Below, piece by piece: positions 1-64,000 of a stretch of 64,000 nt of DNA (positions within the stretch are counted from its first letter, which is position 1; each line of letters begins with the position of its first letter). Location of the stretch: positions 1 through 64,000 of the forward strand of contig JAMPAG010000004.1 of NCBI GenBank assembly GCA_023667365.1, in the 5' to 3' direction. This stretch comes from a bacterium. GTDB lineage: Bacteria > Bacillota > Clostridia > Lachnospirales > Lachnospiraceae. The translations under genes and the position numbers were made by a program. The notes under the pieces are model-generated. The model was not told the origin of the DNA. It saw nothing but the letters and a program-made list of their open reading frames with translations, and did not search any database.

Positions 1-525
1 CTGCTCCATAGGAGAGGGGTCAGGGGAAAGGATAGGAATGGAATGGGTACTTTGTCCGTCAGTAATTATTTTTTCTTTTTTTGGTAAATCAGTCTTTTGT
101 ATATCTTTATTTAATTGCATTGGATTTTCCGTCGTCGGTTTACCCGGTGTCGGATTTTCCAATATCGGATTGCCCGGTGTTGGATTTTCCAATATCGGTT
201 TATCCAATCCCGGCGGGGTGTCGTCCGGCGGCTGGGGCTGCTCGTAAATGGTGTATTCAATGGCGGTCATTTTGCCTTTTTCGTCGCGCCCCTGCTTCCG
301 CTTGATATATCCGGCTTTTTCAAGCTCCCATACGGCGGTGCGGATCGCGTCGATACTTTCCCGGTTGATCTGTGACAGCCCCGCAAGGGTGTAGTCCCAA
401 TCTTCGGGAAGTGACAGCATTTGTGACAACAGCCCTTTTGCTTTTAAGGTCAGCTCCTTGTTGCGTAAATGGTGGTTGCTCATAACGGTATAGCCCTTGT
501 TGCGCTCCACTCGGAAAACTGCCAT
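1..525 (-). CDS. RepA-like replication initiator / helix-turn-helix protein of an integrative element (C-terminus beyond window)
   Basis: Reading leftward from an ATG at 525 the frame stays open for 175 codons to the window edge, so the gene is partial only because the window ends. AGGAGTG at 534-540 is a good ribosome site. The N-terminus (MAVFRVERNKGYTVMSNHHL) and the following winged-helix-like region (LTLKAKGLLSQMLSLPEDW, then 'RTAVWELEKAGYIKRKQGRD') match the start of the RepA/DnaD-like HTH proteins carried by clostridial Tn1549-type integrative elements. About residues 80-145 are a low-complexity Pro/Asn segment repeating 'ENPTPG' and 'NPILENP', a linker usually found between the HTH and a C-terminal DnaD-like domain. 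The family assignment is by recognition only. It implies that the window begins inside, or at the edge of, a mobile element. Confidence 0.7.
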   Translation of the reverse strand, partial: MAVFRVERNKGYTVMSNHHLRNKELTLKAKGLLSQMLSLPEDWDYTLAGLSQINRESIDAIRTAVWELEKAGYIKRKQGRDEKGKMTAIEYTIYEQPQPPDDTPPGLDKPILENPTPGNPILENPTPGKPTTENPMQLNKDIQKTDLPKKEKIITDGQSTHSIPILSPDPSPMEQ

Positions 526-676
526 AGCTTCATCACTCCTTTGGTTATGGATTTGTTACGCGATAGGGCGGCATTTTTCCGGGGGTAGGCATAAATCCCC
601 GTCCCCGTCAAAAACGCGCCCTAAAAGCCGCTTATAGCAAAGCTCTTTTAGCCCCTAATGCGTAACATGAGGGCAT

Positions 677-726
677 AAAAAAAGCGGCGTTCCTGTTCTC
701 CCTGTTGTGGGATAGAGAAACGCCGC
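677..726 (-). terminator. Rho-independent terminator, minus strand
   Basis: GCGGCGT (684-690) pairs with ACGCCGC (720-726). The inner bases also pair partly (GTTCTCCC against GGGATAGAG), and a run of A at 677-683 becomes a U-tract on the minus strand. It would end a leftward transcript coming from the short remnant frame at 751-849. Confidence 0.7.
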
Positions 727-750
727 GTCTGCGTCGTATTCAGTTTTCAT

Positions 751-849
751 TTATTCTTTCTCAATGCTGTGTGCTGGTGTCTGGGCTTGCAGGGTTCCGG
801 GCGGCATATCAAGGCTCTTTCCCTCAAAAGTAGTAAATTGGTAGTAAAT
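751..849 (-). pseudogene. C-terminal remnant of an unidentified mobile-element gene
   Basis: A 32-codon open stretch ends at TAA (751-753), just before the minus-strand terminator. It carries a protein-like tail containing 'FEGKSLDMPPGTLQAQTPAH'. No start codon or ribosome site precedes it, and an in-frame TGA lies at 850-852. Its position, followed directly by a terminator and next to the RepA-like gene, suggests the 3' end of an element gene whose front was lost. A 10-bp direct repeat GTAGTAAATT (830-839 and 841-850) lies exactly at the break. The family is not recognised. Confidence 0.35.
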
Positions 850-923
850 TCAGCTTGAAATCCTGCTTGTATGCCCGTAAATCAAGGCTTTTTTGAGATA
901 ATCAACCATTTTTATGTAATAGA

Positions 924-2087
924 TTGTATTTTTATCAAAATAATGACAGCGGCGGAAAATTATATCTTGTGGAAGCAAGGCGTGTGATCAAAGAAATAGA
1001 AGAACAAAAACTGGAGACTTCCGAAATCGAAGCAATGAATTTAAGCAAGTATAAGACGATCGTAGGAATCAAAGAGTTTGTTGCCGGAGAAGCCTGTGAT
1101 AACGATAATTTAGTGGAAGAAATAGCCGGTAAACTGTATCGGATAGAATATGTGCAGGAAAGAAGTTCACGATTACCGTTATATATCAATATCTCGCTGC
1201 TTGGCATGATGATCGTGACAAATATTGTGCTTGCGTATGTGTATCATAAAGTCCTAAAGCCTTTTTGGGATATGAGCAATTTAGCTTATGAGCTGGCGAA
1301 AGGAAATTTGTCCATGCCCGTAAAAGAAGAAAAAAGTAAGCTGTTTGGGCGTTTCCTGTGGGGAATGGACATGCTTCGCGAAAAGCTGGAGGATAACAGG
1401 GATAAAGAGCTTGCATTTCAAAGGGAGCGGAAGACGTTGATTCTTTCTTTATCCCATGATATTAAAACGCCGCTTTCCTCCATAGAATTATATTCCAAAG
1501 CGTTGTCGGAGGATTTGTATGACACACAGGAGAGAAAAGACGAAGCTTTGCAGGGCATTGCGAGGAATGTGAAAGAAATAAAGGGGTACGTGGATGAAAT
1601 CGTAACCGCATCCAGAGAAGATTTTCTGAATTTGGAAGTAAGGATGGGAGAGTATTATCTTTCAGAAGTGATAAAAGTTACAGAAAATTATTATAAAGAT
1701 AAGTTGTCTGTAATTTACACCGGATTTCAAGTGGATGAAATGTCGGAATGCCTTGTGAAAGGGGATAAGGACCGCATAGTCGAGGTCCTGCAAAATGTTA
1801 TGGAAAATGCCATAAAATATGGCGACGGTAAGAATATCCGCATTTCGTTTGGGGAGGAGGAGGACTGTAAATTAGTACATATCGAGAATTCGGGGTGCAG
1901 CCTGAAAAAAGAGGAACTTCCAAATCTTTTTGATTCCTTTTACCGCGGAAGCAACAGTACCGGTATGAAAGGAAGCGGTCTGGGGCTTTATATTTGCAAA
2001 ACACTGATGCGTAAAATGGACGGTGAAATCTTTGCACAAATGAAGGAAGATGTTTTTTGCGTAACGATAGTAGTCAGAAAAGCATAA
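924..2087 (+). pseudogene. N-terminally truncated sensor histidine kinase
   Basis: The frame is open from 897 but has no ATG. The first possible start is a TTG at 924 without a ribosome site. The protein begins inside the extracellular sensor domain ('NNDSGGKLYLVEARR'), so the first membrane helix is missing. What remains is one membrane helix (about residues 87-112), a HAMP-like linker, the phospho-acceptor motif 'LSLSHDIKTPLSS' (about 175-187) and an ATPase domain with an N-box ('VMENAIKYGDGK') and G-box ('GSGLGLYICKTL'). No response regulator is present upstream, where one would be expected next to the ABC exporter that follows. I infer that insertion or deletion of the mobile element to the left removed the regulator and the kinase's 5' end. 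An alternative is that a short cytoplasmic kinase is still made. Confidence 0.75.
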
Positions 2088-2098
2088 TGGGTATGAGA

Positions 2099-2136
2099 AC
2101 TTCGGAGTTATATTTAGTGACTCTGAAGTTTTCCTA
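2099..2136 (+). terminator. Terminator after the kinase fragment
   Basis: AACTTCGGAGT (2099-2109) and ACTCTGAAGTT (2120-2130) form an 11-bp stem with one mismatch, followed by a T-rich stretch. It separates the kinase remnant from the ABC transporter genes. Confidence 0.65.
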
Positions 2137-2201
2137 TTTAAGGATTATTTCATAAATTCTCTTGTAGAATCTATTCAGAAGCAAGAGAAAGGAACAACAA
2201 A

Positions 2202-4571
2202 ATGTATCTGAATATACTAAAAAAAGACTTAAAACGAAAACGGGCAATGAATATAATCCTTCTATTATTTATGATTCTTGCCACGATGTTTGTATCGTCG
2301 AGTGTAAACAACATTATCAATGTTACCACGGCACTGGACAATTATTTTGAAATGGCGGATGTGCCTGATTATTTTGCGGCTGTTATGAATAAAAATCTTT
2401 CCGTTGAGATTGAGGAAACGGTAAGCGCGGCAAGTGCAGTAGATCGTTATGCAGCGGAGAACGTATTGATCTTATCGCATGATAATTTTATCTATGAGGA
2501 CGAGGATATTCTTATTACGAGCAATAGTTGTCTGGTTCACAGCGACATTTGTATGAATTATTTTCTTTCCGATGGCAGTATCCTTGAAATGGTCAGACCG
2601 GGCGAGTTTTATATGACGGAGGGTGAGGCGGACGCTCTCGGCGTTGATGTGGGCGATAAACTTACCATAGAATTAAACGGCGTAAGTCGTGAATTTGTTC
2701 TTGCAGATAAAATAAAGGATGCGCTTTTGGGTTCGAAGGGGGTGTCTTTTACACGTTATATCATAAGCGAGGAGGATTTTCATGATTTCCTTTCCGCAGA
2801 AAACGCGGAAGAATATTACGGCAGTACTCTTGTCTACCTATATTCTTCCGATATGGAGGCGGTGCTGCCGCAAATAAAGCCGCTGGTAGAGAATAGTGCT
2901 CTCACAATGGACAGAGCCATTATGAAATTAAGCTATATTTTTGATATGATAGTGATAGGGATTCTGCTTGTGGTAAGCATGATCCTTATTATCGTAGCAT
3001 TTGTGGTTTTACGTTTTACCATTTCCTTTACACTTTCCGAGGAATTCCGTGAAATCGGCGTAATGAAAGCGATTGGTATCGGCAATTTCAAAATCCGGAC
3101 CTTATATCTTGTAAAGTATATGGGGCTTTCCGTGATCGGTGCGGCAGTCGGTCTTGCACTTAGCTTCCCCTTCAGTAACATGCTTATGAGCGTTTCCTCG
3201 CAGACAATCATCATCGGGAATCAGAGACCGATTTTGATAAACATTCTCTGTGCCGTTCTTGTCATCGCGGTAATTTTACTGTTCTGCTATGGCTGTACGG
3301 GAAAGGTCAGGAAAATGACCCCTATTGATGCGATCCGAAACGGTCAGACAGGGGAACGCTTCCGTAAAAAGAGTCTTATGAGCTTTGGCAGATCAAAGCT
3401 TCCAGCAGCGTCTTTCCTTGCACTGAATGACATTGTAAGCAACCCCAGGCGTTACGGGATCATAAGCCTTACCTTTTTCCTGTGTCTGTCCCTGATGCTG
3501 ATGCTTTCGGCGACTGTTTCCACTATGAACAGCGGCAGTCTTGCCGCAACATTCGGGTGGGCAGACTGCGACATCTATCTTGACAGTAAAATGAATGTGG
3601 AATGTATGCAGGAAGACGGACACGAAAAACTGGAAAGGCACCTTGACGAAATGGAACAGATTCTTGCAGAAAACGGTATTCCTGCAAAATGCTATCAGGA
3701 AGTGGTATTTTCCCTGCCCGTATCTTTCGGAGAAAACGAGAGCAATATCAGTGTCTATCACGGCACAGGCACAACAATGGATATGTACGAATATACAGCA
3801 GGAATATCGCCGCAGAATACCGATGAAATTGCAATAACACGGATTGCTGCGGATAAGCTGAACGCCAATATTGGTGATACCGTTACGATCAAAACCGTTG
3901 ACGGAGATAAGGAATATATCATTTCGGCGTTCTTTCAGGGAATGAATAATATGGGCATCGGTATCAGACTTCACAGCGACGAGTACATAAATTACGTTCA
4001 GGCATCGGGCGGTCTCAATACGCAGATTACCTTTACGGATCATCCTGACAGCAAAGAGATTAAACGGAGAATGGAAGAAATCCAAAGGATTTTCCCCGAC
4101 TACGAAAAGATAGAAACCTGCGACGAAAAAGTAGCGGATCTGTTAGGTGTTACGGATGCCCTTGCCGCAGTAAAATCCCTTGTCGTTATCCTTACGATCG
4201 TCTTAGCCGCACTGATAACCGTGCTGATGGAGCGTTCCTTTATTGCAAAGGAGCAGGGAGAGATCGCGCTTATGAAAGCAATTGGCACGCGGAACGGAAA
4301 AATTTACGTTTACCACGCATTGCGATTTGCATTTGTGGGAATTATCGCGATAACGATCGGTGAAATTTTTGCAATGCCCCTGACGCACCTCTGCATTGAC
4401 CCGATCTTTAAGATGATGGGTATGGAGCTTGCGGTTGACTACGAGATCGACCCCGTTGAAATGTATTTTCTTTTTCCGCTTGTAATTCTTGTGACAACAA
4501 CCGTAAGTGCGTTCCTGATCTCACTTTACACAAGAAAGATCAAGTCCTCCGACACTGCCAACATTGAATAA
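2202..4571 (+). CDS. ABC transporter permease, FtsX/MacB type (789 aa)
   Basis: This is a large permease of the BceB/SalY-like group. It has an N-terminal membrane helix (about residues 15-36), an extracellular domain of roughly 200 residues, a three-helix FtsX core (about 245-370, with 'FREIGVMKAIGIGNFKIRTL'), a second extracellular domain (about 410-650) and a second FtsX core (about 650-785, with 'GEIALMKAIGTRNGKIYVYH'). The paired 'E-I-x-L/V-M-K-A-I-G' coupling motifs mark both halves as contacting the ATPase. It starts at ATG after AAGGAACAACAAA. With the ATPase 14 bp downstream it forms a two-gene exporter unit. Such units next to a two-component system typically move or sense antimicrobial peptides; that role is inferred here because the regulator is broken. 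Possible lantibiotic or bacitracin self-protection type. Confidence 0.88.
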   Translation: MYLNILKKDLKRKRAMNIILLLFMILATMFVSSSVNNIINVTTALDNYFEMADVPDYFAAVMNKNLSVEIEETVSAASAVDRYAAENVLILSHDNFIYEDEDILITSNSCLVHSDICMNYFLSDGSILEMVRPGEFYMTEGEADALGVDVGDKLTIELNGVSREFVLADKIKDALLGSKGVSFTRYIISEEDFHDFLSAENAEEYYGSTLVYLYSSDMEAVLPQIKPLVENSALTMDRAIMKLSYIFDMIVIGILLVVSMILIIVAFVVLRFTISFTLSEEFREIGVMKAIGIGNFKIRTLYLVKYMGLSVIGAAVGLALSFPFSNMLMSVSSQTIIIGNQRPILINILCAVLVIAVILLFCYGCTGKVRKMTPIDAIRNGQTGERFRKKSLMSFGRSKLPAASFLALNDIVSNPRRYGIISLTFFLCLSLMLMLSATVSTMNSGSLAATFGWADCDIYLDSKMNVECMQEDGHEKLERHLDEMEQILAENGIPAKCYQEVVFSLPVSFGENESNISVYHGTGTTMDMYEYTAGISPQNTDEIAITRIAADKLNANIGDTVTIKTVDGDKEYIISAFFQGMNNMGIGIRLHSDEYINYVQASGGLNTQITFTDHPDSKEIKRRMEEIQRIFPDYEKIETCDEKVADLLGVTDALAAVKSLVVILTIVLAALITVLMERSFIAKEQGEIALMKAIGTRNGKIYVYHALRFAFVGIIAITIGEIFAMPLTHLCIDPIFKMMGMELAVDYEIDPVEMYFLFPLVILVTTTVSAFLISLYTRKIKSSDTANIE

Positions 4572-4585
4572 GAAAGGAAACGATC

Positions 4586-5347
4586 ATGAATATTTTAGAA
4601 GTAAAAGACCTCTGCAAAACATATATCGTAAACAAACGTCAGAACAACGTTTTGAAAAATGTAAACTTTACCGTTTCCGAAGGCGAAATGGTAGCGGTTA
4701 TGGGTCCGTCAGGATCGGGCAAATCCACGCTCCTGTACGCCGTTTCGGGCATGGACGCCATTACCGCAGGCGAAGTAACATTCTGTGGAAAGAATATTGC
4801 CCAAATGGGGGAAAGGGAGCTTACAGACTTACGTCTTGACGAAATGGGCTTTATTTTTCAGCAGATGTATATGCTTAAAAATCTGACCGTTCTCGACAAT
4901 ATTATTCTTCCTGCAATACAATCTAATAAGAATATCGAAACACGTAAGGAAACGGTTGGGCGTGGACAGGATCTGATGCGCAAGCTTGGTATTATTGACA
5001 TTGCCGATAACGACATCAATGAAGTTTCGGGAGGTCAGCTTCAGAGAGCCTGCATCTGTAGAAGTATGATCAATGCGCCTAAGGTTTTATTTGCGGACGA
5101 ACCCACGGGGGCTTTGAACAGAACTGCGTCAAACGAGGTAATGAAGGAACTGGTAAAGCTAAACAAAGAAGGAACAACGGTTATGATGGTAACCCATGAT
5201 GCAAAAGTGGCCGCCAAGTGTTCCAAAGTGCTGTATATGGTAGATGGTAATATTAAAGGCGAGTATCTGAGTCCTAACGATGTAGAGATAAAAGAGAAGG
5301 ATAGGGAGAGACTATTAAATAATTGGTTATTGGAACTGGGATGGTAA
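4586..5347 (+). CDS. ABC transporter ATP-binding protein (253 aa)
   Basis: This is the ATPase partner of the FtsX-type permease just upstream (14-bp gap, ribosome site AAGAAAGGAAACG). It has Walker A 'GPSGSGKST' (about residues 41-49), a Q-loop in 'GFIFQQMYMLKNLTV', the signature 'VSGGQLQRACI' (about 145-155), Walker B 'VLFADEPTGALN' with the catalytic Glu, and the switch His in 'VMMVTHDAK'. Length and motifs fit the MacB/LolD/BceA family. Part of the FtsX-exporter operon, probably ended by the hairpin at 5383-5404. Confidence 0.92.
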   Translation: MNILEVKDLCKTYIVNKRQNNVLKNVNFTVSEGEMVAVMGPSGSGKSTLLYAVSGMDAITAGEVTFCGKNIAQMGERELTDLRLDEMGFIFQQMYMLKNLTVLDNIILPAIQSNKNIETRKETVGRGQDLMRKLGIIDIADNDINEVSGGQLQRACICRSMINAPKVLFADEPTGALNRTASNEVMKELVKLNKEGTTVMMVTHDAKVAAKCSKVLYMVDGNIKGEYLSPNDVEIKEKDRERLLNNWLLELGW

Positions 5348-5354
5348 GATTTTT

Positions 5355-5516
5355 TATCTATAGGAAGCCCGCAACCCAAAAGAACTGCCAAAGGCAGTTT
5401 TTTGAAAGAGTTTCGCGCAAGCGGAACTCTTTTTTAACTTATAGGAAATTCCTCAAACCCGGAAGAATCGCTCCGCGATTCTTCGAAAGAGTTTGCGGAA
5501 CGCAAACTCTTTTTTA
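5355..5516 (+). repeat. Two tandem ~80-bp hairpin modules acting as (bi)directional terminators
   Basis: Module 1 (5355-5436) and module 2 (5437-5516) share a lead TATAGGAA...CAA.CCC, then one perfect hairpin, then a second hairpin with a T-tract. Module 1: AACTGCC-aaa-GGCAGTT (5383-5399, followed by T6), then a stem around CGC-gcaa-GCG (5406-5431, followed by T). Module 2: GAAGAATCGC-tcc-GCGATTCTTC (5462-5484), then AAGAGTTTGCG-gaa-CGCAAACTCTT (5487-5511, followed by T). The second hairpin type recurs almost identically at 41081-41113. The modules lie between convergent genes and probably terminate both; they also look like a dispersed repeat family. Confidence 0.75.
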
Positions 5517-6581
5517 TGCATCCAACATTGCCAGCAGCTCATAGACGCGGGCTTTGGTCAGCTCCGCCGCTTTTGTATTCGTCACAAGCGGGTAGAGGGA
5601 GCCGCCTTCGAATTCGGTGCCTGCCGCTTCGACCGCCGCTTCTTTTTCGGCGATCCATGCAAGCTGTTCGTCCGTGAGCGCGCGCATGGTCTCCGCGTCG
5701 TTTACCCGTTTGAGCACATTCCAGACCTGGTTCAACGCAAAATCCCACATTTCATATAGCTCGCCTGCTTTGACGTTCAGATCCGCTTGGGAGAGCGCGG
5801 CGTCATGCGCGATGTCATCTTCGAGTGCCGCCGCCATGTTTGCAATGGAGGCAAGGTAGGAGGCGAAAGCTTCTGCGGCGGCATAGCTGGAAAATCCTTC
5901 CGCCGCCGCCTCGTTGTACAATCCGTAAAAAGGAAGTTCCGTGTCCGTCGTGTTTTCCAAATAGTAGTAGCCTACCCATGAACGATAGCCTTCAGGAAGC
6001 TCGGCGAGCGGCGCTCCGGGGAGATAGACCAGGATGTCCTTTGCGTCGTCCAGACCGTAGGGTGTGGTATAGTAATATAAAACGCCGTCCCTAATCGCCT
6101 CCGTGCCGGGCTCGTCTGCATAGCTGATCGACAAAATCTGCATGGAATAGGTGTAGTCGTTCACCTTTACCGGCTGTGAGAACTGTCCGTTAAACGCGCA
6201 ATGGTACGCCGTGCCATACGGATGGTCGTCGCCGGTATCGCCCATATCGTCGTCATGATATTCTCCGGCAAACGTGCCGTCCGCACGGATCGACAGTTCC
6301 GTTGCCCAGGCACCCGCGCCGCTTGAAAAGTCAAAGGTTAAATAATGAAAATCGGCAAAGGACAGGGCTGCGCCATCCGCATTGTCCCCATCAGCGCCCG
6401 CGGCGTCTACGTCATCCACGCCGATTCCGCCTATATTCGCATCAAAGGCATTTGCCTCATCGTCTTCGATAATAATGGGAATCGTGGGAACTTCGGATTT
6501 TTCCGCGTCCGCCTTTCCACAGCCGCATACGGAAAGGATCATACATCCGGCGGTCAATAGTGCACTCAGTCTTTTGCTCAT
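5514..6581 (-). CDS. Lipoprotein with C-terminal LprI/DUF1311-like domain (355 aa)
   Basis: The start ATG at 6581 is preceded by AAGGAGAA. A type II signal peptide ends in 'ILSVCGC', so Cys21 is probably lipidated. An acidic Asp/Ala-rich linker (about residues 25-75) is followed by a middle domain of unknown function (about 75-255). The final ~95 residues have the layout of the LprI-like DUF1311 domain, with 'LTDEQLAWIAEKEAAVEAAG' and a terminal Arg/Leu helix. The protein should sit on the outer face of the membrane. DUF1311 is related to lysozyme-inhibitor LprI, so interaction with the wall or lysozyme is conceivable but unproven. It stands alone and faces away from the ABC exporter, ending in the hairpin modules. 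Confidence 0.7.
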   Translation of the reverse strand: MSKRLSALLTAGCMILSVCGCGKADAEKSEVPTIPIIIEDDEANAFDANIGGIGVDDVDAAGADGDNADGAALSFADFHYLTFDFSSGAGAWATELSIRADGTFAGEYHDDDMGDTGDDHPYGTAYHCAFNGQFSQPVKVNDYTYSMQILSISYADEPGTEAIRDGVLYYYTTPYGLDDAKDILVYLPGAPLAELPEGYRSWVGYYYLENTTDTELPFYGLYNEAAAEGFSSYAAAEAFASYLASIANMAAALEDDIAHDAALSQADLNVKAGELYEMWDFALNQVWNVLKRVNDAETMRALTDEQLAWIAEKEAAVEAAGTEFEGGSLYPLVTNTKAAELTKARVYELLAMLDA

Positions 6582-6613
6582 GGGTTTCTTTTCTCCTTGG
6601 GTGTAAATAGTGA

Positions 6614-6814
6614 TCTGCTTATCGGTTCTGTAGCATTAGACGTTTTGCGCGTGATGAAAGTTGCATTGGCGGACATATTCCGTTTGATATTTCTCTGAAC
6701 CAACCCAACAGGGAGACAACGGCAGCCATGCTGGAAGCGGAAAGGATTGTAAAAGATCCGTCTGTAAAAGGATATACTGATTTGGACGAATTATTTGCGG
6801 ATTTGCGGACATGA
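6614..6814 (+). pseudogene. Degraded RelB/DinJ-type antitoxin (C-terminal part)
   Basis: The frame encodes 'GGHIPFDISLNQPNRETTAA' and then a C-terminal part with 'YTDLDELFADLRT', the typical end of a RelB/DinJ antitoxin that wraps around a YafQ/RelE toxin. The N-terminal ribbon-helix-helix half is not recognisable and an in-frame TGA at 6611-6613 cuts it off. The stop overlaps the ATG of the toxin remnant (ATGA), preserving the usual antitoxin-toxin coupling. Confidence 0.7.
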
Positions 6815-6950
6815 GAAAAACGAAATATACAGTCAAGGCTACTACGCAATTCAAAAAAGACTATAAATTAGCAATGAAGCGCGGTTGGAAAATGATGTGC
6901 TTGTTTTGACATTGTCTCGTGCGGGAACACATAGTGACTTGTTTGAATAA
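6811..6950 (+). pseudogene. YafQ/RelE-type mRNA interferase with internal deletion
   Basis: The first 27 codons (MRKTKYTVKATTQFKKDYKL... to 'MKRGWKM') match the N-terminus of YafQ-like toxins. The very end of the family, 'VLVLTLSRAGTHSDLFE', follows immediately in another frame at 6897-6950. The roughly 50 residues between, including the catalytic core, are gone, and the original frame stops at 6907-6909. So this is a deleted toxin next to a degraded antitoxin. The scar is clear because both protein ends are still readable. Confidence 0.75.
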
Positions 6951-6979
6951 TAAGGGTTTTATGGCAAATGATCGTAAGG

Positions 6980-7018
6980 CAGCCGTGTGGACGAATGGGT
7001 CCGACGGCTGTTTTTTTG
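6980..7018 (+). terminator. Terminator downstream of the toxin-antitoxin remnant
   Basis: CAGCCGT (6980-6986) pairs with ACGGCTG (7004-7010), with GGAC/GTCC pairing inside, followed by T7. It insulates the next operon. Confidence 0.75.
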
Positions 7019-7130
7019 CTGGGAACATTCATGAAACGGCGTATATCTATCGGCAATACAGAGTCGTCGTTTATAAAATCGTCTGCAAAATGCAAAAAGC
7101 AGGAAAGCCAAAAAGCAGCAAAAGAAGTGA

Positions 7131-7183
7131 TTGACAATAGTGTCTATTGGTGATAGACTAAAAATGTCTATTAGGAATAGACA
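7131..7183 (+). promoter_or_regulatory. Sigma-A promoter overlapped by two BlaI-type operators
   Basis: TTGACA (7131-7136) and TAGACT (7154-7159) are spaced by 17 bp. Two dyads overlap or follow them: TGTCTAT-tggt-GATAGAC (7141-7158) and TGTCTATT-agg-AATAGACA (7165-7183). The placement between the -35 box and the leader of a BlaI-family gene fits negative autoregulation by the protein encoded at 7236. Confidence 0.75.
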
Positions 7184-7235
7184 ATGCATTTGAAACAAAA
7201 AGCAAAAAGCAAAAAACAAAGAACAGGAGACGGAA

Positions 7236-7589
7236 ATGACGGATTATCAATTAGGGGTGGTCGAATCGAAATTTGCAGAAATTGTGTGGTCGCATGCGCC
7301 GTTATCGACAGCGGAGCTGGTCGCGCTGTGCGGTGAGGAACTGCAATGGAAACGGACGACGACCTACACCGTATTAAAAAAATTAGGCGAACATGGTTTT
7401 TTTCAGATGAAGGATAAGACCGTGACCGCACTGATTTCAAGGGAAGAATACTATGGTTCCCAGAGCGAGCGGTTTGTGCGGGAGACATTCGACGGTTCGC
7501 TGCCCGCGTTCATTGCCGCGTTTACGAAGCGAAAAGCGTTGAGCGAGGAGGAAATCGCAGAAATCCGCAGGATGATCGACGGGAATTAG
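7236..7589 (+). CDS. BlaI/MecI/CopY-family transcriptional repressor (117 aa)
   Basis: The protein has the length and winged-helix layout of BlaI: 'LGVVESKFAEIVWSHAPLST' as the first helices, the recognition segment 'WKRTTTYTVLKKLGEHGF', and a C-terminal dimer helix with 'LPAFIAAFTKRKALSEEEI'. In this family a membrane M56 sensor triggers cleavage of the repressor. The candidate sensor starts 12 bp downstream. Operators around the promoter at 7131-7183 suggest that it represses its own operon. The inducer (beta-lactam or other wall stress) cannot be told from sequence. Confidence 0.9.
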   Translation: MTDYQLGVVESKFAEIVWSHAPLSTAELVALCGEELQWKRTTTYTVLKKLGEHGFFQMKDKTVTALISREEYYGSQSERFVRETFDGSLPAFIAAFTKRKALSEEEIAEIRRMIDGN

Positions 7590-7601
7590 GGAGGATAAGG
7601 A

Positions 7602-9335
7602 ATGGGACAGATTTTTTTGCGTGTGCTGAATATGAGCATGACGGCGTGCTGGCTGATGGCGGCGGTGATCGTGCTTCGTTTTTTATTAAAAAAGGCGCCG
7701 AGATGGATGGCCTGTCTGCTTTGGGCGTTTGTGGCGTTCCGTCTCATCTGCCCGTTTCAAGTGGAAAGCAGTTTCAGCTTAGTGCCGGACGGGGAGCCGG
7801 TGCGCGAGCTGCGAAATCCGGTGCGCGACGTACCGGAAAGCGGTCCATTGCCGAATGGGAGTGCGGATGAAAATGTGACCGTGGCAGCGGACGATATGAC
7901 GTTCGGCGACGGTCAGGGCAGCCGCCCGGCAGGTGCGGATAGCGGGGAGCGGGGAAGTTATGCGGCTGCGATCGGCGTTATCTGGCTGTGCGGTGTGGCG
8001 GCGCTGCTTTTTTACAGCGTATTCAGTTATGTGAGGCTGCATAAACGCACGACAGTGTCTGTCAGACTAAAAGGTCGGATATGGCAGTGCGACGAGATCG
8101 CGACGCCGTTTATTCTGGGGATTGTCAGACCGCATATTTATCTTCCGTCAGACATGGAAGAAGCGCAGGCAAAGTATGTGATCGCGCATGAACAGATGCA
8201 TTTGCAAAGGCGCGACCATTGGTGGAAGCCGCTTGGCTTTTTGATTTTGTCGGTGCATTGGTTTAATCCGCTGTGCTGGGTGTCTTATTGGCTGTTCTGC
8301 CGTGATATTGAGCTGGCGTGCGATGAGCGTGTGATCAGGGGAGAAGACGAACCGTATCGAAAATCGTATGCAGAGGCATTGGTTTCGTGCAGTACCGGGC
8401 AAAAGAAAATCATGGCATGTCCGCTGGCGTTTGGCGAGGTGGGTGTAAAAGAAAGGGTGAAGAATGTGATGAATTATAAAAAGCCGGCTTTTTGGATCGT
8501 ATTAACGGCGGCGGCAGCATGTCTTATTGTAGCAGTCTGCTTTTTGACGAATCCACAGAAAGAAGTGAACGCGCAGCAGGGCGCCGGCGGACAGAGCGGG
8601 AACGTGGGGAGAACGGACAACGCGGACGATTCCGGGATGCTCCGCGTGGATGACACGGTCGGCGACAGGGACGGGAGCCGTGCGGAAACCGGCAGCGACG
8701 GACAGGATGACGGTGCGGATCGAGGAGGGAACGGAGCAGACAGCATAGGAACGGGAACCGGCAGCGACGGAGCGGACGGCGGTGCGGATCGAGGAGGGAG
8801 CGGAGCAGACAGCATAGGAACGGAAACCGGCAGCGACGGACAGGACGGCGGTGCGGATCGCGGAGAGAACGGAGCCCCCGGCATGAGCGGTATGCAGGAG
8901 AGCGACGCGCCGGAAATTCCGGACGTGGTATGGGAGGCGGCACGGCATTATGTGAGCGCCGCGTTTGACCGGACGAGGGAGAGCCGCGAGAGCGGTATCG
9001 ACTGGATTGCTTCTTATGTGGACTGGCGGATTGAGGATGTGGCGTATTGCTACACGTATGATCAGATTGCCGGCATGACCTGCGATGTGTATCGGCTCAA
9101 CTATGAATTTTTGGCGGAATCACCGGAGGATGTACTGCTGGTAGGCGGAATGTCCATGTCCGAGGACGGATGGGTCGTGCCCGAATCGCCGAACAGTGAT
9201 TATTTGATTTTTCAAAAAGAAGGAGATACGCTGACCTATTTCTGCGGAATGGCTGAGAATGACTGCGAGCCGGGAGACGAGCTTTTTACCTCGGATCTCA
9301 TCAATTATTGTTCTGAGATCGGCATATTGCGGTAG
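7602..9335 (+). CDS. M56 (BlaR1-like) membrane metallopeptidase sensor with repeat linker and C-terminal domain (577 aa)
   Basis: N-terminal membrane helices (about residues 5-30 and 35-55) and one near 125-145 precede a zinc protease motif HEQMH (about 196-200, in 'VIAHEQMHLQRRDH'). The third ligand region is 'ELACDERVI'. A last helix lies at about 285-305. Instead of a penicillin-binding domain it has a Gly/Asp-rich linker with roughly 24-residue repeats (about 365-425), then about 145 residues of an extracellular domain of unknown function ('WIASYVDWRIEDVAYCYTYD'). It is probably a wall-stress sensor cleaving the BlaI partner upstream. The absence of the transpeptidase-like domain means the ligand is unknown. 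Confidence 0.85.
   Translation: MGQIFLRVLNMSMTACWLMAAVIVLRFLLKKAPRWMACLLWAFVAFRLICPFQVESSFSLVPDGEPVRELRNPVRDVPESGPLPNGSADENVTVAADDMTFGDGQGSRPAGADSGERGSYAAAIGVIWLCGVAALLFYSVFSYVRLHKRTTVSVRLKGRIWQCDEIATPFILGIVRPHIYLPSDMEEAQAKYVIAHEQMHLQRRDHWWKPLGFLILSVHWFNPLCWVSYWLFCRDIELACDERVIRGEDEPYRKSYAEALVSCSTGQKKIMACPLAFGEVGVKERVKNVMNYKKPAFWIVLTAAAACLIVAVCFLTNPQKEVNAQQGAGGQSGNVGRTDNADDSGMLRVDDTVGDRDGSRAETGSDGQDDGADRGGNGADSIGTGTGSDGADGGADRGGSGADSIGTETGSDGQDGGADRGENGAPGMSGMQESDAPEIPDVVWEAARHYVSAAFDRTRESRESGIDWIASYVDWRIEDVAYCYTYDQIAGMTCDVYRLNYEFLAESPEDVLLVGGMSMSEDGWVVPESPNSDYLIFQKEGDTLTYFCGMAENDCEPGDELFTSDLINYCSEIGILR
8690..8880 (+). repeat. In-frame ~72-bp tandem repeats in the M56 sensor linker
   Basis: Three diverging in-frame copies encode variants of 'GSDGxDxGADRGGNGADSIG'. 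The surrounding linker is also Gly/Asp-rich. Copy number could vary by slippage and would change only the length of an extracellular linker. Confidence 0.75.
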
Positions 9336-9418
9336 AGAGGAAGTTATATTCTGTTTACCGCGATCGGATGCACTGGCAGAAATTGGCGTGAGAACGGATA
9401 AAAAATTTATAGAGACGG

Positions 9419-9481
9419 TTGACAAAGAGGTCTATATGTTATAAACTCATGAAAAAGGGTTTACAACATATAGACCTCTTT
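9419..9481 (+). promoter_or_regulatory. Promoter inside a 25-bp near-perfect palindrome (BlaI-2 operator)
   Basis: TTGACA (9419-9424) and TAAACT (9442-9447) have a 17-bp spacer. The spacer forms the left arm of a palindrome, 9424-9448, whose right arm is 9457-9481 (two mismatches in 25). Each arm contains GGTCTATATG or its complement CATATAGACC. The GTCTAT/ATAGAC core is shared with the operators at 7141-7183. It should be the operator of the BlaI-family gene at 9505; an attenuating hairpin in the leader RNA is also possible. Confidence 0.7.
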
Positions 9482-9504
9482 ACGCAAGACAGGAGGAAAT
9501 CACA

Positions 9505-9867
9505 ATGAAGAAAGAATATCGTTTAACGGAAGCGGAGACGGAGTTTGCAAAACTGATCTGGGAGCATGAGCCTGTTTCTTCAACGGCGCTCGTGCGTTTG
9601 TGCGCGGAAGCGTTTGACTGGAAAAAATCAACGACGTATACGATGTTGAAAAACCTGTGCGGGAAGGGCGTTTTCCGAAATGAAAACGCGACGGTTACTT
9701 CCATATTAAAAAAAGAAGATTTCTATGGAAAACAGAGCCGCGAGTATGTCAACGAGGTGTTTGGCGGCTCGTTGCCCCGGTTTCTGGCAGCCTTCTGCGG
9801 CGGGAGAAAACTGACTGCGGCGGAGGCGGCGGAAATGCGGCGGCTGATCGACGAGGCGGACAATTGA
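9505..9867 (+). CDS. Second BlaI/MecI-family repressor (120 aa)
   Basis: Clear paralogue of the protein at 7236, with the same architecture: 'LTEAETEFAKLIWEHEPVSS', recognition region 'DWKKSTTYTMLKNLCGKGVF', and a C-terminal helix with 'LPRFLAAFCGGRKLTAAEAA'. It starts at ATG after a good AGGAGG (9491-9496). It is likely autoregulated through the palindrome at 9419-9481 and paired with the M56-M23 protein downstream. The two BlaI-M56 pairs lie head to tail and probably arose by tandem duplication followed by divergence. Confidence 0.9.
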   Translation: MKKEYRLTEAETEFAKLIWEHEPVSSTALVRLCAEAFDWKKSTTYTMLKNLCGKGVFRNENATVTSILKKEDFYGKQSREYVNEVFGGSLPRFLAAFCGGRKLTAAEAAEMRRLIDEADN

Positions 9868-9870
9868 CGA

Positions 9871-9962
9871 GAGTGCGGGTAACTGCCAGAGAGTGCGGGT
9901 AACTGCCAGAGAGTGCGGGTAACTGCCAGAGAGCGCGAATAACTGGTAGAGAGCGCGGATAA
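9871..9962 (+). repeat. 20-bp tandem repeat, 4.6 copies, between BlaI-2 and its sensor
   Basis: Three identical copies of GAGTGCGGGTAACTGCCAGA (9871-9930), then two degenerate ones. The array occupies the 178-bp gap between repressor and sensor genes. It has no hairpin potential of note and no unique spacers, so it is not CRISPR. Confidence 0.85.
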
Positions 9963-10045
9963 AGGGCGAAACACCGACAAAGAAGGACGCCCGTAAAGAG
10001 GCGGGGCGGTGAAGCAGTTTATCCGACAGGTAAGGAGGTACAGGG

Positions 10046-12049
10046 GTGGAAAGATGTCTTGAAGTGATCTTGAGAATGAGTCTGACAGCATCATTTGTCA
10101 TTGCGGCGGTATGCCTTGTCCGGATGCTGCTGCGATATGCGCCGAGGCGGTATTCCTATGTGCTATGGCTGGTCGTGCTCGTCCGTTTGGTATGTCCGAC
10201 TGCACCGGCAATGCATTTTGGCGCGGTGCCCGATATGGCACGGGTCATAGAGGATTGGCAGGCATCGGGAGAACAGGTGTCGGAAGAACAAGCGTCTAAG
10301 GCGCAGGCATCGGGAGAACAGGTGTCCGGCACGGAACCGTCGGAGGGGAACCTGTGGACGCCGGATAATGAGGGGCAGAATGCGGCATGGCTTAGCGTGG
10401 AACAGGAAGTGATCGTGGTACCGGACGTTGCGGTCGGCGTTGCGGCGGGTGCACAGCAGGCGTGGGAGCATGGGAAAGAATCTGCGCATACGGCTTCTGC
10501 GGGAGAAACAGCGGATACTGCGCGGCGCGCATGGCCGGTATCGGATGCGGCATGCAAGATTGTCTGTCTGTGCTGGCTGTGCGGTGCATTCCTCTTTTTG
10601 GGATATGGGATCACAGGGTACTTCCGGCTTATGTTCCGCTTACGGAAAAAAGAAAAATCGGTCTTTTTGATGAAAAAAGACGCGGATGGGGAAATGGCAG
10701 ATGCGGCGGAAAAAATGCTGCGCCGGCCCGTCCGGATCGTGGAGGATGCCGGGATCGGGGCGCCGTTTACCGTTGGGATATTCCGTCCGGTCATCTGCAT
10801 TCCGAAAGGTCTGTTTCCGTTTCAGCGCGAAATGGTGATCGCACATGAAAGTATGCATATTCAAAGGCGGGATAATTTGTGGAAGCTGACCGCTTATGTG
10901 GTACGCTGTATGCATTGGTTTAATCCGCTCGTGTGGCTTGCGTTTTACTGCTTTGAGGAGGATATGGAGACTTCGTGCGACGAGGCGGTTCTAAGAAAGC
11001 TCGGTTATGAGCGGCGCAAGGAGTATGCGGAAACCCTGTTGAAATTGGCGGAATGCAGGCGGGGAACCGACGCCTTTTATTCGGTAACGTTTGGCGGGAA
11101 AAACACAAAAATGCGCATCCGGAATGCGCTTTCCGCTAAAAAAACAAGATGGTGGGTTGCATTGGCGGCAACGGCGGTCGTGATCGCGGCGGTTATGCTG
11201 CTGTCGGTGAACCACAAGCCTGTGCAGGAGGAAGCGCTTTCTTCGGATGAGCAGACACAGCAGGCGGACAGTCAGAGCGCGGGCAGTCTGCTGATCGCGC
11301 AGGACGTCCTGCAAGAGGGGATGGAACAGCGGTTAGCGTATCTGCGTCAGCAGGAAAGACTTGACGCATTGAATGCGGAAATTCAATTGGCGGAAATCAT
11401 GACGGAACTGAGTGTCAGGATAGGAAATGAGGCGCTTACCGAGGGAGAAAGCCGTGTTGAAGAAAGCGAAGGGTATCCGGGCTTTTCGGAACAGGCGGTT
11501 CCGGTGATCCGTTTAGACGGCATGTGCGCGCTCCTGTGTAATCCGCAGACGGATCTGGAGGGGAGCGGAACAGCGGCTGCCTATTCGTTTCCGCTTGATG
11601 GAGTGGATGACGGAAGTGTGATCGTAAGCGGGGCTTATGGAAGCAGACTGCATTCCGCGACCGGAGAGGCGACATTTCATTCGGGATTGGATTTGAATGC
11701 GGAGAAAGGCGCGCCGGTGCGTGCGGCCGCCGAAGGCTGCGTATATCGGACCGGCTTTGACGAGAAATGCGGAAACTATGTGATCCTCATTCATGTGAAC
11801 GGCGATCTGACGTACTATGCGCATTGTGATACGGTGGATGTACAGGCGGGGGATATTGTAGAGCGCGGACAACAGATTGCGACAGTCGGCAATACCGGAA
11901 AAAGCACCGGCGCACATCTGCACTTTGCGATGAGCAGACAGGGAGCGTTTATGGCGCCGCGGTTTGCGGAAATGAGTATAACGGACAGCTCGATGGATTC
12001 GGGCAGTTCCGTGATCGTATTGCCGGTGGAGGTGCGGGTAGAATCGTAG
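10046..12049 (+). CDS. M56 (BlaR1-like) sensor fused to an M23 (LytM) endopeptidase domain (667 aa)
   Basis: The start GTG at 10046 follows AGGAGG (10033-10038). Membrane helices (about residues 8-30, 35-50, 175-195) precede a zinc motif HESMH (about 266-270 in 'VIAHESMHIQRRDNL') and 'METSCDEAV', as in M56 sensors. A membrane helix at about 370-390 is followed by a coiled linker and, at about 510-650, a complete M23 domain: 'GAYGSRLHSATGE', HSGLD (zinc His and Asp, about 545) and HLHF (about 625). The outside domain could therefore cut or bind peptidoglycan cross-bridges directly while the inside domain signals to BlaI. Catalytic residues look intact. The physiological trigger is not known. 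Confidence 0.88.
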   Translation: MERCLEVILRMSLTASFVIAAVCLVRMLLRYAPRRYSYVLWLVVLVRLVCPTAPAMHFGAVPDMARVIEDWQASGEQVSEEQASKAQASGEQVSGTEPSEGNLWTPDNEGQNAAWLSVEQEVIVVPDVAVGVAAGAQQAWEHGKESAHTASAGETADTARRAWPVSDAACKIVCLCWLCGAFLFLGYGITGYFRLMFRLRKKEKSVFLMKKDADGEMADAAEKMLRRPVRIVEDAGIGAPFTVGIFRPVICIPKGLFPFQREMVIAHESMHIQRRDNLWKLTAYVVRCMHWFNPLVWLAFYCFEEDMETSCDEAVLRKLGYERRKEYAETLLKLAECRRGTDAFYSVTFGGKNTKMRIRNALSAKKTRWWVALAATAVVIAAVMLLSVNHKPVQEEALSSDEQTQQADSQSAGSLLIAQDVLQEGMEQRLAYLRQQERLDALNAEIQLAEIMTELSVRIGNEALTEGESRVEESEGYPGFSEQAVPVIRLDGMCALLCNPQTDLEGSGTAAAYSFPLDGVDDGSVIVSGAYGSRLHSATGEATFHSGLDLNAEKGAPVRAAAEGCVYRTGFDEKCGNYVILIHVNGDLTYYAHCDTVDVQAGDIVERGQQIATVGNTGKSTGAHLHFAMSRQGAFMAPRFAEMSITDSSMDSGSSVIVLPVEVRVES

Positions 12050-12075
12050 GAGGGGAGGGTATTTACCTCCCCTCC
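12049..12075. terminator. Bidirectional hairpin between convergent genes
   Basis: GGAGGGGAGG (12049-12058) and CCTCCCCTCC (12066-12075) form a perfect 10-bp stem with a 7-nt loop. It overlaps the ends of both the M56-M23 gene and the convergent XRE gene. The U-tract is weak. Confidence 0.6.
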
Positions 12076-12497
12076 CGTCTGTTGTGATATTTGATCTCCA
12101 TAAAGGTCAAAATGTCGTCCTGATCGCGTTCATCCAAAAGAGAATAATAGAATAATACTTTTTTTTCAAAAGGCGTCAGATTGGAAAGACGCTTTTTGTT
12201 GTCCGGTTTGGACACATAATCAAGATAGTTTGGCAACAGTTCTGCATCTGACATCATAGGCGTACCGGGTTTTGTGGTTTTATGGGAAGGATTCGGGCGA
12301 TCGGAGAGCAGCATGTCTACGGAAACATGATACAACTGAGCAAGCGTGTAAAGGGATTCCGGAGGCGGCGTGATGCGGCCGGTCTCATAGTGGGAATAGG
12401 TCTGCCTGCTGATATTCAGCTTCTCTGCCACGTATGCCTGTGAGTATTCATAGACAGAGCGCAATTCTTTTAGGTATTCAGATAAATTACGGTTCAT
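12063..12497 (-). CDS. XRE-family transcriptional regulator (144 aa)
   Basis: An N-terminal lambda-repressor-type HTH ('SQAYVAEKLNISRQTYSHYE', then 'TPPPESLYTLAQLYHVSVDM') is followed by about 75 residues with a charged C-terminal part ('FEKKVLFYYSLLDERDQDDI'). It is transcribed divergently from the secreted-protein gene at 12710. Two similar dyads overlie or follow that gene's promoter (12608-12622 and 12639-12653) and are the obvious candidate operators. The ligand, if any, is unknown. Confidence 0.85.
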   Translation of the reverse strand: MNRNLSEYLKELRSVYEYSQAYVAEKLNISRQTYSHYETGRITPPPESLYTLAQLYHVSVDMLLSDRPNPSHKTTKPGTPMMSDAELLPNYLDYVSKPDNKKRLSNLTPFEKKVLFYYSLLDERDQDDILTFMEIKYHNRREGR

Positions 12498-12600
12498 AAA
12501 AAATCCTCAAAACAGCTGAAAAAGAAATGTAAGGAGATATTGGGATGCTCTCATTATGCCCTTCTGTAAACTAATTTTACAACATTTTTACAAAAAATGC

Positions 12601-12653
12601 TTGAAAAGCTATTATAGATAGCATATAATACGGAATAGGCTATTAAAAATAGC
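12601..12653 (+). promoter_or_regulatory. Promoter with two XRE-type operators upstream of the secreted protein
   Basis: TTGAAA (12601-12606) and TATAAT (12624-12629) are spaced by 17 bp. GCTAT-tatag-ATAGC (12608-12622) fills the spacer and GCTATT-aaa-AATAGC (12639-12653) lies just after the start site. The centres are 31 bp apart, about three helical turns, as for cooperative dimers. A homopolymer of 9 G follows at about 12667. Confidence 0.75.
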
Positions 12654-12709
12654 ACAAACCAATACCGGGGGGGGGTACAGCGGTATTGTAAAAAGGAGGA
12701 GAGAAAATC

Positions 12710-13381
12710 ATGAAGAGAACAAGATTACAGAAGGCACTGGCAACGGCACTTGCAGTAACGACTGTTGTCGGTATGACCATGACGGCAGGTGCAACGGGAA
12801 CGGCTCCGGCAGCTTCCAGCACAGAATCCGCATCGGCGGCAGCAGAGCAGGTTGTGGCAGCTGCAGGAGAGACTACGGCGGCAGCGGTGCCGGCGACAAG
12901 CGAGGTAACGGTTGCGGGACAGAAGATTGTGACAACCGTACAGGGCGTTTATGCAGCAAAGACGGTTAGCGGGATTGCAGTCATGACGCCGGCGGACAGC
13001 ATTAAGGGTGCATATGGTCTCACTGCATCCCAAAAGTTATATGCGATGGTCATGGATACGGACAAGACAAAGAGCTACAACGCGATGGCAAGCCTGAATG
13101 CGGCGGCAGCGGCGTTGAGCGCAACGATGGGACCGGTCTTAAATATTGATCTCGGATTCAGGGAAAACGGTAAGTATACGGCTTTATCGGCGGACGGCGC
13201 GGAGATTATGATGACGGTCGCGATTCCGAAAGAATTTCAGGATGCGTCTGCAAACTATGCGGTTGTCGTTGTCCGTACGGGCGGTGTAATCACGGTGCTT
13301 CCGGATCTGGACGACAATGTAGAGACGGTTACGTTTAGTACGACGGGCGGTCTTGGCTGCTATGCGCTTGTAAAGTATTAA
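12710..13381 (+). CDS. Secreted protein of unknown function (223 aa)
   Basis: The start ATG follows AAAAAGGAGGAGAG. A Sec signal peptide (about residues 1-28, 'LATALAVTTVVGMTMTAGAT') leads into an Ala/Ser/Thr-rich spacer (to about 70) and a compact domain with 'VQGVYAAKTVSGIAVMTPAD' and a final 'TFSTTGGLGCYALVKY'. No cell-wall anchor or lipobox is visible, so it is probably released or loosely bound. The strong ribosome site and consensus promoter suggest high expression when the divergent XRE protein releases its dyads. Family not recognised. Confidence 0.75.
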   Translation: MKRTRLQKALATALAVTTVVGMTMTAGATGTAPAASSTESASAAAEQVVAAAGETTAAAVPATSEVTVAGQKIVTTVQGVYAAKTVSGIAVMTPADSIKGAYGLTASQKLYAMVMDTDKTKSYNAMASLNAAAAALSATMGPVLNIDLGFRENGKYTALSADGAEIMMTVAIPKEFQDASANYAVVVVRTGGVITVLPDLDDNVETVTFSTTGGLGCYALVKY

Positions 13382-13539
13382 GGAAGCGCAGATGAGATTA
13401 TCGTCATCATTCTCCCGGATAGATGAGCAGGTCATAGACGCTGTAAAGACGGAATTTCTATGACCGGCGGCGGGACGCGCTTCCGAGAGCGGGAGCGCGC
13501 CGGCTGATCCGGGGAGGAGCAAGGCGGGGAAAACAGAGC

Positions 13540-15639
13540 ATGAGGAAAAGAGAAGACGGAAAAGCGCTTATTTTTTATTCGGCGGCTGTTTTTCTTTTTT
13601 TTGCGCTTTCTTTTGGGAGCGGTATCACAAGAATATACGGTTTTACGCTGTTCCCCGATGAATTTGGCTATTGGTCATCCGCGGCGGAGGCGGCGGGATA
13701 TGACTGGTCGAAGGTAACGGCGTACGGATCCTATTACTCTTTTGGCTATGGACTCATTCTTACGCCCATCCTTCTGCTCTGCGGGGATGCAGTATGGACA
13801 TATCGGATCGCGCTTTGCGTGAACGCGCTCTTACTGGCGGCATCGTTTATGCTGCTAAAAAAAATAATCGGAAGGCTGATCCCCCTCAGCGAACCGGTAC
13901 AGCGCGTATTAAGCGCGGGAATTGCGGTCTGTTACCCGGTATGGCTGCTCTATGTGAACATGACCATGACGGAGATTTTGCTCGTATGCTGTTTTCTGCT
14001 TGTGTGCGAACTCCTGCTGCGATATTTGGAGCGCCCGTCGATCGGGCGTTTTGCGGCGGCGGGCGTCAGTGCCGTTTACCTGTACACGGTTCATCTGCGG
14101 AGCGTGCCGGTCCTGTGCGCGTGTACAGCCTGTATGCTGCTGTTCTGGATCGGGGAAATCAGGCGGGGGAAGGAGAAGCCCGCACATCCGGGAAAAGTGC
14201 TGTGCGCCTCAAATGCAAAGGAGCGTGAGCGTCCTGCCCCAAAAAGCGGGATGCCGGTATGGATAAGACCGCTTGCGGCGCTTGCGATCGTGACAGCGGC
14301 GGTTCTGGCGGCGGAATGTCTTAAAAATCTGACGCAGGCATCCGTATATGGAGAGACGAATGCGGCGCTGCTTTCGGTCAATGATTACGGCGGACAGCTT
14401 TCGAACTTAAAAGGACTCTTTACATGGCGCGGTTTTAAGGAGCTGGCCGTCAGCCTGATCGGGAAGATTTATTATCTGACGTTTGCGGGCTTTGGGCTTT
14501 TTCCCGCAGGGCTATGGTTTTTGATCAAAAAAATGACGGGGAAGGATGCGGATAGTCGTATCCGGCTGTTTTGTCTGTTCGTTCTCCTTTCGGTTGGCGG
14601 AGAAATTATGGTATGCGCCATTTATACAAAGGGATACGGGCGCATGGACGGGCTGTGTTACGGGCGTTACGACGAGCAGATCCTTCCGCTGCTCATGGCG
14701 CTTGGCTGTTTTGGCATCTGGAAGATGAAACGTCCGGTACGCTATGGCGCGGCGCTCCTGCTTTCCGGACTTCCGGTCACGGCAATGCTGGAGTCGATCA
14801 TAAAAAGCCATCAAATGAGTAATCTCAACGGCGGCTATTTTGTCGCGGGGCTTTCGTATCTGCTGCACCATATTCCGTTTGAGCCGGAGAATTATTTTTG
14901 GAAGGCGTACGCGCTTGCTGCGGTGCTGACAGCGCTTTTGATCGCTGTGCTGCGGCTAAGCCGCGGAAGGAGCGGACGCGGCGAAAGCGCCGCTCATGCC
15001 GGAGACGTCGATTATACGGAACCGTCGGCGGGAAGATTTTACTGGCTGCTCCTTGTGTGGATCGGCGTGGAAGTGCTTCTGGGAATGGACTTAAACGAGG
15101 GCATGGTATACAGTCAGAACCGCGTGCGCTATCAGGATATGCGGATGGTTGCCGCACTTGAGGAACTGCGGGAGGAAACGCGCGACACAGGCGGACAGGC
15201 GGATGGCGGAGCAAATCGTGGAGACAGCGCCGGAGAGGAAACGTGCGACACGGGCGGGCAGGCGGATGGCGGAGCGAATCGTGGAGACAGCGCCGGAGAG
15301 GAAACGCGCGACACGGGCGGGCAGGCGGATGGCGGAGCGAATCGTGGAGACAGCGCCGCGGAAAGCGCGTGCGATACAGACGGATCGAGCGATCGGGAAG
15401 CAGGAGAGCCGGAACGCCGGATCGTCTGCTTTGGCGGGGACGCGGCAGGGATGTACGCCGCCGTTGTTCAATTCCGGCTGCGGGGCGAGGTCATTTATTT
15501 TTATACGCCGGAGGAGGCGGAGAAGCTGTCAGAGCGGGATCTGGTGCTCGCGTGCGAGTCGGAGGACCGCAGCGCGCTGGCATCGGCGTATACACAGCAT
15601 GAGGTGTATGGAATATTCCATTTATATTATAACGGGTAA
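13540..15639 (+). CDS. Polytopic GT-C-type glycosyltransferase-like membrane protein (699 aa)
   Basis: About ten membrane helices are spread over residues 10-520. Just after the first helix is 'FPDEFGYWSSAAEAAGYDWS', an acidic 'DE' motif in the first outside loop followed by an aromatic 'YYSFGYG' segment. This layout matches GT-C enzymes that use lipid-linked sugars, where the acidic pair is catalytic. The gene at 23479 carries the same pattern ('PDEAGYLCNAAFFSGNDWS...YYGYGYS') and is a homologue. About residues 543-610 are three in-frame copies of an Asp/Gly-rich 21-22-residue unit, followed by a roughly 80-residue tail. Next to a dolichol-phosphate-mannose-synthase-like GT2, it could transfer a sugar from the lipid donor made there. 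Confidence 0.7.
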   Translation: MRKREDGKALIFYSAAVFLFFALSFGSGITRIYGFTLFPDEFGYWSSAAEAAGYDWSKVTAYGSYYSFGYGLILTPILLLCGDAVWTYRIALCVNALLLAASFMLLKKIIGRLIPLSEPVQRVLSAGIAVCYPVWLLYVNMTMTEILLVCCFLLVCELLLRYLERPSIGRFAAAGVSAVYLYTVHLRSVPVLCACTACMLLFWIGEIRRGKEKPAHPGKVLCASNAKERERPAPKSGMPVWIRPLAALAIVTAAVLAAECLKNLTQASVYGETNAALLSVNDYGGQLSNLKGLFTWRGFKELAVSLIGKIYYLTFAGFGLFPAGLWFLIKKMTGKDADSRIRLFCLFVLLSVGGEIMVCAIYTKGYGRMDGLCYGRYDEQILPLLMALGCFGIWKMKRPVRYGAALLLSGLPVTAMLESIIKSHQMSNLNGGYFVAGLSYLLHHIPFEPENYFWKAYALAAVLTALLIAVLRLSRGRSGRGESAAHAGDVDYTEPSAGRFYWLLLVWIGVEVLLGMDLNEGMVYSQNRVRYQDMRMVAALEELREETRDTGGQADGGANRGDSAGEETCDTGGQADGGANRGDSAGEETRDTGGQADGGANRGDSAAESACDTDGSSDREAGEPERRIVCFGGDAAGMYAAVVQFRLRGEVIYFYTPEEAEKLSERDLVLACESEDRSALASAYTQHEVYGIFHLYYNG
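15169..15365 (+). repeat. In-frame ~63-bp tandem repeats in the GT-C protein
   Basis: Three near-identical copies encode 'EETRDTGGQADGGANRGDSA'; copies two and three differ by only a few bases, so expansion is recent. The repeat lies between the last predicted membrane helix and the C-terminal tail. Confidence 0.85.
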
Positions 15640-15735
15640 AAAGTGACAGGCGGTTAAGGATAGATCTTTCGGAAATGGCGGATTGCAGATGCAGCCGGCT
15701 GCGTTTTGCAGATGACTCAAGTGAGGAACGGAAAC

Positions 15736-16791
15736 ATGAAGCTGATCATACAGATTCCGTGCTATAACGAGGCGCAGACTTTGGAAATCGCGTTAAACGA
15801 GCTGCCCTCACAGCTTGACGGGATTGATGAAATTGAATATCTGATCATTAACGACGGGAGCAGGGACGATACGGTTGCGGTCGCAAAAGCGTGGGGCGTG
15901 CATCACATCGTGAGCTTTAATCAGAATAAGGGGCTTGCCAAGGGATTTATGGCGGGACTTGACGAGGCGTTGAGACAGGGCGCGGATATTATCGTCAATA
16001 CGGATGCGGATAATCAGTATTGCGCGGAGGATATTGGCGTGCTCATTGCGCCGATCCTTGCGGGAGAAGCGGATTACGTGATCGGCGCAAGACCGATCGA
16101 CGAGACGGAACATTTTTCTTTTATCAAAAAGAAATTGCAGCATTTCGGAAGCTGGGTCGTCAGAAAAGCATCCGATACGGATATTCCGGATGCGCCGAGC
16201 GGATTCCGCGCCATGACGAGAGAAGCCGCCATGCGGATGAATGTCGTCAATGATTATACCTATACATTGGAGACGATTGTGCAGGCGGGACGCGAGCGGA
16301 TTCCGATCACGAGCGTGCCGGTGCGGACGAACGCGGAGCTTCGGCCGTCGCGGCTGTTTCACAGCATCTTCGGCTATGTCAAAAAGTCTATGCTGACGAT
16401 TATCCGCGCATACATCATGTATAAGCCGCTCAAATGCTTTTCTTATCTGGCGTCGCTGCCGATGCTGGTCGGGCTGATCTATGCGGCAAGGTTTATTGTT
16501 TTTTATGCGAAGGGAACGGGAAGCGGGCATGTGCAGTCGCTGATCTTAGGGTGCACGCTGATTATTCTGGGATTTCTGACGTTTATGATCGGATTGATGG
16601 CGGATGTGATCTCCGCGAACCGCAAAATATTAGAGGACGCCCAATATCACGCAAGGCGCGCAGAGTATGAGGCGATCTACCGTGAGCGGAGAGCGGCGCA
16701 GGAATCGGACGCACGCACAAAAGGCGCCGTGGCACGTTTTTCGCGCCAGCATTTTGCACTTGAGCAGGAAAGGACATCCGTGCAGTTATGA
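15736..16791 (+). CDS. Polyprenyl-phosphate glycosyltransferase, GT2, DPM/GtrB type (about 351 aa)
   Basis: Start chosen at ATG 15736, after GAGGAACGG; an in-frame TTG at 15706 would add ten residues without homology value. The GT-A fold is evident: 'IIQIPCYNEAQTL', 'INDGSRDDT', the metal-binding 'NTDADNQY', and 'GFRAMTREAA'. Two C-terminal membrane helices (about residues 235-300) are typical of GtrB/DPM enzymes, which load a sugar onto undecaprenyl phosphate. Its neighbour, the GT-C protein, would be the natural user of the product. The gene downstream overlaps by 4 bp (ATGA). Confidence 0.85.
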   Translation: MKLIIQIPCYNEAQTLEIALNELPSQLDGIDEIEYLIINDGSRDDTVAVAKAWGVHHIVSFNQNKGLAKGFMAGLDEALRQGADIIVNTDADNQYCAEDIGVLIAPILAGEADYVIGARPIDETEHFSFIKKKLQHFGSWVVRKASDTDIPDAPSGFRAMTREAAMRMNVVNDYTYTLETIVQAGRERIPITSVPVRTNAELRPSRLFHSIFGYVKKSMLTIIRAYIMYKPLKCFSYLASLPMLVGLIYAARFIVFYAKGTGSGHVQSLILGCTLIILGFLTFMIGLMADVISANRKILEDAQYHARRAEYEAIYRERRAAQESDARTKGAVARFSRQHFALEQERTSVQL

Positions 16792-17342
16792 AGATGCAGA
16801 AAACAATGAGTTTTGGAAGGAAAGAGCGCAGGGCGGTATTTCCCGCGTCGGTGATGCTTGGCTTTGCGGCTGTGATATTGCTTTTTTATCTGTGCAATAT
16901 GGAAGCGCGGGCGCTGGAATTGAAAGACGAGTCGGAGAGACCGGAAGCGTATGAGCTCCTGTATATGAATGCGGATACGTTTTTATATGAGGACGCGGAC
17001 GAGGCGTCGGCGGTACTGCGGGAGTTAAAAAAGCAGGAGCTTGTCGTGCCGGTGGAGATCGGCGGAGCCTGGGCAAAGGTGACGATCGGAGACGTTACGG
17101 GGTATGTGAAAAACGAATATGTGCAGGCGGAGAATCCCGATCCGCAGGTGGCGCAGGAGATCGCGGAACAGGAGCGGTGGGATGCGGAATTTATCGACGA
17201 GGTGGAGCGCCTGTTAAAGGAAAAGAAACGGTCGAGAATTTACGGGATCATCGTGGTCTGCCTGATCGTGGGGATTTTTGCCGCGGGAATCGTGAGTACG
17301 ATTGTGAGAAGGAAACAGGAAGAGCATGTGGAGGAAAAATGA
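16788..17342 (+). CDS. Membrane-anchored SH3b-domain protein (184 aa)
   Basis: The start overlaps the preceding stop (ATGA), so it is translationally coupled to the GT2 gene. A signal/anchor helix at about residues 18-38 is followed by a bacterial SH3 domain (about 55-110; 'MNADTFLYEDADEASAVLRE', 'GAWAKVTIGDVTGYVKNEYV'). A charged helix and a second membrane helix at about 152-172 precede a basic tail. The SH3b domain should lie outside the membrane and bind wall peptides or glycans. Probable role: localisation of the adjacent glycosylation enzymes; inferred from coupling only. Confidence 0.7.
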   Translation: MKMQKTMSFGRKERRAVFPASVMLGFAAVILLFYLCNMEARALELKDESERPEAYELLYMNADTFLYEDADEASAVLRELKKQELVVPVEIGGAWAKVTIGDVTGYVKNEYVQAENPDPQVAQEIAEQERWDAEFIDEVERLLKEKKRSRIYGIIVVCLIVGIFAAGIVSTIVRRKQEEHVEEK

Positions 17343-17725
17343 GAAGAGTCCTTTGTGATTGCGGCGAGGGGCGCGCATGTGCAAAATCACCAATTTTGAC
17401 GGGCTTTTGCTGTGTTTTGAAGGCTTAAAATAGAGAAAAAGTACAGAACCTTGACAATTTCATACTTTACATGAGGAAACGGAGATTGCGCGCCGATCGG
17501 CGCAAAATAAGGCTTTGCGGCTTCCTGTGTTCGTGGACGGCGGTCTGGTGGAGAAGAGTTTATAAAAGTTTGTGCAGTGTGACAATTGTCGGATGACGAA
17601 TCCTGTGTTACATTGGATTTAGAAACAAATTTCTGCACAGCCGCAGATCTGCGGATTCCTGTGCGATCAAAAGGGTTCATTCGAACCCATTCCGGCTTTT
17701 CGCCAGAGATTCAGACAATTCATAA
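17343..17725. other. Intergenic stretch without a gene
   Basis: No credible coding frame. Two short perfect palindromes (CCGCAGATCTGCGG near 17640 and GCGCCGATCGGCGC near 17488) and scattered promoter-like boxes (TTGACA near 17453) are the only visible structure. It probably includes the lost 5' end of the following Rpn gene. Confidence 0.5.
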
Positions 17726-18592
17726 GGATGGGGCAGGCGAAAAGCGGATGAGCGCATCGTGAAGGAGCTTTCGGTAGTCTATGTAGTAGCGCTGATCGAA
17801 CACAAAAGTTATGTGGATTATGATGTGGCGATGCAGTTGCTGCGCTATATGGTCTGTATTTGGTACGACTGGGCAAAAGAGAGAAAAGACTTTTCGGAGT
17901 ATCACAGCAGGAAGAATTTTAAGTATCCGCCGGTCATTCCGATCGTGTATTACGAGGGAAAACAGGAGTGGACGGCAGAACTGCGGTTAAAGGACAGAAT
18001 TTTTCTCAACGAATTATTCAGCGATTACATACCGGATTTTACCTACCGGATCGTGGAGAACCGCAAGTATACGGAGGATGAACTGTTGCTGAAAGCGGAT
18101 GAAATGTCGCTGCTGATGCTGCTGAATCAGATACAGACGGCGGAGGACACCTCTGTTCTGAAGAAAGTTCCGAAAGAGCGGTTCAATGCAATCATCCGGC
18201 ATTCCAGTGAGGCGGTATTGGACGAGGTTCTCAAAGCAGTGCAGGGTTTGTGCCGGCAATTGAATCTGACAGAGGCGGAGACTGAGGAATTTACGCAGAG
18301 AGTAAAGGAGCGGGATATGGGCTATTTATAGGAAAATGCGGAAAAGATGGATATTCAGGAAGAGCGGAGGCTGCGCGCAGAAGCGGAGCAGAGACTGGCG
18401 GAAGCACAAAAGGAAATACAGGAGAAAATGCAGAAAGAAATGCAGAAGGAAATGCAGAAAGAAATGCAGAAGATGTTTAGGGGGATGTCCATGTTGTTGT
18501 CTCAAATGGGAATGGATGAACAAACCGTGAAAGAAAAATTAAGAGAGATAGAAATGCTGGAAGAAGAACCGCTTGACGGCGTGGATCAATGA
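17726..18592 (+). pseudogene. Rpn-family (PD-(D/E)XK) nuclease/transposase-like gene, 5'-truncated and interrupted by an amber stop
   Basis: The frame opens after TAA at 17723 and lacks the N-terminal third of the family. It has 'ALIEHKSYVDYDVAMQLLRY', 'YPPVIPIVYYEG' and 'LLLKADEMSLLMLLNQI', which are Rpn/YhgA-like. The frame hits TAG at 18329-18331 ('KERDMGYL*ENAEKMDIQEE') and continues in the same frame to 18592 with a typical Rpn tail: a coiled coil of repeated 'KEMQ' units and 'LEEEPLDG'. So one point mutation split the C-terminus. The upper part also lacks a good start (GTG 17759 has no clear ribosome site). Probably inactive. Confidence 0.75.
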
Positions 18593-18762
18593 GTGACAAA
18601 GAAGATAAGAAAGTTATGGAATAAAAAAGGGCGGAAGTAAATTCTGTTTATGAAAAATCCTGATGTAAAGTATGCAATTGGCATGGTTTATGTTGGGATT
18701 TTTTATGTGGGGCGGAAAATATTATTTCTTTCAGAGAAATATAGGCAGGCAAAGGGATTGAC

Positions 18763-19881
18763 ATGAGAATTGTACTGATTGGACCGGTTTATCCATATAA
18801 GGGCGGCATTGCACATTATACGGGTATGTTATGCCGCGCGCTTGAAAAGAAACATGAGACATTTGTGATTTCTTATAAATTGCAGTATCCCAAATTCTTG
18901 TTTAAGAAAGAACAAAAGGATTTCAACAGCGATCTGTTTAAGGTGGATCATTGTGAATTCCTTATTAACACCATGAATCCGATCAATATCATCCGCGTAG
19001 GACATAAAATTAAAAAACACAGGCCGGATTTGGTTATCCTGCAATGGTGGCATCCTTATTTTGCGCCATGTTACCGATTGTTGGAGACGTCCATTGGGAA
19101 GAAAATCAAGAAGCTATTTATTTGTCATAATGTATTTCCGCATGAACGATTTCCGATGGACCGCTTTTTGACGAAGCTTGTTTTGAAGCGGGGGGATTCT
19201 TTTATTGTGCATTCGGAAAGCGACGCGGACGATTTATTGACAATTAAATCAGATGCAAGGTTCAAGAAAAATCCGCATCCGACTTATAATATGTTCAAAA
19301 TCCGGAACATATCGAAAGAGCAGGCAAGAGTTGAACTGGGAATTCCGAGTCAGGAAAAGGTTCTTTTGTTTTTTGGTTTTGTACGGGAGTATAAGGGATT
19401 AAAATATCTGCTTCATGCAATGCCGGAGATTAAAAGTAAGATTCCGGATATAAAGTTAATGGTGGTTGGTTCGTTTGGCGAGGACAAAGAAGATTATGTG
19501 AAGATTATTGATGAGCATGGAGTCAGTGATCGTGTTTGTATCATAGACGGCTATACGCCTGACAATGAGGTAGAGAAATATTTTGCGGCGTGTGATCTGG
19601 TCGTGTGTCCTTATGAGTCTGCAACACAGAGTGGGATCGTACAGATCGCATATGGGTTTGAAAAACCTGTGATCGCGACAAATGTTGGCGGATTGCCCGA
19701 CGTCGTGGCGGATGGAAAGACGGGATATGTTGTGGAGTCTCGGAATCCTAAAGCGTTGGCGGAGGCGGTTGTGAGGTATTACCGAGATGATATGGAGAAG
19801 GCGTTTGCTATCGGTGTCAGGGAAGAGGCGTATCGGTTTTCGTGGGATCGGATGGTGGAGTGTGTGGAGGTGTTAGTGTAA
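18763..19881 (+). CDS. Glycosyltransferase family 4 (372 aa)
   Basis: GT-B fold. The N-terminal Rossmann start is 'IGPVYPYKGGIAHYTGMLCR' with the glycine-rich acceptor loop. The C-terminal donor domain has 'LLFFGFVREYKGLKYLLHAM' and the EX7E-type region 'CPYESATQSGIVQIAYGFEKP', typical of GT4 enzymes using nucleotide sugars. It is the first gene of the surface-polysaccharide cluster but has intermediate base composition and is separated by 270 bp from the AT-rich block, so it may belong to an older part of the locus. The sugar is unknown. Confidence 0.88.
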   Translation: MRIVLIGPVYPYKGGIAHYTGMLCRALEKKHETFVISYKLQYPKFLFKKEQKDFNSDLFKVDHCEFLINTMNPINIIRVGHKIKKHRPDLVILQWWHPYFAPCYRLLETSIGKKIKKLFICHNVFPHERFPMDRFLTKLVLKRGDSFIVHSESDADDLLTIKSDARFKKNPHPTYNMFKIRNISKEQARVELGIPSQEKVLLFFGFVREYKGLKYLLHAMPEIKSKIPDIKLMVVGSFGEDKEDYVKIIDEHGVSDRVCIIDGYTPDNEVEKYFAACDLVVCPYESATQSGIVQIAYGFEKPVIATNVGGLPDVVADGKTGYVVESRNPKALAEAVVRYYRDDMEKAFAIGVREEAYRFSWDRMVECVEVLV

Positions 19882-20150
19882 GAAATACATCTAGAGCTTA
19901 TGCCAATGGGCGCTTCGCTAAAAAGTACTGAGTCTCACATGGGAGAATGCAAATAGAACGGGCATTTTCCGAACAGATTTGTTCTGCAAACCGGAATTTG
20001 ATATAACGAAGGGAATGTAGCAAACTATTGAATGGTGTATAAAACAAGGATTATTGTAGAAGAAAATTGCTATAACCGAAAAGGCAAAAGAAACGCATTG
20101 TTAACCTTACTGATTTGGGTATCTACTAAAGCGGTTAGATGGAGGTAAAA
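19882..20150 (+). other. Intergenic gap at the entry of the AT-rich polysaccharide block
   Basis: No supported gene. The composition shifts to AT-rich here. The ribosome site GGAGG at 20140-20144 serves the radical SAM gene. Confidence 0.5.
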
Positions 20151-21302
20151 ATGAAAAGGAGCGATTTGTTCACGGTTTTATTGCCATATCTTACAAAATA
20201 TAAACTGCATAGATGGCTAGGATATAAAAAATTCAATCCAATGACATTAACCTATTCGGTGACAGCAGCTTGTCAATCAAGATGCAAAACCTGTCAAATT
20301 GGTGCGATGTTTTGTCAGGATCCGACAAGACCACAAAAAGACTTGAAACTGGATGAGATTGAGAAAATATTTAAGACAATGAGGCCGGTATATTTTTTCA
20401 ATATGAGCGGCGGGGAACCCTTTATGAGGGACGACTTGCCGGAAATTGTAGAGCTTGCTTGCAAATATCTGAAACCAAGAGTGGTGCATACTCCGACAAA
20501 TGCTATTTTGACGGATAAGATTATACGGAATACAGAAAAAATCATCCAAATCGTGCAGAATTATGATGCTACGGTTCCTGTTACAGTAAAACCCTCCATT
20601 GACGGAGTAGGGGATAAGCATGATGAGATCAGGGGGATCAAGGGCAACTTTCAATGTTTATTAAAAACAATTGAAGGCTTGAAAAAACTGGAAGAAAAGT
20701 ATAATAATTTCCATCTTGAGCTGGGGACAGTTATTTCTAACTTCAATATTGATGATTTGGATGAGATAGAGAATTTTGTTCATTCGCTTGGTGTGGAAAG
20801 TTATCGTAATGAAGTAGCAGAATGCAGAACGGAATTTTTTAATTTAGATGATCCAATTACGCCGCCTGCGGAGACATATCAAAGGCTTATCAAAGATTTC
20901 GCGCGGAAAGTGGAAGAAAATATTGGGAAGAAAAAGAAGCTTGCAAGAACAACAGAAGCAATGCGTGTTGTTTATTATGATTTGGCGGGGAAAATCCTAG
21001 AGGAGAAAAGACAGGTTATCCCCTGTTATGCAGGTGTATCCAATGTACATATTAATTATGACGGCGGTGTATGGCCGTGTTGCGTACTTGGATATAATCA
21101 GGAAATGGGAAATTTAAGAGAATATGATTATGACTTTCAAAAGCTATGGCACTCTTCAAAAGCAAACGAGGTCAGAAAATATATAAAAAATAAGAACTGC
21201 GCCTGTCCATTGGCAAATCAGGCATATAGTAATGAATTGTTGCATTTACGGACGTTAATAAAGGTAGGGATAAAAGCAGTTCAGTTTGGGGTGAAAGGAT
21301 AG
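20151..21302 (+). CDS. Radical SAM/SPASM protein in the polysaccharide cluster (383 aa)
   Basis: The ATG at 20151 (seven bases after GGAGG) is preferred over the ATG at 20139. The radical SAM cluster motif is C-x3-C-x2-C in 'TAACQSRCKTCQIGA' (about residues 42-50). 'MSGGEPFMRDDLPEI' is the SAM-binding GGE motif. The C-terminus has a SPASM-like cysteine set ('IPCYAG', 'VWPCCVLGY', 'KNKNCACPLANQAY') for extra Fe-S clusters. Such enzymes do radical chemistry on peptides or sugars. In an exopolysaccharide locus it might modify a sugar or a carrier, but the substrate cannot be deduced. 6 bp upstream of the next GT2. Confidence 0.85.
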   Translation: MKRSDLFTVLLPYLTKYKLHRWLGYKKFNPMTLTYSVTAACQSRCKTCQIGAMFCQDPTRPQKDLKLDEIEKIFKTMRPVYFFNMSGGEPFMRDDLPEIVELACKYLKPRVVHTPTNAILTDKIIRNTEKIIQIVQNYDATVPVTVKPSIDGVGDKHDEIRGIKGNFQCLLKTIEGLKKLEEKYNNFHLELGTVISNFNIDDLDEIENFVHSLGVESYRNEVAECRTEFFNLDDPITPPAETYQRLIKDFARKVEENIGKKKKLARTTEAMRVVYYDLAGKILEEKRQVIPCYAGVSNVHINYDGGVWPCCVLGYNQEMGNLREYDYDFQKLWHSSKANEVRKYIKNKNCACPLANQAYSNELLHLRTLIKVGIKAVQFGVKG

Positions 21303-21308
21303 AGAAAA

Positions 21309-22298
21309 ATGGAGAGACAGCTTATAACATTGATTATACCAATATTTAACATGGCGCCTTATCTAAAACGTTGTATGTCCTGCATAGAGAAGCAGACATA
21401 TAAGAATTTAGAGGTTATATTCATTGATGATGGTTCTTCGGATGGATCATATAAATTACTTGAAAAATATGGTGGGGAATATGATTACATTAGAGTTATA
21501 CATACGGGAAATAGAGGGGTATCATCAGCGAGAAATACAGGTGTTCAAGCGGCTAAAGGCGACTATATCGTGTATGCTGATGCGGATGATTATTTTTACG
21601 AAGATTATATTGAGTATTTGTTTGAAATCGCAATTAAAAACGATGCGGATCTTGCCATTTGTGATTATATAAAGACGGCGGATAACAACATTGAAGAGAA
21701 AAAGAAGAAAAATATTGTTGATACTGTAAAGCAATATAGTCAAATAGATGCATTAGAGAATATATCATATCGGAAACAACTTGGTGCGGCAATTGTTGGG
21801 AAAATGATAAAAACCTCTGTAGCAAGGAAGTGCTATTTTGAGGAAAATCTTGCATATTATGAAGATTATTTATACTTTTGTAAAGTAATAAATAGTTGTA
21901 AAAATATTTATTTTGGAAGTGCATCAAAGTATTTGTATTTACAGAATCCACAAAGTGCATCACATCAATATAATATCCAAAAGTGTGTAAGTAGTTGGAG
22001 CATCTTAAATAATAAAATAGAAAATGAAATAATGATACATCCAGAGATAGAAAAAGCATATATTTCTAAAATGTTAGCTATCTCATTAGATATGCTAAAA
22101 AGAGTTCATGGAAAAGGAGTTGATGAAACAGAGATTCGGAAATATGTAAAGGGCCACTGCTTAATCGTTGTTAAAGATAGAAAATGCAAAATGATAAAGC
22201 GATTATTAGCATTATCGGCATGGGTTAATGTTGATTTCACTGTTGTTGTTGGAAAAAAGGTATTAAGATTATTATCAAAACTTGGAAAAGAGTTATAA
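21309..22298 (+). CDS. Glycosyltransferase family 2 (329 aa)
   Basis: GT-A fold with 'LIIPIFNMAPYLKRCMSCIE', 'FIDDGSSDGSYKLL', 'GVSSARNTGVQAAKGDYIVY' and the DxD metal site in 'VYADADDYFYEDY'. This is the common EpsH/WcaA-like arrangement (CAZy GT2). The C-terminal 100 residues are variable and give acceptor specificity. It is strongly AT-rich, like its neighbours. It belongs to the polysaccharide assembly operon beginning with the radical SAM gene. Confidence 0.88.
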   Translation: MERQLITLIIPIFNMAPYLKRCMSCIEKQTYKNLEVIFIDDGSSDGSYKLLEKYGGEYDYIRVIHTGNRGVSSARNTGVQAAKGDYIVYADADDYFYEDYIEYLFEIAIKNDADLAICDYIKTADNNIEEKKKKNIVDTVKQYSQIDALENISYRKQLGAAIVGKMIKTSVARKCYFEENLAYYEDYLYFCKVINSCKNIYFGSASKYLYLQNPQSASHQYNIQKCVSSWSILNNKIENEIMIHPEIEKAYISKMLAISLDMLKRVHGKGVDETEIRKYVKGHCLIVVKDRKCKMIKRLLALSAWVNVDFTVVVGKKVLRLLSKLGKEL

Positions 22299-22355
22299 AA
22301 AGCATACTTTTTATATGTTTGCAAGTTTACTTTTTTATATGAAGAGGACATATTT

Positions 22356-23477
22356 ATGAAGATATTATGTATAATGTGTCAAGACATTTTTTGTGTAAAA
22401 TCTGGTGGAGCACAATGTGCCAAAAGAAACTATGACGCAATAATAAATACTTTACAAGAGGGAGATGTTCTATATACATGTGTAATAACGGCAGAATCTT
22501 CTTTTATAGAAAATGAAAAAGTAGAATATATACCAGAATTGAATAATAATGTTGAAAGAGTGTTAGCGGCATTGCAGGGGCGTAAATGTTGCAAAAAAAA
22601 ATATGAAAAGAAAATTTGGAAATTAATAGAAGAAATCAGACCAGAAGTGGTTTATTTGGATACTTCTAAATTAGGAAAATGTGCTAAATATATAAAGGAA
22701 AACTATGGATGTAGAGTAATAGTTTTCTTTCATAATGTAGAAAGTGACTATTCTTTGAATTTCGTATGGAACAAAGGGAGACAATATTTGCTGCCATATC
22801 TAGCCTCTTTAATAAATGAGAAAGAAGTAGTAAAATATGCAGATCAATTGGTGTGTTTGAATGAACGTGATAAGATGCGTATTGAGAAAGTATATGGGAG
22901 AAGTCCGGAAACGATCATTCCAATTTCTCTTTCGGATAAATTGCAAAAAGAAAAAATAAATGTTGATTGGAGTAGGGGAATCTTATTTGTTGGCTCGCTA
23001 TTTCCACCGAATTATCAAGGGATTAGATGGTTTGTTAATGAAGTAATGTCAAGATTACCAAACGAACATCTCACAATAGTAGGAAAGGGATTTGAAGAAA
23101 AGAAAGCAGAATTGGAAAGAAAAAATGTAACAATAATCGGAACCGTGGAGGATGTGAGTTCGTGCTATTATATGTATCCAATTGTAGTTATGCCCATACA
23201 ATATGGATCAGGCATGAAAGTAAAAACGGCTGAGGCAATGATGTATGGGAAAACAATCCTTGCGACGGATGAAGCGCTAGAAGGATATGAGGTAAATGGA
23301 GTAAAAGGTATTTTTAGATGCAACACGGCTGAACAATTTGTTGATGCCATTAAAAAGGTCATGAGTGAGAAAATTAATTCTTTTAATGAGGGGGTAAGAG
23401 AATTATTCTTAGAACACTATGAATTCGGAGCGACATGCAGGCAGTTTGAGAAGCTGATAAGAGAGCCGGAGGAATAA
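22356..23477 (+). CDS. Glycosyltransferase family 4/1 (373 aa)
   Basis: GT-B type. The N-terminus 'CVKSGGAQCAKRNYDAI' gives the acceptor-side Rossmann fold, the centre has 'GILFVGSLFPPNYQGIRWFV', and the donor side has 'VVMPIQYGSGMKVKTAEAMM', matching GT4/Glyco_trans_1_4 enzymes. The start ATG follows GAGGACATATTT. One base separates its stop from the following membrane gene, so translation is probably coupled. Donor sugar unknown. Confidence 0.87.
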   Translation: MKILCIMCQDIFCVKSGGAQCAKRNYDAIINTLQEGDVLYTCVITAESSFIENEKVEYIPELNNNVERVLAALQGRKCCKKKYEKKIWKLIEEIRPEVVYLDTSKLGKCAKYIKENYGCRVIVFFHNVESDYSLNFVWNKGRQYLLPYLASLINEKEVVKYADQLVCLNERDKMRIEKVYGRSPETIIPISLSDKLQKEKINVDWSRGILFVGSLFPPNYQGIRWFVNEVMSRLPNEHLTIVGKGFEEKKAELERKNVTIIGTVEDVSSCYYMYPIVVMPIQYGSGMKVKTAEAMMYGKTILATDEALEGYEVNGVKGIFRCNTAEQFVDAIKKVMSEKINSFNEGVRELFLEHYEFGATCRQFEKLIREPEE

Positions 23478-23478
23478 T

Positions 23479-25233
23479 ATGAGCTGTCGAAAAGAAAAAT
23501 TCCTCACAATAATAGTACGCGTGAAAGAGAATATGTGGGTAAACTTTGTGGTACTGTTTTTTGGCATATTACTTGCATATATTTATGGAATTAATATACC
23601 GAATATCAATACAGTTTGGGAATTACCAGATGAGGCAGGATATTTATGTAATGCAGCATTCTTTTCTGGTAATGACTGGTCAAACATAGCTTCCCGCTTA
23701 CCATATTATGGGTATGGATATTCTTTGATTTTAATACCATTATTTTTTATTTGCCAAAGTGGAATAAGTATAATCCACGGCGCAATTTTTATAAACCTCT
23801 TGTGCATATTAATATCATATTTTCTTCAAATTGTAGTGATGTCAAGAGTGTGTGACAAGTGTAGCAAAAATTGCTTGCCGATATTTGCATTTATAATATC
23901 ATTGCAGCCTTATCTGATTACAAACACATTAAAAGTTTTATGTGAAGTTTTTTTGAGCATGTGGGTATGGTTAATTGCCTTCGTACTTGTTAAATGCTTT
24001 GAATGTAGGAAATTATATGTATATATAGTATTGGGAATGGTAACCGGCTACATTTATACTATACATATTAGAGCTATCGTGATTGTAGGAACAGTTGGGC
24101 TGATTCTGGTATTGCTTTATTTAAAAAGGAATATTTCGTTAATGCAAATAGCTGTGTTTGCAGGCGCGTTGTTAGCGACATTTGTACTATTAAATCTTAT
24201 GAAGAAAAACATAGTCATCAATTCCATGCAGATGATGGAAGGTGATGACAGGGAAAATGTAAATGTAATCAATGGAAATTTTATAATACAAAGGTTACTG
24301 TATTTTGTAAAAGATGCATATTCATACCTTATTATGTTTATGGGAAAAATACTATATTTGATTACAACGACATGCGGAATGATTTTCTGGGGAATCTACG
24401 GGTGTTTTGAAGGATTAAAGGAAAGTTGTAAAGCCAGAGATGAAAAAAAGTTTGCTTTATATTTTTATATAGGCAGTTCCATCATCCTAATGCTTGTTGC
24501 TAGTACATTAGGAAGCGGGATCAACCCACAGAATTTTACCTATATATTTTATGGTCGATATTATGAGTATGCGTTATCACCCATTTTTTTTCTTGGATTG
24601 TATACAGCGGCTTATGGGAAAAAAGTAAGGAAAAAATATTTAGTTCTTTTTTTGTTCATAACAGTTTTCGCGGGAGTTATTACCTATTCCGCCAGAAGCA
24701 ATTTTTTAGAACACGATCAAATATATATTGATACAGCAAGAATTGCTGGATTTTCCACCGTGGTTTGTAAAAACTCTGATTATAAGAGCCTAATTGCATA
24801 TACAACAATTATTTGCGTTCTTATGATCGCTGTCGAAATTGGACTTGCCTTGCGTCATAAACTGAAAATTCTAATACCAGTGCTGGTATTTATCATAATG
24901 ATGCAGAGTAGTATCAAATGTCAAAATAAAGTGTTAGAGGTCAATGAAAAAAATATAGAGGACTGTGAAGTAATAGAGTTTATGATAGAAAATAATAATG
25001 GGCAAAGTATTATTTTTGTGGATTCAAATTATAGTTATTTCGGGTATTATAGTAGAGCGCAGGTATTATTGAAAGATATAAAACTGGAAGTGATACAAGA
25101 AAATGAGGCAGATGGAATTAGCGAAGGGATGTATTATTTGACATACCTTTCGTCTGATTTAGGAAAACGATTGGAAGCTGAAGGAAGATTAATAAAAAGA
25201 GGAACAGCTTATGGGGTTTATGTTAATAGATAA
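23479..25233 (+). CDS. Polytopic GT-C-type membrane glycosyltransferase-like protein (584 aa)
   Basis: About ten to twelve hydrophobic helices. The outside loop after helix 1 carries 'LPDEAGYLCNAAFFSGNDWS' and then 'YYGYGYSLILIPL', the same acidic/aromatic signature as the protein at 13540, so the two are homologous despite very different base composition. The ribosome site GGAGG sits inside the previous gene's end. It could be a lipid-linked-sugar transferase decorating the polymer, or less likely a polymerase. It overlaps the acyltransferase start by 23 bp. Confidence 0.7.
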   Translation: MSCRKEKFLTIIVRVKENMWVNFVVLFFGILLAYIYGINIPNINTVWELPDEAGYLCNAAFFSGNDWSNIASRLPYYGYGYSLILIPLFFICQSGISIIHGAIFINLLCILISYFLQIVVMSRVCDKCSKNCLPIFAFIISLQPYLITNTLKVLCEVFLSMWVWLIAFVLVKCFECRKLYVYIVLGMVTGYIYTIHIRAIVIVGTVGLILVLLYLKRNISLMQIAVFAGALLATFVLLNLMKKNIVINSMQMMEGDDRENVNVINGNFIIQRLLYFVKDAYSYLIMFMGKILYLITTTCGMIFWGIYGCFEGLKESCKARDEKKFALYFYIGSSIILMLVASTLGSGINPQNFTYIFYGRYYEYALSPIFFLGLYTAAYGKKVRKKYLVLFLFITVFAGVITYSARSNFLEHDQIYIDTARIAGFSTVVCKNSDYKSLIAYTTIICVLMIAVEIGLALRHKLKILIPVLVFIIMMQSSIKCQNKVLEVNEKNIEDCEVIEFMIENNNGQSIIFVDSNYSYFGYYSRAQVLLKDIKLEVIQENEADGISEGMYYLTYLSSDLGKRLEAEGRLIKRGTAYGVYVNR

Positions 25234-25798
25234 AGCTAATTTTCAGATGATAAAAAATTGGGGGAGGGGGAAATTGAATGATGGGATAAATTTTATTAAT
25301 AATCATATTGTTACACATATCCCATTGTGGACGATTCGAAAGCTTTGCTATAGATGTTGCGGTCTAAAAATAGGGAAAGACTCTCGTATATTAATGGGGA
25401 CAATTATTTTTACACCGTGGAGGATAAAAATAGGGACATGTAGTATCATTAATGAAAAATGTATTTTGGATGGACGAGGGGGCATAGACATTGGGGATAA
25501 TGTTTCTATTTCGTTGATGACAGCTATTTTGAGTGCAACCCACGATGTCCATTCAGATTCATTTGATTTTATGAAAAGACCAGTAATTATCGGAAGTAAT
25601 GTATGGACTGGATGTGGAGCGATTGTCCTTCCGGGAAGTGTTCTTGAATGTGGTGCGGTTGTTAGTGCAGGGAGTGTTGCAATAAATAAAGTATATAAGA
25701 GAAATATAATTTATTCAGGTAATCCTGCAAAGATGATAGGAGAAAGGGGTATTAGCAATCATTTTCAACAGACAGCTTGGAAACCATGGATGAGGTAA
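25211..25798 (+). CDS. Left-handed beta-helix acyltransferase (195 aa)
   Basis: Hexapeptide-repeat protein of the CatB/WcaF group: repeats in 'IGTCSIINEKCILDGRGGID', then 'IGDNVSISLMTAILSATHDV' with the catalytic His, then 'IIGSNVWTGCGAIVLPGSVL' and 'GNPAKMIGER'. It probably O- or N-acetylates a sugar in the polymer. Start at ATG 25211 (GAGGA 8 bp upstream) overlaps the previous gene; ATG 25220 or 25247 are alternatives. A fragment of a related gene remains at 30391-30570. Confidence 0.85.
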   Translation: MGFMLIDKANFQMIKNWGRGKLNDGINFINNHIVTHIPLWTIRKLCYRCCGLKIGKDSRILMGTIIFTPWRIKIGTCSIINEKCILDGRGGIDIGDNVSISLMTAILSATHDVHSDSFDFMKRPVIIGSNVWTGCGAIVLPGSVLECGAVVSAGSVAINKVYKRNIIYSGNPAKMIGERGISNHFQQTAWKPWMR

Positions 25799-25826
25799 TC
25801 AAAAATTATATAGAGGGAAAAGAGTC

Positions 25827-26783
25827 ATGGAATATTCAGTAGTAACAACAGTATATAATGATGAAAATGGAATTATACAATTTCTAGATGAAATATGTGG
25901 TCAAAATAAAGTACCAAAAGAAATTGTGATAGCAGATGGCGGGGGAACCGATTCTACAAGGAGGCTAATAAAAGAATATGCAAAGGTAAGTGTTGTTCCA
26001 ATTAAGTTATATGAAGGAAAGAGGCTAAATATTGCAGAAGGATTTAACAAGGCCATACGTGAGGCGGATGCTGATATTGTAGGAATTGTAGCGGTAGGTA
26101 ACCATTACCCATATCATTTTTTTTCGACGTTATGCGAAGTATTAGAAGAACAAGAAGTAGATGCTGCGTTTAGTATAATAAAGGGTTGTGAATCCACAAA
26201 ATTTTCTAAAGTATATAATAAAATATTTAGTAATGGGGAAAAAGGATACCCTAGTAATCATGGAATTTTAATACGTAAAAACTGCGTGGAAGAATTGGGA
26301 TATTTTTATGAGGATTTCTATTTTGCAGGAGAAGATGAGGAGTTTTTCGGACATTTTTTAGAAAAAGGGAAGTGCGCTATATGTACTGATAAGGCCTGCA
26401 TATTTTGGGAATCCCCTAAGAATTGGAAAGAATATTATCGGCAATGTAAGTTGTATTTAATCGCGCAAATGCAAATGTATTCAAACGTTGTATTGCTTAA
26501 AATGTTTTGGAAGTATGGTTTTTATGTATTAGGAGCACTATCTGCATTTGTCTTTTTAGTTTTTTCGGAGACAAGGGTTTGTGGGATAGCTATATTATTA
26601 GTCTATTTCCTGGCTAATGGTTTTTTTATGTGTAAAAAAGGGTTAGATGCATGCATATTGTATAATATTACTTATTTTTATAAACTTATTTTGTTTATAA
26701 GATATAAAAAATATTTTTTTGAGACGAATAAAATAAGTAAATGGAGAAGATTAAAGACCTTAATAAAGTATAAGAATGAATAA
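25827..26783 (+). CDS. Glycosyltransferase family 2 (318 aa)
   Basis: GT-A fold: 'VVTTVYNDENGIIQFLDEIC', 'IADGGGTDSTRRLI', 'EGFNKAIREADADIVGIVAV' (a variant of the metal site), and 'YFAGEDEEFFGHFLEKGKC' for the acceptor-side acidic residues. Two C-terminal membrane helices (about residues 228-270) place it at the membrane. Member of the AT-rich polysaccharide operon. The DxD motif is replaced by 'VGIVAVGN', as in some GT2 groups, so activity is likely but the metal site is atypical. Confidence 0.82.
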   Translation: MEYSVVTTVYNDENGIIQFLDEICGQNKVPKEIVIADGGGTDSTRRLIKEYAKVSVVPIKLYEGKRLNIAEGFNKAIREADADIVGIVAVGNHYPYHFFSTLCEVLEEQEVDAAFSIIKGCESTKFSKVYNKIFSNGEKGYPSNHGILIRKNCVEELGYFYEDFYFAGEDEEFFGHFLEKGKCAICTDKACIFWESPKNWKEYYRQCKLYLIAQMQMYSNVVLLKMFWKYGFYVLGALSAFVFLVFSETRVCGIAILLVYFLANGFFMCKKGLDACILYNITYFYKLILFIRYKKYFFETNKISKWRRLKTLIKYKNE

Positions 26784-26916
26784 ATATAGCGGTTAGTTAT
26801 GTAGATATTGTATATATTCATACTACCTTACTTTAAGGGAGTGTTTGTGCGTTATTATGACAATAAAAGGGATTTATATACTAGAGGTCATTAATAAGGG
26901 GAAAACGGGAATAAAA

Positions 26917-28755
26917 ATGGACATTCAAAGTGTAATTTTAGAGCAGGGAAGAAGAGTGAGGAAAAGTCTTTTATATCGCATGGATCAAAAGGCGGCCGTT
27001 ACATATTTACCCCAGGGGATACAAATAAATAGTAGTCATAGAGTTTCTTTTGATACATATTATAATGCTTTCTCTACTGGAAAATGGAAGAAATACACTA
27101 GTATCAGCAGCGTTGGGCTTCGCGTTAGATTTATAGGGGAAGCAGTTATAGAAGTTTTTCATTCTAGAGATGGCAGAGAGCGAATTGCCAAAAAAAGATT
27201 TTGTGTGAACACACCAACAGTTACGGAAAAGATTTTAGAAGTAGGAGAATTACCAAATCAAGGTGTTTTATATTTTACAATAGAAGCGCGAGGTACTTTT
27301 TGCTTGTATGAAGCGGCATGGTGTTCTGAGAGCAGTAAGGTAAATGATTCTATAAAATTAGGATTAGCAATATGTACGTATAAAAAGGAAGATTGGGTTA
27401 TGGAAAATTCAAACATAATCAATCATTCGCTAGAAGAGGGAAAGCTAAAATTATTTAGTGAAAAAGTACGTATTTTAATTGCTGATAATGGAAAGACGCT
27501 GAAAAAAAAGCAAGTTACAAACGAATATGTTAAAGTTATTCCTAATAAAAACTGCGGGGGCGTAGGAGGTTTTACTAGATGCATATTAGAATTTTTGAAA
27601 TGTAATGATGCAGGCAAAGATAAAATATCCCATGTTGTATTAATGGATGACGACGTGATTATTGAACCAGAAGTGATAATAAGAACGATAGTATTTTTAA
27701 TGTATTTGAAAAAAAAATATACAAGCTACTCATTATGCGGTGCAATGCTTTATCAAGAAAATATGTCTATTCAACATTCATCAGGAGAAGCCTGGCGAAA
27801 TGGGGTGGGAATTAGGCTAAAAGCTAATTATAATTTGGAAAATTTTGAAAAAGTCGTGTTAAATGAAAAAGAAGAGAAAATTGATTATGCCGGATGGTTC
27901 TACTGCGTGATGCCGATAGCGGAAATAGATAATCACGGATTACCATTACCAATATTTATTCACTGTGATGATATCGAATATGGTTTACGAATGCAAGGAA
28001 AGTTTATTACACTAAATGGAATAAATATATGGCATCCGGATCACAGGATGAAACATACAATTTACATGCGCTATTATGATACAAGGAACAGGTTAATTGT
28101 GAACGCGATTCATGAAAATAGATGTATAAATACAAGACGCTATATCATAAGTCTTTTATGCAGAGAATTCATAAAAGATATTTTGCGCTACGATTACATT
28201 GATCTTGCATTAACGATGCAAGGGGTAATGGATTTCTGCTACGGAATTGATTGGTTAGAGAAAACGGATGCTGAAAAAAGACATAGGGAATTGTTGATTG
28301 ATGTGGATCAGTTAAATCCGGTTATTTCTGTTTTGGACAGTGTAAAATTTGGATATAAGAAAGAATATTTGGTAGACTTTTTGCCTCAAAATGTGACACA
28401 AACAAAACTTGGAAAAAATAGAAAGTGGGATTACATAAAGGCTGTTACGAACTGGATAATGCCCATAGTCAAGAAAAAAAGTATTTTATGGAAGGATTTC
28501 ATGAATATTAGATATTTCGTTGGAACTAATAAGGTGATTGTTTTGGATAATGATACAGGGCAGGGACGTTTGTATGAGAAAGATTATAGAAAGCTTTTGC
28601 AATCCGTTGTTATATTATGTCGGACGCTTTCGATGGTTTTTACTCGATATCCGTCGTGTGTGACCGAATATAGAGGTCGGATAAGTGAAACAAGTACTGT
28701 AAAATTTTGGGAAAGGTATTTAGGTCTGGCGGAGTGTGAGGAAAATGAAAGCTAA
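26917..28755 (+). CDS. GlfT2-like glycosyltransferase (612 aa)
   Basis: ATG at 26917 is chosen; an in-frame TTG at 26845 would add 24 unlikely residues. An N-terminal beta-rich domain (about residues 1-140) precedes a GT-A domain with 'LGLAICTYKKEDWVM', a glycine-rich 'IPNKNCGGVGGFTRCILEFL', the metal motif 'LMDDDVIIEPE', 'YAGWFYCVMPI', and an acceptor acid plus His pair 'IHCDDIEYGLR...IWHPDH'. This order and spacing match the mycobacterial galactofuranosyltransferase GlfT2 and its Gram-positive relatives. Together with the UGM-like gene at 30684 it suggests a galactofuranose polymer. The C-terminal 200 residues are helical. Confidence 0.78.
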   Translation: MDIQSVILEQGRRVRKSLLYRMDQKAAVTYLPQGIQINSSHRVSFDTYYNAFSTGKWKKYTSISSVGLRVRFIGEAVIEVFHSRDGRERIAKKRFCVNTPTVTEKILEVGELPNQGVLYFTIEARGTFCLYEAAWCSESSKVNDSIKLGLAICTYKKEDWVMENSNIINHSLEEGKLKLFSEKVRILIADNGKTLKKKQVTNEYVKVIPNKNCGGVGGFTRCILEFLKCNDAGKDKISHVVLMDDDVIIEPEVIIRTIVFLMYLKKKYTSYSLCGAMLYQENMSIQHSSGEAWRNGVGIRLKANYNLENFEKVVLNEKEEKIDYAGWFYCVMPIAEIDNHGLPLPIFIHCDDIEYGLRMQGKFITLNGINIWHPDHRMKHTIYMRYYDTRNRLIVNAIHENRCINTRRYIISLLCREFIKDILRYDYIDLALTMQGVMDFCYGIDWLEKTDAEKRHRELLIDVDQLNPVISVLDSVKFGYKKEYLVDFLPQNVTQTKLGKNRKWDYIKAVTNWIMPIVKKKSILWKDFMNIRYFVGTNKVIVLDNDTGQGRLYEKDYRKLLQSVVILCRTLSMVFTRYPSCVTEYRGRISETSTVKFWERYLGLAECEENES

Positions 28756-28795
28756 TAATAGAGAGGAGCTATATTCCTATGGAATGAGGTGAAAA

Positions 28796-30229
28796 ATGAG
28801 GAAAAAGAGTATCAAGAAAAATTACATATATAATGTCTGCGACCAAATCATGCGGCTGATAACCCCGTTAATAACAGCGCCATATTTATCGAGGGTATTG
28901 GGAGCGGATGGAATCGGTTATATAAGCTATACAGAATCAATCGTATCTTATTTTGTTTTATTTGCCACGTTAGGAATCACTACATATGGCCAGAGAGAAA
29001 TTTCTTATGTACAAAATTCTATAAAAAAGCGAAGCGAAGTATTTTGGAATACGAAAGTTCTAAATATAACGACGGTTTTGGCAGTTACAGTAATATATAT
29101 AGTTTTTTCATTTTCACAAAATAATACAATTGCGTATTTGTTATTTACTTTTTACATATTAACGGTGGCTGCTGATGTTTCTTGGTTTTTTCAAGGAATA
29201 GAAGAGTTTGGGAAAATTCTATTTCGGGATTCGATTTTTAAGCTGATTAACATTATATATCTGTTTATTGTCATTAGAACAAAAGAAGACATTTTGTTTT
29301 ATATCTTTGGAATATCCTTTTTCTCGTTTATAGGTAATGTTTCCCTGTGGAGATATTTGCCTAAATATATACGGAAGATTGATAAGTCTAAGTTGCATCC
29401 ATTCAGGAGTATGCATACGGTATTAATTTTGTTTGTTCCGACAATCGCTGTTCAAGTATACACTGTATTGGACAAAACAATGATTGGAGTGATCACTCAA
29501 AACTCTTTCGAAAATGGGTATTATGAACAGGCAATGAAAATATCAAAGTTAGTGTTGGTAGTTGTGACTTCTCTTGGCACAGTAATGATACCTCGGATAG
29601 GGTACTACTTTCAAAACGGAGAAAAAGATACAATAAACCAGCTGATGTATCAAGGGTACCGTTTTGTATGGTTATTAGGAATTCCTCTTTGCATAGGGTT
29701 AATTATGACGGCGGGGAATTTTGTTCCATGGTTTTTTGGCGCTGGATATGAAAGGGCGATACCCCTGATGCAGATCTTGTCACTACTGATTCTTGCGATA
29801 GGGATTAGTAATGTTACGGGAATGCAGTATTTAATTCCCACAAAGAGAGAAAAACTATTTTTGTTTCCGATATTAATAGGGGCTGCAATCAATTTTGCGA
29901 TGAATTTAGTGTTGATAAGATATTGGGGAGCGATTGGCGCGGCGATTGCATCTGTGACTGCTGAGACAGCAATTACATTGATTCAATTTGTGATTGTACG
30001 CAAAGAGCTGTCAGTATTTCGTATTGTTAAAGAAAGTGGGCATTATGTGTTTGCAGGAATGATTATGGCACTAGTTTTATATCCGATGGGTCAAAAGATT
30101 CATCCAAGTATTTTGCATACAATAATGATGATTAGCTGTGGGGCTATAGTATATGCTATGATGCTTTTGATTATGCGGGACGAGTTTTTTCTTTCGAACA
30201 TTAAAAGTATACTTTCCAAAATTAAGTGA
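28796..30229 (+). CDS. Wzx-type polysaccharide flippase, MOP superfamily (477 aa)
   Basis: A start similar to RfbX/EpsK-like flippases ('YIYNVCDQIMRLITPLITAP', 'YLSRVLGADGIGYISYTESI') and about 14 membrane helices. It should move undecaprenyl-linked repeat units across the membrane. Its presence indicates a Wzx/Wzy-dependent pathway; no obvious separate Wzy is visible, although the GT-C protein at 23479 or the membrane protein at 36130 could be considered. The start follows GAGGTGAAAA. Confidence 0.88.
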   Translation: MRKKSIKKNYIYNVCDQIMRLITPLITAPYLSRVLGADGIGYISYTESIVSYFVLFATLGITTYGQREISYVQNSIKKRSEVFWNTKVLNITTVLAVTVIYIVFSFSQNNTIAYLLFTFYILTVAADVSWFFQGIEEFGKILFRDSIFKLINIIYLFIVIRTKEDILFYIFGISFFSFIGNVSLWRYLPKYIRKIDKSKLHPFRSMHTVLILFVPTIAVQVYTVLDKTMIGVITQNSFENGYYEQAMKISKLVLVVVTSLGTVMIPRIGYYFQNGEKDTINQLMYQGYRFVWLLGIPLCIGLIMTAGNFVPWFFGAGYERAIPLMQILSLLILAIGISNVTGMQYLIPTKREKLFLFPILIGAAINFAMNLVLIRYWGAIGAAIASVTAETAITLIQFVIVRKELSVFRIVKESGHYVFAGMIMALVLYPMGQKIHPSILHTIMMISCGAIVYAMMLLIMRDEFFLSNIKSILSKIK

Positions 30230-30390
30230 TTAGTTATGAAATAGACAGAATATACGAAATGGATTTTGCTGTTATCAAGAGCAGAAAACGTCAAGTTGCC
30301 GATGAAATAATATAAGTCGATAGGACGAAAGGCTAAGTCCGAAGCCGACGGTTACAAAATATAGAGAGTAATGTATAGACTGGTATTAAC

Positions 30391-30570
30391 AGTATTATTT
30401 TATCAGGAACAATTATGCGGCATGGAAGTATTTTGGCGGCTGGAAGTGTTGCAATTGGATCAATATATGAGGAATATGGGGTATATTCAGGTGTTCCAGC
30501 AGTGAAAATTGGACGAAGAACATTAACAAGAGACTATGATTTATCGGAACGGGAACCTATGTTTAGGTAA
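30391..30570 (+). pseudogene. C-terminal remnant of a hexapeptide-repeat acyltransferase
   Basis: The frame reads 'SGTIMRHGSILAAGSVAIGS' and then 'EEYGVYSGVPAVKIGRRTLT', ending '...SEREPMFR*'. This is the last coil and C-terminal extension of a LbH acyltransferase, similar in layout to the end of the gene at 25211. The upstream part is absent, and the 160 bp before it hold no gene. It marks rearrangement at the right edge of the polysaccharide block. Confidence 0.7.
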
Positions 30571-30683
30571 GTTGAAAAATACGAACCAACATTAGAGAGA
30601 AGACATTATCAAGAAACGTTAAAAGTGAAAAATGTTTTTGGAGCAGAAGAAAAATATTCCTGACATAGGTTGGAGGAGTACAT

Positions 30684-31904
30684 ATGAAATACTTAATCTT
30701 AGGCGCCGGTCCAGCAGGTCTATCTGTTGCAGGCAAATTAAATCACGACGGAGAAAATTCTTTTTTAGTCTTAGAAAAGGAGCAGGAAGCAGGCGGACTA
30801 TGCCGATCCGCAATGGTAGACGGGGCGCCTTTTGATATTGGAGGCGGTCACTTCCTAGATGTACGAAGACCAAAAGTAAATGAATTTCTGTTTCAATTTA
30901 TGCCGGAAAAGGAATGGGATCTTTATACACGAAACAGTCAGATTAAGTTAAAGGACGCTTTTGTTCATCACCCGTTGGAGGCCAATATATGGGAACTCCC
31001 TGAAAACCTGCAAAACGAATATCTGGATTCTATTTCGCGTGCGGGATGCAATCAGGATGTTCCGATGCCGGATACTTTTGTGGAGTGGATTCGTTGGAAA
31101 TTGGGAGATAGGATTACCGATGATTATATGCTTCCCTATAATCAAAAAATGTTTTCTGATGAATTAAACGAGCTCGGAACATATTGGCTGGAGAAACTTC
31201 CGAATGTTAGCTATAAAGAAACCTTGGAGAGTTGTAAACAGAATAAAGCGTATGGAACACAGCCGGGGCATGCACAGTTTTACTATCCTAAGAAAACGGG
31301 GTATGGGGAACTGTGGAACAGAATAGCGGATCGTTTAGGAGACCGTATTTTGTATGGCGTTTCTGTCAAGGGCATTGACTTCACGAACCGAAGCGTAACT
31401 GTCTCAGATGGCAGGCGTTTTTCTGCCGATGTGATCATCAATACCATTCCGTGGAAAGAGTTCACTTCATTGAGTGATATGCCGGAGGAGTTGATTGCCA
31501 ATATTGCGGGTTTGAAACATAGTTCTATTGAGACCCGATATTTTGCGGGCGATCTGCACACGGATGCGCAATGGATTTATGTCCCTGATGAATGCAAGCC
31601 CTATCATCGTATTCTGGTTCGCTCGAATTTCTGCCCTGGAAGCAGAGGGTATTGGACGGAGACCAGAAAGGAGAGAACGGTCATGTTTTCGGAGGAAGAT
31701 GCAGGAATCCGTTTTGAGAATGAATATGCGTATCCACTCAATACAGTCGGTAAGCAGGAAATCATGGAAGAGTTATTACAGTGGTGCGAGAAGCATGGCG
31801 TATACGGTCTGGGACGCTGGGGAGAGCATCAGCATTACAATTCGGATGTGACGGTGGAGCGGGCGTTGGCGCTGACGGAAAAGCTTCAAATGACGAGGGC
31901 ATAG
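30684..31904 (+). CDS. UDP-galactopyranose-mutase-like FAD enzyme (406 aa)
   Basis: An N-terminal FAD-binding Rossmann motif ('LILGAGPAGLSVAGKLNHDG', then 'VLEKEQEAGGLCRSAM') is followed by 'FDIGGGHFLDV' and a C-terminal FAD-closing segment 'GVYGLGRWGEHQHYNSDVTV'. The layout matches UDP-galactopyranose mutases and related amine-oxidase-fold proteins, especially the eukaryotic-like branch. It would convert UDP-Galp to UDP-Galf for the GlfT2-like transferase at 26917. Base composition is higher in GC than the glycosyltransferases. The start ATG follows GGAGGAGTACAT. Activity on another UDP-sugar is possible. Confidence 0.7.
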   Translation: MKYLILGAGPAGLSVAGKLNHDGENSFLVLEKEQEAGGLCRSAMVDGAPFDIGGGHFLDVRRPKVNEFLFQFMPEKEWDLYTRNSQIKLKDAFVHHPLEANIWELPENLQNEYLDSISRAGCNQDVPMPDTFVEWIRWKLGDRITDDYMLPYNQKMFSDELNELGTYWLEKLPNVSYKETLESCKQNKAYGTQPGHAQFYYPKKTGYGELWNRIADRLGDRILYGVSVKGIDFTNRSVTVSDGRRFSADVIINTIPWKEFTSLSDMPEELIANIAGLKHSSIETRYFAGDLHTDAQWIYVPDECKPYHRILVRSNFCPGSRGYWTETRKERTVMFSEEDAGIRFENEYAYPLNTVGKQEIMEELLQWCEKHGVYGLGRWGEHQHYNSDVTVERALALTEKLQMTRA

Positions 31905-32009
31905 ACAACGGACGTATGTACGGCGTGATGGCAGAAAGGGAATGGGTGCCGATAGAGAGATTTCGAATGTCCGATATATAATATGTATATAATATATAGA
32001 AGAACAGAA

Positions 32010-32690
32010 ATATAAGAGACGGATCAGTCCGAGAAAAGTCGTAAATATTCCTGAAACGGATCAGACCCGAACAAAACTACATTTCGTTACGCGATTTTTG
32101 GGTACACAAACCAGTCCTCAACCACCTACATTTTTCGCAAAACGTTAGATGGTTAAAAACTCCTTTCGCAGGGAAGACAAAAAGACTTCCCTGCGCTCAG
32201 ATGAAGCCGCATTGTCCGATATTCCGGAGCAATGACATCAGCCGCTCAATCCATGGGGCAGGCCGTGCCGCGTCGCATTAGCCCCGATGATTGATGTCTT
32301 TCATAAATGCGATCATGCGGGCAAGCTGCTCCTTGCTCATGCGGTTCATTTCCCCGATAGCAATCGTGATGTCCGCCGGAAACGGCTCGCCCATGTTAAA
32401 GAATTCCTGCGGCGAGATACGAAAATAATCACAAATATCGAAGAACACGCTCATACTTGGAAGCGTTTTCTCGTTTTCGATTTTGTTGATGTAGCTTTCG
32501 CTCAGACCGAGTGAGAGGCTCATGTCCCGCGCGGAGACATCCTTGTCCATCCTGAGCCGTGTGAGGCGGTTGCAGAATTCTTTTCTGTAAGTACGAGTTT
32601 TCATAGAGGTACCTTCCTTTTCTAAAAGTATTTTGACAAATAGTAACGTTCTATATTGTCGTTACTATTATAGAATATGCATAACGAAAA
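32010..32690 (-). repeat. XRE repeat unit, copy 1
   Basis: One of three dispersed copies of a roughly 650-bp unit. Each comprises an XRE gene, its AT-rich promoter region (right side on this strand) and about 250 bp downstream that includes a conserved stretch around TTGGGTACACAAACC and a CAGGGAAG...CTTCCCTG hairpin. This copy begins just after the UGM-like gene and covers most of the 370-bp gap there. Confidence 0.8.
32278..32604 (-). CDS. XRE-family regulator, repeat copy 1 (108 aa)
   Basis: Small HTH protein with 'LTRLRMDKDVSARDMSLSLG', recognition helix 'LSESYINKIENE' and dimerisation tail 'FDICDYFRISPQEFFNMGEP'. After the HTH domain comes a helix 'TIAIGEMNRMSKEQLARMIA'. It is nearly identical to the genes at 33254 and 35037. 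The start follows AAGGAAGGTACCTCT. Upstream on the minus strand are TATAAT (complement of 32664-32669) and a dyad AGTAACG...CGTTACT (32641-32665) that could be its own operator. Confidence 0.88.
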   Translation of the reverse strand: MKTRTYRKEFCNRLTRLRMDKDVSARDMSLSLGLSESYINKIENEKTLPSMSVFFDICDYFRISPQEFFNMGEPFPADITIAIGEMNRMSKEQLARMIAFMKDINHRG

Positions 32691-33019
32691 TATGCATAAA
32701 ATAAAGATATATCAAAACAAAAATGTATATAAGAAGTGTGCAAAGACGTGTGAAAGAGTGCAAGGAATAAATACTTGGTGTCGATTGATTTTCCCTTATT
32801 CAGAGCCTGCATAAGATGTGGTATGTTGTGAACTGTAGATGTAAACATTTCCGGAAAACGCAGTATTTTAGCGGAAGTCCCACACGATAACGGGCGCATC
32901 CTTTTCAAGAGCGATTCGGTAAGTTGGTAAATTCTTTTACAAGCCAGTCGTACCTTTCCGCATATCCTTTTTTATTTCCGCAAAATAATCATATATAAGG
33001 CGGGCAAAAAGAAAACAGG
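32691..33019. other. Spacer between XRE copies 1 and 2
   Basis: AT-rich at the left and mixed at the right. No supported gene; the long frames here lack starts or ribosome sites. Confidence 0.45.
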
Positions 33020-33670
33020 ATATGATCAGACCTGCACAAAACGACATTCGATCATGCGATTTTTGGGTACACAAACCGGTCCCCAACCGCCTGCTTTTTT
33101 CGCGAAATAGCAGATGGTTGGGAACTCCTTATTCTCTCCTTTCGCAGGGAAGACAAAAAGACTTGCCTGCGCTCAGATGAAGTCGCATTGTCCGATATTC
33201 CGGAGCAATGACATCAGCCGCTCAATCCATGGGGCAGGCCGTGCCGCGTCGCATTAGCCCCGATGATTGATGTCTTTCATAAATGCGATCATGCGGGCAA
33301 GCTGCTCCTTGCTCATGCGGTTCATTTCCCCGATAGCAATCGTGATGTCCGCCGGAAACGGCTCGCCCATGTTAAAGAATTCCTGCGGCGAGATACGAAA
33401 ATAATCACAAATATCGAAGAACACGCTCATACTTGGGAGCGTTCTCTCGTTTTCGATTTTGTTGATGTAGCTTTCGCTCAAGCCGAGTGAGAGGCTCATG
33501 TCCCGCGCGGAGACATCCTTGTCCATCCTGAGCCGCGTGAGGCGGTTACAGAATTCTTTTCTGTAAGTACGAGTTTTCATATACACACGTCCTTTTCTAT
33601 AATATTTTGACAAATAGCAGGGTTCTGCGTTGTCGCTATTATTATAGAATATGCATAGTGAAAATATGTA
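33020..33670 (-). repeat. XRE repeat unit, copy 2
   Basis: The second copy of the unit. The downstream flank (33055-33260) matches copy 1 closely (same order of TTGGGTACACAAACC, GGTTGGGAACTCC, AGGGAAGACAAAAAGACTT), with a small insertion near 33130. The gene is almost unchanged. Confidence 0.8.
33254..33580 (-). CDS. XRE-family regulator, repeat copy 2 (108 aa)
   Basis: Differs from copy 1 by one visible residue (IENER instead of IENEK) in 108. The true start is ATG 33580 (after AAAGGACGTGTGTAT); an upstream in-frame extension to 33706 runs through the promoter and is not real. As in copy 1, TATAAT and a degenerate dyad precede it on the minus strand. High conservation with silent differences means the protein has been under selection or gene conversion. 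Confidence 0.87.
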   Translation of the reverse strand: MKTRTYRKEFCNRLTRLRMDKDVSARDMSLSLGLSESYINKIENERTLPSMSVFFDICDYFRISPQEFFNMGEPFPADITIAIGEMNRMSKEQLARMIAFMKDINHRG

Positions 33671-33819
33671 TAGAATAAAGATATATTGAAAGGAAAATAG
33701 ATACAAAGAGCAGGATGGGCGAAAAGGATGAATGAGCCGGATTTGTAAAATTTACAAAAATTTCAGTAGGAAAACGGATAGGTTTGATGTATAATGATAA
33801 TGATGAAAGAAGGTTTTTT

Positions 33820-34638
33820 ATGGAAAACAAAGAGCAGTTTAACCCGGAGGATTTGGAACGGATAAAGAAATTCCGTTACATAGACGATGATTTCATGACA
33901 GCCTGTTTTGATGGCAATATAGAGGCAGTTGGACTGGTACTGCGGATTGTCATGGGTAAAGACGATTTGGAAGTCAAGTCGCTGCAGGTACAGAAGGCGA
34001 TGAAAAATTTACAGGGAAGGTCAGCGGTCTTGGATGCCCATGCAATAGACAGAACGAAAAAGGAGTATGACGTAGAAATCCAGCGGGCAGATGCGGGAGC
34101 AGGGGCAAAAAGGGCAAGGCACAACAGCAGCCTTTTGGATGCTCATATTCTAAAACCCGGAGAAGAGCCGGAGGATATGCCGGAAAGCTATGTGATTTTT
34201 ATTACGCAGAACGATGTGATGAAAAAGGGCAGAGCAGTATACCGCATCGACAGATATGTAGATATGGATGCTGAAAAGGTATTGTTCGGTGACGGTTCGC
34301 ATATCCTATATGTGAATGGCGAATATCGGGGCGATGATGATATTGGAAAGCTGATGCATGATTTTTCATGTGTGAACCCTGATGATATGAATTATGAAGA
34401 ACTTGCCAAGAAAGCAAGGTACTTCAAACGGGATGAGAAAGGAGTTGCGGCTATGTGCAAGATGATGGAGGATATGAGAAACGAGGCGGTTAAAAGTAAA
34501 GCAAGAGAAAAAGCCATGCTTATGTATAAAGATGGAAAGCTGACTCTTACAGAAATTCCTATATACTTTCAGGAATTATCTAAAGAAGATATTAAAGAGA
34601 TTGAATTGACAGTTAAGCCGGTATTACAGCAGGCATAA
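33820..34638 (+). CDS. Rpn-family PD-(D/E)XK nuclease / transposase-like protein (272 aa)
   Basis: The start ATG at 33820 (after GAAGG) is preferred over TTG 33784, which overlaps a -10 box TATAAT (33790-33795). The nuclease core is visible: 'FRYIDDDFMTACFDGNIEAV', a conserved Asp in 'SAVLDAHAIDRTKKEYDVEI' and 'QRADAGAGAKRARHNSSLLD'. This fits the PDDEXK_12/Rpn group that promotes recombination. The C-terminus is a helical tail with 'SKAREKAMLMYKDGKLTLTE'. It sits between XRE copies 2 and 3 and may have driven their rearrangement. It is followed by a clear terminator. Confidence 0.85.
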   Translation: MENKEQFNPEDLERIKKFRYIDDDFMTACFDGNIEAVGLVLRIVMGKDDLEVKSLQVQKAMKNLQGRSAVLDAHAIDRTKKEYDVEIQRADAGAGAKRARHNSSLLDAHILKPGEEPEDMPESYVIFITQNDVMKKGRAVYRIDRYVDMDAEKVLFGDGSHILYVNGEYRGDDDIGKLMHDFSCVNPDDMNYEELAKKARYFKRDEKGVAAMCKMMEDMRNEAVKSKAREKAMLMYKDGKLTLTEIPIYFQELSKEDIKEIELTVKPVLQQA

Positions 34639-34683
34639 TCAATAATATCAATCGGAGTCGATTTAATAACGGTAAATAGCGTT

Positions 34684-34735
34684 AGAGCATACAGGAAACC
34701 CAAAGCTGGTTAAAATCTGTATGCTCTGATTATTT
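34684..34735 (+). terminator. Terminator of the Rpn gene
   Basis: AGAGCATACAG (34684-34694) and CTGTATGCTCT (34717-34727) form a perfect 11-bp stem followed by a T-rich stretch. Confidence 0.75.
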
Positions 34736-34765
34736 GGTGCAAGTCAATGACCTACAAAAGCAATG

Positions 34766-35440
34766 AGGAGCACGGCGTATACGGTCTGGGAAAAAGTCGT
34801 AAATATTTCGGAAATGGGTCAGACTCGCACAAAACTATACTCAGTCATGCGATTTCATGGTACACAAACCAGTCCTCAACCACCCGCTTTTTTGCGAAAT
34901 GGCAGGCGGTTAAGAACTCCTTATGCGGAGAAGGCGAAAAGACTTCCCTGCGCTCAGATGAAGCCGCATTGTCCGATATTCCGGAGCAATGACATCAGCC
35001 GCTCAATCCATGGGGCAGCCTGATTGGCGCGTCGCATTATCCCCGATGATTGATGTCTTTCATAAAAGCGATCATGCGGGCGAGCTGTTCCTTGCTCATG
35101 CGGTTCATTTCGCCGATAGCGACCGTGATGTCCGCCGGGAACGGTTCTCCCATATTGAAGAACTCCTGCGGTGAGATGTGAAAGTAATCGCAAATGTCAA
35201 AGAACACGCTCATGCTCGGAAGCGTTTTTTCATTTTCGATTTTGTTGATATAGCTCTCGCTCAAACCAAGTGAGAGGCTCATGTCCCGCGCGGAGACGTC
35301 CTTGTCCATCCTGAGCCGCGTGAGGCGGTTGCAGAATTCTTTTCTGTAGGTATGAGTTTTCATATCCGTACCGTCCTTTTCTATAGTGTTTTGACAAATA
35401 GCAGAGTTCTATATTGTCGTTATTATTATAGAATATACAT
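34766..35440 (-). repeat. XRE repeat unit, copy 3, preceded by a UGM-gene scrap
   Basis: The third copy of the unit. Its left end (34766-34790) reads 'EEHGVYGLG' in one frame, a short piece of the 3' end of a UGM-like gene (18 bp identical to 31792-31809) fused directly to the repeat. This suggests that the unit was duplicated together with part of the neighbouring UGM gene, most of which was later lost. Confidence 0.7.
35037..35363 (-). CDS. XRE-family regulator, repeat copy 3 (108 aa)
   Basis: Near-identical to copies 1 and 2 (for example 'DYFHISPQEF' for 'DYFRISPQEF', and 'ADITVAIGEM' for 'ADITIAIGEM'). Start ATG 35363 after AAAAGGACGGTACGGAT. The minus-strand promoter region has TATAAT at the complement of 35426-35431 and the half-dyad AACGACAATATAGAAC shared with copy 1. 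Three regulators with the same recognition helix should bind the same sites and cross-regulate. Confidence 0.88.
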   Translation of the reverse strand: MKTHTYRKEFCNRLTRLRMDKDVSARDMSLSLGLSESYINKIENEKTLPSMSVFFDICDYFHISPQEFFNMGEPFPADITVAIGEMNRMSKEQLARMIAFMKDINHRG

Positions 35441-35558
35441 AGAATAAATATATATAAAACAAAGATATATCAAAAGGAAAATGTGCATAAATAGTATGCA
35501 ATGGCGAAAAATGGGTTCTTACAATGAAAATGTGATAGAATTTGATTGAGGAGTTTGC

Positions 35559-35684
35559 TTAGGATGCTGTTGGTGGAGGCGGTATTATTTTTGGTTGCAC
35601 GCAAAACGCCCCCAAAACTGTGTTCTTCTCACGCTCCGCCTCCAACTCCTGCCGGCGCTTCTCTCTTGACTCCGCCTCCATCAT
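35559..35684 (-). pseudogene. Remnant of an Rpn-type C-terminal coiled coil
   Basis: A 41-codon frame with 'MMEAESREKRRQELEAEREK' resembles the charged coiled-coil tails of Rpn-family proteins, then drifts into 'PPPPTAS*' with no family match. No ribosome site. Likely debris from a lost Rpn gene. Confidence 0.4.
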
Positions 35685-35908
35685 GCGTTGTCTTATTTGT
35701 CATATAGTAATGACCGTAAAACTGCTTCTGTACATGCGGCAGACCGAAGTTCAGGATGCCGATGTGGTGGGCAGGTGTGACGTCCATATAAGAAGCGAGG
35801 ATTCATCAAAAATGAGATTTTGGTATAGGCAATCCTTTTTTTGCTTTTCTGCGAATGCATTTGATCTGATTTTTTTATGTTGATTTTGACGATTGTATAA
35901 GGAAATCG

Positions 35909-35938
35909 TTAGACATCCGTTTTGCTCTGCGGTATAAT
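35909..35938 (+). promoter_or_regulatory. Sigma-A promoter for the 36130 membrane-protein gene
   Basis: TTAGAC (35909-35914), 18 bp, TATAAT (35933-35938). The implied leader is about 185 nt long. Confidence 0.55.
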
Positions 35939-36129
35939 GTCATCAGACATAATACCGTGCCGGAACGAAGCGGATTGCGTATGCATGGCAGCATGATTGT
36001 GAAGCCGATCCTGCTATCATATTTGCTAAATATCATGTACGCCAAATCCGGCTGCTGCATGTTGCCGCGCCACACGTTAAAAGGTCCGGTATTACTATGA
36101 GGGCAGGAATATAAGAAAGGAAAAAAGTA

Positions 36130-37491
36130 ATGTTCAAGGAAAGTAAAATGATGACGATTTCTTTTTTGATCATCTATATGCTGATCCCGTTTGCCGGAGA
36201 TATTATGAAGCCGTGGGTTTTGGCGCTGCTGGTCGCGGTATGCGGACTTGTGGCGGAGCTTGCGCTCGGCAGGGGAAAAAACATATTTGCGTCGATGCGG
36301 TTTCATCAGGAATTTCTGATGCTGGCGGCCGCGGTGTTGTCGTTTGGCATGGCGGCGCTGTGTGGAAGCGGTGTGATCGGATCGGGCGGGGATGGAAGCG
36401 TTTTTATCTATTTGGGGCTGTTTGCGCTACTCTTTTATGTGATGCGCGCGCAGGATACTGTCCGGATGGCGCAGTTTGATCTGATTTTCTGCGTGGGAAG
36501 CGCTGCGCTGCTGCTCTATCTTGTTTCCTATGCCATTGCGATTGATACGTTTCTGGTGCCGGCATGTGTGCTGTATGATAAAACGCTCACCAACGCGCTT
36601 GCAGTCGTGAACGGAATGATTGCTGCGTGGGGATTTTGCCGGGAAAAGGATCACATTCGCTGTGCGATGTATTGCGCGGGCGGCGTGGTTGCCTTTTTTG
36701 TTATTGCGCTTAATGACACGCCGGGCATGCTGCTTCTTCTTTTGGCGGGAATCTATGCGTTTCTGATGACGGTTCCGCCGGGAATGGTGTATGTGAGACG
36801 GGGATTGTCCGTGTTTACCGGCGCGGCATTTCTCGCGTGCAATCTGTCTCTGATCGTGAATTACACAAAGTTTTTCCGGGTGGGGGAGCTTTCCTATTCG
36901 CTTCAGGCGAGTGTGCTCGCCGAACTGGTCTTAAGCGTATTTCTGCTGTATGTGGTCAGTGTTTGGGACAAGCTGAAGGAAAACGGAAAACTGAATAAAA
37001 ACGGTTTGTCACTGTTGCAGGAAAAGCTGAGAAAGCTGGTTATTTTCGGCGGGAAGCCGGCAGCCCTGTTTTTGATCTTTTGCGGGATTCATCTGTGGGT
37101 CGGGCTGGATCAGTTTATGCTTCTTTTTTTCGGGGATAAATGGGCGGCAATGCAGGAGGGCATGATCGTTTCCGTATTGACGGAGTGGATCGTGCGGATC
37201 AGCGGTGCGCTTGCCGGACTGTGGAACGGAAATATCATCGCGCTCTGCTACCGCGCGGGCGGCGTTCCCGGGTTTCTGCTCGGCGCGGCGGTGGTCGCGT
37301 GGACGTTGTGGCAGGTGTGGACGGGAATCCGGGCACGCAAAAATATGAGACTGGCGGTCATTGTGTGCGGAGAGATTTTTGCGCTGCTGTTATTGATGCC
37401 GGTTTCTGTGGAGCTGCTGCCGTTTTTTGCGGTGTGGATTTATCTTTTGATCTGTGACCTGCAGCCAAAGCAGGGAAAGAAATGCCAATAG
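36130..37491 (+). CDS. Polytopic membrane protein of unknown function (453 aa)
   Basis: About twelve hydrophobic helices with short loops, no signal peptide, and one hydrophilic loop near residues 275-310 ('DKLKENGKLNKNGLSLLQEK'). The start ATG follows AAGAAAGGAAAAAAGTA. The pattern is compatible with an O-antigen polymerase/ligase or a transporter, but no motif decides. It stands alone between the scarred region and the metG T-box. It could be the missing Wzy of the polysaccharide cluster; that is speculation based on position. Confidence 0.6.
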   Translation: MFKESKMMTISFLIIYMLIPFAGDIMKPWVLALLVAVCGLVAELALGRGKNIFASMRFHQEFLMLAAAVLSFGMAALCGSGVIGSGGDGSVFIYLGLFALLFYVMRAQDTVRMAQFDLIFCVGSAALLLYLVSYAIAIDTFLVPACVLYDKTLTNALAVVNGMIAAWGFCREKDHIRCAMYCAGGVVAFFVIALNDTPGMLLLLLAGIYAFLMTVPPGMVYVRRGLSVFTGAAFLACNLSLIVNYTKFFRVGELSYSLQASVLAELVLSVFLLYVVSVWDKLKENGKLNKNGLSLLQEKLRKLVIFGGKPAALFLIFCGIHLWVGLDQFMLLFFGDKWAAMQEGMIVSVLTEWIVRISGALAGLWNGNIIALCYRAGGVPGFLLGAAVVAWTLWQVWTGIRARKNMRLAVIVCGEIFALLLLMPVSVELLPFFAVWIYLLICDLQPKQGKKCQ

Positions 37492-37532
37492 GTATTTACT
37501 TTTTTGCATGAATCGTATAAAATACGGGTATA

Positions 37533-37935
37533 TTAGGATGAGCGCGGCGCGGACGGCGCAGGCGCGAGTCAACAGGACAAAGCGATGACGAAGAGAGTAC
37601 ACGAAGGAGAGGCTCTCCAGAGAAGGTTTCGGATGGCGGAACGCGGGTGCGTGCGGGATGCAGGCGCAGGGCGGGCTGCCGGGGCTGAGAGAAACCGGGC
37701 AGTATTTCGTGGAACATGGCTTTACGAGCAGCGCACCGAACCGATGGCACGGCGCAGGGAATGACGGCGTGGTAATCGGCAAGGCTGCGACAGGTCCGCC
37801 TGTTACAGCGGCAGGGTATGATTTGAGTACCCGACGAGGCGTTTCCCGCGAGGGGGATGCGAATAGAAGTGGTAACACGGACTTTAGCAGGTTCGTCTTC
37901 TAATACCGACAAGGTTAGAAGGCGGGCTTTTTTTG
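37533..37935 (+). promoter_or_regulatory. T-box riboswitch, methionine-specific, controlling metG
   Basis: The leader contains Stem I signatures ('AGCGATGACGAAGAGAGTA' at about 37580), a specifier region GGAAC-ATG-GCTTTACGAGC with the Met codon at 37716-37718, the T-box core variant AGTGGTAACACGG (about 37869), and a terminator hairpin before a T7 run at 37926. Uncharged tRNA-Met would stabilise the antiterminator and allow metG transcription. The T-box core has GGTAACACGG in place of the usual GGTACCGCG. Confidence 0.88.
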
Positions 37936-37983
37936 GCTAATCGTTTTTTCGGGAACAAAGCCGGCAGAAGAAGGAGGAACAGC

Positions 37984-40092
37984 ATGAACAAGGGTAAGTA
38001 TTACATTACGACGGCGATCGCCTATACGTCGGGGAAACCGCATATCGGCAACAGTTACGAGATCGTGTTGGCAGACAGCATCGCCAGATTTAAGAGAAAA
38101 GACGGATATGATGTTTTTTTTCAGACAGGGACGGATGAACACGGGCAGAAGATTGAGCTGAAGGCGAAAGAGGCGGGCGTGACGCCGAAGGAATTTGTTG
38201 ACAGGGTGGCGGGTGAGATCCGCGAGATCTGCGACAGTCTTGACACTTCTTATGATAAGTTTATCCGGACGACGGACGCACCGCATGAGAAGCAGGTACA
38301 GAAGATTTTTAAGCGCCTGTACGATCAGGGGGACATTTATAAGGGCGCATACGAGGGGCTCTATTGTACGCCCTGCGAATCGTTTTGGACGGAATCGCAG
38401 CTTGTGGACGGCAAATGTCCCGACTGCGGGCGCGAGGTAAAGCCGGCAAAAGAGGAAGCTTATTTTTTCAAAATGAGCAAATATGCCGACCGGCTGATCG
38501 AACATATCGAAACGCATCCCGAATTCATCCAGCCGGTGTCGCGCAAAAATGAGATGATGAATAATTTCCTAAAGCCGGGGCTTCAGGATTTATGTGTTTC
38601 GCGGACCTCGTTTACATGGGGAATTCCCGTGGACTTTGATGACAAGCATGTCGTTTATGTATGGCTGGACGCGCTTTCCAACTATATTACCGGGATCGGA
38701 TATGATGCGGAAGGCGGAAGCACGGCGCAGTATCAGAAATTGTGGCCCGCGGACTTACATCTGATCGGAAAAGACATCATCCGTTTCCATACAATCTACT
38801 GGCCGATCTTCCTCATGGCGCTTGGGGAGCCGCTTCCGAAGCAGATCTTCGGACATCCGTGGCTGCTGCAGAGCGACGGGAAAATGAGCAAATCAAAAGG
38901 CAATGTGATCTATGCCGAGGATCTGATCCGATTTTTCGGCGTGGATGCGGTGCGCTATTTTGTGCTCCATGAAATGCCGTTTGAGAACGACGGCATGATT
39001 ACGTGGGAGCTGATGGTGGAACGCCTAAACTCCGATCTTGCGAACACACTCGGAAATCTGGTGAACCGTACGATCTCCATGAGCAATAAATATTTCGGCG
39101 GCATCGTGACGAACAGCGGCGTTCCGGCGGATGAGGGCGGACCGGATGCGGAGCTTCGCAGTACAGCGGTCGGCGCCTATGAGCGCGTGGCAAAGAAGAT
39201 GGAAGAGCTTCGCGTCGCCGATGCGATCACGGAAATTTTTGCGCTCTTTAAGCGGTGCAATAAATATATTGACGAGACGATGCCGTGGGCGCTTGCAAAA
39301 GACGAAGCCAAAAAAGCACGTCTTCAGACGGTGCTCTATCATCTGACGGAAGGCATTCTGATCGGCGCGTCGCTGTTAGAGCCGTTTATGCCGAAGACGG
39401 CGGAAAAGATTGCGGCGCAGTTCTGCACGGAGCTTCGCCCGTTTGATACGCTTGGCGAGTTCGGACTGTATCCGTCCGGGACGCGGGTGACGGGAACGCC
39501 GGAAATTTTGTTTGCCCGCCAGGATTTGGGCGAGGTGATGGAAAAAGTCGAAGCGATGTTCGCGGAACGCAGAGCGGCGGCAGGAACCCGGCAGAACGGC
39601 GCACAGAATGCGGAAGCGGGAGGCACAGGCGCCCGGCAGAACAGCGGGCAGAATGCGGATGCGGGATGCGCAGACCCCGGGCAGGACGCCGCGCAGGCGC
39701 CGGATACAAAGGGCGCTGCACAGACCGCAGGCGCGGGCGGACCGGGCATTGATATAGAAGCAAAGCCGGAGATCACCTACGAGGATTTTGCCAGGATGCA
39801 GTTTCAGGTGGGCGAGATCATTGCCTGTGAGGAAGTGCCAAAGAGCAAAAAACTGCTGTGCTCCAAGGTAAAGATCGGCTCTGAGGTAAAGCAGATCGTT
39901 TCCGGCATCAAGCAGCATTATACGGCGCAGGAAATGGTCGGAAAGAAAGTTATGGTATTGGTGAACTTAAAACCGGCAACGTTAGCGGGCGTTGTGTCGG
40001 AAGGCATGTTATTGTGCGCGGAGGATGCGGAGGGGAGGCTGGCGCTGGTATCGCCGGAGAAACCGATGCCCTCGGGAGCGGAAATCTGTTAG
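37984..40092 (+). CDS. metG: Methionyl-tRNA synthetase (702 aa)
   Basis: The start ATG at 37984 follows AAGGAGGAACAGC; an upstream in-frame TTG would read into the T-box terminator. Class I motifs: 'SGKPHIGNSYE' (HIGH), the zinc knuckle 'CTPCE...CPDCG' (about residues 127-147), and 'GKMSKSKGN' (KMSKS, about 299-305). The C-terminal 110 residues are an EMAPII/Trbp111-type tRNA-binding domain ('FARMQFQVGEIIACEEVPKS'). Between them lies a Gly/Ala/Gln-rich linker (about 530-590) with repeats of 'RQNxGQNAxAG', unusual for this enzyme. Controlled by the Met T-box upstream. Confidence 0.95.
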   Translation: MNKGKYYITTAIAYTSGKPHIGNSYEIVLADSIARFKRKDGYDVFFQTGTDEHGQKIELKAKEAGVTPKEFVDRVAGEIREICDSLDTSYDKFIRTTDAPHEKQVQKIFKRLYDQGDIYKGAYEGLYCTPCESFWTESQLVDGKCPDCGREVKPAKEEAYFFKMSKYADRLIEHIETHPEFIQPVSRKNEMMNNFLKPGLQDLCVSRTSFTWGIPVDFDDKHVVYVWLDALSNYITGIGYDAEGGSTAQYQKLWPADLHLIGKDIIRFHTIYWPIFLMALGEPLPKQIFGHPWLLQSDGKMSKSKGNVIYAEDLIRFFGVDAVRYFVLHEMPFENDGMITWELMVERLNSDLANTLGNLVNRTISMSNKYFGGIVTNSGVPADEGGPDAELRSTAVGAYERVAKKMEELRVADAITEIFALFKRCNKYIDETMPWALAKDEAKKARLQTVLYHLTEGILIGASLLEPFMPKTAEKIAAQFCTELRPFDTLGEFGLYPSGTRVTGTPEILFARQDLGEVMEKVEAMFAERRAAAGTRQNGAQNAEAGGTGARQNSGQNADAGCADPGQDAAQAPDTKGAAQTAGAGGPGIDIEAKPEITYEDFARMQFQVGEIIACEEVPKSKKLLCSKVKIGSEVKQIVSGIKQHYTAQEMVGKKVMVLVNLKPATLAGVVSEGMLLCAEDAEGRLALVSPEKPMPSGAEIC

Positions 40093-40104
40093 GAGGGGAA
40101 TGCG

Positions 40105-41067
40105 ATGTCAAAAAAAGAAGATATTTTTTATGATTCAAGGGACGGGAAGACAAGGATTCACGGCGTGATCTGGAAGCCGGACTGCATGACGGGCGATCAC
40201 CCGCGCAATCCGCGGTGCGTACTGCAGGTCGTACATGGCATGGAAGAATATGTCGAGCGTTACGACGAGTTTGCGCGGTTTATGAACGAATATGACATAT
40301 GTGTCATTGGGGAAGATCATCTGGGTCATGGGCAGTCCGTGAAAGATAAAAAGGATTTGGGTTATTTTTGCGCGGGCGATGCCGCAACGATCGTTGTGCG
40401 GGATGTACACCGATTAAAAAAGATCGTGCAGGAGCAGCTTCCCGACGTGCCGTTTCTGATCCTGGGACACAGCATGGGTTCGTTCATCGTGCGGAATTAT
40501 ATCTGCCGCTACGGAACCGGAATTTCCGGTGCGGTCATTATGGGAACCGGTTCCAAGCCGGGGGTTGTGCTCGGAATCGGAAAGTTTGTAACGCGGCTGA
40601 TCGCACTGTTTAAGGGGTGGCATTCCAAGAGCGCGTTTGTGCAGAACATCGGTTTTTCCGGATACGGAAAGCGGATCAAGAATCCGCAGAGCAGCTATGA
40701 CTGGATCTGTGCCAATGCGGAGACGGTAAAGCGTTATGAGGCGGATCCGTTATGCGGCTTCGGGTTTACGCTGAACGGATTCCATACTTTATTTACCTTC
40801 ATTTCACGGTGCCAGTCGCCGCACTATCTGAACCGCATTCCGAAGCGTCTGCCGCTGTTTTTTGTGGCGGGAGAGGAAGATCCGGTCGGCGATTATGGAA
40901 AGGGCGTGCAGAAAGCATATGCCTCCTATAAAGCGAAAGGCATGACGAATCTGGAAATAAAGCTTTATAAAAAGGATCGTCATGAGATTTTGAACGAGGC
41001 GGACAGAAAGACGGTTTCGGAGGATATTTACCGTTGGATCGACGGCGTGCTCGGCGCGAAATCATAA
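40105..41067 (+). CDS. Alpha/beta hydrolase, monoacylglycerol-lipase-like (320 aa)
   Basis: Serine-hydrolase fold with the nucleophile elbow 'LILGHSMGSFIVRNYI' (Ser about residue 126), an oxyanion 'VHGMEEYVERYDEFA', a lid region (about 160-240), and catalytic Asp and His in 'FFVAGEEDPVGDYGKGV' and 'KKDRHEILNE'. It resembles the YqjL/PldB lysophospholipase and monoglyceride lipase group. The 12-bp gap after metG (AGGAGGGGAATGCG) suggests co-transcription, with no functional link evident. It ends before a terminator hairpin. Confidence 0.85.
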   Translation: MSKKEDIFYDSRDGKTRIHGVIWKPDCMTGDHPRNPRCVLQVVHGMEEYVERYDEFARFMNEYDICVIGEDHLGHGQSVKDKKDLGYFCAGDAATIVVRDVHRLKKIVQEQLPDVPFLILGHSMGSFIVRNYICRYGTGISGAVIMGTGSKPGVVLGIGKFVTRLIALFKGWHSKSAFVQNIGFSGYGKRIKNPQSSYDWICANAETVKRYEADPLCGFGFTLNGFHTLFTFISRCQSPHYLNRIPKRLPLFFVAGEEDPVGDYGKGVQKAYASYKAKGMTNLEIKLYKKDRHEILNEADRKTVSEDIYRWIDGVLGAKS

Positions 41068-41080
41068 AAGCGTTATTTTG

Positions 41081-41113
41081 AAAGGGTTTCGCGCAAGCGG
41101 AACTCTTTTTTTA
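41081..41113 (+). terminator. Terminator hairpin of the repeat family seen at 5406-5435
   Basis: AAAGGGTTTCGC-gcaa-GCGGAACTCTT followed by T7. It is almost identical to the second hairpin of module 1 at 5.4 kb, 36 kb away. Confidence 0.75.
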
Positions 41114-41116
41114 CGC

Positions 41117-41238
41117 GATAAGCAGAGAAGCGAAGTGATTTATATGCGGCGATCGTGCTTGCACGGGGAGACGCATATAAATCACTTCGCGGCGAGCAAC
41201 GCGAGCGGGGAATGCGAAGCATTTCCCGTCTGCTTATC
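41117..41238. repeat. Three-way-junction ('clover') intergenic element A
   Basis: Outer stem GATAAGCAGA (41117-41126) / TCTGCTTATC (41229-41238), 10 bp perfect. Arm 1: 19-bp perfect stem (41130-41148 / 41172-41190) with an apical GTGC-tt-GCAC hairpin. Linker GGCGAGCAACGCGAG. Arm 2: CGGGGAATGC-gaa-GCATTTCCCG (41206-41228) with one G-U pair. Element B at 51709 has the same plan with different stem sequences. Confidence 0.8.
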
Positions 41239-41391
41239 ATACTGTCTTTTGTGGAAATGATTTCAAGATAACGTACCTAATGCATAAAATGGTAAGGAAG
41301 ATACATAATGGTTAGTAATTGATTTTGGATTTTGCGATGAAAATAGCGGTGTCTGCATAACCTGCATGGAACCGCTGTCAAAAAGGAGAGG

Positions 41392-42390
41392 ATGAATAGA
41401 ATGAAAATTGCATTTTTCAGTACAAAACCATATGACCGGCTTTGGTTTGAACCGATGGGGAAAGACTACGGATTTGATATTCATTTTATCGAAATGCCCT
41501 GCAACGAGGAGACCATCTTTCTGGCAAAGGGATATGACGCGATCTGTATTTTTGTCAATGATTACGTGAATGCAGAGATGATCGACAGGTTGTATGAGAT
41601 GAAAGTTAAAGCGATCCTCCTGCGAAGCGCAGGATTTAATCATGTGGATGTAAAAGCGGCGGAGGATAAGATCACGATCCTGCGCGTGCCGAGCTATTCA
41701 CCGGAAGCGGTGGCGGAATTTGCCATGGCGATGCTTCTGACCGTAAACCGGTATACGCATAAGGCGTATACGCGGACAAGGGATTTTAATATGAACATTA
41801 ACGGTTTTATGGGAAAGGATATGTTTCATAAGGTGGCGGGCGTCATCGGCACGGGAAAGATCGGGCAGGCGATGATCCGCATTTTTAACGGATTTTCCAT
41901 GCATGTGATCGCCTACGATCCTTACCCGAATCATATGCTGGACGTGGAATATGTTTCGCTGGAGGAACTTTTGCGCCAGTCAGATTTTATTTCCCTGCAT
42001 TGTCCGTTGACGCAGCAGACGCAGCATATGATCGGCCGTGAGGCGATCGGGCAGATGAAAGAGGGAGTTTACCTGGTGAATACCTCGCGCGGCGGGCTGA
42101 TCGATACGGAGGCGGTCATCGACGGATTGATCAGCAAAAAGATCGGCGGGCTCGGACTGGATGTGTATGAGGAAGAGGAGGGCGTATTCTATGAGGACCG
42201 CTCCAATGAGATCATGACGGATAAGAATCTCGCGAGACTGACAACGTTCCCGAATGTGCTGATCACTTCCCATATGGGATTCTTTACGAGAGAGGCAATG
42301 CAGGCGATCGCACAGGTTACGCTGGAAAATGCGTATGCCCTGGAGAACGGGCTTCCGCTTGTCAATCAAGTCGGAAAATGCATGGAGTAA
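41392..42390 (+). CDS. D-lactate dehydrogenase, 2-hydroxyacid dehydrogenase family (332 aa)
   Basis: ATG 41392 (or 41401; AGGAGAGG lies just upstream). NAD-binding glycine motif in 'VAGVIGTGKIGQAMIRIF'; catalytic Arg in 'LVNTSRGGLIDTEAVI'; Glu in 'GLDVYEEEEGVFYED'; His in 'ITSHMGFFTREAM'. Length and the 'YxxE' pattern match fermentative LdhA-type enzymes that reduce pyruvate to D-lactate. It is distinct from the VanH-type enzyme at 57897, although it belongs to the same superfamily. A product useful to the van pathway (D-lactate) is also made here. Confidence 0.9.
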   Translation: MNRMKIAFFSTKPYDRLWFEPMGKDYGFDIHFIEMPCNEETIFLAKGYDAICIFVNDYVNAEMIDRLYEMKVKAILLRSAGFNHVDVKAAEDKITILRVPSYSPEAVAEFAMAMLLTVNRYTHKAYTRTRDFNMNINGFMGKDMFHKVAGVIGTGKIGQAMIRIFNGFSMHVIAYDPYPNHMLDVEYVSLEELLRQSDFISLHCPLTQQTQHMIGREAIGQMKEGVYLVNTSRGGLIDTEAVIDGLISKKIGGLGLDVYEEEEGVFYEDRSNEIMTDKNLARLTTFPNVLITSHMGFFTREAMQAIAQVTLENAYALENGLPLVNQVGKCME

Positions 42391-42404
42391 CACAAAATCC
42401 TCTC

Positions 42405-42433
42405 TTGCACTTAGCGCCATGTTTGAGTATACT
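42405..42433 (+). promoter_or_regulatory. Sigma-A promoter of the GNAT gene
   Basis: TTGCAC (42405-42410), a 17-bp spacer, TATACT (42428-42433), about 30 bp before the GNAT start. Confidence 0.7.
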
Positions 42434-42463
42434 GTGATTATAGGATGGTAACGACAAAGGGAT

Positions 42464-42949
42464 ATGGTCAGCATGGGTACAACGGATAATTACGAATATC
42501 GCGCCGCGCACGCGGACGAGTGGCAGGACGCGATGGGGCTCGCATGGAGAGTGTTTTTGAAATTTGTAGCGCCCGGATACGGCGAGCGGGGCGTCAACAG
42601 CTTTCGCGATTTTGTGACGGACAACGAATTGTATCATATGTTCCTGACAGGCAGTTACCAGCTGTTCGGAGCGTTCGATGCCGGCAGGCTGATCGGTATG
42701 ATCACGCTGCGCGGCGGACACCATATTTCTCTTCTTTTTGTAGATGAGAAATATCAGCAGCGGGGTGTCGGCGCGGCGCTGGTCGATATTGTGGGGCAGT
42801 TCGCGGGCAGAAAGCCGGGCGAGGGCAGGCTGACGGTGAACGCTGCGCCGGATGCGGTCGGATTTTATCATCGGGTTGGTTTTTTGGACATGGATGCCGA
42901 GCAGCTTGCGGACGGGATCCGTTATGTACCAATGCAGTTCTTTTTATGA
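42464..42949 (+). CDS. GNAT-family N-acetyltransferase (161 aa)
   Basis: Standard GNAT length, with 'ISLLFVDEKYQQRGVGAALV' carrying the acetyl-CoA loop motif (Q/R-x-x-G-x-G/A) and a C-terminal 'APDAVGFYHRVGFLDMDAEQ'. The ribosome site is weak (AAAGGGAT). The substrate cannot be told. It sits 20 bp before the HD-GYP gene and may share its transcript. Confidence 0.88.
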   Translation: MVSMGTTDNYEYRAAHADEWQDAMGLAWRVFLKFVAPGYGERGVNSFRDFVTDNELYHMFLTGSYQLFGAFDAGRLIGMITLRGGHHISLLFVDEKYQQRGVGAALVDIVGQFAGRKPGEGRLTVNAAPDAVGFYHRVGFLDMDAEQLADGIRYVPMQFFL

Positions 42950-42969
42950 TCGGACAATAAGGGGGACGT

Positions 42970-44346
42970 ATGGAGTATATCAAGAGTAAGGATATGTGTA
43001 TCCTGATCCGGGATACTTTGGCATTGATCGATAAAAGAATCATTGAGCACGGCAGCAGGACAGCGTATATTTTAAGCTGTATGCTCGCGTGCAGGGGCGG
43101 CTATGAGCAGTATGAGATCGCGGATCTGGCGATCCTTGCGATGCTGCATGATTTTGGTGCATATAAGACGGACAATGTGCATGAGATGATGCGGGTGGAG
43201 CTTCAGGATCCGATGCCGCATTCTATTTATGGTTATCTTTTTTTCAGATACCTTTCCCCGCATCCCGAATATGCAAGGATCCTGCTCTACCATCATTTGG
43301 ATTATCACCAGACGCTGGATATTGAGGACGAGTACATAGAGATTGCAAGGCACTTGAATCTTGCAGAAAAAGTGGAGATCTATCATTCGGCGATGGAGAA
43401 TGATTTTTCGGCGGCGATGCTCTCCAAGGATATTGGAACACGTTATGGGGAAGAATCATTCCGGCTTTTGGAAGAAGCAATCCAGACATATGATGTGATC
43501 GAAAAGCTGACGGACGGAAGTTACGCGAAGGAACTGGACGGGATCCTGGATTATGTTCTTTTGAGCGACGAGGAGAAGGTCGGATACTTAAAGATGCTGA
43601 TGTACTGCATCGGATTCCGCAGTGAGTATGCCGTCATTGATTCCGTGACCTGTATCTGTGTCTGTAAGGAGATCGGGAAGCTCTGCGGATTAAAAGACGA
43701 GGAGCAGGAGCTTCTTTATTATAGTGCGCTGCTTCACGATATTGGGATGTTGTCGGTGCCGAGGAAGATCATTCAGTCAAAGGATCATTTAGATCCGCAG
43801 CAGACTGCGATATTACAGCGGCATGTTTTATCGGCGCGTGAGATTTTGCTCGGACGGATCAATCAGGATGTTGTGGACATTGTATACACGCACCATGAGC
43901 GTCTTGACGGCAGCGGCTATCCGGTCGGCAAAAAGACGGGACCGATGAATCTGTTACAGAGAATCCTTCAGATCGCAGACGTGATCACCGGATTGACGAA
44001 CGAGTGGTCGTATGATACCGTCAGGCGCAAGGACGGAACGCTGCGCCAGATCAAGGACGAGGCGATCAAGCTGGAACATAACACGGAGAACGAGGCCGTT
44101 ATCATGCAGACGGACACGAAGGACGAGGCGATCGAAGCTTTAAGACAGGCGACAAAAGAAAAGACGATCCGTGTTCTGGAGGAGGAAGCAAGAGCCGGAA
44201 GACTCGACAAGCGGGTTGTGGACAGTTTTGTGAAAGCCTATGATATGATCATGCAGAAGGTGCGCATAGAATCGAAAGAAATCCTGCGGATGCATACCAA
44301 GCTGCACAGGCAGTATCGTCTTGTGTACCACAAGATCAAGAAATGA
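42970..44346 (+). CDS. Two-HD-domain protein with HD-GYP signature (458 aa)
   Basis: The N-terminal half has an HD motif 'AMLHDFGAYKTDNVHEMMRV'. The C-terminal half (about residues 215-340) has 'LHDIGMLSVPRKII' and 'HHERLDGSGYPVGKKTGPMN', the full HD-GYP signature of cyclic-di-GMP phosphodiesterases. No sensory or output domain is visible. Together with the GGDEF protein at 49733 this indicates c-di-GMP signalling. The start follows AGGGGGACGT. The last 4 bp overlap the next gene (ATGA). Confidence 0.85.
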   Translation: MEYIKSKDMCILIRDTLALIDKRIIEHGSRTAYILSCMLACRGGYEQYEIADLAILAMLHDFGAYKTDNVHEMMRVELQDPMPHSIYGYLFFRYLSPHPEYARILLYHHLDYHQTLDIEDEYIEIARHLNLAEKVEIYHSAMENDFSAAMLSKDIGTRYGEESFRLLEEAIQTYDVIEKLTDGSYAKELDGILDYVLLSDEEKVGYLKMLMYCIGFRSEYAVIDSVTCICVCKEIGKLCGLKDEEQELLYYSALLHDIGMLSVPRKIIQSKDHLDPQQTAILQRHVLSAREILLGRINQDVVDIVYTHHERLDGSGYPVGKKTGPMNLLQRILQIADVITGLTNEWSYDTVRRKDGTLRQIKDEAIKLEHNTENEAVIMQTDTKDEAIEALRQATKEKTIRVLEEEARAGRLDKRVVDSFVKAYDMIMQKVRIESKEILRMHTKLHRQYRLVYHKIKK

Positions 44347-45005
44347 GGATTTCCATGAAGAATTTTTTCAAAATGGAGGGGAAATTTTTCAATATTCTTT
44401 CCAGAATCGCGGATCTGCTATGGCTGAACGTGCTGACGATCGTCTGCTGTATCCCCGTTATTACGGCGGGCGCTTCGATCACGGCAATGTACAGCGTGAC
44501 GATCCCGATGGTAAAAAATGAAGAAGGCTACCTGACAAGGGATTTTTTCAAGGCATTTGCGCGTAATTTCTTTCAGGCGACCGCGATGTGGGCGGTCATA
44601 TTAGCGGGGGCGCTTGTCATACTGGCGGATGTGCATATCATCGGCAACTATGCGCCGCAGTTTCAGATGTGGCTTCTGATACCGATGTGCTTTATCGTGA
44701 TCGTGCTTTTGGCGCTTTTCCTGTACGCATTCCCGCTGCAGGCGTACTTTAAGAATACGGTCCGCGGCACATTGGGCAATGCGCTGAAGCTTGCGATCGC
44801 ACATCTTCCTTATACCGTTGTGTTTCTGATCTTACAGGCGATGCCGTGGATCGTCCTCTATTATGTGACCAATATTGGATTTCTTGTTGCATTGGGATGG
44901 GGATTTGCCGGTATCGGGTATCTCTGCTCGTTCGCTTACCGTGGGATATTCCGGAAGTATGAGGCGGGGGAAGATACGGATATTTCCGATGAGCAGCCGG
45001 AATGA
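44343..45005 (+). CDS. DUF624 (YesL-family) membrane protein (220 aa)
   Basis: Five to six membrane helices, with the family's start pattern 'GKFFNILSRIADLLWLNVLT' and 'PVITAGASITAMYSVTIPM'. YesL-type proteins are often encoded near carbohydrate uptake systems; here an MsmX/UgpC-type ATPase follows. It overlaps the preceding HD-GYP gene by 4 bp; ATG 44355 is an alternative start. Function unknown in the family. Confidence 0.85.
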   Translation: MRISMKNFFKMEGKFFNILSRIADLLWLNVLTIVCCIPVITAGASITAMYSVTIPMVKNEEGYLTRDFFKAFARNFFQATAMWAVILAGALVILADVHIIGNYAPQFQMWLLIPMCFIVIVLLALFLYAFPLQAYFKNTVRGTLGNALKLAIAHLPYTVVFLILQAMPWIVLYYVTNIGFLVALGWGFAGIGYLCSFAYRGIFRKYEAGEDTDISDEQPE

Positions 45006-45214
45006 TTGGACAAAGTAGCCAATAAAGGGAGGGAATTCTTGGCTAATATGCTAAAGAATCAGATAAAAATCTTCTTTTATGAGCACATTTGACTAAGAGT
45101 CGGAAAATCTTTGTGCAATAGTGGCATAGCCAAAATAAGCGTTTTTCGCTATACTATGGATAGTTTCAAAATGAGGGTGAACCTCACCTATATCAAGAAG
45201 ATGGAGGCAGGAAA

Positions 45215-46327
45215 ATGGCAAGTTTATCATTAAAAGACATCTGCAAGGTATATCCAAATGGATTTGAAGCAGTAAAGAACTTTAACCTTGAGATTGCAGA
45301 TCAGGAGTTCATTATTTTCGTAGGACCTTCCGGATGCGGTAAGTCCACGACACTTCGTATGATCGCCGGCTTGGAGGACATCAGCTCCGGCGAACTGAGA
45401 ATCGGCGACAGAGTCGTAAACGACGTCGAGCCGAAGGACAGAGATATTGCGATGGTATTCCAGAACTACGCGCTGTATCCTCACATGTCCGTATACGACA
45501 ACATGGCGTTCGGTCTGAAACTGAGAAAAGTACCGAAGGATGAGATCGACAAGATGGTAAAGGAAGCAGCAAAGATTCTTGACCTGACTGCTTTGCTTGA
45601 TCGTAAGCCGAAGGCTCTTTCCGGTGGTCAGAGACAGCGTGTTGCGATGGGACGTGCAATTGTCCGTAACCCGAAGGTATTCCTTATGGATGAGCCGCTT
45701 TCCAACTTGGACGCAAAGCTGCGTGTACAGATGCGTATCGAGATCGCGAAGCTGCATCAGAGACTGGGCACCACGATCATCTATGTAACGCATGATCAGA
45801 CCGAGGCTATGACGCTTGGTACAAGAATCGTTGTTATGAAGGACGGTGTTATCCAGCAGGTTGATACGCCGCAGAATCTGTATGAGAAGCCGCAGAACCT
45901 GTTCGTTGCAGGATTCATGGGATCCCCGCAGATGAACTTCCTTGATGCGGTTGTTGAGGTAAACGGAGACGTTGCTTCCTTAAAGGTTGCAGGACATACG
46001 ATTCCGCTTCCTCCGGCGAAGTCCAAGAAGGTAATTGACGGTGGTTACGACGGCAAGACCGTTACATTTGGTATCCGTCCTGAGGACGTATACGATTCCG
46101 AAATGATGATCGAGGCTGCTCCGAATGCAGTATTTGAGTCCACGATCAAGGTATACGAGTTGTTAGGTGCCGAAGTATTCTTATACTTTGATTTAGAGGA
46201 GTTTTCCATGACAGCCCGTGTTGATCCCAGATCGACGGCAAGACCGGGTGATGTTGTCAAGTTCGCGATCGATGTTGAGAAGATTCACGTGTTTGACAAA
46301 GAGACCGAAATGATTATTACCAACTAA
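45215..46327 (+). CDS. Sugar ABC transporter ATPase, MsmX/UgpC type (370 aa)
   Basis: Walker A 'GPSGCGKST' (about residues 37-45), signature 'LSGGQRQRVAMGRAI' (about 135-149), Walker B 'VFLMDEPLSNLDA', switch His in 'IYVTHDQTEAM', and a C-terminal TOBE/MalK regulatory domain (about 240-370). No permease or binding-protein genes adjoin, as for the universal MsmX ATPase, which serves several carbohydrate importers. Codon use is more even than its neighbours, suggesting strong expression. A dyad GGTGAacCTCACC at 45176 precedes the ribosome site AGATGGAGGCAGG. It ends at a strong terminator. Confidence 0.93.
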   Translation: MASLSLKDICKVYPNGFEAVKNFNLEIADQEFIIFVGPSGCGKSTTLRMIAGLEDISSGELRIGDRVVNDVEPKDRDIAMVFQNYALYPHMSVYDNMAFGLKLRKVPKDEIDKMVKEAAKILDLTALLDRKPKALSGGQRQRVAMGRAIVRNPKVFLMDEPLSNLDAKLRVQMRIEIAKLHQRLGTTIIYVTHDQTEAMTLGTRIVVMKDGVIQQVDTPQNLYEKPQNLFVAGFMGSPQMNFLDAVVEVNGDVASLKVAGHTIPLPPAKSKKVIDGGYDGKTVTFGIRPEDVYDSEMMIEAAPNAVFESTIKVYELLGAEVFLYFDLEEFSMTARVDPRSTARPGDVVKFAIDVEKIHVFDKETEMIITN

Positions 46328-46342
46328 TCATAACAGAAGGTT

Positions 46343-46375
46343 TGAGGGAGATGCTCTTGAGCATCTCCCTTTTTG
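46343..46375 (+). terminator. Rho-independent terminator of the MsmX-type gene
   Basis: AGGGAGATGCTC and GAGCATCTCCCT form a perfect 12-bp stem (46345-46356 / 46359-46370), followed by T4G. Confidence 0.9.
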
Positions 46376-46432
46376 TAAAATCACATTTGGCATTCATGGT
46401 GTTTCAGACGTATAGGGTGACGGGAGGATGGA

Positions 46433-47518
46433 ATGATAACAAATCAGATCATTCAGACGAGTATTGACGAGTTACATATTCTGACAAAGGTGGATTTCGC
46501 TGTTTTTGAGGCAAACGGGGAAAGTGTGGCAACAACGGATACGGAAATCGCGATCGAACCTGCAATCCTTTCTTCTTTTGTTGCATCACCGGCAGATTCT
46601 CAGATCATAGGAAACAGCCATTTATTGAAAATTGTGGATGATGGAGAGATCGTATATATCCTGATCGCGAAAGGAAGCGGTACGGACACTTATGTGATGG
46701 GAAAGATTGCAGTCAGTCAGATTAAAAACCTGATGATCGCATATAAAGAGCGGTTCGACCGCAATAATTTTTTCCAAAGTCTGTTGTTAGACAATTTGCT
46801 CCTTGTGGATATTTTTAATCGTGCCAAGAAACTGCATATTGATATTGAGGCTGTGAGGACGGTGTTTCTGATCGAGATTCAGTCCGAAAAAAATTCCGAG
46901 GCGAGCGAAATGCTGCGCGGGCTGTTCAGCACACAGTCGGGCGATTACGTTACGTCGGTAGATGCGAACAGCATTGTTCTGATCAAGGCGCTCGAACAGG
47001 AAAACCAGGCGGAGCAGATGGAGAGCATTGCGTCTACGATCGTTGATATGATGAATACGGAAGCGATGGCGAATGTGCGCGTCGCTTACGGAAATCCTGT
47101 ATATAACTTAAAGGATGTTTCCAAATCGTATAAGGAAGCGCGGATGGCAATGGATGTCGGCAAAATCTTTTATGCAGAGCGCAAGGTTGTATCCTATGCA
47201 ACACTCGGAATCGGGCGGCTGATCTACCAGCTTCCGGTCAGCTTGTGCCAGATTTTTGTGAAAGAGATTTTCGGCGATCAGATTCCGGAGGAACTGGACG
47301 AGGAGACATTGACGACGATTCATAAGTTCTTTGAAAACAATCTGAACGTATCCGAGACGTCGCGTCAGCTTTTTGTGCACCGCAACACGCTCGTATACCG
47401 TATTGAGAAGCTGCAAAAGGCGACAGGTCTTGATATTCGTGTGTTTGACGATGCCATGACGCTGGAAATCGCGCTGATGGTCGTAAACTATATGCGTTAT
47501 CTGGAGTCCATGGGATAA
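46433..47518 (+). CDS. PucR/CdaR-family transcriptional regulator (361 aa)
   Basis: An N-terminal sugar-diacid/GAF-like sensory region (about residues 1-130), a middle domain (about 130-280), and the C-terminal PucR helix-turn-helix 'FFENNLNVSETSRQLFVHRN' and then 'LVYRIEKLQKATGLDI'. Proteins of this group regulate sugar-acid or purine use. Its position after the sugar-ABC ATPase suggests a carbohydrate link. Start ATG after GGGAGGATGGA. No target site is evident. Confidence 0.87.
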   Translation: MITNQIIQTSIDELHILTKVDFAVFEANGESVATTDTEIAIEPAILSSFVASPADSQIIGNSHLLKIVDDGEIVYILIAKGSGTDTYVMGKIAVSQIKNLMIAYKERFDRNNFFQSLLLDNLLLVDIFNRAKKLHIDIEAVRTVFLIEIQSEKNSEASEMLRGLFSTQSGDYVTSVDANSIVLIKALEQENQAEQMESIASTIVDMMNTEAMANVRVAYGNPVYNLKDVSKSYKEARMAMDVGKIFYAERKVVSYATLGIGRLIYQLPVSLCQIFVKEIFGDQIPEELDEETLTTIHKFFENNLNVSETSRQLFVHRNTLVYRIEKLQKATGLDIRVFDDAMTLEIALMVVNYMRYLESMG

Positions 47519-47589
47519 CGGAAAATGATGCTCATAAAACAGAAGCGCCGCTCATAGAATGTTAATAGTTCTGTGGGGGGTGCTTTTTT

Positions 47590-48771
47590 ATGTATGAACA
47601 AAAAATGTGCTATATCGACTTATATAGAAATGGCGTAAAATGCGGAAATATGGGACATGTACGCATAGAATGGGATGGGGAGCGGTATCGTTTTGGCGCG
47701 AATCTCTGTCATATGGACAGACAGACGCTTGTGACGACGATACTTGAACGCACAGGAGGGCGTCCGCGTACAACGATCCGGAATATCGCGATCGTTCGCG
47801 GAAGGGGAAGCGCACAGTTTGACTGGATGCCGTTGGACGGGAACGAGGACCGTCTCTTGTTTCAAGCATCGGGAGAGATTTACGGCATATGCCGTCTGCC
47901 CCGGATGGGCGGCGGGACGGAGCGGGAGACAGAGGAGCTGTCGGCGGGAGAGCCGCCTGTGTATTCTGCGACGCCGACGGAAGCGGATCAAAATGATAGG
48001 GCGGTGTCCCGGCTGCCGGAGCCGCAGACGGATACGCCGGGAGGAACAGAGCATACGGCGGAGAAGGAAAGCGGCGTGCCGAAAAGGGCAGAGCATACGG
48101 CGGAGAAGGAAAGCGATGTGCCGGAAAGGGCAGAGCATATGGAGGAGAAGGAAAGCGGCGTGCCGGAAAGGGCAGCACGCATAACAGGAGAAGCAGATAG
48201 GGCGCCGACAGCGGAACCGCGCGTACCGGAGAAAAAGGGCGGTATGCTGGAGGCGGTCTTAAAGACGATGGAAAAGCAGAACAGTGCCGCGCGGGAACCG
48301 GAGCCGCAGGGCGCTGCGCGGGAAAGAGCGCGCCGGGATACGGCACACGAGACCGTCGTCTTACATTATCCACAGGGAATGGAGGAACGCAGACGACGGG
48401 AACGGCATGTAACGGCGTTATCGGATGATAAATGGAAGCAGTTATGCAATATTTATCCGACCGTGCATCCGATCGGCGATGAGATAGAGTTTATTAAAAT
48501 TACCCCTGCGGATTTTGTAGTGCTGCGGCAGGAATATCAGAATTTGGTACGCAACAGTTTTTTGCTGCACGGCTATTATAATTATGAACATATTTTACTT
48601 GGGAAATATCCGGATAAATATTATATCGGGGTGCCGGGGATCATGCATGAGCAGGAGCGGCTCGCGGCGGCGATGTTCGGATTTGTCGGTTTTGAACGGG
48701 CGGAGGCGCCAAAAGAGCAAAAGGAGAATCGGGATCAGTTTGGCTATTATATGATGGAGGTTGGAATATAA
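47590..48771 (+). CDS. DUF6128-domain protein with internal repeats (393 aa)
   Basis: The N-terminal ~100 residues ('YIDLYRNGVKCGNMGHVRIE', 'RYRFGANLCHM') form a small conserved domain. The C-terminal ~120 residues ('KWKQLCNIYPTVHPIGDEIE', 'FLLHGYYNYEHILLGKYPDK') look like DUF6128. The roughly 170 residues between are Glu/Pro/Arg-rich, with three copies of 'EHTAEKESGVPERA'-like units (48050-48180). Cytoplasmic, no signal peptide. Function is unknown; the family is typical of Lachnospiraceae. Confidence 0.75.
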   Translation: MYEQKMCYIDLYRNGVKCGNMGHVRIEWDGERYRFGANLCHMDRQTLVTTILERTGGRPRTTIRNIAIVRGRGSAQFDWMPLDGNEDRLLFQASGEIYGICRLPRMGGGTERETEELSAGEPPVYSATPTEADQNDRAVSRLPEPQTDTPGGTEHTAEKESGVPKRAEHTAEKESDVPERAEHMEEKESGVPERAARITGEADRAPTAEPRVPEKKGGMLEAVLKTMEKQNSAAREPEPQGAARERARRDTAHETVVLHYPQGMEERRRRERHVTALSDDKWKQLCNIYPTVHPIGDEIEFIKITPADFVVLRQEYQNLVRNSFLLHGYYNYEHILLGKYPDKYYIGVPGIMHEQERLAAAMFGFVGFERAEAPKEQKENRDQFGYYMMEVGI

Positions 48772-48939
48772 GCGTTGCGAACCGGTGGGGGAAAGGTATA
48801 TAATAAATTGAAAGGTTGACTTTTGCATGGCAGCAAATGGGGTGTAATGTGCGGAAACGTCTGCCGCCGCAGATCAGGGAGTATGCTGATCCGCGGGTGC
48901 GGCTGTGCAGTTGGTGCGGGAACATACGGGAGTAACAGA

Positions 48940-49449
48940 GTGACGGATCAAGATACGAAATACATGAGGGCAGCGCTCGGCGAGGCGAAAAAGGCATATG
49001 CGATCGGGGAAGTGCCGATCGGATGTGTGATCGTGTGCGAAGGAAAGATTATTGCCAGAGGCTATAATCGGCGGAATACGGATAAGAGCACGCTTTCCCA
49101 TGCCGAGCTTACGGCGATCAAAAAAGCAAGCCGGAAACTCGGCGACTGGCGGCTGGAAGAATGTACGCTGTATGTAACGCTGGAGCCCTGCCAGATGTGC
49201 GCGGGAGCGATCGTGCAGGCACGTATTCCGCGCGTCGTCATGGCGTGCAGGAATCCCAAAGCCGGATGCGCCGGTTCCGTTTTGAACATTTTGGACATGC
49301 CGGAATTTAACCATCAGGTGGATGTGACGCGGGGCGTGCTGGAGGAGGAATGCAGCGAGCTGTTGACGCGGTTTTTTCGGGAATTGCGCATTCGTAATAA
49401 GCAGGAAAAGCAAGACGTTCATGAGGAAGGCAAGGCGGCGCAGTATTGA
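48940..49449 (+). CDS. tadA: tRNA-specific adenosine deaminase
   Basis: GTG 48940 (after CGGGAG) is preferred; the longer frame from 48823 adds a Cys/Arg-rich stretch without family match. Deaminase motifs: 'LSHAELTAIKKASRK' (zinc His and catalytic Glu) and 'TLEPCQMCAGAIVQARI' (zinc Cys pair). The C-terminal helix with 'RFFRELRIRNKQ' fits TadA, which makes inosine at position 34 of tRNA-Arg(ACG). Directly upstream of the SRP RNA gene, an order commonly seen in Firmicutes. Confidence 0.93.
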   Translation: MTDQDTKYMRAALGEAKKAYAIGEVPIGCVIVCEGKIIARGYNRRNTDKSTLSHAELTAIKKASRKLGDWRLEECTLYVTLEPCQMCAGAIVQARIPRVVMACRNPKAGCAGSVLNILDMPEFNHQVDVTRGVLEEECSELLTRFFRELRIRNKQEKQDVHEEGKAAQY

Positions 49450-49474
49450 CAAATGCCAGTAAAACCGATATACT
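49446..49474 (+). promoter_or_regulatory. Consensus promoter of the SRP RNA gene
   Basis: TTGACA (49446-49451), 17 bp, TATACT (49469-49474). It predicts transcription starting at about 49481-49482, just where the RNA's outer stem begins. It overlaps the tadA stop. Confidence 0.85.
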
Positions 49475-49481
49475 TGCAATA

Positions 49482-49678
49482 CGATGCTTCTGATGAAGCC
49501 CGCATAGCTGCCCTTGATAAGTGGCGTTGACGTTTTGGTCCTGCGCAATGAGAACTGCGAACCGTGTCAGGTTGGGAACAAAGCAGCACTAAGCAGATAC
49601 CCTCATGTGCCGTAGGAGCGCCGGGACTGAGCAAACTGTCAAGGTAACGTATGCGGGTTTCATCAGGGGCATTTTTGA
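49482..49678 (+). ncRNA. ffs: Signal recognition particle RNA lacking an Alu domain
   Basis: Contains the S-domain landmarks 'AAGTGGCGTTGACG', 'GGTCCTGCGCAA', 'GAACCGTGTCAGGTTGGGAA', 'CAAAGCAGCACTAAG' and 'CTCATGTGCCGTAGGAGCG', closely following the Bacillus SRP RNA. The conserved GGAA tetraloop is closed by UUG/CAA instead of CCG/CGG (co-varied). The outer stem pairs GATGCTTCTGATGAAGCCC with GGGTTTCATCAGGGGCATT (about 49652-49674), with a T run after it that also acts as terminator. The promoter position leaves no room for the 5' Alu domain of the long Bacillus type. Confidence 0.92.
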
Positions 49679-49732
49679 TTATTGGAAGGATAAAACGCCT
49701 GCTTTTTCAGGGGCGTTCAATGGGAGGTACGG

Positions 49733-51673
49733 ATGGAGATTGCAGTGCTATTGGGGGGCGCGGGCTTCGACAGTCAAAAGAGGACGATCAATGGTGTTCT
49801 GGACGGCGCGATTCCGGACGGCGGAAATGTCTATGTTTTTGCGGGAGAGGGCTGGAGCTACGGGGAGTGCTCCATCTATGAAGTGGGAGAATATAATATC
49901 TACCGGCTGGTAGATTTTTCAAAGTATGACGGCGTAGTCGTGAATCTGGATACGATCCATAACCGGGAGATTGTAAAAGAAATTATGCAGGGGATCTGCG
50001 GGGCGGGTGTTCCCTGCGTCTCTTTGAACATCGAGTGGGACGGGGCCGTCTGTATTAAAATGGAAAACGAAAAAGGCGTCTGCGCGCTGACGGAGCATCT
50101 GATTACGAAGCATCAAGTAACGAATATCCTTTATGTATCAGGACCGGGTGACAATCAGGATGCAAAAGAACGGCTGAAAGCGTTTCGGGATACGATGGAA
50201 AAATACGGGATCCCGTGGACGGAAGAACAGCTTCTGTATGGGGACTATACCTATGAGAGCGGCATGGCAGCGGCGGAGGAACTGCTGCGGCGCGGCGGAA
50301 AACTGCCCGACGCGGTTATGGCGGCGAATGACGAAATGGCGATTGGGATCGTTCTGGCATTGCGGGAGCACGGGATCCGGGTGCCGGAAGACATACTGGT
50401 GACGGGGTATGACGACAGTTCGACCGCGGCGGTGAATTATCCCAGACTAACGACGGTTCGGCGCGGTGAAGCGGCGGCTGCGGCAAAGGCATATCAGAAG
50501 CTGTGCCAGATGGCGGAAAAAAAGATCATGCAGGCGGACGAGGTGGTATCCGGCAGTCCGATTTTCGGGGGCTCCTGCGGGTGCGTCAGGCGGCATGATT
50601 ATACGCATGCCATGCTGCAGGAAAAATACGTCAGAAAGATTGTGCAGACGGAGTATTATCTGAAATTGATAAAAAACTCCGCGGCGGAATTTACCGGATT
50701 GGAAACGTTTGAAGATTTCATGCGCGTTGCAAAATCCTATATCAGACGGATTGACCCGCAGTATTTTTATTTATGCATGTGCGGCAGCATTGAGAATTAT
50801 TATGACGAACTGGAACGCATGGCGGAGGGGCAGGAGCGGGGGCGTGACGCTTCTGTATACAAGGAGGATATTTGGATACCGATCGCGTATGAGAACGGCG
50901 TGTTTGGAAGCTATGACGGATTTCCCAAGAATGATCTTCTGCCGGAAGAATGCCGGAAAGGAAAGCAGGGGAATTTTTATGTCGTGATGCCGCTGCATCA
51001 TCAGGATTATTGTTTTGGCTATTGTGTGGTGGGAAATTACCGCCCGGCGATCGAGAATCGTTTTTTCCAACAATTTGTATTGAATCTGAACAATGCGCTG
51101 GAAACCGTGCGGAGGCAGGATACGATGAGAGCCATGCTCGGCCGTCTGAACCGGATGTGGATATTGGACGAGCTGACCGGTGTTCACAACCGCGCGGGAC
51201 TTCGGAAGTTCGGACCGCGGGTGCTGGAAGAAGCGCGGCGCAAGGGTGTGCCGGCGGCGGCTGTTTTTGTGGATGTGGATGGTCTGAAAAAGGTAAACGA
51301 TCAATACGGGCATGATGAGGGCGATGGATTGATCAAGGCGATCGCAGGAATTTTGGAGCAGACAAGGCAGCACGGACAGCTTCTGGTGCGCTATGGCGGC
51401 GATGAATTTCTCATGCTTGCCGCAGACTATACGGAAGAGGACGTCCGAGAACATATTGCGGGCATCCATGCATCCATTCAAAATTACAACATGATTTATC
51501 ACAAACAGTACCTGTTGGATGCGAGTATCGGGTATTATGTGGAGCCGGAAACGGACAAGCAGGAACTTAGCCGTATGATCGAACTCGCGGATCAGGACAT
51601 GTACCGGGTGAAGCGGGAAAAGAAAGCGCGAAAAGCGCGGGAGGAAAAAGCAGCAGAAGAAAAAAGAAAATAG
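49733..51673 (+). CDS. LacI-type sugar-binding domain fused to GGDEF diguanylate cyclase (646 aa)
   Basis: Residues 1-270 are a periplasmic-binding-protein fold of the LacI/GalR regulator type without the DNA-binding headpiece ('ISIYEVG'-like start 'MEIAVLLGGAGFDSQKRTIN', 'LPDAVMAANDEMAIGIVLAL', 'DILVTGYDDSSTAAVNYPRL'). No signal peptide is present, so it is cytoplasmic. The middle part (about 300-470) is GAF-like. The C-terminal part has a complete active site 'YGGDEFLML' (about 556-564) preceded by 'DELTGVHNRAGLRKF'. A small molecule such as a sugar could control c-di-GMP synthesis. It is preceded by the SRP RNA. Confidence 0.87.
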   Translation: MEIAVLLGGAGFDSQKRTINGVLDGAIPDGGNVYVFAGEGWSYGECSIYEVGEYNIYRLVDFSKYDGVVVNLDTIHNREIVKEIMQGICGAGVPCVSLNIEWDGAVCIKMENEKGVCALTEHLITKHQVTNILYVSGPGDNQDAKERLKAFRDTMEKYGIPWTEEQLLYGDYTYESGMAAAEELLRRGGKLPDAVMAANDEMAIGIVLALREHGIRVPEDILVTGYDDSSTAAVNYPRLTTVRRGEAAAAAKAYQKLCQMAEKKIMQADEVVSGSPIFGGSCGCVRRHDYTHAMLQEKYVRKIVQTEYYLKLIKNSAAEFTGLETFEDFMRVAKSYIRRIDPQYFYLCMCGSIENYYDELERMAEGQERGRDASVYKEDIWIPIAYENGVFGSYDGFPKNDLLPEECRKGKQGNFYVVMPLHHQDYCFGYCVVGNYRPAIENRFFQQFVLNLNNALETVRRQDTMRAMLGRLNRMWILDELTGVHNRAGLRKFGPRVLEEARRKGVPAAAVFVDVDGLKKVNDQYGHDEGDGLIKAIAGILEQTRQHGQLLVRYGGDEFLMLAADYTEEDVREHIAGIHASIQNYNMIYHKQYLLDASIGYYVEPETDKQELSRMIELADQDMYRVKREKKARKAREEKAAEEKRK

Positions 51674-51708
51674 GCGCGGCAGGAAAAATATGGTATAATG
51701 TCCGCAAA

Positions 51709-51824
51709 GGGCAGAGTCAAGTGACCGAAGAAACAGATGCCGAGCTCGCTCGAGCAGATGTTTCTTTGGACATTTGACGAGCGAAGCGAACCCGAAAAAT
51801 CAAAGATTTTTCGGGTCTCTGCCC
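51709..51824. repeat. Three-way-junction ('clover') intergenic element B
   Basis: Outer stem GGGCAGAG (51709-51716) / CTCTGCCC (51817-51824), perfect. Arm 1: about 19 pairs (51717-51735 / 51759-51777) with one mismatch and two G-U pairs, with an apical GAGC-tc-GCTC hairpin. Linker CGAGCGAAGCGAA. Arm 2: CCCGAAAAATC-aaa-GATTTTTCGGG (51791-51815). Same architecture as element A at 41117. Confidence 0.8.
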
Positions 51825-51904
51825 GAGACTTGAAGTAATTATGGTATAATGAAAAAAGCAAAAACAAGCTGTCAAGTCCATCAAAGAGAAGGAGGAAAAG
51901 GAGT

Positions 51905-53053
51905 ATGGCAAACAGATTTATACTGAATGAAACATCGTATCATGGAGCGGGGGCAATCAAGGAGATCGCGACGGAGGCAAAGGCGCGCGGATTTCAAAAA
52001 GCGCTGATCTGCAGCGGTCCGAACCTGCTCAAATACGGTGTGACCAAAAAGGTAACGGACATTTTGGATGCGGCGGGGCTTACCTATGAAATTTATTCCG
52101 ACATCAAGGAGAATCCGACGATCGAAAATGTGCAGAACGGTGTAGAAGCTTACAAGAAAGCGGGTGCGGATTACATTATCGCGATCGGCGGCGGTTCTCC
52201 CATTGATACGGCAAAGGGCATCGGCATTGTCGTTGCGAATCCGGAATTTGCGGATGTGCGCAGCTTAGAGGGCGTTGCGCCGACGAAGAATCCGTCCGTG
52301 CCGATCTTTGCGGTTCCGACGACGGCGGGAACGGCAGCGGAGGTCACGATCAATTATGTCATTACGGATACGGAGAAAAAGCGCAAGATGGTATGCGTGG
52401 ACGTGCATGACATTCCGGTCGCAGCGTTTGTCGATCCGGAAATGATGACGACGATGCCGAAAGGCTTAACGGCGGCGACAGGTATGGATGCGCTGACGCA
52501 TGCGATTGAGGGTTATATCACAGGCGCGGCATGGGAGCTGTCCGATATGTTCCACTTAAAAGCGATCGAGATCATTGCCAAAAACCTGCGCGGCGCGGTA
52601 GAAAATACGCCGGAGGGCAGAGAAGGCATGGCGCTCGGACAGTATATTGCGGGCATGGGCTTTTCCAATGTCGGACTCGGCATTGTTCATTCCATGGCGC
52701 ATCCGCTTGGCGCGCTGTATGACACGCCGCATGGCGTGGCGAATGCGATCATCCTCCCGACCGTGATGGAATATAACGCGGAGGCAACGGGTGAGAAATA
52801 CCGTGAGATCGCAAGAGCGATGGGCGTGGCAAATGTGGATTCCATGTCGGTGGAAGAATACCGGAAAGCGGCGGTCGATGCGGTTCGCCAGCTTTCGAAG
52901 GACGTCGGCATTCCCGCAGACTTAAAGGAGATCGTGAAGAAAGAGGATCTTCCGTTCCTTGCGCAGTCCGCGTATGACGATGCGTGCAGACCGGGCAATC
53001 CGAAGGAGACCAGCGTAGAGGATATTACGAAGCTGTATGAGTCGTTACTGTAA
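51905..53053 (+). CDS. Iron-containing alcohol dehydrogenase (382 aa)
   Basis: Group III alcohol dehydrogenase: NAD-binding 'GGGSPIDTAKGIGIV' (about residues 95-109), 'PTTAGTAAEVTINYVI', and metal ligands in 'GMDALTHAIEGY' and 'HSMAHPLGALYDTPHGVANA'. Full length. The start follows AGGAGGAAAAGGAGT. Likely reduces an aldehyde (1,3-propanediol/lactaldehyde-type or ethanol) in fermentation. Single gene, downstream of element B. Confidence 0.92.
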   Translation: MANRFILNETSYHGAGAIKEIATEAKARGFQKALICSGPNLLKYGVTKKVTDILDAAGLTYEIYSDIKENPTIENVQNGVEAYKKAGADYIIAIGGGSPIDTAKGIGIVVANPEFADVRSLEGVAPTKNPSVPIFAVPTTAGTAAEVTINYVITDTEKKRKMVCVDVHDIPVAAFVDPEMMTTMPKGLTAATGMDALTHAIEGYITGAAWELSDMFHLKAIEIIAKNLRGAVENTPEGREGMALGQYIAGMGFSNVGLGIVHSMAHPLGALYDTPHGVANAIILPTVMEYNAEATGEKYREIARAMGVANVDSMSVEEYRKAAVDAVRQLSKDVGIPADLKEIVKKEDLPFLAQSAYDDACRPGNPKETSVEDITKLYESLL

Positions 53054-53078
53054 TACAGCCGGGTAAGGCGGATTATGA

Positions 53079-53205
53079 CGCAGAGAGGACGGCGGATGCC
53101 GGGTATCGGCTTTGCTGTAACAGAAATGCGTAAGGCGGGGATACAGCGCAGAGAGGACGGCGGATGCCGGGTATCGGCTTGCTGTAACGAAATTGCGCAA
53201 GGCGG
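53079..53205 (+). repeat. ~60-bp direct repeat, two copies
   Basis: CGCAGAGAGGACGGCGGATG...GGTATCGGCTT(T)GCTGTAAC.GAAATGCG(T/C)AAGGCGG at 53079-53138 and 53147-53205, offset 68 bp, between the dehydrogenase and the vanR gene. Non-coding. Confidence 0.8.
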
Positions 53206-53224
53206 AGTGACCGCAAGAGGAAAA

Positions 53225-53270
53225 GCGGCGCAGCTGCGGCGGAGAACTGCCGGGGGCTGCGCCGTTTTTG
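53225..53270 (+). terminator. Terminator upstream of vanR
   Basis: CGGCGCAGC (53226-53234) pairs with GCTGCGCCG (53256-53264), with inner CGGC/GCCG pairing, then T5. It insulates the van regulators from the dehydrogenase transcript. Confidence 0.8.
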
Positions 53271-53351
53271 GTTTACGCGGTAAATATAAGAAACGAAGTA
53301 TTTCACGTCTGTCTTGCAGGGGAGAATGCGATAAAGAAAGCAGGAGCACGG

Positions 53352-54053
53352 ATGAACGGGACGATTGTGGTAGTGGATGACGAAAAAGAGATCGCAGATT
53401 TACTGGAAGTATACCTCACGAACGATGGCTATGCCGTGCATAAATTTTATAACGGCAGGGACGCGCTTTCTTGGATGAAGAACAACGAGCCTGATCTGGC
53501 TGTTTTGGACGTTATGCTGCCGGATATGGACGGATTTTCGGTCTGCCAAAGGATCAGGGAACATTCTTTTTTTCCCGTCATTATGCTGACGGCAAAGGTG
53601 GAGGACGGCGATAAGATCATGGGGCTGACGATCGGCGCGGACGACTATATTACCAAACCGTTTAATCCGTTGGAGGTCGTGGCGCGCGTCAAGACACAGC
53701 TCCGCCGTTATATGCGTTACAATGCGCTGGCGGTGAAGCAGGATGAGAAAATAAATGAGTATGACATCCGCGGGCTGACAATCAACAGGGAGCATCATAA
53801 ATGCAGCCTGTTCGGGAAAGACGTGGCATTAACGCCGATTGAGTTTTCCATCCTTTGGTATCTGTGCGAGCATCAGGGAGCGGTCGTTTCGTCGGAGGAA
53901 CTGTTCGAGGCAGTATGGGGCGAGCAATATATCAACAATAATAATACGGTCATGGCGCATATCGGCAGGCTGCGTGAAAAAATGAATGAGCCGGCGAAAC
54001 GTCCGAAGTTCGTCAAAACAGTGTGGGGAGTGGGATATACGATTGAAAAATAA
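53352..54053 (+). CDS. vanR: VanR-type response regulator (233 aa)
   Basis: The ATG at 53352 (after AGGAG) is chosen over an upstream in-frame GTG. Receiver domain: acidic pair 'VVDDEKEIADLLEVYL', phospho-acceptor Asp in 'LAVLDVMLPDMDGFSV', Thr/Lys in 'IMLTAKVEDGDKI' and 'IGADDYITKPFNPLEVVARV'. OmpR-type winged helix at the end: 'LTPIEFSILWYLCEHQGAVV', 'TVMAHIGRLREKMNEPAKRP', 'VKTVWGVGYTIEK'. Identical or near-identical blocks throughout match enterococcal VanR. It overlaps the vanS start. Its target should be the vanH promoter at 58.9-59.0 kb. Confidence 0.93.
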   Translation: MNGTIVVVDDEKEIADLLEVYLTNDGYAVHKFYNGRDALSWMKNNEPDLAVLDVMLPDMDGFSVCQRIREHSFFPVIMLTAKVEDGDKIMGLTIGADDYITKPFNPLEVVARVKTQLRRYMRYNALAVKQDEKINEYDIRGLTINREHHKCSLFGKDVALTPIEFSILWYLCEHQGAVVSSEELFEAVWGEQYINNNNTVMAHIGRLREKMNEPAKRPKFVKTVWGVGYTIEK

Positions 54054-55233
54054 AGAGCTGCACGCAAAGAGAAAAATGGATTCCGATTTCAGGCATTTCA
54101 AAAACAAAATATTTTTTCGCACGATTCTGATGGTTCTGATCGCAGGAACCTGCATTTATCTGATGTACACGGCGTTTTTATCGGGGAGATTTGCGGACTG
54201 GATGGTCAGAGCGTACCATAATTTGTTCCGGCTGAATTATGATGCGGCGTATACGCTGTATCAGCATACGTTCCGCAATCATATGGATTTGATCATCCTT
54301 GCGGCGGTCGCATGTATGTTTTTTATTGTGTTCCGCATTTATCTGAATTGGTTTACGGCGTATTTTGAGGAGATCGGAAAAGGGATGGACAGCCTGATCT
54401 CGGAAAAAGAAGAGGATGTTTCCCTGCCTTCGGAGCTGCTGCCTCTGGAGCACAGGATCAATACGGTGAAGCACACGATTGAGAAGCAGAAAAGTGATAT
54501 TTTGACAACGGAAAAAAGAAAGAATGATCTCATCATGTATCTGGCGCATGACTTAAAGACGCCGCTTGCGTCCGTCATCGGATACTTAAATCTGCTGCGG
54601 GACGAAAAAGAAATATCAGAAGAAGTACGGGAAAAATATCTTTCGATCTCTTTGGAAAAAGCGGAGCGCCTCGAAGAACTCATCAATGAGTTTTTTGAGA
54701 TTGCACGGTTTAATCTTTCCGATATTGCACTGCAATACAGCCGGATCAGTCTTACGCGCCTGCTGGAGCAGATTTTATACGAATTTGGACCGATGTTAAA
54801 AGAAAAGGATCTGACGGGCAGCCTGAATGCGGGGGAAGATTTCATGCTTCTCTGCGACGCAGATAAGATTCAACGGGTGTTTGACAATCTGCTTCGCAAT
54901 GCCGTCATGTACAGTAATGAAGGCGGAGAAATTGTGATCACCGCAGAGCGGGTACCGGATCAGATTCCGGCGGTGGCTGTGACTGTCTTAAATCAGGGCA
55001 GTATAATCCCGGAAGAAAAGCTGGAACGGATTTTCGAGCAGTTTTACCGCCTGGATGACGCGCGCGGTACAAGAAGCGGCGGCGCGGGCTTAGGGCTTGC
55101 GATCGCAAAGCAGATCGTGGAGCTTCATGGGGGCAGTATCACGGCGCAGAGCGGGGAAGGGCGGACAAGGTTTTGCGTGACGCTGCCGGTTAAAGCAGTT
55201 GTAGGGACAGGCGAAAAAGGATATAATAGTTAG
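54043..55233 (+). CDS. vanS: VanS-type sensor histidine kinase (396 aa)
   Basis: TTG 54043 overlaps the vanR stop and gives the N-terminus expected of VanS ('LKNKELHAKRKMDSDFRHFK'); ATG 54091 is an alternative. Two membrane helices (about residues 22-42 and 82-100) enclose a short outside loop, as in VanS of D-Ala-D-Lac clusters. H-box 'RKNDLIMYLAHDLKTPLASV', N-box 'NLLRNAVMYSNEGGEI', G-box 'GGAGLGLAIAKQIVELHGGS'. It probably senses glycopeptide or wall stress and phosphorylates VanR. Confidence 0.92.
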   Translation: MKNKELHAKRKMDSDFRHFKNKIFFRTILMVLIAGTCIYLMYTAFLSGRFADWMVRAYHNLFRLNYDAAYTLYQHTFRNHMDLIILAAVACMFFIVFRIYLNWFTAYFEEIGKGMDSLISEKEEDVSLPSELLPLEHRINTVKHTIEKQKSDILTTEKRKNDLIMYLAHDLKTPLASVIGYLNLLRDEKEISEEVREKYLSISLEKAERLEELINEFFEIARFNLSDIALQYSRISLTRLLEQILYEFGPMLKEKDLTGSLNAGEDFMLLCDADKIQRVFDNLLRNAVMYSNEGGEIVITAERVPDQIPAVAVTVLNQGSIIPEEKLERIFEQFYRLDDARGTRSGGAGLGLAIAKQIVELHGGSITAQSGEGRTRFCVTLPVKAVVGTGEKGYNS

Positions 55234-55271
55234 CAAACGGGTATTCCCTAAAAGGAGGGTGGCAGATTGAT

Positions 55272-55553
55272 ATGAGTATGACGAAGGTGGAAATTGATAT
55301 ACCAGAGGAGATTGTACCATATACTGTGTTGGCAGATAAGGAGGCGCAGACGACAAGAAATGCTATGCTGGTGTATCCCTACATTAAAAACGGCATAATA
55401 TCTCACGGAAAGGCGGCAGAAATGTTGGGGCTTCGCAAGATGGAACTGATTGCGTTATATGGTAAATTGGGACTGTCGTATTTTGATGAGCAGGAAGAAG
55501 AACTGGAAGAAGACATAGCAGTGCTGAAAGAATTAAGGGGTGCAATTGTATGA
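55272..55553 (+). CDS. UPF0175-family antitoxin (93 aa)
   Basis: Small acidic protein with the UPF0175 pattern: 'IPEEIVPYTVLADKEAQTTR' then 'YIKNGIISHGKAAEMLGLRK' (an HTH-like segment) and an acidic tail. The 4-bp overlap with the next gene (ATGA) is typical of antitoxin-toxin pairs. AAAGGAGGG at 55251-55259 is a strong ribosome site. It lies between vanS and the terminator before vanX and might also act on the van genes' expression if it binds DNA. Confidence 0.8.
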   Translation: MSMTKVEIDIPEEIVPYTVLADKEAQTTRNAMLVYPYIKNGIISHGKAAEMLGLRKMELIALYGKLGLSYFDEQEEELEEDIAVLKELRGAIV

Positions 55554-56050
55554 TTGTTGTTTCTGATACCACACCGATCATTTCGCTGATGAAAGCAGGG
55601 CAGCTAAAGCTGTTACACGACTTGTTTGATATGGTCTATATTCCGAACATGGTGTACCGGGAGTTGATTGACTATGACGCTTTCCCGGAAGAATCAAAAA
55701 TGGTGCAGGAATGTGAGTTTCTTTTCGTGGAGGAAGCAGAGAATGAGAAAGCGGTTGCCATATTGCAAAAGCTTACGGGTTTAGATGCAGGGGAAAGCGA
55801 AGCAATTATTTTGGCAGACGAAAAGCAGTCGGATGTACTATTGATGGACGAGCATAAGGGCAGGCAGGTTGCCAGAAAGATGGGGTTAGCGATAACGGGG
55901 ACGATTGGAATCCTGATGCAGGCATTTGATGAAGGAATGCTGACAAGAGAAGATGTGGAAAAGTGTGTGGAGCGGTTGAAAGAAAACGGGATTCGAATAA
56001 GCGAAAAGCTATATCAAAAGTTGAGAGGGCATTTGAATGACCGGGGCTAA
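55550..56050 (+). CDS. DUF3368 PIN-domain toxin (166 aa)
   Basis: PIN-like nuclease: Asp in 'VVSDTTPIISLMKAGQLKLL', Glu in 'MVYRELIDYDAF', 'GLDAGESEAIILADEKQSDV' and Asp in 'LLMDEHKGRQVARKMG' give the acidic quartet, followed by 'ITGTIGILMQAFDEGMLTRE'. This is the DUF3368 (VapC-related) partner of UPF0175 proteins. A type II toxin-antitoxin unit inserted between the two halves of the van locus. Probably cuts RNA. All key residues look intact. Confidence 0.82.
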   Translation: MIVVSDTTPIISLMKAGQLKLLHDLFDMVYIPNMVYRELIDYDAFPEESKMVQECEFLFVEEAENEKAVAILQKLTGLDAGESEAIILADEKQSDVLLMDEHKGRQVARKMGLAITGTIGILMQAFDEGMLTREDVEKCVERLKENGIRISEKLYQKLRGHLNDRG

Positions 56051-56078
56051 GCCGTAAATGAAGCTTAGCTCCGGTTTT
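56038..56078 (+). terminator. Terminator of the toxin gene, facing vanX
   Basis: CCGGGGCTAAGC (56041-56052) and GCTTAGCTCCGG (56063-56074) pair with one mismatch, followed by T4. It overlaps the toxin stop. Confidence 0.75.
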
Positions 56079-56120
56079 ACTGTGCATCACAGTACCCACT
56101 TGCGGTGCAGGAAGAGAGAG

Positions 56121-56741
56121 TCAGCCAATCGGAAAATCAAAATACCGGTCCGGGTACGGCTCCTCTTTTAACAGATAATGCCACCACTCATTTTCATAAG
56201 CCTCAAATCCGCTTTCTTCCATAATGGAGCGCAGCAGTCCGCGATGTTTGGATTCGCTGACGGTGACTGCCTCCGATGTATGATGGGAACGTTCGTCCAT
56301 AAAATCAAAATTGCTTCCCATTGGCACAAGCCCTCCTGTATTCAGATTGTAGATCGTAAGATCGACGGCGCTCCCGCGGCTGTGACTTGATCTTGCGGCG
56401 ACATACCCTTTCGCGATCATTTCTTCGCGCGCAATGTTCGGATAGTGCTTTTCTTTTGTGAGACCGTCCTCGGGCTGTTCGGACCAATGCAGAAAGCAAT
56501 TGACTGCGCGCTGGGGACGGTATCCGTCCCATAAAAGCAGACCGTATCCGAGAGCCGAGGCGGTTTCACCGGCTTTTTTCAGCGCGTCTGCCAGCGCGAA
56601 AGTTCCGACAATGCGGTTGACCAGATAACCGTCCACCGGTTTTCCTGTAAAATTATCCCATGTGGCGTATTTCGCATCCCAGCGGATGCCGCGCACCGCT
56701 TCATCTAAAAAAGTAAATCCTTGTTCCATTCTAATAACCAT
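56121..56741 (-). CDS. vanX: D-Ala-D-Ala dipeptidase VanX
   Basis: Zinc dipeptidase that hydrolyses D-Ala-D-Ala so that only D-Ala-D-Lac enters the wall precursor. By homology the start is 'MEQGFTFLDEAVRGIRWDAK' (56729) or the ATG at 56741 upstream. Zinc ligands and catalytic residues are visible: 'SSHSRGSAVDLTIYNL' (His, Asp) and 'ENEWWHYLLKEEPYPDRYFD' (Glu, His), with the Arg in 'LLWDGYRPQRAVNCFL'. The sequence is close to Enterococcus VanX throughout. It overlaps or abuts the end of vanA in the vanH-vanA-vanX operon. Confidence 0.95.
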   Translation of the reverse strand: MVIRMEQGFTFLDEAVRGIRWDAKYATWDNFTGKPVDGYLVNRIVGTFALADALKKAGETASALGYGLLLWDGYRPQRAVNCFLHWSEQPEDGLTKEKHYPNIAREEMIAKGYVAARSSHSRGSAVDLTIYNLNTGGLVPMGSNFDFMDERSHHTSEAVTVSESKHRGLLRSIMEESGFEAYENEWWHYLLKEEPYPDRYFDFPIG

Positions 56742-56779
56742 GCCTTTCTCACAACCTGCGGGCTTTGTGCCGCAGGCAC

Positions 56780-57904
56780 TCAAAAATGCGGTCCCTGATT
56801 GCCTGTCAACGCAGAGGAGATCAGGCAGTCGATGATTTCCGAAACGGAAATGCCGGCGGCGTTCATCATGCGGGGATAGCGGCTGTATGATGTAAAACCC
56901 GGCAGGGTGTTGACTTCGTTGAGCACAATGCTGCCGTCATCGCGTAAAAACAGATCGACGCGGGCAAGCCCGCTGCATCCGAGCGCACGATAGATCGTTT
57001 TGGCGGTCTCTTTTAGTTCGATCTGCTTTTCCTGCGGGATTGCTGCCGGAACGGTAAAGGCAGCGTTCTCAGAGCCGTTTTCGGGAGCGGCCTCCTGATG
57101 AATGCGGAAGATGCCGTGTGAAAGTGTGATCTGATCCAATTCGCCGGTGATCAGATTGTGATTGTGTTCCAGAACGGCGCAGCCGATCTCGGTTCCCGAA
57201 ATTGCCTGCTCGATCAGAATTTTATCATCGTATTGCCCGGCGGCTGTAAGGGCGGTACACAGTTCGCTTTCGTTAAGAACCTTGCTCACACCGAAAGAGG
57301 AGCCGGAGCGCGCGGGTTTCACAAAGACCGGATAGGCGGGCATGTCTTTTGCATTGTTAAAGAGCGTGACGTGATCCGGGCGGCTGGCGGCGTGATCCGG
57401 GCAGTCGTTAGCGGACCCATCTTCCGCCGCAGGTGCGTTCAGAGACAGGACGCAAAACTCCGGGGTGGTGATACCGGCGCTTCGAACCGCCAGATAAGCG
57501 AGGGACTTGTCCATGCAGAGTGCAGAAGCGCAAATGCCGCAGCCGACATAGGGAATGCCGGATAATTCCAGTAAACCCTGGATCGCGCCATCCTCCCCCG
57601 TCTTGCCGTGAAGGACCGGAAATACCGCGTCCATCCGCAATGTCTGCCGTCCGTCGTCACCGGTCAGAATCAGTCCGTGAGTTGTCCGATCAGGAGAAAT
57701 GAACGCAGGAAAGCAGTCGCCTTTTTCCCAATCCGGGCAGGGCATCTCACATGCGAGCCAGCGCCCTGCCCGCGTGATGCCGATATAGAACGGTTCATAT
57801 TTGCTAAGGTCAATCTGTTTTGCAATCTCTGAGGCAGATTTCACGGATACGTCGTGTTCCTCCGAACATCCGCCGAATAATATGGCAATTCTGAGTTTAT
57901 TCAT
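56780..57904 (-). CDS. vanA: D-alanine--D-lactate ligase, VanA-type
   Basis: ATP-grasp ligase that joins D-Ala and D-Lac. ATG 57904 (after AAAGGAG) matches the VanA start 'MNKLRIAILFGGCSEEHDVS'. Residues around 'SGIPYVGCGICASALCMDKS', 'VFVKPARSGSSFGVSKV' and 'EVNTLPGFTSYSRYPRMM' are family blocks. The omega-loop carries His in 'GIFRIHQEAAPENGSENA', the signature of D-Lac rather than D-Ala or D-Ser ligases. An insertion of about 18 residues with Asp/Pro ('DGSANDCPDHAASRPDHV') distinguishes it from VanA of Enterococcus. The exact van type (A, B, D, F, M or new) needs comparison with references. Confidence 0.94.
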   Translation of the reverse strand: MNKLRIAILFGGCSEEHDVSVKSASEIAKQIDLSKYEPFYIGITRAGRWLACEMPCPDWEKGDCFPAFISPDRTTHGLILTGDDGRQTLRMDAVFPVLHGKTGEDGAIQGLLELSGIPYVGCGICASALCMDKSLAYLAVRSAGITTPEFCVLSLNAPAAEDGSANDCPDHAASRPDHVTLFNNAKDMPAYPVFVKPARSGSSFGVSKVLNESELCTALTAAGQYDDKILIEQAISGTEIGCAVLEHNHNLITGELDQITLSHGIFRIHQEAAPENGSENAAFTVPAAIPQEKQIELKETAKTIYRALGCSGLARVDLFLRDDGSIVLNEVNTLPGFTSYSRYPRMMNAAGISVSEIIDCLISSALTGNQGPHF

Positions 57905-58862
57905 GGTGGTTACTCCTTTCAAAGTCCGCACAATTTGCGAGTGTTTTTTCAACCGTGTCGTACAGGATACGGTCGGTGTAATATGCTGTGTGCGGCGTGA
58001 CGATCACGTTTGGCATATCAGATAATGCGGACAGGAAAGGATGGGAGACGATCTTGTGAGACCAGTCAAAATAGAAAAATCCTTCTTCGTCCTCCAATAC
58101 ATCCAATGCTGCGCCGCCAAGCGAGCCGTCGTTCAGCGCACGGATCAGTTCCGGCGTATCGATCAGCGCGCCGCGTGCCGTATTGATTAAAAAAGCACCC
58201 CGCTTCATCTGGAGAAACTGTTCCTGTCCCAGCATATGATAGGTCGCAGTGTTTAGCGGTACATGGAGTGTGATCAGGTCGCTTTCTTTCAACAGCAGGC
58301 AAAGGGGGACGCAGTCTGTGCCGCCATTCCGGTCGCAAAGCAGAATGCGGCAGCCGAACCCGCGGAGCCGCTTTTGCACGGCGCGGCCGATGCGCCCGGC
58401 GCCGACGATGCCGACCGTCATGTCGCGCAGTTCCTTTCCGCGGCAGGGCGGAAGCTGGAAGTCAGAATGCGCCGTGCGGGACAGGGAGGGACCGGCAGAG
58501 CGGAGAAGCATCAGGATCAGCATCAGCGTGTAGTCGGCAACGCCGTCAGGCGCGTATGCCGCGTTGGCGATCGTGATGCCGAGCCGCCCGGCCGCCTCCG
58601 TGTCAATATGGTCGTATCCGATACTCCGCGTGGAAAGGAATTGCACGCCGGCATCTCGTAATGTAAGCAGATTGGATGCGGTAATGCGCGACTTATGTCC
58701 CACGCTGATACAGCGGGTTCCGGGAAAGGGAACGGCATGAGACGCTGGCACGGATTGTTTTGTCATAACGGGTTCTATCCCGAAGCGCGGAGAGAGCGTG
58801 CGAAATACCCCGGCTTCGTCATCTTCGCAGTCAAAGACCGTGATTTTGGTTTGCGGCTTCAT
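57897..58862 (-). CDS. vanH: D-lactate dehydrogenase VanH
   Basis: Reduces pyruvate to D-lactate for the ligase encoded next. NAD-binding 'VGIVGAGRIGRAVQKRLRGF'; catalytic Arg in 'LINTARGALIDTPELI', Glu in 'ALDVLEDEEGFFYFDWSHKI', His in 'VIVTPHTAYYTDRILYDTVE'. Blocks 'CISVGHKSRITASNLLTLRD' and 'STRSIGYDHIDTEAAGRLGI' align with enterococcal VanH. Start 58862 after AGGAGGATTTCT. Its end overlaps vanA by 8 bp, indicating coupled translation. First gene of the operon. Regulatory region at 58943-59030. Confidence 0.95.
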   Translation of the reverse strand: MKPQTKITVFDCEDDEAGVFRTLSPRFGIEPVMTKQSVPASHAVPFPGTRCISVGHKSRITASNLLTLRDAGVQFLSTRSIGYDHIDTEAAGRLGITIANAAYAPDGVADYTLMLILMLLRSAGPSLSRTAHSDFQLPPCRGKELRDMTVGIVGAGRIGRAVQKRLRGFGCRILLCDRNGGTDCVPLCLLLKESDLITLHVPLNTATYHMLGQEQFLQMKRGAFLINTARGALIDTPELIRALNDGSLGGAALDVLEDEEGFFYFDWSHKIVSHPFLSALSDMPNVIVTPHTAYYTDRILYDTVEKTLANCADFERSNHHE

Positions 58863-58942
58863 AGAAATCCTCCTATATGGGCGGCTTTGTCTTCTCGTGG
58901 ACAGCTTGTGCCTGCGGGAAGTTCCACCGCTTTGATATAGGC

Positions 58943-59030
58943 ATTATAGCAAAGGAAAAGGAGGCATTTATCCGAATACCTCTACGGGATCCTGACAATT
59001 TTCGACGGAAATTCTTACGATTTTCTGACA
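58943..59030 (-). promoter_or_regulatory. Putative VanR-dependent vanH promoter
   Basis: On the minus strand a -10 TATAAT lies at the complement of 58943-58948 with no good -35 at 17 bp, as expected for an activator-dependent promoter. Upstream (complement of 58999-59019) are two direct half-sites, CGTAAGAATTT and CGTCGAAAATT, one helical turn apart, resembling known VanR boxes. These lie about 50-70 bp upstream of the start site. Confidence 0.5.
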
Positions 59031-59233
59031 GGCTTGCGTTGACGGGACAGATGAAGTAAGGATTTTTGACTTGTGCTGGATTTGTGGTCGAAGTGGTTTG
59101 CGGATCATGGAGCGGGGGATTTTATATTGAGAAATATAAAAATTTACAAAATAACAGATTTATGCAACAATCGACGGTATCTTTATGCTACAATAGAATC
59201 AATACAGACTTTACATAGAAAGGCGTTGACATC

Positions 59234-60763
59234 TTGCGGGATAATCGTTCAAAACTGATAGAAAAATTAAAGGAGACCTTAAAAGCGGTACTGCCCATTA
59301 TTTTGATCGTGCTGCTGCTCAGCTTTACGGTCGCGCCTGTCCCGACGGATATTTTGATGGAATTTCTGATCGGGGCGGTCATGCTGATCGTAGGGATGCT
59401 TTTTTTCTCCATCGGGGCGGAAATGGCAATGACGCCGATGGGCGAGCGCGTGGGCACGACCATGACGAAAAGCCGGAAGCTGCTTGTTATGATCGTTGTC
59501 AGCTTTGCGCTGGGCTTTGTCATCACGATCTCAGAGCCGGATTTGCAGGTGCTGGCGCAGCAGGTTCCGTCCATACCGAATCTCATACTGATTATGGCGG
59601 TAGCGGCGGGCGTGGGACTCTTTCTGGTGTTCGCGCTGCTGCGTATGTTGCTTCGCGTTCCGCTGCCGCCTCTGCTGCTTCTTTTTTACGCGGTCGTGTT
59701 TGCGCTTGCGGCGTTTGTTCCCAAAGATTTTCTTGCGGTGGCGTTTGATTCGGGCGGCGTGACGACCGGACCGATGACCGTTCCGTTTATCATGGCGTTC
59801 GGCGTTGGTATTTCCGCGATCCGAAATGACCGGCACGCGGCGGAGGACAGCTTTGGTCTTGTGTCGCTCTGTTCCGTCGGTCCCATTATCGCCGTGCTGA
59901 TCCTCGGCATGATCTATCATCCCGAATCCACGGAATATTTGTCGGATGCGATTCCCAAGATCACGGATTCCGTGGAACTGGGCAGGCTGTTTGTGAAAGG
60001 GATCCCCGTCTATCTGCGCGAGATGGCGGTTTCGCTTCTCCCCATTGTGTTATTTTTTGGCGCGTTCCAAGGGATTTCCCGTGATATAAAGAAAAAGACG
60101 CTGATTAAAATTCTGATCGGTCTTGTGTATACCTATGTGGGGCTCGTTTTATTTTTGACCGGCGTAAATGTGGGTTTTATGCCCGCCGGAAATTATCTGG
60201 GACAGGTGATCGCCGGACTGCCCTATGCGTGGATTATTGTACCGATCGGTATGGTGATCGGCTATTTCATCGTGCAGGCGGAGCCCGCCGTGTTCGTTCT
60301 CACAAAACAGGTGGAGGAGATCACTTCGGGCGCGGTTCCCGCCAAGGCGATGGAGACGAGTCTGTCCGTCGGCGTCGCGACGTCGATCGGTCTGGCAATG
60401 ATCCGGGTGCTCACGGGAATTTCCATCATGTGGTTTGTCGTGCCGGGCTATATGGCCGCTTTGCTGCTTACGTTTTTTGTGCCGAAGATTTTTACGTCCA
60501 TCGCGTTTGATTCGGGCGGCGTTGCATCCGGTCCCATGACGGCGACGTTTCTGCTGCCGTTTGCGATGGGGGCGTGCAACGCGCTGGGCGGCAACATCAT
60601 CACGGATGCGTTCGGCGTGGTCGCGATGGTCGCCATGACGCCGCTCATCACGATCCAGTCGCTCGGACTGATCTACCGCATCAAAGAAGGACGCCTCCAA
60701 AAGGCGGCGGGCGGTTATGCGTCCATCGACCAATACGGGGATATGGATATTATTGAATTGTAA
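59234..60763 (+). CDS. DUF1538 membrane protein (509 aa)
   Basis: About twelve membrane helices arranged as an internal duplication: 'PKDFLAVAFDSGGVTTGPMT' in the first half and 'PKIFTSIAFDSGGVASGPMT' in the second. These 'AFDSGGV.(T/S)GPMT' motifs are diagnostic of DUF1538. Probably a transporter, but the substrate is unknown. The start is TTG 59234; the ribosome site is weak (AAAGG 15 bp upstream). The PII-like gene follows and likely regulates transport through it. Confidence 0.85.
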   Translation: MRDNRSKLIEKLKETLKAVLPIILIVLLLSFTVAPVPTDILMEFLIGAVMLIVGMLFFSIGAEMAMTPMGERVGTTMTKSRKLLVMIVVSFALGFVITISEPDLQVLAQQVPSIPNLILIMAVAAGVGLFLVFALLRMLLRVPLPPLLLLFYAVVFALAAFVPKDFLAVAFDSGGVTTGPMTVPFIMAFGVGISAIRNDRHAAEDSFGLVSLCSVGPIIAVLILGMIYHPESTEYLSDAIPKITDSVELGRLFVKGIPVYLREMAVSLLPIVLFFGAFQGISRDIKKKTLIKILIGLVYTYVGLVLFLTGVNVGFMPAGNYLGQVIAGLPYAWIIVPIGMVIGYFIVQAEPAVFVLTKQVEEITSGAVPAKAMETSLSVGVATSIGLAMIRVLTGISIMWFVVPGYMAALLLTFFVPKIFTSIAFDSGGVASGPMTATFLLPFAMGACNALGGNIITDAFGVVAMVAMTPLITIQSLGLIYRIKEGRLQKAAGGYASIDQYGDMDIIEL

Positions 60764-60876
60764 GTCTGTCCGCATTGGGACGCGGTCTGATGAAAGGAAG
60801 GAAGAGACTTGTCCGAAAGCGCGGTACCCGCAGCGGCACCGGAAATGCGTCGGAAAAGACGATTGCGAGGGATGTT

Positions 60877-61554
60877 ATGGGAAAGCTATGTATGATGACA
60901 ACCATTGTCAGCAGAAAGCAGTTAAAAAAGTATCTCCGCCTGTACCAGGAGGAAGAATTGCAGGTTATGTTTATCACGCTCGGCGCGGGAACGGCGTCGG
61001 GGGATATTTTGGATTATTTGGGTCTGGAGGCGGCGGAGAAAGCGGTGCTGTTCCATGTGCTGGAGGAGAGCACCTGGGAAAAAACCAAGAAGAACCTCCG
61101 CCAGAAACTTCAGATCGACGCGCCGGGCGAAGGGATCGCGTTCACCGTGCCGTTAAGCAGCATTGGCGGGAAAAAAGCATTGCAATTTTTGATCGGAAAC
61201 CTAGATTTTCAAAAAGAGGAGGAATCTGTTTTGAAGGATACGACGCATGAATTGATCGTAGTCATTGCCAATCAGGGATATACGGAGCTGGCGATGGACG
61301 CCGCCAGAGGCGCAGGCGCATACGGGGGCACGGTGATCCACGCCAAAGGAACCGGCATGGAGCAGGCGGAGCGGTTTATGGGCGTATCGCTTGCCTCCGA
61401 GAAAGAGATCATTTTTATTGTCGCAAAGAAAGACCAGAAAAACGACATCATGAAAGCGGTCATGGAGCAGGCGGGTATGGATTCCAAGGCGAAGTCCATC
61501 GTTTTTTCCCTGCCGGTGACGGATACGGCGGGATTGCGGCTTTTGGAGGACTGA
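60877..61554 (+). CDS. Tandem PII-like regulatory protein (about 225 aa)
   Basis: Two PII-fold halves: 'MTTIVSRKQLKKYLRLYQEE...' (about residues 5-100) and 'HELIVVIANQGYTELAMDAA', with a T-loop-like 'ARGAGAYGGTVIHAKGTGM' (about 125-215). PII proteins bind 2-oxoglutarate and adenine nucleotides and gate transporters; the upstream DUF1538 protein is the obvious target. ATG 60877 follows GAGGG; a longer in-frame start at 60775/60790 lacks a ribosome site. No Tyr/uridylylation motif is evident. Confidence 0.82.
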   Translation: MGKLCMMTTIVSRKQLKKYLRLYQEEELQVMFITLGAGTASGDILDYLGLEAAEKAVLFHVLEESTWEKTKKNLRQKLQIDAPGEGIAFTVPLSSIGGKKALQFLIGNLDFQKEEESVLKDTTHELIVVIANQGYTELAMDAARGAGAYGGTVIHAKGTGMEQAERFMGVSLASEKEIIFIVAKKDQKNDIMKAVMEQAGMDSKAKSIVFSLPVTDTAGLRLLED

Positions 61555-61555
61555 C

Positions 61556-61801
61556 ATGACGAAATCAGAGCAACAACCGATTCATAATGAGGAAGAACTT
61601 TCCTTTGTAATATTCTGTATCGAAAACATTGCGATAAAGCTTGGGATCAGTGCAGATAAAGTATATCATGTATTGGCGGATGAAAGTGATATTTTGAACG
61701 GCTATATTGTACCATGTTTTGAGACATTACATTCACAAAGCAAAGAATATATCGTGGAGGATATTATTTCCTGTATGCGTGAGAGGGGAGTGAAAATATG
61801 A
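61556..61801 (+). CDS. DUF3791 protein, first copy (81 aa)
   Basis: Short helical protein: 'SFVIFCIENIAIKLGISADK', then 'YIVPCFETLHSQSKEYIVED' and a final 'CMRERGVKI'. It matches the DUF3791 layout. Overlaps the next gene by 4 bp (ATGA). With the DUF3990 gene and a second DUF3791 gene it forms a three-gene unit. Likely an immunity or antitoxin protein for the ADP-ribosyltransferase-like partner; inferred. Confidence 0.7.
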   Translation: MTKSEQQPIHNEEELSFVIFCIENIAIKLGISADKVYHVLADESDILNGYIVPCFETLHSQSKEYIVEDIISCMRERGVKI

Positions 61802-62271
61802 TCTTATATCACGGTTCCGAGATAGAAATCAGAAAACCGGATATATATCATTCTCGTAAAAATTTGGATTTCGGAAGTGGATTTTATACAACACCGCTTC
61901 GCCGGCAGGCGGAAAAGTGGTGTGAAAAATTTGTCAGACGTGGAAGAACGGGCGTCATTTCCTGCTATGTTTTGGATGACAATATTTTGGAAACGTGCAG
62001 GATATTGCAGTTCGATAGTTATTCGGAGGAATGGTTAGATTTTATTACGGATTGTCGTATGGGAACGGATACAGAGGCGTATGATATGATTCTTGGCGGA
62101 GTGGCAAATGATAAGGTTTTTAATACCTGTGAATTGTATTTCAAACATTACATTGATAAAGATGCCGCGCTGGACAGATTACGTTATGAGAAACCAAATC
62201 ATCAGATTTGTTTTAAGAAGCAGGAGATAATCGAAAAATATCTGCGGTTTGAGGGGAGTGAGTGCTTATGA
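61798..62271 (+). CDS. DUF3990 protein, ADP-ribosyltransferase-like (157 aa)
   Basis: 'ILYHGSEIEIRKPDIYHSRK' has the His near the start typical of ART folds, followed by 'DFGSGFYTTPLRRQAEKWCE', a conserved F-Y-T-T motif, and 'TEAYDMILGGVANDKVFNTC'. DUF3990 members are thought to be toxin-like ADP-ribosyltransferases. Length and motif order match. It is sandwiched between two DUF3791 genes with 4-bp overlaps at both ends, an arrangement of toxin with two neutralising partners. Target unknown. Confidence 0.72.
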   Translation: MILYHGSEIEIRKPDIYHSRKNLDFGSGFYTTPLRRQAEKWCEKFVRRGRTGVISCYVLDDNILETCRILQFDSYSEEWLDFITDCRMGTDTEAYDMILGGVANDKVFNTCELYFKHYIDKDAALDRLRYEKPNHQICFKKQEIIEKYLRFEGSECL

Positions 62272-62480
62272 ATGCGGAACCGCTGATCTTGCAGATGAAG
62301 TATGCAGGCATTGTAAAAGCGTTTTCTGAGAAGCAGCAGATGACATTAGATGCTGCGTTGAGATTTTTTTATCATTCCGAGCTTTATCAGCTTATGAGGG
62401 ACGGCGTTTCCGATATGCATTGCATGAGCGAGGCATATTTAGTGGAGGATTTGCAGAGAGAATTTCAAAACGCTTCCTAA
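62268..62480 (+). CDS. DUF3791 protein, second copy (70 aa)
   Basis: ATG 62268 overlaps the previous stop (ATGA). 'MKYAGIVKAFSEKQQMTLDA' and 'SEAYLVEDLQREFQNAS' resemble the first copy's helical layout (closer to a 'Y-I/L-V-E-D' end than to identity). Probably the third gene of the unit and the second antitoxin candidate. Followed by a strong terminator. Confidence 0.65.
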   Translation: MNAEPLILQMKYAGIVKAFSEKQQMTLDAALRFFYHSELYQLMRDGVSDMHCMSEAYLVEDLQREFQNAS

Positions 62481-62510
62481 GGCTGTCGTTACGGGAAGTC
62501 TTAACAATGA

Positions 62511-62558
62511 AAACGTCCCAAAACGGCAGATCCTGACTGCGCATGGGACGTTTTTTGA
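62511..62558. terminator. Bidirectional terminator between the DUF3791 unit and tRNA-Ser
   Basis: AAACGTCCCA (62511-62520) and TGGGACGTTT (62544-62553) form a perfect 10-bp stem with T6 on the right and A4 on the left, able to stop both the rightward operon and the leftward tRNA transcript. Confidence 0.85.
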
Positions 62559-62604
62559 CCGATAGAGAATTTCGCACGATTTTCCGCGCCGTATCAAAAA
62601 GAAC

Positions 62605-62691
62605 GGAGATGGAGGGATTTGAACCCTCGCGCCGGTTACCCGACCTACCGCATTTCGAGTGCGGACCCTTCAGCCACTTGGGTACATCTCC
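62605..62691 (-). tRNA. tRNA-Ser (anticodon CGA)
   Basis: 87-nt gene on the minus strand. Acceptor GGAGATG/CATCTCC, a long variable arm (GTAGGTCGGGTAACCGGC), TPsiC loop GTTCAAATC, anticodon stem CCGCA/TGCGG with loop CTCGAAA, anticodon CGA. Class II size fits serine. No CCA is encoded. Confidence 0.95.
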
Positions 62692-62782
62692 TTGCCGGGG
62701 CGTATTCGCGATCATCAGTCTTCGAGCGCGCCGTCGGTCTGCAAAATGAGATCCGCATCTCTGCGGCGTCACATCTTTGTCC

Positions 62783-62811
62783 ATTATACTCACGATTTTT
62801 CCAAGCGTCAA
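62783..62811 (-). promoter_or_regulatory. Promoter of tRNA-Ser
   Basis: On the minus strand TTGACG (complement of 62806-62811), 17 bp, TATAAT (complement of 62783-62788), about 90 bp upstream of the mature tRNA 5' end. Confidence 0.75.
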
Positions 62812-62944
62812 CTCACAATTGCAAAAAAATCATACAACTCTTTTATTATGGGTAAAAATAAGATATAATAAGAAAAGTGAAAACTTGACTGTATGACTGC
62901 CATGGACGGCAGCATGTCTGAAAGCGTGAGAAGGAGGAAGTGCG

Positions 62945-64000
62945 ATGAAGAGAATCGGTATGTTGACAAGCGGAGGGGACTGTCAGGCGTTGAACGCGGC
63001 GATGCGCGGCGTGGTAAAGGCGCTGGTGAATGCGGCGGAGGAAGTGGAGATTTACGGATTTTTAGAGGGATATAAGGGATTGATCTACGGAAATTACAGA
63101 ATGCTGACGGGAGCGGATTTCTCAGGTATCCTGACAAAGGGCGGCACGATTCTCGGCAGCAGCAGAACCCCGTTTAAGACGATTCAGGAGCCGGATGAGA
63201 ACGGACTGAACAAAGTCGAGGAGATGAAACATAACTATTACAAGCTGAACTTAAACTGCCTTGTGATCTTAGGCGGCAACGGCACGCACAAGACGGCGAA
63301 TCTGCTGCGCGAGGAAGGACTGAATATCGTAACGCTCCCCAAGACGATTGACAACGACCTCTGGGGAACGGATATGACGTTCGGATTCCAGAGCGCGGTC
63401 AATATCGCGACGGACTGTATCGACTGCATCCATACGACGGCGGCTTCTCATGGACGCGTATTTATTGTGGAAGTCATGGGACATAAGGTCGGCTGGCTCA
63501 CATTGAATGCGGGCATGGCAGGCGGGGCGGACATCATTCTGATCCCGGAGATCCCGTATGATATTGATAAGATCGTGGAAGCGATCGACCGGCGATCCAA
63601 ACGCGGGAGCAAGTTCACAATTCTCGCCGTTGCGGAAGGCGCGATCTCCAAGCAGGATGCAAAGCTTTCCAAAAAAGAATATAAGGAGAAACTGAAAAAT
63701 TATAAATATCCGAGCGTATCCTACGAGCTTGCGGAGCAGATCAAAGAGAAAACCGGGCAGGACGTGCGTGTGACGGTTCCGGGTCATACACAGCGCGGCG
63801 GAAGTCCGTGCCCGTATGACCGCGTTTTTGCGTCAAGACTCGGTTCCGAGGCGGGAAATCTGATCCTCAAAGGAGAATACGGTTTCATGGTCGGCATTAA
63901 AAACCGCGAGATCATTAAGGTGCCGCTTGAGGATGTGGCGGGAAAACTGAAAATGGTATCGCCCGACGCGAGCATCGTACAGGAAGCAAAAATGCTGGGT
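62945..64000 (+). CDS. pfkA: 6-phosphofructokinase (partial, runs off the right edge)
   Basis: ATG 62945 after GAAGGAGGAAGTGCG. PFK motifs: 'IGMLTSGGDCQALNAAMRGV', 'LGGNGTHKTANLLREEG', 'LPKTIDNDLWGTDMTFGFQS', 'IVEVMGHKVGWLTLNAGM' and 'PGHTQRGGSPCPYDR'. The Gly of 'GGNGT' favours ATP while the Lys of 'PKTIDND' is typical of pyrophosphate-using enzymes, so the phosphate donor is uncertain. At least 352 residues are visible. A -10 TATAAT lies near 62865. Confidence 0.93.
   Translation, partial: MKRIGMLTSGGDCQALNAAMRGVVKALVNAAEEVEIYGFLEGYKGLIYGNYRMLTGADFSGILTKGGTILGSSRTPFKTIQEPDENGLNKVEEMKHNYYKLNLNCLVILGGNGTHKTANLLREEGLNIVTLPKTIDNDLWGTDMTFGFQSAVNIATDCIDCIHTTAASHGRVFIVEVMGHKVGWLTLNAGMAGGADIILIPEIPYDIDKIVEAIDRRSKRGSKFTILAVAEGAISKQDAKLSKKEYKEKLKNYKYPSVSYELAEQIKEKTGQDVRVTVPGHTQRGGSPCPYDRVFASRLGSEAGNLILKGEYGFMVGIKNREIIKVPLEDVAGKLKMVSPDASIVQEAKMLG

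Follow-up and report, generated by a model that had tools for sequence, protein, structure and literature searches.

The window analysed here, a 64,000-nt stretch from the 3.29-Mb draft genome (91% complete) of a gut Lachnospiraceae bacterium, contains two tandem BlaI-M56 operons (Table 1). The second encodes a repressor, BlaI-2, and a protein that joins an M56 membrane protease to an M23 peptidase. A first-pass annotation, made from the sequence, had read this protein as a true fusion paired with a BlaI repressor, and both points hold: Peptidase_M56 (1.2e-53) and Peptidase_M23 (3.2e-29, residues 544-637) share one open frame in Pfam searches, both active sites are intact in the source species, and a Penicillinase_R protein is encoded just ahead. 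The GTG start codon of the fusion gene is preceded by AAGGAGG.

Table 1. Features of the two BlaI-M56 operons (positions in the window)
Feature	Position	Strand	Basis or remark
-35-like TTGACA, operon-1 promoter	7131..7136	+	
Predicted BlaI operator dyad 1a, GTCTATTGGTGATAGAC	7142..7158	+	
Predicted BlaI operator dyad 1b, GTCTATTAGGAATAGAC	7166..7182	+	Distance to 1a is 24 bp in 5/5 species
BlaI-1 repressor, 117 aa, tandem partner	7236..7589	+	Pfam PF03965 3.8e-22
M56 receptor (M56-1), partner of BlaI-1, 577 aa	7602..9335	+	Pfam PF05569 1.6e-45
-35-like TTGACA, operon-2 promoter	9419..9424	+	Conserved in 5/5 species
Predicted BlaI operator dyad 2a, GTCTATATGTTATAAAC	9430..9446	+	Overlaps spacer and -10; 5 species
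Predicted BlaI operator dyad 2b, GTTTACAACATATAGAC	9459..9475	+	Mirror image of 2a
BlaI-2, BlaI/MecI-family winged-helix repressor, 120 aa	9505..9867	+	Pfam PF03965 Penicillinase_R 7.7e-20
M56-M23 fusion protein, 667 aa	10046..12049	+	GTG start; orthologues in 4 species
Predicted extracellular loop TM2-TM3, EL1 equivalent, ~112 aa	10199..10534	+	Alignment; topology from hydropathy and model
M56 zinc motif HESMH (residues 267-271)	10844..10858	+	Invariant in 31/31 aligned M56 sequences
Third M56 ligand E308	10967-10969	+	Invariant in 31/31 aligned M56 sequences; BlaR1 8exp/8ext match
T348-F349, aligned with BlaR1 autocleavage bond Ser283-Phe284	11087..11092	+	phmmer alignment to 8exp
Predicted fourth TM helix, residues 369-387	11150..11206	+	Hydropathy and model
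Predicted long helix/coiled-coil stalk, residues 414-460	11285..11425	+	Model; length and sequence vary between species
M23/LytM domain; H545, D549, H593, H624, H626	11615..11965	+	Pfam, alignment, structural match

The fusion protein is ordered as a membrane protease, a fourth transmembrane helix, a predicted coiled coil and a C-terminal M23/LytM domain. Its M56 part, which resembles BlaR1 (8exp/8ext) in sequence and fold, also contains D306-x-E308, the region of the third ligand, and CDE. The M23 part contains H545SGLD549, H593 (in YAH) and H624LH626; we take H545, D549 and H626 to be the Zn ligands and H593 and H624 the catalytic residues. Hydropathy and an AlphaFold2 model place helices at 2-28, 34-49, 167-201 and 369-387, with an orientation inferred from BlaR1. 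This structural prediction, which had been suggested as a check, folds both the M56 and the M23 domain confidently (mean pLDDT 74.8, with most of the M56 and M23 blocks at about 80-96), with the stalk as a helix and the C-terminal LytM domain beta-rich. Foldseek matched the model to ShyA, LytM and the LytM domain of EnvC, and its membrane part to S. aureus BlaR1 (8ext). In Pfam and NCBIfam searches the protein showed no transpeptidase or beta-lactamase domain, the M23 domain standing in its place, and it scored 96 bits against the blaR1_generic cut-off of 400 (NCBIfam).

In BlaI-2, the Penicillinase_R match, covering winged helix and dimerisation domain, spans the full length. At the place aligned to the N-F scissile bond of MecI and BlaI, BlaI-2 has A-A-F, and N-F itself is missing. 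The protein matches the MecI/BlaI structures 1sd6, 1okr and 1sd4. Between BlaI-2 and the fusion gene (9868-9960) lie several near-identical tandem repeats of ~20 bp (GAGAGTGCGGGTAACTGCCA); this gap is much shorter in the related genome G200.

Operators and the shared circuit

The upstream BlaI-M56 pair (7236-9335) is homologous to the fusion operon and falls outside the span of the first-pass annotation. Its tandem order is the same in the four other species of the genus. M56-1 has no outside domain recognisable by Pfam. In-frame tandem repeats occur in its outside part (8660-8890), and also in the gene of a membrane protein at 13540-15639 (15060-15260; EET-DTGGQADGGANRGDSAG). In genome G202 the M56-1 gene is represented by two short open frames (L103 9564-10879) and may be broken, while the M56-M23 gene is intact.

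Ahead of BlaI-2, the 25-bp palindromic operator described earlier is a real operator, except that it consists of two mirrored BlaI dyads and not of one palindrome. The inverted repeat has 23-nt arms (9424-9446 and 9459-9481) that are complementary at 22 of 23 positions and separated by a 12-nt spacer, and each arm itself contains an imperfect 17-bp dyad, GTYTAY-N5-RTARAC. A -10-like TAAACT (9442-9447) follows TTGACA at a 17-bp spacing. The window contains four matches to the dyad pattern where 0.04 would be expected, a count reached in none of 100 shuffles, and all four matches precede the tandem BlaI genes, two per gene. Across the five species the promoters share the consensus TTGACA-N17-TARACT with the first dyad lying over the spacer and the -10, and in all 12 promoters the distance from the first T of TTGACA to the start of this dyad is 11 nt. 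Dyad spacing is 24 bp in operon 1; in operon 2 it is 26-29 bp, with the dyads mirrored.

Because the operators of both operons are the same, a single circuit probably serves both receptors. BlaI-1 and BlaI-2 are 46% identical and their recognition helices are near-identical (WKKSTTYTMLKNL / WKRTTTYTVLKKL), from which, together with the operator similarity, we infer cross-regulation by BlaI-1.

In the source genome, within its 91% complete draft, the operator pattern is confined to the two BlaI operons and a single site at a contig edge. This further site, at the end of contig C64 (64-80) near ileS, shares the TTGACA geometry, and the gene that follows it falls beyond the contig end. The syntenic site near ileS in G200 is a single-operator promoter followed by an NHL-repeat lipoprotein gene (L122:4550-5647, G200:C22). 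The N-terminus of this lipoprotein resembles that of an LprI-like lipoprotein (xTIPI / xxIPI) whose gene (5514-6581, minus strand) is divergent from BlaI-1 in the window and syntenic in 5/5 species. The LprI-like gene lies 560 bp from the BlaI operators; we rejected it as a direct target, as its own promoter region contains no operator.

The window also holds a complete glycopeptide-resistance-like set (53331-58862), comprising VanR (VanR-D-like) and VanS with divergent VanH, D-Ala-D-Lac ligase and VanX. The ligase scores 547.8 bits, just below the cut-off of 550 of NF000206, and VanX lies above its cut-off. A second VanH-like D-2-hydroxyacid dehydrogenase is encoded at 41392-42390, far from the van set. 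The vanRS/vanHAX set was rejected as a regulon member, since no operator match was found there.

Conservation and rarity of the fusion

The fusion is present at the same genomic place in every one of the four remaining species of the genus, with 45-57% identity (contigs DLAJ01000002.1, CAMWSU010000058.1, JAAUZV010000010.1 and JAAUZE010000028.1), one of the four orthologues being split by a contig end. As these genomes were assembled separately, an assembly or annotation error, which had been raised as a possible source of the fusion, is ruled out. Between close species, dN/dS is 0.11-0.19 for M56, 0.13-0.17 for M23 and 0.43-0.71 for the linker, where a 35-codon fragment truncated at a contig end reaches 0.89. 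Both the M56 and the M23 domain are thus under purifying selection. The four orthologues have SF in place of TF at the autocleavage-aligned position. In the genus alignment EL1 is divergent except for one conserved island, LxxxQxxxVxPD (residues 116-127).

M56-M23 fusions are rare. The genomes searched came from overlapping samples at family (200 and 397 genomes), order (392) and class (391) level; each search was followed up for its 30 best loci, and each genome for its few leading candidates. Scanning genome contigs with a single-protein query gave no matches, and beyond the four genus members an alignment query recovered just one distant M56. Among the loci sampled, a second lineage was found in the Lachnospiraceae genus g61, in the sister species G060 (941 aa) and G1064 (938 aa), and a third in Subdoligranulum variabile (OY725877.1), where the recorded gene has a broken frame and a stand-alone coiled-coil M23 gene comes next. 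The G060 fusion was picked up by an HMM rescan, as the motif regular expression passes over a replaced catalytic His. Long M23 frames in G122, G522, G928, G135 and other genomes were checked and are not M56 fusions. A 2022 review lists M56 among the rare M23 partner domains, whose architectures together make up less than 1% of M23 proteins, and in its passages on the combination names no member, operon or function (PMC9662197). Our literature text searches found no study of an M56-M23 fusion protein.

All three lineages have BlaI directly upstream and share M56, a transmembrane helix and an outside M23; the g61 and Subdoligranulum proteins belong to a different M56 subfamily from the window fusion, and the g61 proteins have an extra region of ~330 aa ahead of M23. 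The M56 tree indicates at least two origins of the fusion, a single origin appearing in 0% of bootstrap trees; in this tree the G060 fusion (L224) was not labelled as a fusion, and its position, like that of the Subdoligranulum sequence, is uncertain owing to long branches. Against a fusion-domain profile, the M23 domains of both Lachnospiraceae lineages outscore all stand-alone M23s by a wide margin, with G1064 at 190 bits versus at most 133 for stand-alone domains (the profile includes G060 and not G1064). The scores suggest a single M23 module that became attached to two M56 backbones.

The expectation that BlaR1-like sensors normally carry a penicillin-binding domain is right for the named BlaR1 and MecR1 receptors and fails for clostridial M56 proteins: a transpeptidase or beta-lactamase domain was found in 0 of 66 scanned, these loci being the best matches to the window fusion and hence no random sample. 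Their outside domains include 10 DUF4825, three DUF5301 and one each of RCC1, Germane and Ig-like. Given this variety, the outside part of the receptor family is modular, with M23 as one rare module. An RCC1-like beta-propeller is the outside domain of the M56 protein in a further BlaI-M56 pair of the source genome (L056, G000:C40), with a weak operator (GTCTACATGATATAGAA) roughly 55-70 bp ahead of the BlaI match.

Sensor and enzyme roles of the M23 domain

As judged from sequence, the window system would work like BlaR1-BlaI. With BlaR1-BlaI and MecR1-MecI of Staphylococcus aureus and Bacillus licheniformis it shares a BlaI-family repressor, dyad operators over its own promoter, the M56 gluzincin HEXXH...E, a predicted transmembrane topology with an outside domain after TM4, and Ser/Thr-Phe at the position aligned with the autocleavage bond. 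Unlike them, it has M23 on a coiled coil and no penicillin-binding sensor, an EL1 of ~112 rather than ~40 aa, operators of the form GTYTAY-N5-RTARAC, A-F rather than N-F in BlaI, and no beta-lactamase or PBP gene seen adjoining the operon. Lacking the defining sensor domain, the fusion does not count as a BlaR1. With M23/LytM endopeptidases such as EnvC and ShyA it has in common the LytM fold, HxxxD...HxH, the catalytic YxH and a helical stalk ahead, whereas in the window M23 is fused to an M56 protease-receptor under its own BlaI. The M. tuberculosis BlaR1 homologue is likewise part of an M56/BlaI pair without a beta-lactam sensor domain (PMC9834060); unlike the window fusion, it has no M23 domain.

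On balance we favour an autoregulated BlaR1-type receptor-protease with M23 on a coiled-coil stalk in place of the penicillin-binding sensor. At rest, BlaI-2, probably interchangeably with BlaI-1, would occupy the two operators overlapping the promoter. Once M23 engages its peptidoglycan substrate, or the surrounding wall changes, a signal would pass via TM4/EL1 to the inside M56 protease, which would cut BlaI at, or close to, the A-F bond, the counterpart of N-F in MecI/BlaI, and derepress the operon. Derepression would yield more fusion protein and, where the active site is complete, an inducible membrane-tethered wall hydrolase. The coupling of cross-bridge detection to BlaI cleavage that the first-pass annotation had proposed is plausible, because M23 sits where BlaR1 has its sensor. 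The input could also be carried by EL1 rather than M23.

BlaR1 signals once bound ligand has pushed loop EL1 out of the sensor groove; its inside protease has been connected with the cutting of BlaI and with self-cleavage at S283-F284 (PMC9834060). In the same manner, the M23 active site may be the ligand pocket of the receptor, substrate occupancy or turnover leading to BlaI cleavage and the domain acting as a pure binding sensor in some species; we consider this possible, though less likely than not. Substrate would perhaps displace EL1 from the M23 groove, as a beta-lactam does in BlaR1, with the conserved EL1 island as the proposed plug.

The catalytic histidines bear on whether M23 acts as enzyme or binder. 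An inactive M23 domain in relatives had been named as evidence against the proposal, and we found this in part: two of eight fusions have lost one catalytic His while keeping all Zn ligands, namely the genus member UBA7050 (H593N) and, in another genus, G060 (H624F). Neither catalytic His was lost in any of ~69 stand-alone M23s (71 by script, two of which read as pieces of fusions separated from the M56 part). The difference of 2/8 versus 0/69 gives a Fisher p of about 0.01, with the two substitutions coming from draft or MAG genomes and the stand-alone set chosen by similarity to an intact query. These losses hint that the M23 domain can serve by binding. The other six fusions, including the window protein and G1064, the sister species of G060, keep the full M23 active site, so that the decisive property may be catalysis and not binding. 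Peptidoglycan hydrolysis by M23 is the favoured prediction for most fusion-bearing species.

We also weighed two narrower accounts. M23 may serve purely as output: a wall hydrolase, tethered and produced when needed, which the fusion simply keeps with its regulator, while the signal enters via EL1 or the M56 membrane helices. The six complete active sites, the purifying selection on M23 and the stand-alone coiled-coil M23 gene after the Subdoligranulum fusion agree with this; so does the fact that the outside part of most M56 relatives contains no recognisable sensor domain, which implies that signalling without a known sensor is common. We nevertheless consider it rather unlikely, as M23 holds the sensor position of BlaR1 and two fusions lack a catalytic His with their Zn ligands kept. 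The same two substitutions would be expected if M23 were sensor only, binding stem peptide or cross-bridge with its enzyme role irrelevant, like the degenerate LytM domains of regulators. That all five catalytic and Zn residues are intact in the window protein and five other fusions makes this improbable. Least of all do we expect a non-wall input such as copper or another stress, with M23 as an incidental anchor. CopY is a relative of BlaI, and BlaI-2 gives a weak match to the CopY/TcrY model (9.6e-9, far under the cut-off), to which the neighbourhood without a visible beta-lactamase or PBP gene can be added; however, no metal-transport gene was seen in the immediate neighbourhood either, and the conserved outside part is a wall-specific domain.

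BlaR1 is the textbook case of wall-antibiotic sensing. Many clostridial genomes contain several M56-BlaI pairs without a penicillin-binding domain, and an outside domain of known substrate class offers a direct route to what this receptor family senses. The M23 fusion is also a way into the question of how the inside protease is driven by a domain on the outside. If the M23 active site is indeed the ligand pocket, the cell would read cross-bridge chemistry directly with a hydrolase, and the M56-M23 fusion would unite wall sensor and wall enzyme in one protein.
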